In this document: piece by piece, positions 1 to 64,000 of the stretch
Numbering within the stretch: position 1 is the first letter of the stretch
How the letters are laid out: every line of letters starts with the position of its first letter
Assembly: GCA_023078555.1 (NCBI GenBank)
Contig: CM041196.1
Span: 2,976,001-3,040,000, forward strand
DNA from: Ulva prolifera
Taxonomy: Eukaryota > Chlorophyta > Ulvophyceae > Ulvales > Ulvaceae
Reading direction: 5' to 3'
Length of the DNA stretch: 64,000 nt
Position numbers and translations under genes: made by a program
The notes under the pieces: model-generated
The model's database searches: none
Told to the model about the DNA's origin: nothing
The model's input: the letters and a program-made list of their open reading frames with translations, nothing else

Positions 1-1391
1 TCGCCCTGCTTTTATGGCAGCCTCCACGTTGCTGCAATATAATTGACTGTGATACATTTTTTTTTGGTGACGGCCACTCGGGTCAAGCGACAGGTGTGGG
101 TGAGCCTGGGGAGCTCGTGTCAGGTTCTCACTAGGAATGCAGAAGAGCAACGGGACTTGTTAGTGTCATGGTCGCAGGGCTTTCAACTCAGCATGGGTGT
201 GCCCTTGCTGGACTGCGATCATGAGTGCACGAAATCAATGGCCTCAGCCATACATGGAACTCGCGTAAGCTCCAAGACGCACGTCTTGATAAGAACTGAC
301 TTCGTTTTTACGCTGAGATTGTACACTGCTGTCTCAAGTGAGGCCAAACGGCGTGACCAGATTACAGCAATGACCCTGACAGAAAATCTTTTCTGGTGTC
401 GTAATTATCTACAGTCTCGGTAAACGAGCATCGTGTCCAATGGTCTGAGGATGGTACAACAGCGTATGCACTCCTGCTGACGGGAAACCATGGGTACGAT
501 TCTGCATCCACTTTGGAATGTCGAACCAGCCGTGCATGACCACCTCGCTCAGCACAGGAGGGGTGCACTGCAACCGGCTGCCTACAGGGAGGGCCCGGGT
601 GGTTTACCCCTTCGGATCGTGTTGTCACCCTTAACCTGGAGTTGGGGATGCGGCAAAGCTAATGCAGGTCTATCATACGTTATTGTGCACTCATTTCTCA
701 GGCGTATGCTGTGATGACTAGTTCACTCACAGGAACACGTCTGCTCTGCAGCTGTTGGCGGACCATTTCAGGATTTGCACAGGCACAGACCGACCCTTCA
801 CCTGGTAGGCTGAGGCCACTACTGCAAGTGCAAAATCGGCACAAATTCCATGTTTCTCAGTTTGACTAGTGGCTGCTGCTCGCGCTGTGCTGGGTGGCAG
901 CCTTATACAATATCATGCCCAAGCTCGTGTCTCTACATGAACAACGTGGTCACTGAAGAACAAACGATAGGACTGAGGAACATCGGTCCTTACTTGATCT
1001 ACAACATGTTTCTATTCCTGACACGGACACATGTGTAGCTGCTACACGCATTAGTCTGCCCTAGACTCTGAATGTACAGAATCTTCACATGTCCATGGAT
1101 ACAAACTCTGTGCCAACGTCCGAAGATCGGCACACGTCAACATTTCCGAAACATCACTATGATTGCTCTGCGAAGTCCTCGTCTGCCTCCATCACTGCAG
1201 CTACACCGTCCTCAAGGAGCCAAGCCTGTGCACATATGCCTTGTTGTTGAGGCAGCAGCAGATTTTCTGGACATTACAAGATGTAAAGAGTATCGACAAT
1301 ACTGGATTATGAGAGAACGTGAAGCACCTGGACTTTGAGTTCCATACAGAGCAGATGGCTCGAGGACACAGTGCATGCTCGCACATGGACT
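1..1391. other. No supported gene
   Basis: I see no conserved motif and no chain of frames joined by good splice sites here. Short open frames exist on both strands, but none reads like a protein family I know. The stretch may be a spacer or the 3' part of a neighbour lying outside the window. Confidence 0.4.
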
Positions 1392-1944
1392 TCACCAGTC
1401 CAGAATGTCCGGCATACCATCAACAGCTTCCGCCTGTTTAGCGTTCGGCAAAGACATGATCAGGCTGGCCAATGGGGGTGTAGGGATGCCCAGCAGCTTC
1501 TCAGAGAGGCCTGACACAAAAACCTTGCAGTCATTCTGGAGCAAGTGCAGTCGGCTATCGAATGTGGCACAGAATGTATCGGCATCTTCTTGCCAGTCAG
1601 AGCTCAAAGTTCCCAGCCTATGCCTCGGGAAAGGGGGCTCGCGCGGAAACTCATGACTTCTTATGTTCCCTGCACCTGGTGCAACACCACCTTGTGCACT
1701 TGAGACTAGATTGGGCAGGTTTGTGCATGTGAGGCAGGCTCAAGCGCAACTCAGTTCTTGATGGATCACCTTGAACACTTCTGCCTGATATGAGCTGCAG
1801 AGCTGTCCGCAGCTCGAGAGGCTCTTGTGGGAGAAAGTCTAGAACCGTGCACTTCCTTCTGTCTGGTTCATGCACCATGACCATCCAGTGAGACGCATTG
1901 GCAGGCAACTGCGAAGGCGAAAGCAGACGGGTCACTGCTGACAT
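1392..1944 (-). CDS. Small protein with His-Trp and Asn-Asp-Cys motifs
   Basis: Two exons, 1944-1700 and 1602-1392, join in matching phase and give a complete product of about 151 residues. The ATG at 1944 opens MSAVTRLL and the stop is at 1392. Near residue 20 there is HWMVMVHEPD, and in the second exon LLQNDCKVFV followed by GLSEKLLG. An early His and a late Asn-x-Cys recall circularly permuted papain-like folds (LRAT, PPPDE), where His precedes Cys. That is inference from spacing only, and no enzyme activity is shown. The family is not recognised by name. Good splice sites and codon continuity argue that the gene is real. It is convergent with no neighbour, and the phosphoserine phosphatase lies downstream on the other strand. 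Confidence 0.55.
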
Positions 1945-2961
1945 CCCTGCTAAGGGGCACTTGGCAACATACAATATCGCTTGGTCGACACCGCATGCCT
2001 GTCCGCCTTGTGTCGCCCGACAGCCCGGGTGCTGTGCTCGGCGGGCAGAAGAAACACCACGTATCCGCTGATGATCAGGGCGCAACACGAAGCAGTGGAG
2101 AGTCTGTATCATACTTTTTTGCGGCCGCAAAGACGCTTTACCACACCGCTAGACCACTAATGGCACAGCTTTTTACGCGGGGGTACGTTCGTCGGACATC
2201 GCGCTCATCGTGCGGCTCGATTTTACACAGGCGCGCAAAATACACGGCGAAAGCCACAGCGAGTTTGTAGTGCTTGTGATGGGTATGTCAACTGTGGGTG
2301 TGTGCTGATAAACTCTTCGACCCAGAGCAAAGAGTACAAAACGCTGGAGCCGCGCGCTTTTCAAAGCGCAAAGGGCTGGTTTGCGTTCGTATCATTCATG
2401 TGCTCACTAGCGGGCCCGGTACCAGTCCGGCGAGACCATATGCAGCCGAGTAACAATGTGCGAACAAATTGCGAATGCTTCCTATGAGTCCCGCGGTGTC
2501 TCGCCGAATGTGCTATCCATGGTAATGTCCGAAAGCGTACATCTCAACTGAGACAGCCTTTGGCTGGTCGGGATCTAGTTCCCATGGACTTGCAATGATG
2601 TGCTTTTCATCACTGTGTCACAGCGACTGACTTGCAGCACCCAATCATCTCACGTTCCGACTCAACCTTCTGCACTGTTTCTGGCAGCTCGTAGACAATT
2701 CGATTGATACGTACCGAGGAACTCGCAGCCCAACTTAGCAGAGTCTTTACATCCCAAGATCCTCTTTGCCACAATGCGGACGCGTTTGCCACAAACTGGA
2801 TGCGGGCACAACACTCTGCGGCCATCGTCAGCACCCCGCGTGCTTGTACATGGTATGGCATCCGTGTCTGCACTGCCATGATAGCTCATTTAGCACCTCA
2901 AGAGGCCTTGAAGTCGCGTCACGTCAAGGATGGCTATAATAGGCTCGTGTGTGCCATGCAG
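1945..2961. other. Spacer; probably holds two promoters
   Basis: This lies between two genes that point away from each other. It should hold the promoter of the small minus-strand gene and the promoter and first (transit peptide) exon of phosphoserine phosphatase. I could not identify that first exon: the phosphatase frame has an in-frame TAG at 2940-2942, so it must join from further upstream by splicing. Confidence 0.4.
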
Positions 2962-4259
2962 CCGGTTCGAACTTTTCCGCTCCGTCTGCAGCTGTACTAG
3001 AACAGTGGAGCAAAGCGGATGTGCGTAACCACCAACTTGTGAAATATTACTTGTATATGGGTTTCGAAGATTGTGTGCTTGTGTGCTTGCAATGCTATGT
3101 TGTACGAATGGCGCAAGCATTACCATACGGCATCATGCCGGGTGGAATATCCCCGGGAAACATGACGCGTACTGGTGTATGCAGTTGGTTTGCTTTGATG
3201 TCGATTCCACATTCTGCACAGATGAATCCATTGACGAGATAGCCGCCTTCGTTGGCAAAGGTGAAGAGGTCGCTGCATTGACGAGACAGGCGATGGGCGG
3301 CACAATGCCTTTCCAGGACGCTCTAAAGATGCGGTTGGACTGTATGAACGCATCTAAGCGAGATATATTGGCTTTTCGTGAAGCTCACCCCCCTCAACTT
3401 AGCCCAGGTGCGGCTGCAGCGTGCTGACATGAAAGCAGTGAGGCTTCCCGGTGGCCCGTCCGCCTGTGCCGCAGTACACGGTCGACCCACCCGCGCGATC
3501 ACGTGTTCCATGCAACAACGTCACAAGAACTCGGGTTGTCCAAAATTCTGAACCAGGTTCTCAATTGTCGGAAGCAGTGTGCGTCCTGTATTTTACCTAC
3601 GCTCTGCTGCTGAGAGCAACGTGTGTTTGGTCTGCTATTGATGGGCCGCATTGCTTCCAACGGGATTACATACGCGCTGTATCGATTCAAAGTCACACGC
3701 AGCTGCATGCACACTTTCCGTATGCTCAACCTGCAGCAATCCAACTGTCGATTGATCAAAGGTTTCTGACCATTCGAAATTCGGACCACGTGCTAATCGC
3801 ATTCCTGTTGCAGGCATCGCCGAGCTGGTGCAAGCGTTGCAAGACAGGGGCACCGCAGTCGCGCTGGTGTCAGGAGGCTTCAGGCAAATTATCGAACCCA
3901 TCGCCGACACTCTAGGGATCCCGACGGATCACGTACACGCCAATAACTTGCTCTTCGCAGCGGACGGGTCGTACGCAGGCTTCGATCCCGCTGAGTTCAC
4001 CTCTCGCACGGGCGGCAAAGCTGAGGCTTGCAAAGCGCTTCGCGCCGCTCATGGGTATAAACACGTGGTCATGGTCGGTGACGGAGCCACAGACATGGAA
4101 GCACGACAACCAGGAGGTGCGGACATCTTCGTGTGTTACGGAGGGGTTGTTTTCCGCGAGAAGGTCGCAGCTGGGGCGGACTGGGTTATCATGGACATAC
4201 GCACCCTTCTTCGGGCGTTGCCATCGGGCCACGAGGAGCTCGAGTCTGCAGAGGAGTAG
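2962..4259 (+). CDS. PSP: Phosphoserine phosphatase (HAD family), probably plastidial
   Basis: Hydrolyses O-phosphoserine to serine and phosphate, the last step of the phosphorylated serine pathway, in plants a plastid pathway. Exons 2962-3020, 3185-3407 and 3814-4259 join in matching phase. The first gives PSAAVLEQWSKAD. The second opens with HAD motif I, CFDVDST, holding the nucleophile Asp, then ESIDEIAAFVGKGEEVAALT and the AMGG cap segment. The third has motif II ALVSGGFRQI, the Lys of RTGGKAEACKAL and motif IV VMVGDGATDMEA, and ends with TAG at 4257. All catalytic residues are present. The N-terminal exon with the start codon and expected transit peptide lies upstream and was not found, so the entry is 5' partial. 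The second intron has a clear CTAAT-like branch site. Confidence 0.93.
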
Positions 4260-5445
4260 CCCACGATTCTTGCCGGATTTTGTTCGGGGGCAATGTTCGT
4301 AGCTGCACTGATCATCTGTCATGGGCTCGAGATAGCGTGAGCTACCGGTGTGAACTGGGAACAGGTGGCCGGAGAATGGTGGAGTGATCGTAGAGCTGAG
4401 GTTGCAATACCCACTCAGATGATCGCCATACTAGCGAGACATCCAGTGGCATGAGTCGGTCTCTGATCCGCACTCTCTTTGTCCTTCTGAGTGATCACAT
4501 GCGTTGGCTGCCTTGCAATGGCTGTGGAGAAAGCAGACCTTAATCAGTGATCAGGTAGGCTGAGTGGCCAATGTGCATTCTAGACATTTGAAAGTATAGA
4601 TCCTGCATGAGTAGGCGTGTGGAGAGCGGTGAGGTGTTACGCCAGGGCGGCAGTGTTGCGGTGGAGCGTCTTCTGCTGAAAAATGTGACCGCGGCTCCTG
4701 CAGCTGAATGCCCAAACAACACCCGAAATTCTGTTGTTGGGATTGTCTAAAATATTTATAGACATTCACGGACCAAGAGGCATGAATGTTGCTCTTAAAG
4801 AGACTGTCCTCAAAATGTGTAACCAATTGCACTCAACATTGCTCACACAGTTGTGTCACTGCCACGTCCAGTTGATAGCATTTCACAACACCTGGACGTC
4901 AGCAAATTGGCAGTCTGCAAGTGTACATGACAAGGGTACATCCATACGTACAGTGCTCCAGGTCATAGCGTAGGCATCCGCGTTCAATGGTGCGGCACCA
5001 TGCTCAGCAGCATCCCGCAATATCCAGATGTGCTGGAGAGAACGACATTCCAGCTTTCTGTCACCGACCTCTTGGGTCACAGACAATGTCACTTGCCAAT
5101 GTACTTTCACACACGTCGACAAGCACACATTGGCCTACACCTCACCTCCAGCCACACAAGCTGGCATCCTTGCACACACAATCCCAGGCTGCTACATACC
5201 CACGCGCCCGATGCACACCTGGCATGGGTCCAGCATCTCACAGCCTCCAGCGCTGTGCTGTCACCTACAACCCCTTTCAAAAACCGCCTACCACACAGCA
5301 CAAACAAAATCCCACACCAAGTCATCGGGACCCAGTCCAATGCCCCCCCACCAGCCGCTCGACACAGCCCCTCCCAGCTCCCACATGCGGCAGCAGCCAA
5401 GCTAGGAGGGCTAAGCCCGGCGACAGTAACAGCACACGGGGGGTC
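4260..5445. other. Intergenic stretch between convergent 3' ends
   Basis: This separates the 3' ends of phosphoserine phosphatase (plus) and sphingosine-1-phosphate lyase (minus). A plus frame of 176 codons at 4987-5517 is made of His/Thr/Pro-rich low-complexity codons and overlaps the lyase 3' exon, so I do not call it. The part around 5100-5420 is strongly CA/CC-rich on the plus strand. No further signal was seen. Confidence 0.5.
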
Positions 5446-8400
5446 TCACTCTACTTCCAGCACTGCGTCCTGGTAGTCCGAGAGGATGCCCGAGAGAAGC
5501 CCGCCCTCGGACACTGAAGCTGCGAGGCCATACACCTTGGCCATGCCAGACGCCTTGGCGCGCTGTGCGGCAGGTAGCGCACGCACGTCCGCCAGCGCAG
5601 CTTGCAGGTCCTCCACCATGGCCGGCACGGCGGCCTTGTGCTGCTGGGTGAACACAAAGTGCAACGCCGCCGGCTTGATGAGCGTGTTGAAGTGCCAGCC
5701 GCGCTCCAGCAGAGCCTCTTGCAGCTGCAGTGGTGCCAGGTTACACACTCATGGGGAGAGAGGGGAGAGGTGGCGGCACTAACACCACTGTCTGGGGTGT
5801 ACGAGTGTCATCCCGGCTGGGCTTCAGCATATAGTAAATGCAAGCAGTGGAACACTGGAACATTGAGCAGGTGTGAACTAACACCGCCACAGAGGATGCT
5901 GCACCAGTGTTGAACAAGGGAACTTACATGCCTGCGCCAAAGTGTCTGCGGTGATTGAAGCAAAACATACGACCGTCAAGAACATAAGCCTATGTTTGCA
6001 AAGCATCTCCCACAGGTGGGAGTGATAGATGCATGTTCAGAATGGGACATCTGCTGAGGGGCACACCTTGAAGATGGGGACAGTTGTCTTGATGGACTTG
6101 AAGGCCACGGTAGTGACGCGTGGCTCGCCACACACGGCGAGCTCAGGGACATCCCGGATAGCTGCAGCGAACGCTGAGGCAGCCTTGGTGGCGTCCTCGG
6201 TCGCTTCCACAAAGCCTTGCATGCCGACGTGCCGCATGGACGCCCAGGCTGTTGCGACAAGCCCTCCGCTCCTGCACACGCACCCACGCTTCACACCTCC
6301 GCTGCCTGCACGGCCGTCCCTCGACCATTCTCCTTGACACAGCAGGGTCACGGCTGGTCAGACGAGCTGCTACGGCGAGCCCGCCATATCCTCTCTATAT
6401 CACGGCTCCGCAGCACACTACGAAGTGCTAGGGGTCCATACAGTAGCGGACGAACCACGGCACTGCCACAGCAGCAGGCACGCACGCGTCTCCTGTCCGC
6501 CGTGGTGCCGCTGATGTGAGGCGTTGTACAAGCAACAGAACATCAGAACTGCGAGAGCTAGATGTCAGCAGATACGGACCTGTGACTCTGCAGCCACACA
6601 CAGCACTCCCAACGGTCCGCCATGGACGGTGCGGGCAGTGAAGCAAGCTGTCAGGCAAAGGTGAAACCCCGCAGCACACACCGTCCTACTCCCGCGGGCC
6701 CCACCACACATGCCGTAACCAGCCTCTCACCAGAGCGGTTGCTGCCATGATGGCCATGCGATCCCGAGTGCGGGTGCGGATCGCGCACCTGCTGCCTGCC
6801 AAGCCAGGCGACACGTAGAGCCCGCCAGACCAGTCGGTGACGGGGGTGTACTGCGCACGGCGCAGCTCGCTGCTGCGGAAGAGGGCGACGCTGGTGCCCT
6901 TGTGCGCGAGGCCGTACTTGTGGGTGTCTGCCGACATGGAGGTCACGCCGGGCAAGGAGAAGTCGAACGGCGGCACCTCGAGGCGCAGGCGCCGCATGAA
7001 CGGCAGCACAAAGGCGCCGAGGCAGCAGTCGACATGGAGGCAGACGCGGAAGCGTGTGGCCGCCCGTGCGATGCCCTCGATGTCATCGATAATGCCGTGC
7101 GGGAACGTCGGCGCCGAGGCGACGACGAGGGCGGTGCGTTTGGTCATGCGGGAGATGACGGCGGCGGCCTTCAGGCGGAAAGTCTTCTTGTCGACCGACA
7201 GCACGATGAGTCTGCACGTGCAGCGGCGGCGGTGTCAGGCGGTCGGTCCGGGTGGGGGGCGACGTGTCGTGCGGGTTGGTGTTTCGCACGCATGCATGCG
7301 ACTTCAGAGGGTACACTTGAACATGTGTCTGTGATGTGTAGGCCACTGACATTGTGCGCGTCGTGTTACTTTTTTTGGCCCGGCTCCACCGCACAATCAC
7401 CCAAACGCATGGAAGGCAATGATAAACACTGAGTACCATGGAATGTCATAGTTTCAGGGAGGATCAGGCTGGTCCGCGGCTCCTGTCTCAAGACTGCTGA
7501 AGACTAGCCGTGGAATACTGCTCAATCTTGTGCCCAGCACAAGGTCACAGGGCGGCAGATGAAAGGACTGACACCGACTCTGGGGACATACTTGGCACGG
7601 GTAAACTTGGCAGCCTTCCAGAAGGATGCATGAGCAGTTTCTGCTATGATGATCTCAGGCCTGGTGATTCCGCGCTTCTCTCGCATGTATGTCAGACTGG
7701 CAAGAACCGCTGCAATGTTGCTCTCACTTCCTCCACTTGTCATTGTGCCACATACCTACAAGGCTGAGAAGCATTCGTCGAAAAGTAGAAACGTCAGAGC
7801 GACCGAAATAAGTCACTAAACTGTTGTATTGCAGTGTGAAGGAGGTACCGCAGCATACCTCTGTCACACCAGCATGCCCACCGCCAAGCAACGCAGCTGT
7901 CATTGACACAACCTCGGCCTCCATGCGCCTTATGCTAGGGAATAGGTCCACGTGTAGCGGATTTGCTTGGCTGAACATGCAGTATGCATCATTCAGCAGC
8001 TCTCTATGCAGATCTCCAGACATGTAGATGGTTCCTGTGGTCTTCGATTCACCGTCAGCATAGCGGAAATCGTTTGCAGCGCGTTCCTCAAGCTCTGTCA
8101 TCACGCCTTCGGTGTCAAGTCCTGCCAGGGGCAGCTCCATGAGAGACTTGACACCGCCCACCTCCCTGCTTGCGATCTCGCTCTTGACACTGGCAACAGC
8201 TTGTTCGCGCTGCTTCGCCACCATTCCCCGAATCACAGGAAGCGACCGAATGTAATCAGATCGACGCTGTGACGCCGGTTGCTCTGGCTCGTACATCAGC
8301 CACGATACCAGCCGAGAGAACACAAAGTACACGACGACGCAAGTGAACAGAGTGCACAGCGCAATCTCCAGTGGCGAGAGTCCGGCCGCTTGCACGTTGA

Positions 8401-8724
8401 AGCTTGTTTCCATCTGCTTGTACCGAGGGACCACATTCTGGTCGGCCCAAGACCTGGCTGGGGCGAGGCTTGTAGACAGCTGCCGCGACAAGCGGGTGTA
8501 GTGGGGCTCAACAACAGGCACCACGTGCTTGCGCGCTGCAGCATCAGCAGTTGCATAGTGTTTATTGAAGTGTCCCGGCATGGTTTTCAGAAACTGAAGC
8601 CATGTAGTCATCAGCTGCATCAGGTACTTGAGGCCGTTGCCCAGGGCATTGGCAGTGGCTTCGCTGGCGTTTCCAGGCAGCTTGGAGTCAAGTTTCTTCG
8701 CCCATTCAAGTGAAATGGCGTGAG
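5446..8724 (-). CDS. DPL1: Sphingosine-1-phosphate lyase (PLP enzyme)
   Basis: Cleaves phosphorylated sphingoid bases to a fatty aldehyde and phosphoethanolamine, the exit step of sphingolipid breakdown at the ER. Five exons agree in phase: 8724-7859, 7755-7592, 7211-6789, 6271-6067 and 5724-5446. Exon 1 carries a membrane segment (IALCTLFTCVVVYFVF), then TGTIYMSGD and the conserved NPLHVDLFPSIRRMEAEVV. Exon 2 starts VCGTMTSGGSESN. Exon 3 has APTFPHGIID, HVDCCLGAFVLPF and the PLP-lysine motif SADTHKYGLAHKGT, then DWSGGLYVSP. Exon 4 continues GGLVATAWASMRHVG. The C-terminus HFNTLIKP and HFVFTQQH matches the family. The product is at least 645 residues, about 100 longer at the N-terminus than the Arabidopsis enzyme. 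Exon 1 begins at an acceptor, so the start codon lies upstream and was not found. Confidence 0.94.
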
Positions 8725-10021
8725 CTGCGGCGCAGAAATGTCTCAGGAAGTCGTTGCGACAAATACAAGTGCCGTGTCCGGCAGCGACTTCATGAGAAGT
8801 CCAACGTCACTCGTTCACAATACAGCTGCAGAGTGCTGCCTGCTGAATTACATGTTCACATTTATCAGGTATGATGCGCACCCTTCACGGCGAAGTCCTG
8901 CATTGACTGTTCGAATGCTGGGGCCATGATTGTTGACTATGGATAATTCCTCAGAAACACCAAACAACCGCTGCAAGAACAATGCGTATTTGTTGCTATG
9001 GGCCCATGTCACGATAGCCAACGGCTTAGCACGCCCTGCTGTATGTAGTCGTGTACAGGCTCCGTGACCTGATGGAGCAACAACTGACCCCCCTGACCAC
9101 GAGGCAATCTACTCCGTATCATGGTCTGTGTCTACTGGAAAATCTCCCGGGTGTCTTATTGCCGGCATGCGATAGTTACCGTCGTCTTGCAGTCGCGTGA
9201 AGTCCCGACAGGTCGATCGCGGGATCCTTGACCGTTCCTGGTTGCAGCGCTGTGGGCAACGACTCGGAATCAATTAATCAAAAGACCGAACAGCCCATAT
9301 GTGGGAGAGCCAGAGAGACGAGCCCGATATTCTGCGTTGAGTGTGGTAAAGTGTTGGGCGTGAGATACCGCAGTCAGGTACCTGCGATCGTGCCGTTTTC
9401 TATGCGAGTGGTTGCCACAGACATGCGTTTTCACCTACGCTCGTGAAACACGCTGCAACATGTCGGATGTCTACGTGCGGAAGCAGGTGGAATTGGATGA
9501 ATTCCCCACCCTTGACTGGTGCATCTGTCACAAAGGTACGTCGTTACAATTGACCTTGAGAGGCTATTCAGGGATGTGACATACAATTGAAAGCTGCATC
9601 ACAAACTGCTGCTAACATGTGGCACGAAGCCAACATGGCAGCTTTCTGTTCTGGCTGTGTTCCCCTATGAAGGTATTGTATCCATGAGTGAATGCTGCAT
9701 CGAGTACACGCAACTCCGTAAGTTTGGAGATCAAGAGGACATCATGGATGTTATGATCCTTCGTGTATGCGATTGTATCGATGGAAGGGTGCCAAGGCTT
9801 CTGAATAAGCACCTTGGCATGTGCCTGAACTCATGAGCAGACAGCTGTGGAATGAACGGCATGTGAACGGCATGTGCATGGAATCCTGGAAATACATGAA
9901 AGACGTGAGGACTCGATGTGTCTTACAGATCACTTTGTCTCTTCACGCCATTGAGGGTGGTATGTCATGCCTGCCGCCGAAGGGCAATGCAACTCTTCGT
10001 ATCATGGTGCGAACTCACTTT
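8725..10021. other. Spacer with unresolved first exon of the lyase
   Basis: The start exon of sphingosine-1-phosphate lyase should lie in the part nearest 8725. An ATG-opened stretch reading MKSLPDTALVFVA sits near 8796 but is out of frame with the next exon unless spliced. The rest shows no family I know. The last exon of the PAP2 gene may also lie here. Confidence 0.35.
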
Positions 10022-10744
10022 TCAGTGAAATTTATCGACTGACAAGTCCAGCGTCAGGATCCCAGCAGAACATGTCCTTTGATCAACAGACGATGAGCTT
10101 TGAACGTGCCCTGCAATTGCATGAAAGGTCTGTAATTGCTTCACAGCAGGGGGGTTGGCACAAACAATCTGGCGAGCCAGCTCGCAAGAACGCACTTTTG
10201 TCATGATGGCCGTAACAATAATCCCCAAGATCCCTCCGATCAATATGTCCAGTATGTAATGGCGCCCCAGGAGTACGCGTGACAAGCTGGTGAAGACTGC
10301 CCACACCATGGACAAGCACACCAACCAGGTCGGGCAGATGTGGAAGACATATAGCATTCCTGCTATAAGGATGCATCTAGACGAATGACCGCTCGGGAAC
10401 GAGTACTGGTCTGCAATTATCGTGGCATTGTATCTTCGCTCCGCATACGCAGGTCGCTGTCTACGCACGACTAGTTTGCAAGCTCCCACAGCAATCAAAT
10501 CGAGCACGAAGGATGTTGTCAAATTTAGGGCGCAAATGCGTAGTTTCCATGGAACAACAGGCCATATGGCCATCACGACCGCTAATGGGATCCACAGCAG
10601 GCCATGGCCGGACAGCTCCAGTGCCTCGAGCAGCCAGTTCGGGACATGCCTCCCAACGTTGTCGAATAGATAAAACGAACTTTTAACGTCGTGCCGCAAA
10701 AATAGGGTGTTGGGCATTTCAGGTCCAAATTCTACAGAAATCAT
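10022..10744 (-). CDS. PAP2-type lipid phosphatase
   Basis: Integral membrane phosphatase of the type 2 phosphatidic acid phosphatase family, acting on lipid phosphates or diphosphates such as phosphatidate or prenyl diphosphates; the substrate cannot be told from sequence. All three catalytic motifs are intact: KLVVRRQRP (K-x6-RP), FPSGHSSR, and SRVLLGRHYILD (SR-x5-H-x3-D) with the nucleophile His. Several hydrophobic segments flank them, among them GLLWIPLAVVMAIWPVV and LIGGILGIIVTAIM. The ATG is at 10744. The frame stays open to 10022, but a typical donor (GTGCGT after 10196) follows ..TAIMTK. The last 58 codons may therefore be intron and the true C-terminus may come from an exon further downstream. 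Motif spacing is closest to the compact PLPP6/PPAPDC2-like group; that assignment is inference. Confidence 0.85.
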   Translation of the reverse strand: MISVEFGPEMPNTLFLRHDVKSSFYLFDNVGRHVPNWLLEALELSGHGLLWIPLAVVMAIWPVVPWKLRICALNLTTSFVLDLIAVGACKLVVRRQRPAYAERRYNATIIADQYSFPSGHSSRCILIAGMLYVFHICPTWLVCLSMVWAVFTSLSRVLLGRHYILDILIGGILGIIVTAIMTKVRSCELARQIVCANPPAVKQLQTFHAIAGHVQSSSSVDQRTCSAGILTLDLSVDKFH

Positions 10745-12012
10745 GTTTTAACCAGATCTCACCATCCCTTCACCACGTAAGCTCAACTATGGAGTTGTCC
10801 AGTTTCCTTGCTCAGCGACGGTCAAAATTGCTTGAATCTTCAATGATCCTACCCCGCGTGAGCTGTGCTGCCATACTAGCCGTACCATACGACAGAATTA
10901 AGTCGCCCTAGTGGACACTGCACGTCGACTGAAAGAGGACTTTTGTCGTATAACAGCGGTTACTATTGACGTCGAGTGAAGGCCGTGGATACTCTGTAAC
11001 AAGTTTGATTCTGAACAACCACAGCCAGGCTGGCCTGCGACAGCGAGCCCCGCTTCCAAGCACCACCCATGACCTCTCCTTCGGTGACACCTGCCCCAGT
11101 TCCCGACCGGACACCTTCGAGTATCGAATCGTACCCGAGCCAAATTTCACGTCAATTTCAGTGCGGCAGCGGTCTGCTGTCCACCAGAATAGTGGGCCAC
11201 CACCACAGCTAATGACGAATTGCATGGTCAGATCCGTGTCACACAAGATCATCACGAAGACAAAGTATTGACGTCGCCTTATGGCATCGACTGCCTTGCT
11301 ACAAACCCAGGATAAGGGCACGTTGAATTCAAGTGTTACACTTGAAAATCTGACAACAGGTCACCACAAAGATGTGTCAAAACTGGGTAACAGTTCCCAG
11401 ATCGTCCCATTGGACCACAGCCCCGACGGGCCTGTGGGATGTCAAGCACACACGTCATCAACAGAAATTCAAAACCCCCCATACGTCATACACACCTCTC
11501 GCAAAACCACGCATTCATCACATACGCTGATCATCTGTGCAGCAGCACGCCCACGTCCACACCAGCAAACATCACGCAAACCAGCGCCGCTACACCCACC
11601 CCTCTCTGCGCCCACATGGCATCAGCACGAGCCAGCGCACGCCTCAGCGCGTCACAACATCACCCACACCGCCCTCCGTCCATGAAAGCCCTGCCCCCAC
11701 CAGCACACATCCCCATCAGCTGAGCCCTCCTCACATGATGGACGAAACACTCGCCACGCCGTCCTACTCCATCCGCAGCCCCAGCCTCTGGTGTCGTTCG
11801 TTGGCAGTTGCTACATAGCTGCGAGCGGCCCTCAGGCCAAAAATCCACACCGTCGTCGCCTCCCAAACAGCAGGCTCACCTGCTGCGCGCCACGTACGCT
11901 GCATGGCTAGGGCACACAGGCCTCAACCCGGCCGCAGCGGCCTGTGTGCAGTGTCTGCCGATGCGGGCGCAGCCCATCAGCGGAGAAGACGTCCCAATGA
12001 AGCCAGATGCGA
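10745..12012. other. Intergenic stretch, no gene seen
   Basis: This separates the PAP2 start from the 3' end of the giant kinase gene, so it should hold the PAP2 promoter. Open frames at 11281-11866 are CA-rich low-complexity sequence read in several frames at once and lack any family signature. Nothing else is supported. Confidence 0.5.
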
Positions 12013-15000
12013 TCACAGCATCTCCCGGTAATCGTTGAGGATCGCGTTGACCGTCTCGGCGACCTCCAGCGCGTTCGGCCGCATCGAGTGGTGCACCCCG
12101 AGCATCGCCACGATCAGCGCGCGTAGCCGCTGGTAGCCACCGCTGCCGTCCTGCTGGTGCCTGCACGCCACACGACACCGCTCACCAACAGCGCCCCTTG
12201 CAGGGGGGGTTGTATTAGGTTGCCGTCAACAACAGCCATCACAAATGCAACCATCGATGGCGGGCCGGAGCACAGCGCCGTAGCCACACTCAATGCATGC
12301 ACAGGCCAGGTACCTGCGCACTAGAGGCGCGCCAGTGGGTCGCCGAGGCGGCGGGGGGGGGGGACCTGTCTGTGTCAGCTTCGCCATGAGCAAAGGTGTC
12401 CAGGCTTGGACCCCCGATTTACCCCTGTCCCGCCCAAATATGGGTGCACCGGTCACAAGAATGCTACTGAGTGGCTGCAGTACACCACAGGTGCCTGGTT
12501 CGGGAGGGCGGGGGGGGGGGGGGGGGGGAAGCACACCATTCGGCGTGCTGGACGTGGCCACCGATGGTGTCCGCGAAGACTGCGGGGCGCACGTAGCACG
12601 GGTCGAACGGCAGCGGCGGCACACGCGCCAACTCGCGCAGCGCCGCCTCATCCGAGATGCCGACGCGGCGTAGCTGCTGCAGCGCCTCCTGCCGCTCCAC
12701 GTGGTGGCTGCTGCAGCCCTCGTAATGCATGAGCTCGTCCCGGAGGCGGTCCATGCGCTCCCCTGCCTGCACGCAGTTATGGTGCTCGCTGACTTGGCTG
12801 CCACATGGCACCCCCCAAGCACATGCCGGCCCAGGACGCTGTGCGTACTCGCTGGACCACTGCAGATGTAACCGCTTCAGAGCGCATGAGTGGCAGATGA
12901 CATGCACTGTACCACACCACTGGCATGCATCGATCGCATGGCACGCCTGCCCCCAAGGCACCGCCATTCTCAGGCACTGCTGGTGGGGTGACAGGAGTCA
13001 CACACATTTACTGTATTGTTTTCGACCAGAACAAAACACAAGGAAGACCTTTTGGTTGAAAAGTTTGATCCGTTTTTGTGACAGCGGGGTGTGGAGGAGG
13101 TCGCGTGCACGCACCGCGGGGATCGCGCCGAGAGTCCCGAAGAGGTGGAGCGTGAGGAACTGCCAGAAGACGACCCCGAGGGTCCAGATGTCGGTGGCGA
13201 GGACCTCCGCGTCGCCCGCGGGCCGCCGCAGGCCGCCGTCGGGGGCCGCCGGCTCAAGGTGGTCCCACATGCGGACCTCCGGCGCGAGGTACAGCTCATG
13301 CGACAGCGGCCCCGTGCTGCCATGCATGTGCCGCATCTGCACCACGGCCACCCCGTCATTTGATTGCGCGCGCTGCGCTGCAGTCTGAGCGTCGGAGGAC
13401 ACGCCGGCGGCGGCGGTGCATGGAGATGTGGACGCGATGCGCGTCAGCAGTGGCGGGTTAATGCAGACGCCGGAGCGCTGACACAGCGCCTATGCAGTCT
13501 TACGGATTGCATCATCTCGGCTGTTTGTATGACAGCACACAGCAACAGCGTTCTAATAAGCAGCACCAATGCATATACATGTCGAACCTTTTAATTCAGA
13601 ACGGTATCACATAATAATGGCGTTCTTTTGCAAGCCCTGACCTGTACAACAGTCGCTCAAAACGACGGGCATACTGGGCCAAATGCCGGCATGCGGCATG
13701 AAGCGGTGAAGTGCAAGCAAGCGGCACACCTGGTCGAGGGAGTCCCCAAAGTCGATGATCTTGATGCGGCCGTAGCGGTCAAACATCAGGTTCCACGGCT
13801 CGAGGTCGCGGTGTGCGATGCCGATGCGATGGCACAGCGCGACGCCCTTCGCGGACTGCAGCATCAGCTGCAGCGTCCACTTGAAGCTGAGCAGGAGCAC
13901 CGGGACGGCGGCGCGGACGAGCTCGGCGCGCGGGGGGCCCCCGTCGGCCGTGGGGGGCTTGCCGCCGGGCTCCAGCGGCTCCTTGCACGCCGGGAACGGC
14001 ACCTGCTGCTTGAAAGTGCCGTAGCGGGAGCGGAAGATGTCGAGCTCCGGTGGGACGTCGGAGTCCGGCACGCGCCGTAGCGCCTTGCACGAGCGCTCCG
14101 GCGGGATGACCGCACGCATCTGCACACCACGGGGAAAGACGTTCAGAATGAAGGCTGTCTCAGCTCATGCTACACGCTGGTTGTGTCTGGACCTGACGGT
14201 GCCTCGAACGGCCCAAAACGAGCGTGAACAGATACCAATCAACGCATGGCCGTTTGAGGCATCAACTGGTGCCGTCGCAGGTCTCGGGTGCACAGGGCTG
14301 CCGCCGAGCACCCCACTCGGCACGCGGCCGCACATGTGGAGCGGAGCACACGGACCATCCTCTCAAGAACTGCAAGAAGGTGTAGCAGCGCACCCAGACG
14401 GCGCCGCCGATCTCTTGAAGTGCAGGGACATTGCAGGGCATGGTGAAGACTTCGGCGAGGCGGACGTCGGCGAGATGCGGGGGCATCGGCGGCACGGGCG
14501 TGCGGCTGCTGCGCGCCCACGCCACCGCGTCCACCGCGGCGCGCAGCGTCATCGTGGCCGCCGTGATGCTCCCGAGCAGGTCCTTCACTGAGCCGTTGGG
14601 CAGCCACTCCATGACGGTGCCGACCCGCTTGTTCACCGTCACCTGCACCGGCGGGATATCCGTGTGTGTGGCGTGGGTGCGTCGGCGCGGCTTTGGGGGG
14701 AAGGCTCTGCGGCAGGGCGTACTGGCCAAGTCTTCACGGTACGTGCTTGTAATGCAACATGCACTACACTGATACAACGGGCACGTAGTGTCTGCGTGTG
14801 AGCATCACACGCGTGCTTCATCGTGCTCACACGTGCTGCCATGCCACGAGCAGCCACAACCATCGCTGCCTCGAGCACTCCGCATTCAGGCGCGCACACA
14901 ACGGCCCACCAGCACCAGCCACATCTGCAGTTACCGATATTCGTTCCGACCTCGCCACCATGAACAAACTCTTGGTTCCGAGGTACACTTCTCTCCTGGC

Positions 15001-18000
15001 AGGCTCACAGCAACAGGGAAGCAGCCCCTAACACTCCGTTTGTGGTGCCGCTGCTCGCAACCCCGGACACCATCTTCGCGTTCCCCTACTCCGACATCGA
15101 TTGCACAAACAAGGACACCAAATCGACATGTGCAGGTGCGAGGACCCTCGGTTCAACCCCAGCGGGGCGCACGCAGGAACACTAGAGAGACAGCCGCGCG
15201 CCTGCATCAGCTGAGTCGGCTCTGGGTCCTCCAGGCTGCGGATGGCCGCGAGGTTCAGGTCCGAGGCATGCACGGTGAGGTAGATGACGACGTTCGCCTC
15301 CTCCAGCCGAACGCCCGCCGGCGGCGCCGCCGGGTAGCCCGCCGTCACTGGCACCGGCCCCTGCAGCGAGTCGCGCAGGCGCTTCATCGTGCTGACCTCC
15401 GCGCTCAGCAGCGCCCAGCGCTGCGCGGACGATAGCCCGCCGCCGCCGCTCTCTTGCGCACGGGAGTCGACGTGCACGTTGATCCACTTGATGGCCACCT
15501 GCACTCACTGCGGCGTCACAAACACACCCTGTCCTTTGCATCGCAATGCCGCATTGAAAGCTTCGTCGCTCTGCCATGCAATGGCCGGGCTCTTGTGAGT
15601 TGAGCCACCTGCGCATGCACCTCCGTCTACAATAATAGATGGAATGAGGTCCGCTCGGGGCGTGCAAGCCGCATGCTGCTGCATCCCGGGAAACGAGGCC
15701 GAGCACGTGGTCCTGAAGTATCGAACCTTCACCAGCATTCTGCTCCAAAAAACCTGCGGTGCTCGCCAGTGTCAAAATATTCGGCTATAAATTGCGTGCA
15801 AGCCACAAGATGAACAATTCAAGTCCGCCTTGAGCAGTAAAAGCTGATTCTGACACCCACGCTATGGCGAGCGAAGCAAGCAAAAACTTAATTGACGCAC
15901 TATCTTGTTGCGTGCTAAGCAATTGAATGGTCTGATTATCGCCTAGCATCTCATGCATTCGTGTTCCTTGTGCAGCTGTTGGGTTTTTGCAATGGCCGCT
16001 CATCCGCCCGTAGCCGGAGCAACAGCTAAGCAGGTTTGAGTGCGAGTGCTAAAACCATTGTGATATTCCAACGCAGGCCAACTCATGGCTTACCAGCTAT
16101 AAATCAATTGTTGGTTACGCCTTCCTGTGGCTTGCTAAGCTATATTGCCGCAACCGAAAATTATAACACTGGTACAACACTTCCTGAGTTTTCTTGGGCA
16201 GCTGTATGGGGCGAAGGAACGGGGCACACCGGGGCAGGCAGCTGGTGCGCACGGTCCTGGATGAGGGGCTCCACGGTGTGCTTGCAGATGATGCCGAGGG
16301 TCGAGCGCGCCTGCGCCACGTACGTCTCGTCCGCCGGCAGCGTGCGCTGCTCGATGATCTCGTGCGTGAGCTCCTCGAGCGTCGGCATCGCCGGCGCCGA
16401 ACCGCTGCGCCCGCTGCCGTGCCGCAGCCCGAGCGCCGCCTGGATTCGGTCAGACTGCACAGACTGCAGCAGCGGCCGCACGTGTTCAGAGCGGGCGTGT
16501 CCGGAGGGGTGCACATATGCGGCATGGCATGCGTGTGGGTTCTCTCCAGCACCCCCGCACAGGCGGCACGGGCGCAGGGTGAGCGTGTGTGGGCTGCGGA
16601 GTGCCCCGGCACGGTGGAGCCCTGTGGTCACAGAGTCGCATGTGTGGATAGATCAGACGGATGAACAGGGTGTGCTTGGGCGCACACACTGCACTTTACA
16701 TTATTTTTTCTAACTGTACATCCTGGCTAGACGAGCCTACCCCGTGCGCATGCACTCCTGGCCACCTTGAAGCATGTGGTAGCTCCCGCCAGCCCCTGTG
16801 ATCCCATGCATCCCAAAAAACACCCTCGCAAGAGTCCTGCGAGCGCATTGCGCGGACCGTGAGAATCCATGCAGCTCATGCATTGGGCGGGGTGAGGCAT
16901 GGCGGCGCACGGTGCTCGGCTCCGGCGCGGGGGCTGCCTGGGGGTGGCTGGTGGGGCTGCGGGGGGTGAGGATGTCGTTGAGTCGGAGTGTGAGGCGGTC
17001 CCACACGTGCGGCAGCCGCGCGGCGGCGTGCGTCGGGTCACCCTGGCCCGCCGCCGAGTCGTCCGCGCCGCCGCTGCGCCGCGCGTCCGTCACCACGCAC
17101 CGCTTCTCGGTGTCACGCTGCACCCACAGTTACGCACCCGCAGTTACGCACAGTTACGCACTCACAGTTACGCGCCAACAGTTACGCACCCACAGTTACG
17201 CACCCGCAGTTACGCACAGTTACGCATCCACAGTTACGCGCCCACAGTTACACACCCACAGTTACACGCCCACAGTTACGCACCGTTTGGTGGATTGTGC
17301 CGTTTGGTTTGCAGAGCAGCATGCGCCTCCGGCGGAGCGCCACTCCAGTGCACAGGCCTTTGGAAATAGAGGAGGCATGCCGGTGCGGATGTGTGCACCA
17401 CTCTCATGCATCGACCATTGCAGCTATCGCAGCTCAGCACTATCACCGGTTGCGGACACAGCGCCCGCGCGGGCTGTGGACACGTGGCAAGCGCTTCACC
17501 TGAGTGGCCGAACCTCACACAGCGAAGCTGCGAATGATCGCCATGAATATGACAAGGTGACGAGGCGATGACGCATGCATGCACATGGGACGGTATGGCA
17601 GGGTGGGGCCAGGGGCGCACGAGGCTGCGGATGATGTAGCAGGCGTTGTTGAGCTGCTGGAGCAGGGCGCGGATGGTGGCCTCGGTGACGCCGCGGCGGA
17701 AGGCGTGGTAGCCGCCCCCCGCGCTGCGCTCCTTGTACTGGTGCGATGCGTGGTCAAACACCCACTCCCGGTCAAAGTACATCAGGTACAGCCGCGCCGT
17801 GTGCAGCAGGAACGCCTGTAGCCACCCATGCGCATGTCGCGCATCTATGCACGAATATGTGAGGCCACACACTGTGCCGCGTTTGCCTGGCTGCGCAGGG
17901 ATGTGTGACGCCTACGAGACATGTGGGAGGTTATGAGCAACCTGGAAGGTGGACTTTTCCCGGGTGGTCGGGCACGTCTATGCTTTGGGGCCGGCACACC

Positions 18001-21000
18001 GCAGCGTGGAGCACCACACGTGGGGCAGGGGGGTTGACCGCACCAGGAACCACTTGAAGGTATCCGCGAGATCACGCTTCAGCATGATGTAGCTCTCCGA
18101 CTTGATGTACTCCACATCTTGTAGGATCCGCTTCTTCTGCACACCGACGCTGCACCCGTTGAGCCCACACCCTGCCTCCTGCTCACAGCACAGCCGGCGC
18201 TGCGACACGGCTGCACCCGACAGCCGCACCACCTGCCATAGTGCATGAGCTTATCATGGCAGACGGCCTTGATGCAAAGCAGACACAGCACTGCTTCACA
18301 GTCGCGCCAAGGCGGTTGTGACCGCCAAAAGCTTCGAATCACGAGAACTCTGTTTGAGCGTGCTCATGACGACGGGAGAGAAGTGAGAGACTCAGAGAGG
18401 GCGAACGCCGGGAACCACACAGGAGCACGCCCCACCCAGGGCGAGCAGGCGAAGAAGTAGTAGCAGGCGGGGGGGGGAGTGACACCTCGAAGTTCTCGCG
18501 CATGTGGACGATGTTGATCATGATGTCGAAGAACGAGTCGAGGTTCTTGACGAACGTCGCGAGCTGCCGCGTCTGGCTGTCGCGCCGCAGGCTCTGCCAC
18601 TGCTCCACGGTGCGCCGCAGCGCGGCCTCCGTCTCCTCCGCCGTCGGCCGGGGGCCCGCCTCGTGCTCCGGGTGGTCTCGCTCCATCGCCTTCTTGAGAA
18701 TCCGCAGCCCGCTCGTCATCGCGCTTAGCTGCCCCTGCACCAGCTCACTTGGAGCATGAGCTTCCTAAAGCTAGCAGTGTTTAGAGCATTGCCCCTGCGC
18801 CTCTTGGCGGGTGCCTGCTGTGGTAGGAGGATGCGTTGGGCAGGCACGGTGAGCCGTGATCGAACTTCCCATGCCGAACTGCGGCGCCGCGAGGTGCACG
18901 CGTTCGCGATGAACTCGAGCTACTGGAATCGGTGATGGCTGTTCCCTGGAAAACTTGCGCATGCACTGCTGCCGCCCGCCTGCATCTTCCTGATCCCCAA
19001 CGAAAACATCTCATCACAGTGCACATGACAATAGCATGGATACGTGCGATGTAATCATACATACATAGCGAAGTGCATGTTGCTACACAGGCACGGGAAA
19101 TTGCGTCGCAGAGGAGAGGCTGGACAGGGGCGCACGCTGATGATGCGCATGAGGAGCTCGTTGGTGTCGTGCGCCATGTTGCGGGCCACTGGGCCCAGGT
19201 GGGGGTACTCCTTCGACGAACCCGCCGCCGGCGAAGGCACGCCCTCCGTCGTCAGCCGCGCGCCGTCGCACAGCGCGTACGGCACATGCTTCAGCAGGCC
19301 CATGCGCTGCAGCGGCTGCGGCCCCGGGCCCTCCCTGCAAGCCAAGCAGATGCGATTAGCAGGCGTTCCGAGCAGTCACAGCTCTCAGAGATCGTCGCTA
19401 CCGCACTGACAAGGGCAGTCATGTGTGTCGTTTTTTGGGGGGTGAGACACGAACGGGCGGACATGACTGTACAGGTGAGCATGAGAAAGGATCACCTTGT
19501 ACACAGCAACAAAGCAAAGAAAACAAGAGATTTATAGAAGATTGGCATGAGAGATGAACAGCTTGAACACCATACCAGAGTACAGCACAAAGAGACTCTT
19601 TGCAGGGGCAGGCAGAGGGCACGCACCAGCCCATGACAAACATGATGTTGGCCGAGCGCAGCACCGTCGACCAGATGATCGAGTCGCTACGGAAGCGGCG
19701 GCCGAAGCGCTCGAGACGCTCGCGCCGCAGCAGTCGCTTTGAGATCTGCAGTGACACCGACGCCGCCATGTTGCTCAGCCGCGACCACCGCAGCAGCACC
19801 TGCTGAAGGCAGCGCGCCTGCGCGTCGCACCACGCCGGCCGCGACGCCTCCGGCGGGCCGCCGCGGCGGCCGCCGCCGGCAGGCGGCGGGCCGGTGGCGG
19901 CGGCAAAGGCGTCGACGGCCGTGCAGGCGAGGTCGCGGGTGAGCTCGAGGAGGCGGCCGAGCAGCCAGATGATGAAGTGGGCGACGACGGGCGGCCGCAT
20001 CTGGTCGTCGGGCGTGTCAAACACGAGCACGATGTTCTGCACCGCCGTTGGTCGGGGTGTATTGGTGGAGGCTGCCGCCGCTGGTGTTTGCAGGGCTGTG
20101 ACCTGGTCAAACAGGTTACACCGACAACGGCGATGGCAGAGCAGAACAGCAGAATGCCATACATCAAGACGCAGATCAGGTAGGTATCCAGAATACAGCA
20201 TTGAAAAGTATTATCATTCTGTATGAAGCAAGCTACATACACAGGTTCGCGGTGAGCTGCGCTTGTGACGAGGGAATGGGCTTCAGCATCAAAGCCGCAC
20301 AACTTTGGGGGGAGGGGGGGGGGCGCACGTTCAGGTCGCCGCCGCCGCCGGCGAGGCGGTGCAGGCTGAGGGGGTCCTGCGCGTCGTCGAGCGCGATGAA
20401 GCGCTCAAGGCGCTCCAGCACGAGCTGGAAGCCGGCCTCGGCGGCGGCGGGGTCGTCGGCGGCGGCGGCACGCTTCACGTGCTCCTGCAGCACCGTCGTG
20501 CACACCGCCCGCAGCCGCTGGAACAGATTGTCGTCCTGCCCGCCGTGGCTGCGCCCGGGGCCGTCGTTCACCGGCTCGCCGGTGTCCGCCTCCAGCTGCA
20601 CGGCATGCATGCGTTGCATGCATTGTGTTCACGCGGACACAGCGAAGTATCTCGAGATACATGCAGAGGCCTGCAGAACTATACGCGCGACTACAAGGGC
20701 ACAGCAGGCACTGGAGTCGCGAATTCTGCAATAGAGTGGCTACATGATCACATTTCCTTCAGACTGGGCCCTGTGATTAAGTGCAGAGCGAGCACAGCGA
20801 CGTGTCAGAAGCTGAGGAGGCGGCTCTGTGTGGTGGGGTGAGACAGCGCTTGCATCACTGGCGCGGTGACAGGCGATTTGTGGGAGGGCCACACACACAC
20901 CTGGCTGAACCCGGAGAGCGTGGAGACGGCGGCGGCGGAGGTCATGTCCATGCGCGTGAACGGCAGCGCCTTCGTGCGGAACTCATCAAAGGCGGATCCG

Positions 21001-24000
21001 GAGCCGGCCGGGTACGGCAGGCGGTCGTCCTGGCAGTCCACCGTCGCCCCCTGAGACGACCGGTGCCTGCATGCATCCAGTGATCAATCATGCATGTGCG
21101 CACTTGCACCGCGACTGCCAGTGCGTTGGGAGGCGAGCGACGACGTGGTGGCAGGCGCATATGCATGCATGTATGACGGCGAAGGAACAAAGCAGGAACG
21201 TGTAAACCATTTGGTTTACAGTAAACCGTTTACAGTAAACCGTTTACTGTAAAAATGTGCAGCCCTCAGCGGCAGAGAGGGCTCCTGACTGGAGCCCATG
21301 CATCCAAGCAGAGCGCAGCACAGCACAGGAGGGAGCATCAGAGCGCAGCACAGCACAGGAGGGAGCATCAGAGCGCAGCACAGCACAGGAGGGAGCATCA
21401 GAGCGCACTTGAAGGGGTTCAGGCGGGCGTAGCCGACGAGCGACACATGCATGCAATGGTGCAGAGTGAACGCCGCGAGCGTCTCGTTGCCGCGGTACAT
21501 GTCGTCCGCGTCCGGGCCGACCGCCGCAGCCCCGTTCACGCCGTGCGAGCCGCCGGCACCGTTCACACCGCGACTGTCCACGCTGCTGCTGCCGCCGCCG
21601 GCGCTCCACGACATCCCCCGCCCTCCGAGGCTGCCGCCACCCCCCAGCACGTCGGAGGACGCCGCAGCGGAGGAATCGTTGAGGGCGGCGATCATGGACG
21701 CCTCGATGACGCGGAGGATGACGTCAACCGCGAGCACGTGCCACTCAAGCGGGAGCTCCCCCGTCCACACCCAGAACGGCTGCATGCGGTGCGCCTCCAT
21801 TGTCTCTCGCACGGAGTTGAGCGCGGCCTCGATCGGCCGCTCGTGCGGTGGCGGCGTAATGGGGGAGCGCCCGGCGAGCGTGTCGACGGAGCTCGCATGC
21901 ATGCTGTCGGCGGCGGTGGATGGCGCGGTCGTTGCGCGGCGGGTCGGGGAGGAGAGGGCGAACGGCGACGCGTCCACGATCTGCACACTGCGCTCGTCAG
22001 CCACTCTGCTGCGCGCAGGTGTTTGTCGCAGGTCGCAGTCTGAGGTTCCCCACATTCCAGATAGGACAAAGGAAGAGGCACGCAGTTGCACAGCCGTCTC
22101 ACACTCCTCCCATTCTGCCTATACATGCACATGCTTGTCCGCATGCAATCAGCAGTGCAAGCAGCTGCCTGCCCGACACTACTACGTTGTTGACAACCAC
22201 ACAGTCGAACAAAGTATGTACTTCTGTCGAGCGCCTCAAGAGGCGGAGGGTCAGGCAGCGCACATTCCGTGGAGACAGGTGCGGTTGCTGCAGCCCGAAA
22301 TGCAACGTCTGAAACGGGTTGTGCCCCCTGTGCATGTACTGCCCGACCGGAGACGGCTCAGCACCGCCAGCGCTGCTGGACGCCTGCGATGCGAGGCCGC
22401 CCGAGCTGCCAGCGAACGCGCTCACCCCTGACGACTCCATACCGGCCGTGCCGGAAAACAGAGCCGCGCCCATGCTCGCCTTGGAGCTGGAGGCACTCGG
22501 CAGGCGCAGCACCTGCTGTGCGGCCCCAGCAATGCACGGGGGTGCAGCCGGCGGTCGGGGGGACGGACGGGCAGCATAGGGTACACTGGATGTGCCGGCA
22601 AACACTGAATGCGGCGAGGCGCCCGGCGGCGGGCGGGAGGCCGGGATGGGGACGGCAAGGGACGGCGGAGCCGCAGCAGCGTGATGATGTGGCGGCGGCG
22701 CCGCCTGGAAGCCGTGGATGTCGGCCCTCCCGCCGCGGCCGGGGGCCGGCCGCGAGGGCCGCGACTGCCGGGCCGCCGCGGCAGGGGCCGGCGAGTGCAT
22801 CGCAGCGACGTCGGCCCACCGGCTCGGACTGGTTACAGCGCCCACAGTGTGCGGGCTCGCGTGCCGGGACGGTCGCTGCGGCCCCGCTGCCACGGCACCA
22901 CGCGGGCTCGCCGCCGGAGAATGCACGCCATTTCCTGTGGCGGCGGCACCGCTCGACGCCGTGCTCAATGGCAACGTGGTGTCCACCGGGGGCACACAGA
23001 ACACGGCTTGCATGTCGCGGGTGCGGTGATCAGGCACCTCTGGCGCTTGTGTGGCGGCGGAGTTGCCTGCCGACTGCGTCCCATTCTGGCGGTGACTGTT
23101 GCCTGCGACCGGCTCGGTGTGGTCACCGTGCTGAGGTGGCACCCTGGGAAAGGAGGCAGTTGCGGCCAGCGCATCGTCATCGACCCCATCAATGCTTTCA
23201 TAGGCATGCGCAGCGGCCACGACATCCGCGGCATACGACGTGCCGGGGAACGACTCCCAATGCATGTGCTCCGCGACCGAAGCCGCAACCGCAACCGGAG
23301 GCCCATTTCCTGTGGACATGGAAGCTGGGATGTCACCTTCATCGAGGCTCATGTCTCCTACGAGCCCGTCCGGCACCCGCACGGACGACGTCGCCGAGGC
23401 GCGCCCGACGGACGCTGCATCGGCGACTGTGCCGTTGGCGCTCGGCGGCGGCGGCAGGATGCCCGACGGTAGCGCGGGGCCGGTCGGCATCGGCGATCCG
23501 AACGGCGTGTGGCTGGGCGGCGGCGCGAGGAGCGTCGCCGTGTGGACGGCGGCCGGGACGGGGGCCGCCGGGGCCCCCTCGGCGACGAGGTGATTTGTTG
23601 CCATGAACGGCTGCGGGGCGCCAAACCCTGGCATCGCGACGAGCATGGTAGTCGGAGGGGCGATGCAACTGTTTGCGAGAGTCGGGTCGGTGACCGGGAT
23701 GGTGGTGGTGGGGATAGGGGCCGTCCCGGCGAAGAACGATGCGGAAGCTGCGGGGAATGCGAGTGGCGTCGGGGCCTCACTGGAGGCACTGCCCATCGCT
23801 GTAAGGCGTGGTATATGAATGACCGGGGCGGCCACTGTTGCAAACGTGGCAACGGTCGTGGGTGTCACTGGCGTAATGGTCGCCACGTCAGCATGGGCTG
23901 ACGAGGCGTCATGCTGCGACGGGTGCGATTGTCTGTCATGGCCTGGCATTAACACGTCCTCAGCCGGGCGCACGGCAGCAACAGCCGCCCCTTGAGCACT

Positions 24001-27000
24001 CGCTTGGCTCGCAATCAGAGGCGGCGGGAAGGCGGCGAGCTGCGCTGCAGCCGAGGTGGCTGGAGAGGCAACGGCTGGCTGGTCCGGTAGCGCATCCAGC
24101 GCCGCGGGGGCTGCTCCAGCAGCCCTTGCGGACTCTACAGGAGGGGAAGATGAAGGCGCAGGGGGCGCAGCAGCGGCTTGAGCGCTTGCCATGTCAGCTA
24201 CGGGCTCTCCTGGCCGCCCTGAGGCAGCGTCCACAGCGTCGAGCGGCGGCGTGCGCAGCGTGGGCGCGGCGATGACGGTGTGGGGGCCCCGGTCGCCCTG
24301 GGCCGCAGTGTGCGGCTTGCCACCGGTGTCGGCGCCTTTGCCAACCCATGGCGCCGAGCGCCGAGAGACGGCCGCCCGCTTCGGCGCTCCCGTCATGTCT
24401 GATGCTCCAGCAGCCACCTGTGGTGCTGCAGCGACAGCCTGCGGCGCTGCCGGCAGCAGCAGCGGCTGCTGCACCGGCGGCGCGGGGGCGACGGGGAATG
24501 TCTGCGAGGCCACGCACGCGTGTGCGAGGACGTGTGGCGTACTGGCTGTGACCCCAGCCGCATACGCACCAGCCGCGTCCGCGCCCGCTGCTATGGCGGG
24601 GCCGGTTTCCACCTGCGGCGCATGCACTGAGCCGTAGCTGCGGCTGCGTCGGCGTGAAGTTTCCGTGAGGGACCGTGAGAACCCCCGCTCCCCACCAGCC
24701 GGCTTTGTCACCGTCCGCCGCTCGTTGCCACCACCGGAGGCCGCAAACCGCATCGCCGCCCCCGGGGGACCGTCCTTCTGCCGGGGCTCAACAGAGGATG
24801 GCCGGGACGGCCTCTGTGGCCGGCGCCGCGGCCGCACGGGCGCCCAACCAACCGCCCCCGGCTCCTCGTCATCGTCCGGCATGTCTGTCGGCGCCGGTGG
24901 CTGCGGTGGCGGCGGCTCGCCGCGCGCTTCCGCCGCGATCGGCGATCCCGCCTTAACGGAGTCTGCGGGCACAACGGCCGAGACTGGCCCGACCGCACTG
25001 GCGTCCGCAATGACAAACTGCGGGCTGCTTGCGCCGGCAAACTGCGGCACGGCGGACGCGACATCGCTGGTCTCGGCCGCAGGCACGTCGGCGTGTGCGG
25101 GTGGGGGTGGGGGCTCAGCCGGTTTGGCCTCCTTGGCATCTTTCGCCTTTTTGCGCCGCCGCGGCTTGGAGGAGGTGCCGGCATGCTGGCGGGTGATCAT
25201 CGCCGGGTCAGTTGCGCTGGTGCCGGCAAGAATGAGAAACATGTTGTTTGGCCGCGCGTCCGCCTCCGGGGCCTGCATGCGTGCGCGTGCCTGCGGCGCT
25301 GTGCAAAGGCATATGTGCATGCGAATGATTCTGCATGCGAGTCAATCTGCTGGTGTGATCACATCGAGATGCTGACACCTCCGCACGGCTCTCGAGAGGC
25401 GGCCTGAGCATGCGGAAGACCACCTGCGAGAGCAATCTCATGGGGTGTGGTAGGATGCACGTTTGCTCAGCATCGTCTGGCGAGTTCAGGTCAACACGGA
25501 AGTTACACAGTACCGCTGCGCAAACAGGTCAGCTGTGTATCGACAACGGCAGCACAGAAGCTTGCAATCTCTGGCCCACGCTAGATGAAGCCGCCGGGGA
25601 TGTGACGGCCAGAAAAACCTGTGTCCGCCAGACCACCCAATCGCCGTTCAGGAAGTGCGGTGCGCACACGCACACACCACACGACCAAGTTTGCTTGTAC
25701 AGCATATTAGACTGATAGACAGCTAGCAGTCGCTGTGTATGTCAAACGAGACATCGCCTCATCACCCTCGTCAGCCCCAAAGGATCTCACAGCGCTACAG
25801 CATGCAAAGACGGCGTTGTACCACATGCATGGCAAGCACAAGGCAGGGGCGCACCCGTGTGGCAGCAGAGGCACTCTCTACAGATCCAGACTGCTGCATC
25901 GCCGGCGGCGTCACGGCCACGGGTGTAGACGTACCCGAGCGCCTGCGGGGAGCCGGCAGGGGGGGTGGCGGCGGCGGCGGCATGAAGCTGCCGCTTGACG
26001 CGGGCCGCGACAGAGACCCCTGAACGGACTCCGGCGGCGTGCTCGCCGCCGTCATGAAGCTGTCGGACTTCTCCGGCGGCCCGGCCGTGCCGACGTGTCC
26101 GAGGCGCAGCGAAGACGCCCCCGGGGACGCGGCCACGGTGCGGGGGGTGCCGGCCGCCGAGGGGGTCTCCGTCAGGTCCGTGCGGGGGGTGTCCACGGGG
26201 CGGGGCGGCGTGACGAGCGCCGGCAGCGACGGGTGCGAGGGGCTGTTCGAGATCTCGAGGTCGGACGCCGACGGCAGGCGGTGCACGGAGCGGAAGGCCG
26301 GCAGCGACATACGCGTGGACCCCGGGAGGAGGGGAGAGCTCGCGGTACAGTGCGCGGCGCCGGCAGACGAGTTCATGGAGCTCGACACTGCAGGAACTGC
26401 AGGTGTTGAGGGCTCTGGTGTCTGCCACACCAGGATGTCGTCGCGTCGATGCAATGCAGCTGCCCTGTGTCAGAGTCGGTGACGGCAGGCAGCAGACCCG
26501 CTCAGCTCGACTTGACGGCGATACCTTGTTACGCTGAGGCGCAGTGGCGTGCAATGCGTGGAGCTCTAGAGTCGTTCGCGTAAGCTTGGGGGCAAGCATG
26601 GACGGTGCTGAGGTGGCATAGCCCGTTTGTGTATCACAGTGCGCTCCAAGGAGTCAGGCAGAGAGAGAGGTAGCACGAAACGAGCCACAGACTCCACCAT
26701 ACGCGTCCACGGCATACAACAAAAGCAGTGCAATTGTGTAGCTCTCAAAACAAAGCAAGAACGGAATGTCACGCAAATCGGGCGTGCGTGACGCTGGCAA
26801 TATGCAGCCGAGGCTTGCGTGGCATGCATGGCGACATCGATGAACGTAAGGCTGCAGAGCGCTTCCAAGACAACAGTTGCAGTTGTGTCATCGTATAATG
26901 CGTGTAAGTGCGTGTGGCGGTAGTGCATCGACTGGCAGAGCTCTGCAGAGGTCGCACGTCGTCTCGAGTAATTGACAATTGGTTGTGCTTTCTGTGTCGT

Positions 27001-27863
27001 GGTATCCCCGTCGTGGGCGGCGTCCGCTTCTTTCTGCGCCCCGAACTTGCCCTTCATGTCGAACATGTCCAGGATCTGCAAATAAGGTCGACAGTGAGCT
27101 GCTTCCATGATGGTCTTGTACAGCGACATGCTGCGCGTGCTGGACAGGCCGAGCGTGGCATGTCACTAAAGTCACACAGAAGATGTTGGGGAAACATAGC
27201 TCTTTACTGTGTCATCCGCAAGATGAGATGCTGCGCTGTGGACACGCCAAGACATTGTCAAACATGCGTCATCACTACGCAACGAAAACATCGAAGCCAT
27301 CTGAAGCGCCGCGATGGGAGTTCCGGCGTGTACATGCTGCTGCATGAAAACAGTGCACACCTGTCCTAGCCTTTCCATTTCGAGCTTGTGTTGGTCGATT
27401 TCTGATGGCCTGGAAGTATCTGTGCTTCGACGAGGTGGCACCAGCGACTGTCCAGATACATGAGCTTCCATCATTTCGTCCACTGTTGAATTTTGAAAGT
27501 GTTTCGGCTTTCCCGAATGATTGGATTTGGAGGATCGTAGATTATGCGAGTGTGCTGAAAGGGACGACGCTGTAGAGCCAGATTTGCGCAGGCTTCCGGA
27601 CTTGCGCCCTGACAGCCTCTGCTACATGTGCGAAAAGTAAGCCAATGACAGAAGTGGACGTTTGCTGTTGGGATGGATTCCCCAATGACCAGCCGAGCGC
27701 ATGAGGAGCACACCTTGATCTTGACGCCATGTTTACCAACTCTCTGACCACGCTTGCCATGAAAATCTTCTTCCAAAGCTTCTGCATGAGTGTACTCTTG
27801 ATATTCGTCTGCATCTTCGTCCTCGCCACTGGGCGGTGCATCTGGAATTGGCTTCGGAGGCAT
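12013..27863 (-). CDS. Giant multi-exon protein with C-terminal kinase domain
   Basis: About 2,740 codons. The ATG at 27863 opens MPPKPIPDAPP; the stop is at 12013. Exons: 27863-27714, 27621-27361, 27075-26958, 26387-25855, 25272-22264, 21980-21409, 21066-20901, 20595-20329, 20036-19627, 19334-19136, 18734-18486, 18136-18044, 17815-17621, 17117-16911, 16454-16253, 15753-15707 (candidate), 15498-15183, 14642-14394, 14119-13730, 13336-13115, 12766-12537, 12160-12013. All phases agree except around 15183/14642, where a small exon or other border is missing. Residues 1-354 are Ser/Arg-rich. Exon 5 alone codes about 1,003 Ala/Pro-rich residues. Residues 1358-2210 look helical (LVLERLERFIALDD, QQLNNACYIIRSLV). 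The kinase has VAIKWINV, TVMEWLPNGSV, GIAHRDLEPWN, IIDFGDSLD, LYLAPEV and ATDIWTLGVVFW. HRD and DFG are intact, but the loop Lys is Glu. The family of the first 2,200 residues is not recognised. Confidence 0.8.
12353..12365. repeat. Poly-G tract in intron
   Basis: A run of G (C on the coding strand) lies in the last intron of the giant kinase gene. A longer run of about 19 G at 12510-12528 sits 9 bases inside the same intron, just after the donor that follows exon 12766-12537. Confidence 0.8.
12510..12528. repeat. Poly-G run of about 19 bases beside a splice donor
   Basis: On the coding (minus) strand this is a C-run directly after the donor GTGTGCTTCC of the exon ending at 12537. Similar C-runs follow donors at 20329, 18486 and 62716 and in a MOCS3 intron. 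Confidence 0.85.
17121..17284. repeat. Minisatellite, about 12 copies of a CAGTTACGCACC-like unit
   Basis: Imperfect tandem copies of 9-15 bases share the core CAGTTACGC or CAGTTACAC. The array abuts the 5' edge of the exon 17117-16911 of the giant kinase gene, so on the coding strand it fills the last 165 bases of the intron up to the acceptor. Copy lengths vary by whole CACC or CCA blocks, typical of slippage. Confidence 0.9.
20307..20323. repeat. Poly-G tract (one A) beside a splice donor
   Basis: On the coding strand a C-tract follows the donor GTGCGC of exon 20595-20329 of the giant kinase gene. Confidence 0.75.
21201..21254. repeat. GTTTAC/GTAAAC inverted and direct repeats
   Basis: 21201-21220 is an inverted repeat with 9-base arms (TGTAAACCA) around TT. 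It is followed by further copies of GTTTACAGTAAACC, themselves self-complementary. The cluster lies in the intron between exons 21980-21409 and 21066-20901 of the giant kinase gene and is much richer in A/T than its surroundings. Confidence 0.8.
21311..21400. repeat. Three perfect 30-base direct repeats next to a donor
   Basis: Units 21311-21340, 21341-21370 and 21371-21400 are identical and abut the donor of exon 21980-21409. A partial fourth unit (21401-21406) overlaps the donor itself. On the coding strand the 30-base unit is a multiple of three without stops, so reading through would add a ten-residue hydrophobic repeat (ALMLPPVLCC). Confidence 0.9.
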
Positions 27864-28786
27864 GTCACAGCGCGAGATCACCAGTGAATAAAAAACTGGC
27901 ACAGAAGAAGTAATAAAAGGAACTCAAGTGTGTTCTAGTCAAAAGTAACTTCTGATCTACGGGGAAAAGGGCACGATCAGGTGCAAGCGTTGCCAGAAGT
28001 GCGGAACGGTCTGTGCAAGCCGCACACAGGGGTGCAAGCGAATTTGAGCTTCCGAGAAGCAAGTATGTGGTAATTTCTATCTGATATCAGGTGGAAGGTT
28101 GCTTAGCATCCTTTGATCGCATGGCATGGTTGCAATTTGAAGACTTGCAATCGGAATGCGCCCAGAGAATTGCAGCGAAGGAGAGACTCTGAGAGCTCCA
28201 GCGCATATGGTTGCAATGGGGAAGCGAATACGAGGCATCACTGTCTGGATCGTGCTGTGCTGTGTTCTCAGAGCTAGTGTGTGAGGGTGTGAAGTGTAGA
28301 TTTGGGTCACGCGGTCGGCATTTTTGGGCCCAGCGTCGCGAGACCGGAGCCACTAAATCGCACAGCTGATAGCGGCACGTCGACTCGAAACAGCCATGCA
28401 TCTGCAGATACTGCACTCAACACCAAGATGCGATATCGGCCACAATATGCGGACGCATGAAAGTTCTCAGTTGATGATTCAAGTTCCTAGCGCGCTGCAG
28501 CGTCTTGTCATGCTCACGTCTGACAGAACGCGGCACGTATGCATGGTCGTCACGTACGAGAGCAGATGCGCAGGCATCACATCCCGAGACATGGCACTTG
28601 GCAGCCAACGCCCAGACTTGCAGCCATGATACTGGAAAGTCAACGGCATGAAAAATCAATCGACGTGAATTGAACATGATGGCTGCCTACGCCAGCAGGA
28701 AAACAAAAACGTTCGCTTGTGCAGGCCAGCCTGAATTGGTGTCTGATGTTACAAGAACTTGCTACAAATTGAAACAGCCCAGCTGA
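27864..28786. promoter_or_regulatory. Presumed promoter region of the giant kinase gene
   Basis: This 923-base spacer separates the uL22c 3' end from the ATG of the giant kinase gene on the same strand. No coding frame is supported. On the minus strand a TGTAA at 28753-28749, 34 bases after the uL22c stop, is a likely poly(A) signal of that gene. No TATA box or named factor site is claimed. Confidence 0.45.
28749..28753 (-). terminator. TGTAA poly(A) signal after uL22c
   Basis: TGTAA on the minus strand lies 34 bases after the uL22c stop. This pentamer is the usual chlorophyte polyadenylation signal. Confidence 0.55.
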
Positions 28787-30386
28787 TCACTTCGCCTCAG
28801 CAACCTTGATGGTGATGTGTGATGTCCTCTTCATGATGCGGAAAGCCCGGCCCTGTGCACGGGGGCGGAAGCGCTTCATCGTCGGGCCCTCGTCACAGTA
28901 GCACTCTGACACATACAGCTTGGACTTCCGCATGCCCAGGTTGTGCTTGGCGTTGGCGCCAGCTGACAGCAGCACCTTGAGGATGGGCTCGGTGGACCTG
29001 CAGCAGCAACACTGTGAGAGCTCGTGGTAACGCATTGTATACACAGGCAGAGGGCTACATTGATTGCCTGCAACACCGAAGCTGCGGGGCCTCCTGCATT
29101 TCTCGCCTCGGACATTCGCCTATGTTCTGAAATGGGGGCGTTGGGACCTTTGGTAGCAACTGATGGGCTGTGTGACACAAAGCTGTAGGCGAAGGATCAA
29201 ATGTGCCTTGGCAGCCGTGGACTGCCTCCCTGCGCAGCGGCAGTGCAAGCACAGCAGCACACATGAATACAATGCAGGATCTGAACGAGACACTGCTGAC
29301 CGTTACACCATGGAGACTGCCTCACACTCGGGCACGGCGATCTGCTTGAAGGTACGCCCAACAGAAAACTGGACTAGCATTACTGTGATGCCAGGTATGA
29401 CCTCCACATTGCTGGACCTTAGAGCCTAGCACACGTCACTTGAGATGTAACATGCAAAGACCCGCAATTGCATTTTGGTGTGACCTCAGGCACTGTGCGG
29501 GGCCACTCAATTTGGCTCTCGCCAGAACACACACATTCGACTGCAAGGCGAAGATGAGCTAGATGATTGAGCAAGACGTGACTTTCACTCATGATTCAAT
29601 CAGGCTAGAGATGCGAAAAAAGTACACAATAGCAACACCCAGAGGATCACTGTTTGTGAATTGACTGGAGGAGTGGAGACAACAGCCATGCAAGATGAGG
29701 ATCAATGAGAGTCGAGCCATGGGAATCTGAAGACCTCGCTGCTCCATTCAGCCATGGGAATTATGTTAAATCTGCAGATCCAGCAAGGCTCCCAGAAGAA
29801 AGGGCTGCTGGCAGCCACAGGCCAGAAGGACGACTTGATCATTCCCACAAGACCCAGCTTGTGCAAAAACATAGCGAGAGTGTGTGTGCGAATGCATCGG
29901 AGTGACTGCGATTGAAAAGCTCAAACCAGGCTGGTGCCTGCGCGACCACAGCAGTATCCCAACTGCGGTCGGGGAAAGAACCAGCACTGCCGAATGGCGC
30001 GACACAGACAGAGTTTATAGCTCTTTTCGTCAGCCTGCCGCACAGGGAGAGCATGCTGAGATGGTGGAACAGAACGTGTTGCAGCCGGAGGCGCACCGGT
30101 ATGGCAGGTATGTCAGAATCTTGAGCGCGTCCTCGTAAGATCTTCCCCTGATGCAATCCAGAACTCGTCGGATTTTAGATGCTGAGCCTCTTTGGAAGCG
30201 TAGTATTGCGCGAGCCTCTTCGTCCCCTGCGAAGCCATCGTCGGCCTCGACCACGGGGTCGGCAGCTATTTGCGGCTCTGCAGCAGCAGCACGAACTACA
30301 ACTTGGGATCTGCTAGCAACGAGTGGCCGCGCTGCTGCCCTCTGCGGGCATGCTGCTCGCAGTGTTGTTGGCCGTGCACACAACAT
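28787..30386 (-). CDS. RPL22: Chloroplast 50S ribosomal protein L22 (uL22c), nuclear-encoded
   Basis: Component of the plastid large ribosomal subunit lining the peptide exit tunnel. Two exons, 30386-30097 and 28997-28787, join in matching phase and give about 166 residues with a 1.1-kb intron. The N-terminal 40 residues are rich in Ala/Arg/Ser without acids ([20 protein letters not shown]), a plausible transit peptide. The mature part reads [20 protein letters not shown], then [46 protein letters not shown] and [13 protein letters not shown] at the end. These match the bacterial/plastid uL22 core from end to end. The gene is divergent from the MOCS3-like gene, with start codons 411 bases apart. 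Confidence 0.95.
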
Positions 30387-30797
30387 CCTGAATAGTTCAC
30401 CGATCGGGCAAAGAAAGTTGCTAGACTCGGGGCTTGTCTAAACGTTAAAGGGAAATTGTGTACGGAATCCTCAATGCTATGGTTCTGACAATATGCCAGG
30501 CTGTTTTTCCACCGCAAAACTGTGGCACGTGCAGACACTTGTGGCGTTTCAGGCACAGATTCCTGTAGCCACCTGGGCAGAGCGGGCGTACTGCTATCGC
30601 GGCCGATGATGACAGTGAACACCGGCAGGGCTCCGCCGCGCGCCGGCAGCAATTCAACAACACATCACTGACACACCAGTCTTGCGCCTGCAAATTTTTT
30701 CATTGGAGCACCTGCGGGCTCGTGCTTCAGCTCGCCCGGTACCTAGCGATCTTCCCGGCAACTGCGCTATACAGAATTCTGTGCTCGACATACAGCC
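30387..30797. promoter_or_regulatory. Shared divergent promoter of uL22c and MOCS3-like gene
   Basis: Start codons at 30386 (minus) and 30798 (plus) face away from each other, leaving 411 bases for both promoters and 5' leaders. The region reads as non-coding on both strands. I saw no TATA box or repeat I would name. Confidence 0.65.
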
Positions 30798-33700
30798 ATG
30801 ATGGCGTCCACCGGTACAGATGTAGACTTATCCAAGTCGGATCTGGAACGATACGCACGACATGTTTCTCTTCGCGGATTTGGTCCGAAAGGTTCGTGTC
30901 GCTTGCTTGCTGCAGGCAGCACCTGTACATCGAGTAGCCTTGCATTGATGCATCTCTTTCAAGTCGAAGACTTATCAGATGTTGCTACACGCCACAACCC
31001 CGAGACATCCATCACTTTCCATCTACATTCGCAGCCAGCCAGGCGCTGAGCCGGGGATTGCATGTTTACGATGCAACGCCAGCGCGTGCACAACCTCCTA
31101 GACCCGATCACAGGGGGCCTTTCGACTGTTGAAGTGGCTTTACCTCATCTTGAGTGCCTGATGCAGGCCAGGAGAAGTTGTGCAACGGAAGCGTGCTGGT
31201 GGTGGGTGCTGGTGGCCTTGGTTGCCCCTGCGCACTGTACCTGATCGCCTCAGGTATCTCCTCTCCTCATCAACACCAAGATACCCTGGCCTAGTAGAAT
31301 GCCTTACAGGTCAGCGTGCTCGCCGTGCAGGTGTTGGACGAGTTGGAATTGCTGACTCGGACACCGTTTCCCTGGACAACCTCCACCGCCAGATTGGCCA
31401 CACTGAAGCCCGCGTGGGCACCCACAAGACTGCTTCACTCCGCTCAGCAGCTTCGTCCATCAACTCTGTCCCGGACGTCTGCACTCACGACGATGGCGTC
31501 ACTCCCCACAACGCACTTGCTCTGTGCCGCCAGTACGGCGTGGTTGCGGACTGCAGTGACAATCCATACACCCGGTACCTCGTCAATGACGCTTGTGTTC
31601 TAGCTGGCGTGCCTCTGGTCTCTGCTGCAGCCGTCGGCACGGATGGACAGCTGTCGGTGTACGGGCACGACGGTGGGCCATGCTACAGGTCAGCCCGACT
31701 TCCCACTTCGCCTCCTGCACTGCTGCCATGCACTCCCATGCATCACATCTCCGCAGGTTCAATCACAAGGCACGCCAGCGCTACACGCATGTTCACTGGT
31801 GTGCGAATGGCGGGCCTGGTGGGGCATTGAACAGCCCAGGTCTGGACCACATCAGAGCACCTTTGCGCTGTTCAGCCATACGCACCCCAGGGATGTAATC
31901 GCTGGCTACACCATGCACCCACACGTACCCCTCGCCACCGTCGCACACATCAAATGGCCGCCAAGTCGTTGCATACCATTCCCACAGCATCAACACACTC
32001 GTCCACAGGGCACGACAGCTATAGCGCAGGCCCACTCGGACATGCCACACGCAGCAGTGACCGGTTGTCTGGAGAACCGAGGCCAGCGGCTGCTGCTGCA
32101 GGTGCATCTACCCGGAGTGTCCGGCCCCCGCGCACTGCAGCCGCTGCGCAGACGCCGGCGTGCTCGGCCCCGTGCCCGGCGTCATGGGCACCCTGCAGGC
32201 GCTTGAGTGCATGAAGCTCCTCAGCGGCGTCGGCGAGCCGCTGTCGCAGGTGCGGCCGCCCACCGCCTCCGCAGCGCTGCCCTCGCCCCCCCCCCCCCCC
32301 CCCCCCCCTGCTCGCCACCTCTGCAGCGGCCCAGCACACCGCCTCGTCCTCTGCAGGCATCCGGTAAAACTGGCCGCTTCTGGCTCGTAGCCGCACGCCC
32401 CGTGTGCGTTGTAGCCATGTCAACTCTGCCATTTCAAACACTCGCGTTGGCAAGCTTGTAGTTTGTGCGATTGCGGGGGATGTTTGTCGCTCAGGCTCGG
32501 AGGCACAGGCCGATGCGTGCGTGCATGCATCGCCACGCGACACCCATCTGCAGCCGTGCAGAGCATGCAGACACGCAAGGGTGGAACTGGCCGTGCCGTG
32601 CCGTTCCCCAGCAGCCCCAGAGCTGGGTCACGCGGATTCGCACTCACGCATCAGCCCTCACGCAGCCGTGTCTCTCAGTCCATGGCAGCTGCACTCTGTT
32701 CTTGACAAACACCCGTTCGTTCACCGTTGGCAAAGCCCCGGTCCGTTGCTTGCGCCGGCCGGCATGATGACCGCGTGAGCCACAACATACATGTTTGAGG
32801 TTGACAACGCTGATGCACATCTGGGCCTACAGGCCCTATTGATATACGACGCCCTGAGCACCCGCTTCACGAGGGTGCGCCTGCGGCCACGCCGGCCGGA
32901 CTGCGCCGCCTGCGCCCCAGACTCCCAGCTGCGCAGCACCGAGGGCGGCCCCGCAGGGTACGACTACGCCGCGTTCACCGGCGGCCACGCCCCCGTCGAA
33001 GGGGGGGCCGCGGAGGACTCCGCCGGGGCCGCGCCGGGGCCGCGCCGCATCACCGCCGCGGAGCTCGCGGCGCTGATGCGCCGCAGCACAGATGCGTGTT
33101 GCGGCGGTGGTGCGGCGGAGTCGGCGGGTGGCGGCGGCGGCGGGGGCGAGAGTGGCGCCGGGGGCGCCAGTGCGGGGGTGCTGCTGGTGGACGTGCGGCC
33201 CCGGGAGTTGTTTGAGGCAGCGAGGATACCCGGCGCCATGCATGTGGCCATGCGAGAGGTGCGGCTGCAGCGCTCTTCCCGCCCCAGGGCTCTTTTGACT
33301 AGTGCCGCTGCCGTCGCTGCCAGCCTATCTCACGTTGCACTGGCACAGCCTCTGCCCTTGTGAGTGACCTGTGTGTGGCGCATGTCTCGTGTCTATTCTG
33401 GCATCTGTGCTGACTTCTGGCAGCTCGGGCGATGCATCCATCGAGCGAACGTGCAGTTCATCTGGAGCTTTGCCATGCATGTTGCGCACGCAAACGCCGA
33501 CTTGCTGCGGGCCGTGTCACCGTCCCCAAGCTCGTGACTGGCCTTCCTGCCCTTGTCTCAAGCATGCAGGTCTGCTTCAATGGAGGGGCCACCACGTTCA
33601 GCACGGGCACACCCTCCACGGTTGCAACTGGTCTCACAAGGAATGCTGAACCTGCGGCCGAAGTAGATGTTGCTGTTGAGCGTGACACCACGCCCCGTGT

Positions 33701-34064
33701 GTGCTGCAGCATTCTAGAGTTGGGCCGTCGATTCTAGAGTTGGGCCATCGGCATGTGGGAGCATTGCAGCAACCACGCAGCTACCTCCTCCGTTGCTGAG
33801 GATTGGGCTTACTGACGCCTCGGCGTCTCGGGGTGCCCGGCCTGGATGCGAGATGCTGGTGTCGTGCAGGTGGACAAGAGGGCAGGGGAGGTGCAGCAGC
33901 AGCAGGAGGCTGGGGCGACTGTGGTGGTCATGTGCAGGCGCGGCAACGACTCACGGCAGGCTGCGGAGCAGCTCCGGCAGCTGGGTGTGGAAAATGTGGT
34001 GGACCTCGTTGGAGGCGTGCATGCCTGGGCAGATGAGATCGACTCGAGCATGCCCAAGCTGTGA
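30798..34064 (+). CDS. MOCS3: MOCS3/UBA4-type E1 adenylyltransferase-sulfurtransferase
   Basis: Adenylates and sulfurates the C-terminal Gly of ubiquitin-like carriers (URM1 for tRNA thiolation, MOCS2A/CNX7 for molybdopterin) in the cytosol. Six exons agree in phase: 30798-30891, 31167-31253, 31331-31688, 32102-32249, 32833-33258 and 33870-34064, 435 residues complete. [15 protein letters not shown] leads into the nucleotide loop [12 protein letters not shown], then [13 protein letters not shown]. The zinc site uses [14 protein letters not shown] and [19 protein letters not shown] is the E1 crossover region. The C-terminal rhodanese domain starts at [13 protein letters not shown] and holds the active-site loop [12 protein letters not shown] Gly/Ser-rich stretch of about 20 residues separates the E1 and rhodanese parts. 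TGTAA 11 bases after the stop fits polyadenylation. Confidence 0.95.
32286..32308. repeat. Poly-C run of about 23 bases in MOCS3 intron 4
   Basis: The homopolymer lies 36 bases inside the intron after the donor GTGCGG that follows 32249. Confidence 0.85.
33712..33752. repeat. Two tandem copies of a 20-base unit
   Basis: ATTCTAGAGTTGGGCC plus CGTCG or CATCG is repeated twice in MOCS3 intron 5; the copies differ by one base. Confidence 0.85.
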
Positions 34065-35314
34065 AGTAGCGACCTGTAACGTTTACGCTGAAATGACTGT
34101 GAACTAAATCATCGGCCAATTGCGGTTTTGGAGCGAGATGCTTGTTTTAAGCAGGACTGAAGGTTCAAACGCACAAACTTCAATATCTGTAAAAACCCAT
34201 GTGCTGGTGTATGTCTTGTATCAGCCGTACAGCTCAAGCATGTTGTCGTGTCTACGTTCACACAAAGTTAACATTGGCGCAAAGCTACTGAAGAAATGCT
34301 AGCTACACAGTTGCTTAACTGCTGCATTCAGTACGGTATGGCTTGCCTCACAGGGCCCGATGGGTAACTGGGTGTATGGCATCGGCGTACGACATGCTGG
34401 AAAGCCTACAGCAGGCTTGTGGCAGCCTCAAGATGAATCCACAAAGCAGCAGGTGTGCAGAATCTAGACATGGCTGCATGCTGTGGATGTTCACGCCCAG
34501 CTTCATGCCATTACATCACTGCTGTGGCTAGCACTACCGACTGAACATGCTCTCCGCGATGGCGTTGACTTACCAGTCTAAGCCAGCAACTTCCATCTAG
34601 AAACAAGACAGCAAAGCTGATCGATAGCTGCCACTTGTGCGTGTACCTCAGCAGTACAGCAAGGAGGGACGGACTCTAAACTACAATCATGTCGATACGA
34701 GCAAAGAGCAGCACAGCACCACATGTTTGCTGCCAGAGCCATCAGGCTGCCACCAGTCGGTCGTTGATGACTCGTAAGTGATAGCGCGTGCACAACATAC
34801 TGAGCATGAATATCTACTGAGTTGGACCGTGTGTGCTTGGTCAGAACGCTTTGTTGTGATGCTTGGTGCTCCGCCATCAGATGGCCCAACCTGTGGTGCC
34901 TTCTTTACAAATCAAATGGAGCGTGAACAAGTGCCACGGCTGCTCAAACAGGCTCAGCCTGCTACCATTGCTGCTCAAATACTATCAGCCGGACACTACA
35001 GTAGTCTCAGCCGGAAACCAAAGTTGCCTGGTACACGTGTGCCTGTCTGTTGATGCCTGCCCACCGCTCTCACCATGGCGAACCATGGTCCTATGGGACT
35101 GACATGCCTCACATCTATTCTCACGAAACTGGCTGGAAACTCGACGTTGAAGCAGTAATGCCATCGCTGGCATCGATCGTGGGGCGTTGTCGGCTGTGGT
35201 CTGGTCATGTTGCGGACGCAGTTGTTGGTGGACCAAGAGCCACCAATGGGCAGAGATAAGCTCGACCACCGAGACATGTTCTACACACAGATCAAGTAGC
35301 ATTCTGAGACTTGC
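34065..35314. other. Intergenic stretch between convergent 3' ends
   Basis: This lies between the stop of the MOCS3-like gene (plus) and the stop of the methyltransferase-riboflavin kinase gene (minus). TGTAA at 34075-34079 (plus) is a likely poly(A) signal. Short frames on both strands show no family likeness. Confidence 0.5.
34075..34079 (+). terminator. TGTAA poly(A) signal after MOCS3-like gene
   Basis: TGTAA begins 11 bases after the stop codon at 34062-34064. Confidence 0.5.
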
Positions 35315-38231
35315 TCAAGAAAAGTTTTCATGAGTTTTCCATTTTCGAGCTCCCTCTGTGCTCAGCTGCTGCTTGGCAATGCCAATGTCTTGTTGGATGC
35401 GATTGACCAGCTCTCCGAGACCGTTGAACTTTATCTCGGGCCGTATGAATCCGAGCAAAGTCACATGGAGCTGTTCCCCATAGAAGTCCTCGTCATAGCT
35501 GCCCAGGATGTGCACTTCAACCTACATACACCCGTGGCTGTAAAGAACGCAGGGCCATGCCTCACTGAATCCCGCACAGCTGCATGGAGCCTGCAGTTGC
35601 AAGCACATGTGAGGAAGGAGTCAGAACAGAGCTAGCAGCACAGACGATTGTAACATTGCGTTCAGCAAGGGAGGATCACATATGCAGAGCACGCCATGCA
35701 AGTGATGTTCGCCAATTTCTGGGCTCACAGCCTCGAGTTTGCACCACACGAGGTCACGGAAGTGGTGCCGACTGCACAAAAAACACGAACAGATGCATGA
35801 CATCACGGCCCACCCTTTCGAGATGCACGTGTGAGGCAATGCGAGGCCGTACCGTGTGGTGAGACCCGTCCTTCACTGTCGGCCGCTTCCCGTAGTTCAT
35901 GACAGCCATCCTGGTCTCTTGGTCCCCCTCACGCTGCAGCTGTGCCCACCCAAAGTACACTCCGTACGGAAACTGGGCGAGAGAGTCCTCGACATCAGTG
36001 GGCAGCAGGTTCGCTGTCGGCACGCCCATCTGCTTGCTGCCCCGCTGGAAGCCCTCCACGACCTTGCCCTGGACAACCGGCACACCCTTCACGCACACCC
36101 CCTCTGGCTCTGCAAGCAGGGCAGCACACCGACACACCCCACACAGGGCAGCACAGCTGCAGCAGCAGTCACAAGAGCTCCGCGACAATTCGTGTTCTGA
36201 TTCTGGCACGGCATGTTCCAAGGCACACTTGCTGGTGCACAGATGCTGTAGCATGGCAGACAGACCACGTCATACACAGCAGGAGCCGCGGCCATGCCGG
36301 CACGGCCGAGCGGAAGCTTGCACGCAGTGGTGGCAGCAGCAATGCTGTGCAAGCCTGGAGGTGTGGATTTTACGGTATGAAGTGAGACATCACAACATCT
36401 CGGGCCAGTGTATGGCAGAGCACCAAAACGACGCAGTCAGACCACCAGCACCGACTCAAAGAGCACATTTTGTATAGGATGAAGAGGGGGTGGACCTGGA
36501 GGTGCACCGGCGCGCCCTTGAACATAAAGTCCGAGGGGCAGGCCAGCACGGCGCAGTAGAAATCGTCGTCATCTGCAAGCGACTCCAGCTGCAGGGGCAG
36601 GTCCAAGATCATCTCCTGCAGCTCCTCATGGTCTGGCAAGGGGTGCGGCACAAGGTCGGGGTTCTGCTCCCGGAAGGCGGTGTGCCAGGCCCGCCCTGCA
36701 TGCCACACAGGGGCCTGCTGCCTGGATTCCGGGGCGTGTGTCCCACACGCACCTCTGACGCCCGGCTGGGTGCCAATGGCAAAGCTGGAGAGGCAGGCCC
36801 CACCACCGGGACCAACTGCAAGATCGCCAACGCCACAGGCAGCAGTGGATGCAGGCACAGAAGCTCAAACACTCCTGCGGCCGTCGTGCAGCCCCTGCGT
36901 GTGCACCCCCACCCCCCACCCATACGCCGAGCACCCGTAGCCACACACGCACAGAATGACCCCACCGCGTCCAGCGGAGTTCAGGCGGCGCAGCCCCAAC
37001 GCCCAGCTGCCGCCTGCCTCACCAGATGCAGGGGGGCGCCCAGCCCCCGCACCCGAGCCCGTCCCAGAACAAGCACCCACCCATAAACATAGTGGAGGCA
37101 CCTGTGCGGCACACCGACCCAGCGACGCCGTGTCCACCCAATGCCCAAAGCTCTGCTGCAAAACACGGCCGAAGGTGCATGCGGTCGGCCTGGCCAAGGA
37201 CACGAACAGGTGATGCTTGGACAGCATAGGACGCTTGCTGATGCACCGCTTACTCGCCCAGGCTGTCAATGTGGACGGCATGGGCCTGGGTTTCACCGAG
37301 GATGCGGGAGTGGCCAGCCGCGGTGACACTCCTCAGAGCAGGTGTCTCGGCATACACACCGGCACTGCAAAAAGTAGCAAACAGGACTCCATGCAGGCGA
37401 CGCCGTGGCTGTGCAGCCACGCTGCGCGATTAATCTCAAGCCATTGCGCCTCTGCAACAGGTGTGACTGGTGCCTCCTCTGTGGCACAAGCACGCAGCTG
37501 GCACGCTGTCATGATGTGGGGCTTGGCGAGTGCATGGGGGTCAGAGGCAGAGCTGAACAGAGCACACCTTCTGGATGTGATATCACGATGCGGCCTCCTG
37601 GGTTGAGCAGCGTACACGCATGCCACAGCGCTCCGCGGGGGTCTGCCAGGTTCCCGAACACAGCGTTCATGAAGATGGCGTTTGCTCGGCCCTGGTGTGC
37701 AGGCAGCTCCTCGAACGGGCCGAGCCATGTCCGGACGGCTTTATCGTTGCCGAGTGTGGAGGCCTCTCCGTGCTTGGAGGTGACCTCTGCCAGCATTTTT
37801 GGGGAGACATCTATGGCCAGAATGTCACGGGGGCCGGTCTCTTGAATGTATGGGATGAGGCAGCCTGTCCCTGCAATGCAACAACATCGCTCTCATGGTT
37901 TCTCTGAGCGTCAAGTCATCAGGAGAGACTCGGGTCTTCTCCCCTCTTGCCAGAGGGGCACGCTGAATGGTTGCCCCTTTGCAGAGCTGCGCCTGATGAC
38001 CTGAGGCCAGCAGTGACCCCACGATCGTGCGAGGTTACTATACACGATACACCAGCAGTATCTCCATTCAGTGGTCACCATTGCGTTAACCCATCGCACA
38101 CCTGATCCGACGTCTAAGACGCGCTCGTCCTCGGACGTCAAGCTTGCTGATGCAGCGATTCTGTTCAGCTTTTCCTGGATATGCCCAGGCAATTTCGCCT
38201 TGAATTCATCTACCTTTGCATCAAACGTTTG
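35315..38231 (-). CDS. SAM methyltransferase fused to riboflavin kinase
   Basis: Exons 38231-38102, 37870-37568, 36695-36496, 36068-35853 and 35521-35315 join with matching phase at every border and give at least 351 residues. The first half is a class I methyltransferase: ERVLDVGSGTGCLIPY (SAM loop), DILAIDVSPKMLAEV, AIFMNAVFGNLADP and LLNPGGRIVISHPEG, then DDDFYCAVL. The second half is riboflavin kinase, making FMN from riboflavin and ATP: GKVVEGFQRGSKQMGVPTAN, FPYGVYFGWAQL, GKRPTV, then VEVHILG and DEDFYGEQLHVTLLGFIRPE. The joining splice (36496 to 36068) is phase 0 and reads ..GAPVHLQ-GKVVEGF. A separate kinase gene starting near 36254 is the alternative, since that frame is open upstream. 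The N-terminal exon with the start was not found. Confidence 0.82.
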
Positions 38232-39126
38232 CTGTTGGTGTTTGGTGCAGCAGCAGGCATGGCGAGCTGCCCTTGCTGCCGGTTGGCTTGCTGCCCGGCA
38301 TCGCAGGATCTTAATCATTTCGAGCCCGATCAACTAAAAGCGCAACTGCGAAATTCCTGTCACGAGGATATACTTGCAGGCGTTACGCCGCAGACGCGCT
38401 TATTTCATTTGCATCGGCAGACTTGCTGTGCCCACGACTCACGACCAGGCATACGGCAGTGCGCTAAGATAGAGACTGCATGGAGCTGTCGTGATGCAAC
38501 AAGCATGACGCACACGGCCTTGTGATCAGTGTTTGAATGCATGACAACGCAGCTGCAATCACAATTGGTGCCCCAGTAGTTGCGCAGCGACAGGAAAGCA
38601 TGGTGTCCACAAGAGGCACTAGACGGCTGCCCAGCCAAGAATCCTAGTGACATTGATGATACATGAAAATTGCGACACCGAGCCAAAGGGATGTGTGAGC
38701 TCGGGCGGAAAGTCACATTGTCATGTCTCAGCCATCATGCTCTCCACTGTGCCCAGCCTGAACGCAGTCGCATCCAACCCGATGATGGCTTTTCCAGCCG
38801 GTCCCATCGAAAGCCTGATGATAACCTGAGCATACGCACTACCTACTCACCATGCGAGGTACTCCAGAAATTATTGCAATCAGACCGGGATGCCATAAGC
38901 ACTTAGGCACAGCGCTAGGGAGGTAGGTCAGGAGGGGCTGCTTGGATGTTACACAATCCGCACAGCAAGTCAACATGCACTACCGCACCTGGACAGACCG
39001 GCATCATGGGCGAAGGAAGCACAGTTTTGCCTCCACCGGTCACGTCCCTATACATCACAAACCACAAAGCCAAGCCCACAAAGCACGTGGTGCTGCCCTA
39101 CCCTGCGATCTACCTACTTCCTTCAG
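38232..39126. other. Spacer with unresolved first exon of methyltransferase-riboflavin kinase
   Basis: The start exon of the fusion gene and its promoter should lie here, upstream of 38231 and before the 3' end of the tail-anchored kinase at 39127. No frame with a clear donor in the right phase stands out. Confidence 0.4.
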
Positions 39127-41948
39127 TCACCGCCGATGACATACCGCCTTTGCTGCCACGAGGCCTACAGCCCCAGCAGTCAGCAGCCAGCCGCACCACC
39201 GTGGCCTGGTCCGGCCATGACCCTCTGTCTGCGTACCAGCATCCACTGCCGCAATACAGCTGCTGCGCACGCCCTGCAGCGCTTCTGTCAGCTCCACAAA
39301 CTCCCCCTCAGCCCCAGGCAGCAGCTCAGCGTCCAGCACCTCCAGAGGCGATTCACGTACCTCTCCACCCATCACGCCCATTGGACCCCCATCTGAACTC
39401 CCGCAATACCCCATGGTGGCTCCCTCCGTGTCCGGCCCAGCATTCGGCCACGTCCCGGCATTGTACATCGCAACACAGCTGCTGCTAACGCCCCGCAAAA
39501 CTCCGTTCACCACATCACATTCCCCTTCAGCCTGAGGCTGCAGCGCAGCGCCCAGCATCTCCTGAGGCAGGTCTGGCGCTTCCCGTGCACCGAGGTCCTT
39601 CACCCCCTCCCCCAGAGTCCCGCACTCTTCACCGGGAGCTCCATCTGTGTCTGCAGCCGACAGGTGCAAACATGTTGGCCGCGGCGAGAGCAGCAGCGGC
39701 GAGGCACACGGCGAGTCCGCGTACAGCCAGGGGCTATCTGGGGAGCCACTCGAGACCGGCGAGTGGCCGAGCAGCGACGGCACGGACGTAGAGCTGCGGC
39801 CGGCGGGTGTCCATGAGACTAGTTCTAAGTCGTCCGCAAGGTCAGCAAGCGAGACCCGCGGAGTGGCGACGGCAGATAGGTGCCGCGGCAGCGGCGCCAC
39901 CTCCACCGCCGCCGCCGCAGCGGTGTCGGCATCGGTGGATCCACCGTCATGGTGCAGCTGCTGTCCGGCAGGAGTGTCCGGGAGGGGCTCCGGTGCGGGC
40001 ATCATTGCCGCGAGGGACGGCATCGGCTCGAAGGTGTCCGGCAGGGACTGAGCAGCATCGCTGTCGCTGCAGTGGAGCGATGCTTCACAGGTGGCGCTGG
40101 CTGCGGCGGCGTCAGCTGTGTCGACGCGGGCCGCGGCTGCAGATGCCGGTGTGAGAAGCATGGCGGGGGCTGCCGTCGCGAGGGATTCATGCTTGCATGA
40201 GGCGGCTGCGCTGGTTTCAGACAGCGACGTGTCACGTGCAGCAGCGTCACCCGACCGGGACGTTGTGAGCATTGGTGCGGCATCGAGAGCCGGGGCAGTG
40301 TCGGCGGGGGCACCTGCGGACCTGCCGGTGTCATCATACACCATGCTATCGGCATCAGTGGACGCAGGCGCGCCCTCAGCTTCCTGCTCTGCGGCCCAGC
40401 TGGCAGCGGCGTTGAACAGTGGTCGCAGCGCGGAGCGGCCACCGCACTTCAGGCGGGCGCACGCGGCGGTCGCTGTGGTGACCCAGGAGCGGATGTCGGG
40501 TCGCTCCTCTGGGTCAACGCTGAGTGTGGCAGAGACGAGCCAGCGCAGGTCGTCGTCGTAGGGAATGAAGTCCTCCACTGCATCCTCGTCCTCAGAAGTG
40601 GGAGGCATCTCGCGGAGCTTCCGTGGCGGGAAGCCGATGGTGGCCTCGGCGATAACCATCGCGAAGGAGTAGGCGTCCATGGATGTGTCGATTGCGACTG
40701 GCTTGGTGACGCAAGCGGCTACCTCAGGCGCGAGGTAGGAAGGAGTGCCGACGGGGAGAGTCATCAACTTGCCGCGGCGTTTCTGGACCGCGCTGCCGAA
40801 ATCAATGATGACGGGCTGACCGTCGTCATCGAGCATTATGTTCTCAGGCTTCACATCCCTGTGCACGATGTCGTGCTGCTGCAAGAACATGAAAGCGTGC
40901 GCGAGAGAGAGGATGAGTGGCCACAGGACTCGCAGAGGCACCAGCGGCTGCAGCTCGTCGTCGGAGCCACGAAGGAACTGCATCTTGTACCAGCTCACAG
41001 CATCACGCAGGCGGAACGGGTAGCGCTTTGTGAGCATTGCCGTCGCCTGCTGGCCATCGGACGCCCAGGCCAGCACCTCCAGAACGTTCCGGTGCCCTTG
41101 CAGCTGCATGAGAATTCGCAGCTCTTTGCAGAGCGAAGACGACATGCCTTCAGCCGCGCGCTTCAACGCTCCGGAGATGACCTCGCCAGTCTCAGTCGTG
41201 ACGGTCGCAAGAGACACCTGCACGAATGTGCGGTGCCGGTGATAGCAGGTCAGTGACCCTCACAATTGGTAGGCTTCGGGACTCCGAGTCCACAGCAACG
41301 CTGAAGAACCACAATTGATGCCGATTCAAGCAGACAATCACTACCATGAAACTGTAGCCTGAAGTATCTGGACATGCACACATACTGCCAAGCTGTGTTG
41401 CTGCTGGCATGGGCATCAGTCATTGTCGAAAAAAATGACAAAGGCACATCTCGTAGGTACAGTGAACTGCAGCAAAGTTCAGCCCATTCTAGACAGTAAA
41501 GCCTCGGCATGTGCTTGAGGGATGAAGGCATTGCAGATTGCCATGTCACTCTACAGGGCGTTGATAGAGGTAAGACTCTCAAGTTGCACATGATCGAAGT
41601 CTCAAGCGAGAAAATTGCCGCAAAAGTACAGTGGAAATGCTGAATGAGATGCCACAAGATTATCGTGCCAGGTCATGTGCCACTCCATGCGGAATGCAGA
41701 TGGTGCCAACAGTGAGAGGCTGAGGCCAAACGCCACCGCATGCAACATACCTGACCAAATGATCCTTCGCCAAGGAAAGAGTGCTCCGTGACATCGCCAC
41801 TACGGCCATCTTTGTCAACTCCGTGTCCGAAGCGAGGGACGTAGATGCATTCCTCAATTGAGGGCTCTTCCCCCTGGTTGCTGGAAACGCTGCTATAGGG
41901 CGTGTGGCTGGAGACAGCCGCAGAAGCTGATGTCGAGGAGCCTTCCAT
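39127..41948 (-). CDS. Protein kinase with acidic repeats and predicted C-terminal membrane anchor
   Basis: Two exons, 41948-41751 and 41217-39127, join in phase 0 and give 762 resid­ues from the ATG at 41948 to the stop at 39127; the frame is also open upstream of that ATG. The kinase domain is complete: Gly loop FLGEGSFGQ-V across the splice, ATP Lys in GALKRA, catalytic loop IVHRDVKPENIML near residue 185, IIDFGSAV, GTPSYLAPEV and MDAYSFAMVIAEA. After about residue 340 follows an Ala/Ser/Asp-rich tail. Near the end two similar units appear (QAEGECDVVNGVLRGVSSSC and GAEGEFVELTEALQGVRSSC). The last residues are CGWLLTAGAVGLVAAKAV then CHRR, a short hydrophobic segment with a basic end, as in tail-anchored proteins of plastid or mitochondrial outer membranes. 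The substrate is unknown. Confidence 0.88.
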
Positions 41949-43251
41949 TTTAAGTCTGGCGATTTCCTGGGGGAAGGTCTGCCTGCTACGAAGCGTACCA
42001 AGACCTGGACAACAAAACGCCAAGACACTGAGGCCGTGGCACTCGATTCAACACCAGGTAGTTTACGTGACACACAAATTCATGGCTTCTACGTATGTCA
42101 CAGGTCATCAAGAATGGGACTGTGCAAATCTGCAACCAGACAAATACCAGCGCTGGAGCGGCTTCTGCTGCCAGACTGTGCAACACATAAGCACACGCCA
42201 CAGACTGACGACTATGCTGAGCGAACTTTAGACACGAGATGAAATGGGGCGAGTTTATGTCGAGGACAGCGGATCTTCCGCGAGTAACCATCGCAATGCC
42301 GAGCAGCTGTCCCGCGGCGTGGAAGGCAACGCGAACGCGGCGGGATGCTGGCCTGATATTGAAGCTGCTTTTGGTTGAGACACATGAGCAAACATCACTG
42401 TAAACAAGCAAGTGGGGGGCGAAGTGCAGCGACGCAGAGCGATGACCTTTCGAATCAGATGTCCAGTGCGGCGAACATGTTTGCGGCAAGTGGATCCTAG
42501 CACTCGTGCAGCCCATCCGCCGTCAACAAACACAACAACAACAACATAGCAATGTTTGAAGCGATGGCATCAGCTGCAGAGCGTGTCGGTGTCAGGGCTG
42601 TGCGAAGCGACGATGCGATGTGGCGGATGCTTACGTCTGGAAAGCGCAATCTGCTTCACAACATAAACATCATGGCATCGAACAGTAATATGTCTATCAT
42701 GTGGCTGCTGTCCCAGTATGAGCTCTGCACGTTGTGACAACCCCGATGATGGCAGCAGCGCTTCGTGCGACCGCATAGAGGCTTCCATAGCGCAGAGCCA
42801 CGCTGATCTCTGGTTCACCCATTCATGCGATGATCAACATCGTTACTCAAAACGGAATGTGAGCTGTTTGCAGCACTATGCCTGCGTCTGCAGGCATGTA
42901 CGTGCACCACAAGGCTATGAGGCTGAGGTTCGGACGAGGCCTTGCTACAGGGGCACAGGCATGAATACAGCGGATCACACCTTCACCAGCGTCTTCAGAT
43001 TTGAAGGATCTTGTCAGTCTTTCCTGCGATGACGGATATCATCGGGTCGTCATGGCTATCACTCTCGGGACGATTGATGGTTGCAAGAGGTACTCATTCG
43101 CTATCCAAACTTAGTACAGCCGTTGAAGACACTGATTTGTGTCGGCCAGTCTGGGCGACCGTGGATTCATGCTTCTGGCACTCGCGGTGCATCTACCGTG
43201 CTGCATGCTTCCCGCATCCAGTGCCGGCTGACAACGAATGCAACGCAGCGC
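41949..43251. other. Spacer, no supported gene
   Basis: This holds the promoter of the tail-anchored kinase gene and possibly an extra upstream exon, since its frame continues past the chosen ATG to an acceptor near 42010. Other frames (42255-42533 minus, 43011-43358 plus) resemble nothing I know. On the minus strand 43003-43100 reads PLATINRPESDSHDDPMIS before a stop, which could be coding but could not be joined to anything. Confidence 0.35.
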
Positions 43252-43743
43252 CTATGACGTGTTCTGCGTGGCTGAGATCGCGCCTTCTCTCGGCATATCG
43301 AGACTTTTCACATCTTCAATCTGGCGCGCGAGCGCACTGCTATCTCTTAGATCATTGATAGCCGCCTGCACCGTGAACACAACATATCTGCTTTTGTGTT
43401 GATCGCGCGCACATCCATCTCGGCTCCAGCTTTCCAGGAATGTGCAGTGCTGATCGACGACAGACACTCCAATGTTAAGGTACTCGTGTTCAGCACACGA
43501 CCATGCCTTCGCGTACCGGTTGTGTGACAAAGGCGATGCCGTGCCATTCCGTCTCGGGCACGCGAACGTTGTGGGGCAGCGCTGCAGGGGCCCTTACGAC
43601 CGACGTGGGTGTAAAGGGGCAATCGCGGCAAGTGTGGCTACACGCGTTGAGGGCTTTCCTGCCACAATTACGAGTGCCCCTCCAGAGAGCCCCGATGCCA
43701 CGCGTACGAAGCCCTGTGCGGAGCGGCCATCAGAGAGCAGGCC
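43252..43743 (-). CDS. Fragments of an unrecognised multi-exon gene
   Basis: Two short exons join well: 43743-43644 (GLLSDGRSAQGFVRVASGLS, then GGALVIVAGKPST) and 43581-43517 (LPHNVRVPETEWHGIAFVTQ). Both follow CTGCAG acceptors and share phase 1. A likely last exon at 43366-43252 follows a GTGCAG acceptor and reads AAINDLRDSSALARQIEDV to a stop. The part between, with HCTFLESWSRDG near 43450, could not be joined in phase; an intron with a CTTAAC-like branch site may precede it. The 5' end lies upstream and was not found. I do not recognise the family and propose no function. Confidence 0.4.
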
Positions 43744-44171
43744 CTGCAGGGCCCAGAAACATTGCCAGCAGCTTCAGGCCTGCATGTGCAGAGGTTGCCA
43801 TGGTGCCACAGACAGCTGTACATATATGTATATAGGAAGGGCCTAGGCACAGCTCAGCACATGGTGCCCTGCAGATACGAGGTGTGTACATATCTTCAGG
43901 ATATAGCCAAATCCAGAGTTACTTTACATATGCACGCAAGCTGGCAACGGCAGCGCTGCTTGCATATTGAGAGTAGCTGCACATCCGGGATACATGCCTT
44001 CCAAAGGCTGTAGACGTGTGCATGTGCAGAGATCCATTCATCGCACGTGGCCGTGCCGAAAGTACATGGCCAGCACATTGCCATGCATGAGCTCAGACCG
44101 AGGTCGCAGACAGAAATGCTTTCTCCAGGCATTTGCAGTTCCTCTGGATTGTGAAACCACGGATCGTCCCG
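43744..44171. other. Spacer or unresolved 5' part of the preceding gene
   Basis: No exon with good borders was found. The stretch separates the stop of the second giant gene (44172) from the fragments at 43252-43743, both on the minus strand, so it should hold the promoter and first exons of the latter. Confidence 0.35.
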
Positions 44172-47100
44172 TCATCTCCGCATTACTGATTCACTGTGGC
44201 TCTCCCGCAGCGGCGGCGGGCACCGGCCGGATGGCGATGGAGCGTCGCCGCCGCCACTATGCGCACGCCTCCTGCGACCCTGCCAGCCGCCATGTCCACC
44301 CTGACCTACCGGACTAGACGTAATCCCATCTGGGCTCGGGCTGCGCCGCGTGATCGGGTTGCACGGGCCGCGTTTCGGCATGTACCAGCCACCTCCCAGC
44401 CCCTGCTTCCGCCCCCGCATCCCTCCGCCCAGCTCGTCCCAGGGCCGCACAGCGCCATGCATGTCCAGCGCCTTGCAGACGCTCCTCAGCCCCCTGCCGT
44501 GCTTTTCCGCGCCTGCACCTGCGCACACAAGGGCAGGCATGATATCGCGCGCCGGGTCGGCAGCTCTGGCGCAAGCCAAATTGACCGTGACAGGGCCGCA
44601 CCGTTGCAGTTGCCCTTGAGCGCATCCCGCAAAAGCAGCCCAGGCCGCGGCCGGGCCCCTGCGGCGATGTGTGAGGCGACATGCGCTCGGAACGCAGCCG
44701 CACTCGCCGCCATGTGCTGCTGCATCTTCGCCGGGGATGCACGGGTGACCCCGCCAGAGTACACCGGTCCCGCAACACTGCCGGTCGCCCGGGAGCCATA
44801 CAGTCTGTGTGGAGCAGCCCCGACATCCTGCAAGGCTGCATCTTCGCCCTGCCTCGCCGCTCCATCCCCGGCACCCCTCTCAGCGGCCGCAGCGCAGCTC
44901 GCTTGTGAGGCGACCTCGGACAGCGCCGGTGTCTGAGGGGTCGCCGCGGACTGCCGCGACGCGCCCCGGATCTGCAGCGCACCGCTCTGGCTCGCCGCAG
45001 CCACCGCCTTTTGCACAAGCACGTCGTGGCACTCACGCCACAGCCGCTGTAGGGCAGCGGCCGGCGCGGCCACCGTCTTCAGCAGCCCCACTCCGCGCCT
45101 GGGGCCCCGGTCCCTCTCCGCGGCCTCACCCGCGCCCCCCTCCCCATGCCAGCACACACCGCCCACAGCACGCAGCTTGCGCGGACACGCGGGCTCCGCG
45201 AGCCGAACCGATGCGCCCACGTGCGCGGGGCAGATGTCGCGCAGGCAGGCACCGGTCACCGTATCCACCCACACCGGCAACGGCAGCTGCAGCAAGCACT
45301 CCAGCTGCTGCACCACAAGGGGACCCAGCTCCTCCTGCGAGATGCTGACTGGCCACCGCGCGCTGCCGGCGAAGGGCCCAGGCAGGGCCGGCAGGGCTAC
45401 GCTGGCGATGGCGGCGCTAACGCGGCCCGGATCGGGCGGGCCGCATGCATCGGCGGGGGGGGGTGCGTAGGCGGGCTTGCAGAGGATCCGCGATGCCTTC
45501 GCAAGCTGGAGCAGGACCTGCTCGGACTCGCCCGCCGCTGCGGCCGGGGCGTGGCCGGTGCTGGCGCCTGGGTCATTGCGATCGTGGCGGCGGCCCGGGG
45601 GCGGGCGGATCTTCATGAGCAGCGCCAGTGCCTCACCTGTGGTCACACAAATCTGTAATCGAGTGCCGGGCTGGGCCTGGTGCATGGAGATCGCCTGGTC
45701 ATGGGACTCGGGGTGTGCGTGCATGGGCGGGGAAGACGCATGACATTGTATGTGCCCTCGGCCACCGTGGCAGTTTGACCCACATATGGCACAGCGGCGG
45801 GGCGGCGTTCTGCATGCGGTACCACAGCAGGCCCTCCCTTGTGCCCGACAGTGTGATGTCTCCACATTGATCAGTAATGGATCATCACGCATCGAGGCAA
45901 GCAATGATAACAAGCGAAGGCAGTCTCTTGTGTAGTTTGAGACTGCGGCCTTAGAAATGTACCCACCTGACCCAGATCCAATGCATGACTGCCGCGACGC
46001 GCACAAGTGGATGCAAGAATGCACCTGACTCTGGCTCCCTTGCCACTGTCACGCCAGACAGCGCTCCCGGGTTGCCGTTGACCACCACGGTCCGGCCCTC
46101 AGGTGTGGAGCAGCCGCCGGCGCCCCCCACGTCCTCCGCGAGCACAGCACGCTGTGGCAGGTGGCTCCGGGGGCGCTGCAGCATCGCCGCCTTGGCCACG
46201 GCGGCCCCGTCCACTGTTACGGTGACGCCCCAGACACGACCATCTTCTCCCCGGGTGACTGCCACGCCGGCCGGTGCAGGCCGGTCAAAGAGGACTGGGG
46301 CGTGCAGCTCTGGAGTGGCGGAGGTGCAAAAGTCCGACACGTCTACCCCGACAACTACCCCTGCACAGCCCTGGCTCCGCTAGAGACAGCTGCCAAACTG
46401 CCAACGCGGCTGCAGTGAATGGCATGACAATGGCAGAGTGTCCGCGCTGAGCCATGTGAGATGCAGTGGCATGACAATGGCCGAGAGCGGGACCCCCCGC
46501 CCAAATTGCTGCAGAGTGCAGAGTATGTACAGAACACAGCGCAGGATGCTCAGGTGAACGCAGGAGCTGCTTACCATTCACGCTTACCATTAATATTAGC
46601 AGGTGCATGTCAGGCTACAGGCAGTACCGGGAAGTACATGGCTAGGGGAGTGGGGAGCTGCTGTGTAAGCGTCAGCCTCCCCTTGCTGCCTCTCAGCTCG
46701 AGTATGAAACAGCTGCCCATATGCTCGGTGCACAGGTAGCCATCCCAAGCGCATATACAGACGGCGCTGGGCTCAAGTCAGATCGCGGCATGCGCTGCAG
46801 GGAGATCCCCGCACCGTGTGCGTCCCTGACGTATCTCACCGTCCCCTGCAGCGCCGCCGCCTGCTCCGCGTTACACGGCTTCGCACGCATGCTGTGTGCT
46901 GAGCTGCCACCTTCGCCAGCATCGCCGTCCACATCTGCGTCTGGCCCCCTCGGCTCGCTTGGCGGCAGCCCCAGGAATGTCTCCGGCGGCGCGAGCATGC
47001 TGAGGCCTGCAGCCGCCAGTGGTGCGCGAAGCGGCGGCTCCGGCTCGTGCGCTGTGGTGCTGGGCTGCCGCAGCACGGCGGTGACTTCGGCGGGCGCAGC

Positions 47101-50100
47101 GGCGCCAGCCGCGCCTGGCACGAGCGTCGCGGACACGAGCGGCGCGTGTGCTGTGGCAACGACGGGCTCGCAGCTGTCGACAGCAATGGCGATCTCTGAG
47201 GGGTGGCCTGCAGCGTCATGCATGACGGCCACCGACTCTGAAGCCGGATCCACCAGCACCTGCGGCGGTGCACATTGCTGTTGCTGTTGCTTTGGTGCTG
47301 ACGTCTCTGAACTGCAGTGATGTGGAGTGCTGGCTGCGCCGAGGGTGAGCATTGTATGTGGCGTCAATTCCTGCGGCGGCTGATAAACTTCTGGTCACGG
47401 CTAGCGCTCAGACAGGGAGAGCTTTCAGTTTCCAGCAGGGCGACTGCGCCGCCATGATTGGGGCACTGCAGCTTGGACAGATCCTGATGACGGCCACCGG
47501 ACAGCATACCCATGCACTCCTGTGTACTTCAAAACCCAGCGCGTGAACGCCCCAAGCACCAAGTGCATGCCCAAGCTACCAGGCCTGCAAACACACCCAT
47601 GGCTAGGTTCTAATCACTAGCGCTGCACCCTACGCACCGTCTGGCCGTCTGCAAGGCGCAGCTGGAGAGTGCCGGGAGGGTTGTCCCCGCACGGGGGCAC
47701 GACCTCCACCGCGTCCGGGATGATGTCCACCAGGGCGCCGTCAGGGAGCACTGCCTTGGCCGGGTCGCCGTCGGCGTCCAGCACCGCCCAGGCCTCTGCC
47801 GGACGCGTGCACACAGCGCAGAGGTAGCCGCTTGGGAAGAGCACCTGCACCGTCATCGTCCTCCTGCTACCCGTATACGCAACGTGCACAATTGTTCTAA
47901 CACGTGTCAACACGTACAGGGTCACCTGTCTGGAAGTTCACGAGCATCTGAGCGGCGATGCATGTGCGCCCAGAGGTCTGCACAGCCACGGCCGCTCCAG
48001 CAGTGCAAGCAAGCAGTCCGCGCTGGCAGGCACACCTGCAGATCCCCATCAGCATGCCGCAGCAGCCTCGCAACTCCAGGCGCACCCTCACTTCCCTCCA
48101 CCCCCCCCTGCAGCTGCCTGGCCGCCGCAATGCTATCACCTGCCTCTGCTGCTCCGCACCCACTGCCGCTCCCTCCTCCAACGCGGCCGGCGCCTCCAGC
48201 CCCCGGCCTCACCTCCGCCACCCCGCCAGCGGCAGCGCCGCCGACAGCCCCGGCCGCCTGCGCCTTGCACCTCACCGTCACATGGCCCTCCCGAATGACC
48301 ACCTCCAGCGTGGCGCGCTCCTCTGCTGCCTCAGCACGGGCACCCACCTCCCCATCAGCGGGTCTGCATACCGGCCGTGCGACATCGGCGGGCCCGTGTA
48401 CAGGGTTATCTGGGGTCGTATCGGCCGTGTCTGCCGCCACCGCCCGCACGCCAAGCTGCGGCGGGTCGGAGATGGTCAAGGGAGCGCCCAGCGGAATGAG
48501 TGCGTGGCCGGGTGTCAACACAGCCACCGGCCGCCCTGCAGCGCACAGCAGTCTCGAGTCATATCATCATGCCAGCGCTGCAGCAGCTGCAGTGCAGGTG
48601 CGCCTGAGGCTACGCTGGTGCAGTTTGTCACATCAGCAGGCTGGGGGCTGCACTGTCCCACTGCCCCAGTGTCAGGCAAGGACACGAGCTGCTACGCCTG
48701 CATTGGTCCTGCAGAGGCTGCGTGATTCGCAGCCTCAGTAGATGAGGTGGGACAACAATGGCAGGAGGTTGGCGTGGCAGAGCTCATATGGCCGAGAGGC
48801 CACGGCAGAGAGGATCACATCTGCAGCCGTGCAGCATGTACTGCAGCATAGTGGTGGCCGTGTGCACGCACCTGTGATGCTGCGCACGACGCGGACGGCC
48901 GCGTCAGCGCGGGGCGGCACGACACGCAGGAGGGTGCCGTCCGGCAGCAGCAGCACGTCCACAGCCTCAGATGCATCCGCCGCATCCACCGTGTCGCCAT
49001 CGGGACTGTGCGCGGGCAGCCTGCAGGGCCTCCCGGCCATGCACTGGCCGCAGGCCTGCTGGTAGCGCTGCAGCTCTGCGACGGGGCAGCGGGCGCGGCA
49101 GCAGGAGAGGCCAAGCGCCTCGACGCGCCACTGCCGGCCCTCGCTGTCCGCGGCGGCCGTGATTGTCGGCCGCGTGGCGCTGCCGCCTGCTGGAGGAGGA
49201 GAGATGGTGAGGCGGTAGCCTTGCACGTCCAGATGCCTGCAGTGTGTCTACTAGTAGGCCACTTTGCTTCGAGTGTGCTGTACGGCAGCGGTGGGTTGCC
49301 AGGCCTGCTGAACGGAACTATCGCGTGTTTTTCGAGCATTGCCTAGGCTTGATGCGGCGAGCTAGTCGTCCGGGACAGTCCGTGCGGCTAGCACATACTA
49401 TAGCACATAGCCGCGCACTGTGCCGCGGACGCGCATGCAGGCCACCGTATCAACTTATCAATTGAATTGTGGATCGCAAGTAAAGTAAATTAACATCTAT
49501 ATTGACTTAGACGGTTGGGGGGCATGAAGTGACGGCTAGGCCAGAATCTCCAGATCTGGAGATTCTGGCGTAGTGTGTGGCTAAAGGTGATTGTCTAGAC
49601 AATCACCCCAACACTGCATGCTGAGCACGCATGCGGCTCGATACGAGCGATCTACCTCATACAATGGAAGGCCTGTCAATGCATATGAATGCTTGGCTGT
49701 CTGATTCACATATGCGTGAACTCACTGCAGCCAGCGTGATGTTGATGCGCACCCACGGCTCGCAGCTTGCTGCCAGTCCGGTGGCAGCGGCAGCACGACG
49801 CCGGGTCCCAGCATCACCATGTGTGGGTGGCCAGCAGTGTCGACTATGAGGCGCGCGGCGTGCTCCGGAATCCTTGAGTCGACGCTGACCCGGAACCCTG
49901 CACGTTGCCCTCATGTGTGATCCACGCATGCAACCACATGCCTTCAGGGTCGCAGGCACTTAAAAAGTGCATGTCCCCCACGCACCAGCACGGCATTCAC
50001 AGCACAGCGGTATATGGGACTCGCGCCAGTGCTTGCCGCGCTGGCATGCAAGGAGGTCAAAGTGATCCTATGGAACACCATACGTTGTCCTTGTAAAATA

Positions 50101-53100
50101 GGTCTAGACTTGGTGCTGCAGACTGTATGGGCGCGGACTTACACGCAATACAAGGTATTCTCACGTAGCGTTCTCCACACGTGTGTACTCGCACATCCAC
50201 ACTCCCACGGGCACACCACACCCACACGACCCTCTGGTGCGGCAAGACAGCTGCGCCATAGGGACCTTGTGCCGTGATTCACAGTGCAAAAGCTGCTCAC
50301 ACGAAATCAGAAGGCCCGGCCACATAGGCTTCACTGTATTGCATCAAAGCGTCCGGCCCACATGCATGCTGACAGCTCATGACAGCAACATCAACGCAAG
50401 AAACGTCGCCTCGCACCACTGTCGAGCACCGCAGCGGCAATCGGGGAGCCATTGCGGTGGATGATGCGGGCGCAGCACGCCTGTGCAGCCGCGGAGCCAG
50501 GCCGCGGCAGCCCTCCCTCGCCACCACGCACCTCCCCACCAGCCCGGGCAGCAAGGCAGTGCTGCTGGCATGCATCAAGTGGCGCCACCTGGCCGCAGGG
50601 TAGTAGACACGCCGGCACGTCGCCGAGGCCGTCCGCGGCGGTGTCCTCCGCATCTTCCGGCATGCATGGCGCGCGATGGGAGATGAGGGCAGCGGTGGCA
50701 CTGAATGCCGCAACCGGCAGGATGCTGCCGTTGTCCAGCACAGCAGCGGCCGGGATGCCGAGGGGGTCCCGCACGAGGACGCACGAGCCCATTGCGCGCA
50801 GCGCATCCTGTCCGTCAGTGGCATGCTGCGCTGCCCGGTGCTCAGGCACTCGCAGGCTGAGGGTCGGGCCTGCAAGCAGATCATGATGCTTACAGACTGG
50901 GACAGAGCCCGCGGCTGCTTTGAGCTGCTGCCACGCCCCTACGATCGCCCTGCTTGCACGGTGACCCATTTACATGCCCGGGCAGCACTGTCGGCTGGGC
51001 TGCTCACGTAGCTGCAGTCGTGCCAATCACGAAGCCTCAGGTCCTGGGCAACATGCTTGCAGCCTGTATCGGTGCCTCGAGGATGTGCCTCGGGTTGGTG
51101 TGCACCTCTAGCCAAAATGTTGCCGCAGATTTTTTCATATGCACAGGGAGCCCACCGTTCAGGCATGAGAGCCGCCACTCGCCACCAGGGCCACGCTCCA
51201 CCTCCGCGCAGCCGCCCCGGCTCCTCGCGGCGACCTCCGTGCCACCTCCCGCCAGGATTCTCTGTGCTGCCACCGCCACCGCTGGGGGCACGCCGTGCGC
51301 CTCTGCCCGCGCCCACAGATCCACACAGCTTGCTGCTGCCGGACTTACTGATCCCAATGGGGTGCTCAGAGCGCTCGGAGAGCCCAGCGGGGAGTGTGGT
51401 GCCGGGAGGGTTTGACCGGGGGGTGCCTCAAGCCACGCAGGGTCCATGTTGAAGCGCTGTCCTTCGCACTCGGCCAGCACTCGCCTGCTACCAGTTGCCG
51501 TGTTGCGCACCACAGCCACCTGCACGGATAAGCATCGTGGTGTTTGAGCCCTTGCCCGACTTGCAGCCCTCCAGACGGCCCTGCATGGGCGGGGGGGCCA
51601 GCAGCTCGCGGCACAGCAGCAAGCTCCCCACATGTGGCTGTACACAGCACGCCATGGGCAGCGGCGGACCTTGGTAACGGCAGCACTTGTAGACACATCT
51701 CTTCCAGACAGCGATGGGAAGCGGTCCGCGCCAGACACGAGCACTTGTTTTGCCCGCGCACCCGCAGCGGCGCCACTCTTACTCCGCCCACCGAGCACCG
51801 ACGGCGACCCCCCAAAGTGGCTGTCAGCCCGCATCGCCGCGGCCGTAAACGAAGTCGCCAGTCGCTCACGGGTACCTTCTGTGGCGGCCGCCCCACCACC
51901 TCCTGCGATCTGCTGCGGTCGCGCCACGTCGCCGTCGCCGCCTGGATCAGATGCGCCGTCTCTGCTTGAGGCGCCTCTGGCGTCACAGCCTGCAAAGCGG
52001 GTGTTGCGCTGGCGCCGCCGGTCGTCCACTGGCAGCATCGGGCCGCAGGCGGCATCCTCTCCGCCATCTGTCATGCCATGATCAGAGACGCCAGAGACGC
52101 GATGCTGCGATGCCTGCGGGGTGGACTCTGATTCCGTGGCGCCACCTGCGATGAATGCTGCGCCGGTGTTGGAAGACGCCGTTGCCGTGTGCTGCGCTGA
52201 GCCTCCGCTGCCACCTCCTCCAGGCTGCTGTGAGTCACCACGATCATGGTGTGTGCTGCATGCTGCGCTTTGGTCATGTAGTGGCCTGTCTGCTGCTTCA
52301 ACTGAAGAGAGCTTCAGAGCTCCAGGATTGGGGGCAGGCGCAGGGCGGTTTGTCAGGCCGGTCTGGGATGCGGCAGCGGAAGGCAGGCCAGCCGTCTCCT
52401 CAGGTGAGCGTGCGAAGAGATCCTCCATGGGCGGATCCGGAGCGGCGGCAAAGGATGAGGGATCGTAGGGGGTTGTGGGTGGGGTGCGGGCGTGCTGGGC
52501 CCAGCAGGCAGGCAGGCTGCTGTCTTGTTTGGGTATGGCCTCGCCCGGTGCAAAGACAGGCGTGCTTTCAGGTGTCAGCAGAGGAGTAGCCGCGCGGGAG
52601 TCCCAGGCGAGGGTGCCAATGGAGAGCTGAAGGGGGGTGCGTGCGGCCCGGCCGCGGTGAACCGGGCCGCCCCCCGCGGCTGCGCTGGATACCAGGTCTG
52701 CCACACTCAGCAGCGTCTCGATCTGCGGGCACCCAGATATCATTGCTGGCGTGGTGGGACTGCCACCTCTGAGAGAGTCAACCCCGGTTGCTGCAGCTGC
52801 ATGCATGGTAGGCAACAAGCTCTGCAGGCGCCTTCCGAGATGCGGCAGCGGACCACCGATGCTCGAACACATGTGCCGCAGCTGCAGCCAAATCACACAG
52901 CGACTTACTTGTGAAGAATTTGATGCGTAAGTCAATGGTGTGGCGGGATATCTGAAGCTATGTCGAAGGCAAAGTAGCCTACAGAGAGGCCCAACAACAG
53001 TCGCCAGCAGCTGCTGACTGCACATCCATCGTAAATGCATGCATCAGCACGTCCGTGCCCGCGTGCTGACAACCAAGACGGGACGTGAGGCGCCGAGGTG

Positions 53101-55034
53101 GTGCAGCACAGGCACACCTGCAGGCTGAGGGAGGTCTGGCCAGTGAGCAGGAGCTCGAGGTCGTGCGCGGAGAGAACAGTGGCGTGAGGGTGCGCAGCGC
53201 GGCGCCACCGCCCGCGCGCACGCACCGCCGACACCGCGGCTGCGGCACGCTGAGCGCGCAGGTCCGCCGCCAGCGCTGCACGGTCGAGCTGCACGGACCG
53301 CGGCACGAGCCACCAGACGCCGGCGCGGAGCTGCATGTCGCCGTCGAGCGTCGCAAGCACCTCCTGGATGTGGGCCTGGTACCTGCGCCCCTGACAGCCA
53401 TGACAAATGAAACAAGGACGAGCAGATTTCTCTGGCCCAGATGCCTGCATCGTCGCCAGTTGCTGACAGAACCGGCCACGCCGCCCACACCCATACGCGC
53501 GCATACAATTGCCCTTTGCATAAGTAAGCACAATCATGCTCGCTTGGCGCATCGCTCATGGCTGTTAGTGCTGTCCCGTTCAGGCGAATACGAGCTGGCA
53601 GGTGTGACCCAACAGCGCAATGACATCTGTTTGTCTGCAGCCCACGGACTTGTTTTTGATCTTAGAGCCACCTGTCGCAACACACTATCGGATACACTGT
53701 CTTGCAGGTTTAGAGGGTGCGGATGCATTTTCGTCTGGGCGAGGGGGCAGCACCGCTCACCGCAGCGCAGGATCGACTCCTGCACGGCCGCTTCGTCCGC
53801 AGCAAACACGCCCGTGCCGATCAAGTCTGCCAGGCTCAGCCCCACCACACTCTCCGCCGCCGCCTCGAGCTGCATCTCTGCCAGCTGTGCGTCGAATCGC
53901 TCAGCGAAGAGCGACAGGAAGTCGCGCAGCCGCGGGTGCAGCAGCGCGGCCGGCAGCGCGAGGCCGGCGGCCGGCAGCCGCAACGGCGGCGGCGGGCCCC
54001 CGAGCACCACCACCGGCTCCACATGACCCCCGCCGTCGCTCATGTGCACCACCTGCGCAGCATGCACAGCACGCCTTGTAGCGCGCATGGGCCCATGCAC
54101 TGTGCTGCCTCGACGCAGCGCTCTCGATGCAGCGTGGCATGCAACACATATGTGGTCCCGTTAACTCCGAGTTCAATTTCCAATAGGATACGACTCAGTA
54201 AATTCGGACTACTTAATTTACTTTACACATCAAAAAGTGTGGAGGACAGCAACAACAGTGAGGGTCATGCCTACATCGACTTCTAGAGTCGTGCGGTCAG
54301 CATTGCCAGAGTTCTCCATGCTCACCCATGCAACCATCGCCATGACACCATTCAGTCAATGTGGCAATAGCTGCTCAGGCGCGTAAAATGATTACCCCGC
54401 TGCGTCCGTCGACAGTCCCGACAGTGGCGTTTCAGCCTCGCTCACCAGCATCGGCTGTAGAACATGGTCCAAAGTCTGGTGCTAGGGCCAGCCTTCGGAC
54501 CATGGCCCTGCACAACCTGCTGAACGTATGCATCGTCACGATATACACAAATCTGCACAGGGCGCTGCGGGCGACGCCAGAAAGGCAAGGCCAGAAAGGC
54601 AAGGCCAGTGAGGTCCCACCTCCAGCACATCTTCCGGCGGGGCGGCAGCCACTCTCCCCGCGCCGGCCCCCAACACCGCCACCCCCTGCAGCTCCTCCAC
54701 AATCTGCAGCGCCGCACCCCCGCGCACCCCAAACAGGCTCTCCAGGTTCTGCAGCAGCAGTGCCGTCGCAGCCTCGGCGCCGGCGGCGGCCGCTGACGCC
54801 CGGCCGCGCCACGTGCTGCGGCGGCGGCCCGCCGAGCCGCGGCGGCTGCTGCGGCCGGCGGCGGCGTGCGCATCGGCCATGATGTCGTCGTGGGCCCAGC
54901 CGGCGCCGAGCTTCGCGAGCCCATCTTCCACGGAGGCTGCGGCTTGCAGCGCTGCCGCTCGCACCGCTGGGCTCAGGCTGCCGACGTCATGGTACTCCAC
55001 GGGGGCGGCCGACGGCTTTCCAGAGACGAAGCAG
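44172..55034 (-). CDS. Second giant protein, unknown, with repeated Asp-Gly beta-rich segments
   Basis: Fourteen exons agree in phase: 55034-54620, 54052-53761, 53431-53118, 52881-51670, 51519-51156, 50869-50417, 49897-49753, 49236-48872, 48535-48276, 47925-47638, 47370-46815, 46309-46005, 45652-44602, 44512-44172; at least 2,120 codons. The first needs an upstream exon, so the start is missing. The N-terminal part looks helical (FAERFDAQLAEMQLEAAAES), the 52-kb exon is Ser/Pro/Gly-rich, and later exons carry short related units: AAAVLDNGSILPV, AAAVLDSG, VLLLPDGTLLRVVPP, AVLPDGALVDIIPD, EDGRVWGVTVTVDG. FPSGYLCAVCTR faintly recalls FPSG/YPSG segments of FAM194 and of ciliary SPAG17/PF6, which is also Ala/Pro-rich. 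That link is weak inference. No catalytic motif was found. Confidence 0.6.
49540..49569. repeat. Perfect 30-base palindrome
   Basis: Two 15-base arms meet without a spacer, centred on AGATCT. It lies in the intron 49752-49237 of the second giant gene. Confidence 0.95.
49586..49607. repeat. Perfect 22-base palindrome
   Basis: Two 11-base arms meet without a spacer, centred on CTAG, 16 bases after the 30-base palindrome and in the same intron. Confidence 0.95.
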
Positions 55035-55674
55035 CTGCAGGCAGACCCCCTGTGTGTATGCATGTATGATTGCGTAGCCACATATACATTGGGACATTGA
55101 CAATGCCGAGATAAGGGACTGTGTAAGTCAAGTGGAGTAAAGTAAATCTGGGCTTGCTCAGCTGTATCCTGACCGGATAATGACAATCCCGGACAATCGG
55201 GGCCTCACACTGGCAGGTCAAATGACAAACGAGAGGAGGCGCCCATGTGGCAGAGGGCCACGACGCCTGTTCAACGAAACAGCGAATTTGTTCCGACTGA
55301 GCACACAGTTCCCACGTAGAAGAGGGGCGGTGCCGCGATGGTGCCTGCGGGAAGGTGCATCGCTGTTTCTGCGATCATGAGCGGTGCTGTGCTTGTGGCA
55401 GCGACGATGCTGATGCCTTCTGTCGATGCATGTGGTGACAGAGGTGTCACGGGACATGCTGCAACGTCGACAACTCCGAGCGACCAGGGCCGCCGGCCAA
55501 GTGATGCGACCTGTCAAGTGTTGCGAGACCGATGGGTATCTGTGTGCTTGTGCACGGCCAATGGTCTCCCTGTGCAGCCCACAGCTTCCAATCGAGAGCG
55601 CTATCGCCACATCAAATGCCAACGCCAGCGATCTGAGGTGGGGAAAATCTGATTCAAGCGGCAGCGGTAGAGGC

Positions 55675-57775
55675 TCACTCATTGATGCCCATCGGGAAGA
55701 CATGGTCTTGACTTGCTTGACCAAGAAGGTGCTGCTCTTTGTTTGCTTGATGCCTGGCATCCCAAGACATGTACGGGTCCGCCAGCAAAGGTTCTTCATC
55801 AATGGAGGAGCCACTGTCAGAGCTGTCATCTTGGCCGTCCAATTTTGCCATAGTCTGCTTTATTTGCTGAATTGTGACTGATACGGTTTCGTCCTCGACC
55901 CGAGACTGAGCAGTGCAGCGGTTGTTGCTGGGACGGGGCTGAGGTGGAGGGCGCTGCTGATTCCAATTGACCACTTGCGCTGCTTTGGGCTTGGTCCTGG
56001 GAGGTGACGGAGGATGGAAGGAGACAGCGCTGCCCCTAGTGTCTCTTTGGGGCTTCGAGGGCATTGCATTTGCTGTCTGCACAGCATTCACTGTCTGTAC
56101 AGCTGTGAGGTTCTTCGGAGCAAAGGTATGGACAGTGCCAGACAGGCTGTTGGCTGGAACCAGCCCACGCTCTGCAGTGTTGCCCGGGAAGCTGGGATCG
56201 CACCGTGCTGAGCTCCGCGACTTTCTTCAGCGTACCTTGCAGAGAGGGAGTGTCAGAGTATGCCATGTGACGCTGAGGTGATGGCCTGCCATTGCGTATC
56301 CTTACCAACGTCCCTGTGGGGGAGTCATTAGACGCCGCTCCTGCGAAACAGTACATGCTGAGGAATCCCTGATGCACTCGAAATTCAGTGTATGAAGCAC
56401 ACAAATAGATGTATGCTTCACTATTCATGCAAGACACGCGGTGCGTTGCAAGGGGGGCGCACTGGAAGAGTGCTGTTGCGTTGCCACGCGATCCACAGCA
56501 CTACGCTCCACATTTGGAGGCATGCGATCGCTGTGGACCATTCTATCCATGCTAAAGTCTCATGTTCCTGCTGCTTGTGGAATTATATGATACATACAGG
56601 ATACAGCGACACCATCAATGCGCCCGTGGCCTTTCAGTCACCGATGGGTCTCCCAGGGTCACGCCAGCAAAGGATACCCAACGACCCTCGGAGGGTCAAA
56701 GAATATGCCACGTTGGAATCATGCGGCGACTCATAGGTCGGCGGCTGCACACTTGTTGTGCATGGGACGGGGGATTCCGGGATGCAGCCCTGTGGCATGT
56801 TTTGGTGGGAATCGGATAAAACCAGCCGAGCACAGGCCGCACTCGTGAAACAGCACTCAAGCATGTGTGAGTACATCTGTGAATGGTGTCTGGCTCATTC
56901 ACCTGCGCTGCTGTTCTGGTCGTCCTTTGGATTTTTTTTCTTCGTCGTTTGCGACGTCACAGAGCAGCAGATCAGCTCAGCAGAGTCTTCAGTGCCATTC
57001 AAGTGAGCACCATGCGCTTACTTTGCTTTAGCGCTTGTCTCGGCTCCATAGGCTGTGTCGTATTGGCAAGAGGAGCATATATCAGAACAATTACGGAGTG
57101 AGCCGGTTTTACGGGCTGTGTAGTGACGCAGCAATGACAATTGGTGGCTTCCACATCATTGAAGTCTCTAGGGATTGGCAGCAGCTGACTGTCATCCTGT
57201 TCTGCGATATTGCAGATGCTGTCGCTTTGGCCCAGGACCTGGAATTGTTGCGCTTCACAGAGTCTGACAGTGCTCCAAGTCATGTCCACAACAAGTTCGC
57301 AAAGCCTCGGATTTCGATCAAAATATGCACTCACTGACATCTGTGTTCGTACCGTCGATCATCGTTGCTGCATGTAAAGGCCAAATGCCCTGGTGTGCCA
57401 CTGTCATAGCATTGCAGTGCTCAACATAGCCAACAGGAGCTGGGGCAGTCAAGCCCACCCAGGCTGGCACTGTCATATTTGTCAATCACAACTTTCACCG
57501 TCTTCTTAGGAAATTCCAGTCAAGTCTGCTTCCTGGCTGTTGCAACACCACCATGTAAGCAGACCAGGCATACAGCATAAGCTGACAATGTAAGCTTACG
57601 CAGGCTTCCAGAGCACTTGCTGCGGGTATAGTAACACCATCAGCATGCAGACAGGCAGTCGTTCTGCTGCGCTGTTGGTAAATTCATTGTACATCTGCTG
57701 CAGCAAGAGCCTGATGGGCTCACCAAGATGCCGGCTGGCTGGAGACTGTCGCCTGGCTGCTAAGGCTCTGTACCA
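55675..57775 (-). CDS. Unrecognised multi-exon gene
   Basis: The 3' end is well supported: exon 56171-55675, ending at a stop at 55675, joins in phase 1 to an exon ending at 56236. The product reads MAYSDTPSLQ-ERGLVPANS, then NAVQTANAMPSKPQRD, an acidic SSDSGSSIDEEPLL and the end DHVFPMGINE. Further upstream, coding-like stretches without resolved borders are 57340-57130 (AYFDRNPRLCELVVDMTW, SICNIAEQDDSQLLPIPRD), about 57510-57440 (KKTVKVVIDKYDSASLGG) and about 57775-57640 (AHLWYRALAARRQSPASRH, IRLLLQQMYNEF). They probably belong to one gene of helical character. The start was not found. The intron at 56172-56235 would be only 64 bases. No family is recognised. Confidence 0.45.
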
Positions 57776-58367
57776 CAGGTGCGCCGCTTGTCCAGGCTTC
57801 CGCCTCGGAGCATGCGTCCGTTCACAATCTCATGGCCATTACATCATTGTGCTCAGCACAACGTGCTCAGGTCTCGTGGGGAAAGGCAAACACAATGCTG
57901 CGGGTGACAGTGACGGCAAACAAGCTTAGTACAACCTAAATATCAGCAAAGTTCTCATCAAATTGCCACACAAGGAAGCTCACTGCACTTGGCGGTGCTG
58001 CGAATGGCCACTCATTCAAACAGAGCTGCCCTTCTCAGAAAAAACGCCTGGGATACACCACACGAAATTCCCCGCACCGTTCGAACGTAACGATACGGGC
58101 CACCCGTACCATCCCAGCCTCTCGGAAAAATTCCTGCTACTACTGCAGCCCACCACTGCGTGGTAAGGCCTGCTCGAACACCACCACGCCTCGAGCGACA
58201 AGCCCCGACCACCACATGCCAATCTCCATGTGTGTCAGCATCAAGCGGCCTTCATCTTCTGCATCATGATGCCGATTAATGCAACCCAGCAGGCCGCGGC
58301 TCCTGCACTTCCCGCACCGGAGTGCTGCTGCAACAGGCGCCCCCGCACGGCCCCCGCACGGGTCCGC
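57776..58367. other. Spacer, no supported gene
   Basis: This lies between the 3' end of the GT2-GH9 gene and the unresolved 5' part of the unknown gene to its left, both on the minus strand. It should hold that gene's promoter and first exon. I saw no coding frame with good borders. Confidence 0.4.
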
Positions 58368-61300
58368 CTACACGCTGACAAGCGGCCGCGGTGCCGGCGG
58401 CGGCGGCGGCGGCACGCGATCCGCCGGATTCTCCTGCGGCGTGTACACCCCGGCAAACCCTGGAGCCCCCCGCGAGACGTCTGTCGACGGCCCGAGCTTG
58501 AAGGCATTCGGGCGGCCGTTGCGGCACACGCGGGCGCGCATGAACGCCGTGCCCCGCGCATTGAGGCACTGCGTGTGCTGCACGGACTGAGTGTGCACCG
58601 CCGCAAACAGCAGCGGCACGGCAAAGTTGTTCTCCAGCGACACGACGGTCGTGTTGCGGCCGCGTGCGTCCTGCGGGAAGTCGTCATTCATGGGGTTCCA
58701 CAGCAGGGCGCCATCGATGGAGTTGACGTCGGGGGCGTCCTGTATCGCGACACGCACGGAGCAGGCGCCGTCGCCCGGCGCGGGGCAGGAGGCTCCGCGG
58801 TGCCACGTGCGCGTATAAGTGCGGTTGTTGTAGCCGATGATGAAGGGCCGCGTGGGGAAGAGGCCAGCGACGTGGCCGCCGAGGAGGTAGCGAGCCTGCT
58901 CCCCGGCAAAACACTGCAGGCCTGCACACAGCCGCCTCAAGTCTCAACTCGAGGGTGGCAAATCGTGCGTGCGTTGGGAGATCTGATCGCAATCTGCGCA
59001 CCACCTCAAGCCCCTGCAAGAGGCTGGCTTGCAGAGCTTGCCCTGCACGAGGCTGAGACAGAACGGCTCGAATGCGAAACGAGGTCAGCTGGCATTGAGG
59101 AAAGAGTCAAACAACAGGCCCGACGCCCCCGGACCAAAACTATCTGCCCATGCTGCAGTCGTGTGCGTAACCTCATCGCCGGCGCGGCATGCATGCACGT
59201 AGTGCGGCACCGCACCTCTGACCATCGCGAGGTCATCCGCCAGGAACTGCGACTCGCGGGCGCTGTGCACGTACAGCGCAGCCATCGCGGCGGCGCCGGC
59301 CGTCGAGCCGAGGTGCGGCGTGCCAGGGAAGAAGGCGCGACCGGCGCGCGTGTACTGCACCGCCTCGTCATCGCACAGCCAGTCCCAGAGGAAGGACTGC
59401 GCGGCGGTGTGGTACTGTGCGTCCTGCGTGAGAGTCGCGGCGTGCGTGACCGCGAGGTTGGTCATGTAGTCCCACGACAGCCCCGGGAAGTCGAGCTCGG
59501 CATACCTGCACAGCACGCAGCATGGCTGTCGAAACCAGGGCTACTCGGCAGACTCTCCTCATGCGCAAGCTGCGCCAGATCACGGAGCTCGATCACACTT
59601 TGAGTTGTCAACGTCCTCTGAAGGGTACTGCTCAGCACATCCAGATGTACTTCACCACACTCTCACGTGCACAGCAGGCACAGCAGGCACAGCAGGCACA
59701 GCGTGTGTGTGTCTGACCAGTGAGACATGGCAGGCTGTCGCTGACAGCCTCAGGCCGCATGCCAGCTCATGCATGTGCCGGATGCACGGTTCACCACGGC
59801 GGCGGCTGAGGCGCAGGGCGGAGCAACGCTGCTATGGCAATATCAAACGCCACCACTGTGCCTCGTACTCTGTATGCGCTGCAAGACACACGGGGCTGGA
59901 GGCGCAGTCGTGGTACCATCTCGGAAGGGCGGAGCTGCAACGCAGCATGCATGGGCAGTCAGGAGCTGCGGTCCCGAGGAGCATGGGCAGTCGTTCATGT
60001 GCTAGATACGAGGCATGCGGCGGCATCTGGGCGGCGGCATCTGGGCCTGAAGTGAGGTTGTCAACGGCCAGAGGCCAGAGAGTGGGGCGCACGAGAGACT
60101 CATCGTGACGGACATCGCATCCTGGTAGTAGGTCTGGTTGAAGGTGCGGAAGCCGGCGGTGGAGGCGCGGTACATCCACGTCGACGCCCAGAACAGGTCA
60201 TCTCCGTACCTCGCCGTGGGGTACAGCTCCTCGATCCCGGCGCTGGCCGCGGAGCCATTGAAACCCTCCTGGTATAGGCCCGGCGAGAACATTGCACTCT
60301 GGAACAGCCGATGTGCCTTGTCCACCTGCAGGCGTCACCAGCGGCTCATCGGGCGCAGCTGGCGCCACAGTAGACATGCGCACAGCTAGCATCAGGCCTC
60401 GCGTGAGCAATGGCACTCGGCCAGCGCTAAGGAAAGCCGTAATTGTGGCTTCTGCGGGGTTTCTCGCTGCATCTCTGGCATGCCACGGTGCTGCCAACAC
60501 CATCTCCAGGTGCTTGATAAACCTCGGGGCTACCAAGCAGCGCACAGCGATCACAAAGACTCGTGTTGAGCGTGTATTCAGGCTTCAGTCGAGGGCCGAC
60601 ATCGCACGGTCGAGATCGCACGCAGTCGGCCTTCTGCCAAAGGGACATGCCGTGCCGGTGGGTCTGACCGAGTTTAGCGGTGGAGTGGGAGGCGCAGGCT
60701 GCCGCTGAGTGTACAACCAGCAGAGCTGAGCCCGAAACTCACGCTTCGCGCCTCCAGAGCACCGGCTACGGCTTCAGGGTGCTGTGAGGCCGCAAACGTT
60801 GTGGCCCCCGCGTCCGAAGCAGCGCATGCGGAGCAAAACAGCATGCTCTGCCCTTGAGGGGGGGAGGCGTGCGCACCATAGTCTTCGCGATAGTGCGGTC
60901 GATCTCCCCGTACTGCTGCAGCGCGAGCGCGCCGGCAGTGACCGCGGCGACGACCTGCGCCGCGAGGTCCGACGGGGACTCTGCCAGCCGCATGATGCCG
61001 ACGTCTGCGCCAATGCCGCGAAACTCGGTGACGTCCTCCGGGCGATTCCAGCTCTTCCTCTGCTCGAGCATGTTGCCAACCTACGAACCGCCGTACGCAT
61101 CAGGTTTGAAGACTCGGAATTGGCTGGCGCAGCACAAGGAGGCGATGAGGCATGCATGCATGTGGTGGCAAAGCGAAGTGCGATGCCTAGGCCCCCGGCC
61201 GGAGGCGCCGTGCGGATCACGGGCGAGACGCAGGTGCCGCATGCATGATACAGTCCAGGTTTCGTAAGGACTTGCCGGCTCACGCGCAGCAGCAGAACTG

Positions 61301-64000
61301 GGCTTCTTGCACGTGTGGGACATCGTGATATTCCGCATGATTGCACACATGCAATTCCGTGCGTGTGGACACGACAGCCGCTGCAGTGGGCCACTCTGCC
61401 ATTGAACCCCACCCCCGACTATCGTGCGCGCCGGCGTTGAGGCAGAGAGTCTCGCACCACATAGACGAGCTGGTCATTGCCGGAAGACTGCAGCCGTGTC
61501 GGATCAAGGTCATCTTGCAGCGGAGTCACAACATACGCCTCCTGCATGTAAAGTGCGCCGTGCAGCAGCAGCGCGGTCGCGTCCGCCTGCAGCTCCGGCG
61601 CCGCTTGCCAGAAGTCCGGGTACTCCAGCATCGCCCACGCGAGCATCGACGTCGTCACCGCGACCGTCCACGTCAGCTTCACCGGCCCCGCCTCTCCCTC
61701 CGTGTAGAATCCCCCAGACAAATCCACCGTCTTGAAGAACTCATCCACACGGTCCGTCACGGCGCCCTGGGTGGCGTTGGTGAACGTGATTTGTACTGCC
61801 GAGAACTGCCGGCCAGAGGTGGCGCGCCAGCCGACCGGGAACCCTGCTGGGATGCTGCCGGAGCGCTCAGCGTTGAGGAAGCGCAGGGCGAGGCGGCCGG
61901 CGCGCGCGTAGTCTACGCGGCGTGGGAACAGCAGCGGGATGAAGCCAAGCGCAGCCGCGGAGGCGGCGCCGGAGGCCAGCATGCAGAGCGTGCAGAGGCG
62001 GGAGAAGGCCGGGCCGCGGCCGAGGCGCTCACGCGCAAGGAGGAGCAGCGGCGGCGCCGCGTTGATCGCGACGAAGCAGAGCGAGAGCGCGCTCGGGACG
62101 TCAGCGGCCGCGCGCAAATGCATGCAGCCACCGGCAAACGCAACGGCAGACAGCAGCACAATGGCGATGGGCCAGCGGGGGGGCTTGAGGGTCCGTGGTT
62201 GGGCGAGGCCGGCGCGGCCACGGGTGCCGGTGAACGGAGTCCCGGTGGCGGCCTGGAGGGTGGTGAGTGAGGCTGCCTTGAGGTCGGGCCACCAGAAGAT
62301 GGAGGCGGCAACGCGGGACAGCCAGAGCGCTCGCAGCTGCTCCAAGCTGCGGCAGCGGAGGAGCAGCGCGGCGCGGAGGAGGTAGTGGCCGGCCATCGCG
62401 GCGACGACGGCCTCGGAGAAGTGCACCGGGAAGGCCCCGGTGATGAGGTGCACGATCGGCACGAGCGTGAAGACGAGCGCCCACAGGCCTGCACACCACC
62501 AGTGGCCACACATAAACAATAAGCCAGGTGTTGTGGTACATCTGTGCGCAATCTTTCCCGGTACATTGGAGTATATTCCAATGTATCCCGGAATATCATA
62601 CATTCGGTTCTAAAGCTAAATCTGCCGCTATGGCATGCCCCATGCACTGCTTGCGGCCAGTGAGTCGTAGGGACTGAAACTGTGCAGGAAGCGCGGGGCA
62701 GGGGGGGGGGCGGACTGGAGGCGAGGGCCTGGAGGCAGCGGCCAGCGTAGGCTGCGCGGTCCAGGGGCCTGAGGCCGGGCTGCAGCAGCGGGCACCGGCG
62801 CGACCAGAACGTCTGCCAGCGGCCGCAGGAGCGGCGGTAGTGCGCGTCCATCACGGTGGCCACCTCCGTGGCGGCGGACATCTCCTCGGGGGCGCCGCCG
62901 ACCGTGGCAGCCTCCGCAGCGTACACGCTCCCCCACCCGCGGCTCCTCTGCATGGCACCAGCCCCGCGTTGCAAGGCCCATCAGTACAGCACAGGTCTGC
63001 AGGTCTTACCTGGGTGTAAGTCCGACGGGTGGAGCGACTGAGCAGCCCGATACTACTGCACGCGTCTCGTTGTGGCGCGATGTGCACTTGGCTGCATCGC
63101 GGGGACGAAAGCAGGCCAGGCGCATGCATGCTGTCGGCGAGGCTGGTGCGTGTCACAAGGACAGCAGCCACGCAGCAGCTCATTTCACGCGGGGGCGGTG
63201 CCGAGTGCGCACCAGGAGCATGCTCAGTTCCCAGTTCTCGTCGAGAGTGCGCATCGGGAACCCGCCGACCTGTCGCAGTGCGCTAGCCCGCAGCAGCAGC
63301 CCGCTGTCCATATCTGCGGAGGCAGCCCCTGGCGCGCCCATGCTGCGGGGCGCGCTGGCCGTGGCTGTGCCAAAGATGGCGCAGGTGCCACCACAGGTGC
63401 GGGGGAACGCCGCCGCACCGATGCCGTCGTCGTGGTCGATATGGCGCAGCAGCGTGGTGAAGAAGGAAGGGGGCAGCGTGTCGCCAGTGGACACGGCGGT
63501 CACGAGGTCGCCGGCGCTGACGGTCGCCTCGCCGCCGCCCGCGTTTGCGTCGGCGTGGTAGATCGCTGATAGCGCGAAGTTCAGCATCTCGGAGCGCGAA
63601 TTGATCACCTGCAATGCAGAGCCTGCGTCGGCGCACTAACAGGCAGCTTGGGGGCCACAGCCACGATCACATGCGCCTGCATTTTATCCTGCGGGCGGGG
63701 GATGTTCAGCTCAGAATCTGGAGTACCGTGGAGTTGGAAGGCCCGATGGGGGCGGTGATGGCTGTGACCGCATCGCCCAACTCGGAAGCCACGTCCACCG
63801 CCACGCTCCGCCCGCGCTCATGCACCGCATCACACGCATGCTCCTCGTCAAGCAGGTACAGCCGGACTTCACAGCCGTCAGGCAGCGCAGCTTCATGGAG
63901 GGAGGCCACCGTCCGCCGCACACTCTCCACGCTGCCGCCGCAGCACGGGACCAGCACGCGCACGGTGTACCCCCGCCGCAGCCCGCACTTGCGGGATACA
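58368..64000 (-). CDS. Cellulose-synthase-like GT2 fused to GH9 cellulase-like domain (5' partial)
   Basis: Eight phase-consistent exons: 64000-63727 (runs off the window), 63608-63213, 62947-62716, 62488-61458, 61080-60877, 60325-60093, 59505-59199, 58913-58368; about 1,073 residues seen. The GT2 part has YTVRVLVPCCGGSVESVRRT, EVRLYLLDEE, SRSEMLNFALSAIY, VSTGDTLPPSFFTTLL, TLDENWELSML, SVYAAEAATVGGAPEEMS and SCGRWQ. About five membrane segments follow (first LWALVFTLVPIVHLITGAF). The GH9 part has YARAGRLALRFLNAERSG, PVGWRAT, DLSGGFYTEGE, SMLAWAMLEYPD, SWNRPEDV, ARYGDDLFWASTWMYRA, FPGLSWDYM, ARYLLGG, FIIGYNNRTYTRTWHRGAS and SLENNFAVPLLFA, then a short Pro-rich end. An odd number of membrane spans would put GH9 outside the cytosol, where a glucan would emerge. 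Catalytic motifs are altered in both halves. Confidence 0.88.
59671..59703. repeat. Short tandem repeat, about three copies of CACAGCAGG
   Basis: Nine-base units AGCAGGCAC lie in the intron between exons 60325-60093 and 59505-59199 of the GT2-GH9 gene. Confidence 0.8.

Follow-up and report, generated by a model that had tools for sequence, protein, structure and literature searches.

The window, a 64,000-nucleotide stretch of the Ulva prolifera genome, carries on its minus strand, from position 58368 up past 64000, a GT2-GH9 gene (hereafter the window copy) that unites GT2, membrane helices and GH9 in a single chain and belongs to the chlorophyte GT2-GH9 fusion family. Because residues for enzyme work are missing from both of its halves, we suggest that the encoded protein is probably a non-catalytic partner and not a built-in glucan trimmer. 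Our leading reading, to which we give about an even chance, is that it would be a membrane subunit without catalysis of its own, presenting a GH9-fold domain to the glucan of active paralogues or of a partner synthase.

The gene consists of eight predicted exons, A to H (Table 1), separated by seven introns that are all GT..AG; the strand was read by hand and the exons were joined by script. Exon phases agree at all seven borders, and the lone stop is the TAG at 58370-58368. Exon A extends 288 bases beyond 64000, in bases taken from the neighboring genome stretch, to an acceptor at 64288, with a candidate ATG at 64266; counted from that acceptor, the chain has 1159 amino acids. We found no further 5' exon, and the N-terminal cytosolic exon of the relatives was not found in the next 10 kb upstream. 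Given the window protein, a spliced aligner written for this analysis recovered all eight exons in the paralogue L011, which has one extra N-terminal exon. The single minus-strand exon chain with matching phases, proposed in a preliminary description of this DNA, is thus borne out by both an independent exon reading and the L011 alignment. Exon D encodes most of the membrane segments and, in the same open frame, the beginning of GH9, so that the fusion does not depend on any splicing argument. The full-length GH9 domain described earlier was also recovered by Pfam on the joined chain (153 bits, profile positions 1-422 of 444), and no GH6 was among the matches. The GT2 match (Glyco_trans_2_3) is barely above the cut-off (28.6 bits versus 27), and the description of the chain as starting from GT2 motifs did not hold: this half is barely recognizable, its catalytic motifs gone.

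Table 1. Exons and motif sites of the window copy (window positions)
Feature	Positions	Strand	Content
Exon A	63727..64000, continues to 64288	-	two membrane segments at the N-terminus (partly beyond the window), GT2 start
First Asp motif in exon A: LYLLDEE	63861-63841	-	CDDG in most relatives
Exon B	63213..63608	-	GT2 core
DxD site in exon B: STGDT	63491-63477	-	
TED site in exon B: DEN	within 63245-63231	-	
Exon C	62716..62947	-	GT2 end
QxxRW in exon C replaced by DAHYRRSCGRW	about 62848-62814	-	
Exon D	61458..62488	-	C-terminal membrane segments and N-terminal part of GH9, single open frame
DAGD site in exon D: TEGE	61703-61692	-	
Exon E	60877..61080	-	GH9 continued (VGN..W.RPED)
Exon F	60114..60325	-	GH9 continued (DDLFWASTWMYRA)
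Exon G	59216..59505	-	GH9 continued (SWDYMTN)
Exon H	58368..58921	-	GH9 end, proline-rich tail, stop
Catalytic-acid position in exon H: V	58646-58644	-	within RNTTVVSLENN

This genome has at least five GT2-GH9 genes, of which three keep their GT2 motifs and two do not. Spliced alignment yielded four paralogues: L011, which shares a contig with the window copy, L018, C4 (L026/L017) and C3 (L027/L016). The junction of membrane segments and GH9 start lies within one open frame in L018 as well. Spliced alignments were weak or GH9-only for L013, L014 and L015, and weak or partial for L019, L020, L022 (one strand only) and L023; in L012, a match of 22 residues could not be extended to a full copy. 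Profile searches of the genome matched the GH9 model in at least 36 places and the GT2 model PF13632 in at least seven. The PF13632 scan did not recover the window copy and L011, so further degenerate copies may be unseen. A contig pattern scan with 630 residues of L018, suited to close relatives only, gave eight matches, none of them a relative by tblastn.

A database search with L018, its search words coming from the first 500 residues and hence mainly from GT2, returned at least 104 proteins, and 56 among the listed matches had Pfam hits to GT2 as well as to GH9. Some of these 56 records are labelled transcriptome assemblies. Names among the listed double matches include Coccomyxa, Trebouxia, Elliptochloris, Myrmecia, Apatococcus, Symbiochloris and Auxenochlorella, as well as Chlorella, Micractinium, Botryococcus (from the label), Raphidocelis, Monoraphidium, Haematococcus and Chlamydomonas sp. 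UWO 241. Four GT2-GH9 proteins of Coccomyxa, with a GT2 close to that of tunicates, are described in the accessible portions of Blanc et al. (2012; PMC3446292). The architecture was therefore already known, which supersedes the earlier statement that no such chain had been described.

In quick phylogenies made without bootstrap, both halves of the window copy group with other fused members. The GH9 tree, from which 12 of 67 family chains and 3 of 67 free-standing GH9s were excluded for having too few columns, places 54 of 55 fused rows on a single branch (SH-aLRT 99), with P0073, a long branch, outside the main fused group. In the GT2 tree, for which the program warns of long branches including the window copy and the GT2-GH6 pair, the window copy is a long row within an 18-row fused group (support 100), and the GT2-GH6 proteins P0075 and P0077 are sister to the green-algal GT2s with a joint support of 92. 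The window copy, L011 and the family member P0007 form one clade in both (support 99 for GH9, 100 for GT2). The GH9 label needs nine changes on the GT2 tree, indicating, at several points of the tree, a loss of GH9 or incomplete records.

The window copy lacks the GT2 residues of a catalytic cellulose synthase, having DEE at the first Asp motif, TGD for DxD, DEN for TED and no QxxRW. The DxD and TED sites read TAD and AEN in L011 and NAD and ASD in P0007, both again without QxxRW, and all three proteins share DAHYR at the place expected for that motif. This common loss suggests that it is old in the clade. By comparison, DxD, TED and QxxRW are all present in 75 of the 83 chains collected (P0001-P0078 and five from this genome). 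Besides the three proteins above, at least one motif is missing from P0012, P0014, P0070, P0076 and P0078; P0012, P0014 and P0078 are short chains, P0070 and P0076 long ones. The paralogues L018, L026 and L027 have DAD, TED and QRSRW, and the motifs of L018 align with those of BcsA. From the residues at these sites we infer that the GT2 of the window copy would be dead.

The GH9 half of the window copy has the GH9 fold, which is also preserved in a relative; it reads T-E-G-E for D-A-G-D and V for the catalytic Glu, and thus lacks the residues of an active GH9. We examined the 67 of the 83 chains that match a profile built from free-standing GH9s, the latter being partly the training set of that profile. 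DAGD occurs in 0 of the 67 by an alignment-free check. No family chain that the profile covers at the two Asp sites has both residues (14 of 67 are uncovered at the first and 16 at the second), and the catalytic Glu is found in 0 of the 38 covered there (29 uncovered), several chains being partial. The alignment-free check also matched the E-type pattern at residue 1171 of P0020 and at residue 280 of the C4 paralogue (within GT2), and both matches were judged to be chance. The Coccomyxa subellipsoidea record P0018 likewise lacks the GH9 motif residues, although its GT2 motifs are intact. Tryptophans are kept in the GH9 fold of the fusions. The free-standing GH9 L014 of the same genome has canonical DAGD and NEVALDYNA, and its closest named relative (68% identity) is labelled Ulvmu1, which we read as Ulva mutabilis; the organism thus looks closer to ulvophytes than to trebouxiophytes. 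The absence of canonical residues is no proof of absent activity; still, the pattern across the family suggests that its GH9-fold domain is probably no longer a hydrolase. Our literature searches, mostly of open-access papers, found no report of the loss of GH9 catalytic residues in algal GT2-GH9 fusions, or of a clade without GT2 motifs as well.

The window copy is better conserved in its GH9 than in its GT2 half, and in L011 and P0007 the two halves are about equally conserved. For the window copy and L011, identity over GT2 plus the membrane part is 0.51 and over GH9 0.68; for C3 and C4 the values are 0.72 and 0.54 (Fisher p 7e-9 and 1e-9, from rounded identities). For the first pair, the one paralogue pair on which dN/dS was computed, values are 0.65 in the GT2 and membrane part and 0.36 in GH9. 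GT2 is ahead of GH9 in all three own-genome pairs without the window copy or L011, and in all seven pairs of intact-GT2 members; GH9 is ahead in own-genome pairs that include either protein (n=7), except L011-C4 (0.39 and 0.38). Against P0007, the window copy has an identity of 0.36 in GT2 and 0.53 in GH9, and L011 of 0.60 in GT2 (350 columns), 0.50 in the TM part and 0.57 in GH9. Since the halves are about equal in this last pair, the reversal of constraint appears to be a property of the window copy alone. In the GT2 tree its end branch measures 1.08, against 0.26 in the GH9 tree; the end branch of L011 has a length of 0.19 in each. Decay alone may account for the fast change of the window copy's GT2.

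Hydropathy places two segments before GT2 and four after it in the window copy, and at the same threshold two and five in P0007; P0002 and P0018 have two and four. The earlier count of about five membrane segments, with an odd number following GT2, is therefore matched in P0007 but not, at this threshold, in the window copy, although an odd number is likely. Five spans after GT2 would put GH9 opposite GT2 across the membrane, where glucan would emerge. A structure predicted for P0002, a relative and not the window protein itself, aligns to BcsA and poplar CESA8, and the nearest GT2 structures are those of BcsA and plant CESA.

BcsA and plant CESA thus share with the family the fold of GT2 and the membrane part; the motifs of BcsA are intact in the alignment, whereas those of the window copy are lost, and we know of no hydrolase fused to either. 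KORRIGAN-type GH9 is active and forms a protein of its own with one span, unlike the GH9 of the window copy, which is fused and without catalytic residues. It is membrane-associated and has a role in cellulose synthesis, according to the accessible sections of PMC13181414. The same sections state that catalytic residues of AtMAN2 and AtMAN5 are required for glucomannan synthesis, which weighs against a general non-cutting role, and their authors hold that hydrolysis matters for cellulose synthesis in plants, bacteria and Ciona. In Coccomyxa subellipsoidea (PMC3446292) and other green algae the domains lie in one chain as in the window copy, and their GT2s and GH9s group with those of the window copy; the GT2 motifs of Coccomyxa P0018 are intact, in contrast to those of the window copy's clade. 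The available portions of Blanc et al. (2012; PMC3446292) do not speak of any missing catalytic residues in GH9. Tunicate CesA carries a fused GH6 cellulase domain without its catalytic Asp (excerpts of PMC10334666 and PMC7464555), any activity of which is left open in the excerpts of PMC7464555. It resembles the window copy in that a cellulase domain missing catalytic residue(s) is fused to a synthase, and differs in that this domain is GH6 instead of GH9, and the fusion a separate one.

Other readings of the window copy were weighed against this evidence. That two adjacent genes were read as one has a negligible probability, given that membrane segments and GH9 start share one open frame in both the window copy and L018, and that at least 56 database proteins, transcriptome-labelled records among them, have both Pfam matches. 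A working bifunctional enzyme, whose GT2 makes beta-glucan and whose GH9 trims or releases it, would fit the domain order and the fold, as well as the link between plant polysaccharide synthesis and the hydrolases KORRIGAN1 and AtMAN2/5 (PMC13181414, accessible sections). We nevertheless consider it very improbable, with canonical catalytic residues gone from both halves of the window copy and with DAGD and the acid Glu found in none of the family chains checked; the trimming or release module of the preliminary description is not upheld.

More weight attaches to the window copy being a decaying paralogue with no present function, because its GT2 is evolving rapidly and 10 kb of upstream sequence yielded no N-terminal exon; its GT2 end branch is several times that of L011, and the GT2s of L011 and P0007 are not as relaxed as its own. 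We regard such decay as unlikely, yet the most serious of these alternatives: the 1159 codons in eight exons show no stop or frame break, every splice site is intact, dN/dS is 0.36 in the GH9 half, and the GT2 motif loss, common to L011 and P0007, is old. Somewhat less probable is an ongoing reduction in which the window copy would come to do no more than anchor a wall-binding domain of GH9 fold in the membrane, its GT2 remnant serving for anchoring only. The conserved GH9 and fast GT2 would agree with this, but DAHYR and much of the GT2 frame are still common to L011 and P0007.

Under the non-catalytic partner reading, which we favor, the GH9-fold domain would lie across the membrane from a BcsA/CESA-like GT2, to which it is joined through the membrane helices. 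As GT2 motifs are intact in most of the family, the dead GH9 would there sit at the exit of nascent beta-glucan, and could hold, guide or space the chain, a GH9 fold without catalytic residues but with kept tryptophans presumably doing the holding or guiding. In the clade that L011 and P0007 form with the window copy, the GT2 motifs are lost as well, and the window copy with its dead GT2 would hold or guide glucan made by an active paralogue or a partner synthase. With more doubt than confidence, we extend this to a tentative general proposal: two or more fusions would have joined a cellulase to a cellulose synthase (GH9 in the green algae and GH6 in the tunicates), the cellulase each time losing catalytic residues and keeping the fold, so that an inactive cellulase where the channel opens may be a recurrent glucan-guiding device, and the clade of the window copy a pseudo-synthase that keeps only the guide, as a member without catalysis in a mixed synthase complex. 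The presence of cellulases in cellulose synthesis is an old puzzle, usually explained by cutting activity. Algal fusions without GH9 catalytic residues, together with their tunicate parallel, make a non-cutting role, in which the domain would bind or guide the emerging chain, directly testable.

Among the public protein records related to the algal GT2-GH9 fusion family, P0034 (Chlorella sorokiniana) and P0047 (C. ohadii) show a PF02782 (FGGY kinase) match besides GT2 and GH9; the match precedes GT2 in P0034, and in both records it is possibly the product of a gene-model fusion. Additional fused chains, each with at least one GT2 motif missing, are found in P0076 (Chlamydomonas sp. UWO 241) and P0070 (Haematococcus), and represent either second degenerate copies or gene-model faults. 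In the Ulva prolifera genome, the N-terminal exon that distinguishes L011, the paralogue on the same contig as the window gene, has a 22-residue counterpart with 77% identity at locus L012 (5956-6021, minus strand), standing outside any full gene copy.

Two GT2 matches on separate contigs have the same score, the same length and the same open frame: either the locus itself is duplicated or the assembly contains it twice (see table). Within the window, a Pfam search of the 1080-codon and 478-codon open frames gave zero matches; the latter is probably a mere shadow of the GC-rich coding sequence on the opposite strand.

GT2 matches and window open frames
Feature	Location	Strand	Source
GT2 match (G000)	C1:5407552-5408301		GT2 profile search
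GT2 match (G000)	C9:1596164-1596913		GT2 profile search
710-codon open frame, protein kinase domain	window 39130-41259	minus	Pfam
1080-codon open frame	window 22102-25341	minus	no Pfam match
478-codon open frame, opposite GH9 exons G and H	window 58167-59600	plus	no Pfam match

Elsewhere in this genome, C5:9568015-9644324 (minus strand) and C7:3348284-3357857 contain repeated GH9 profile matches covering approximately the last 65 profile positions. Since many of these C-terminal matches, in the GH9 profile search of the genome contigs, recur on one strand at a spacing of ∼10 kb, they suggest that GH9 genes lie in tandem array.
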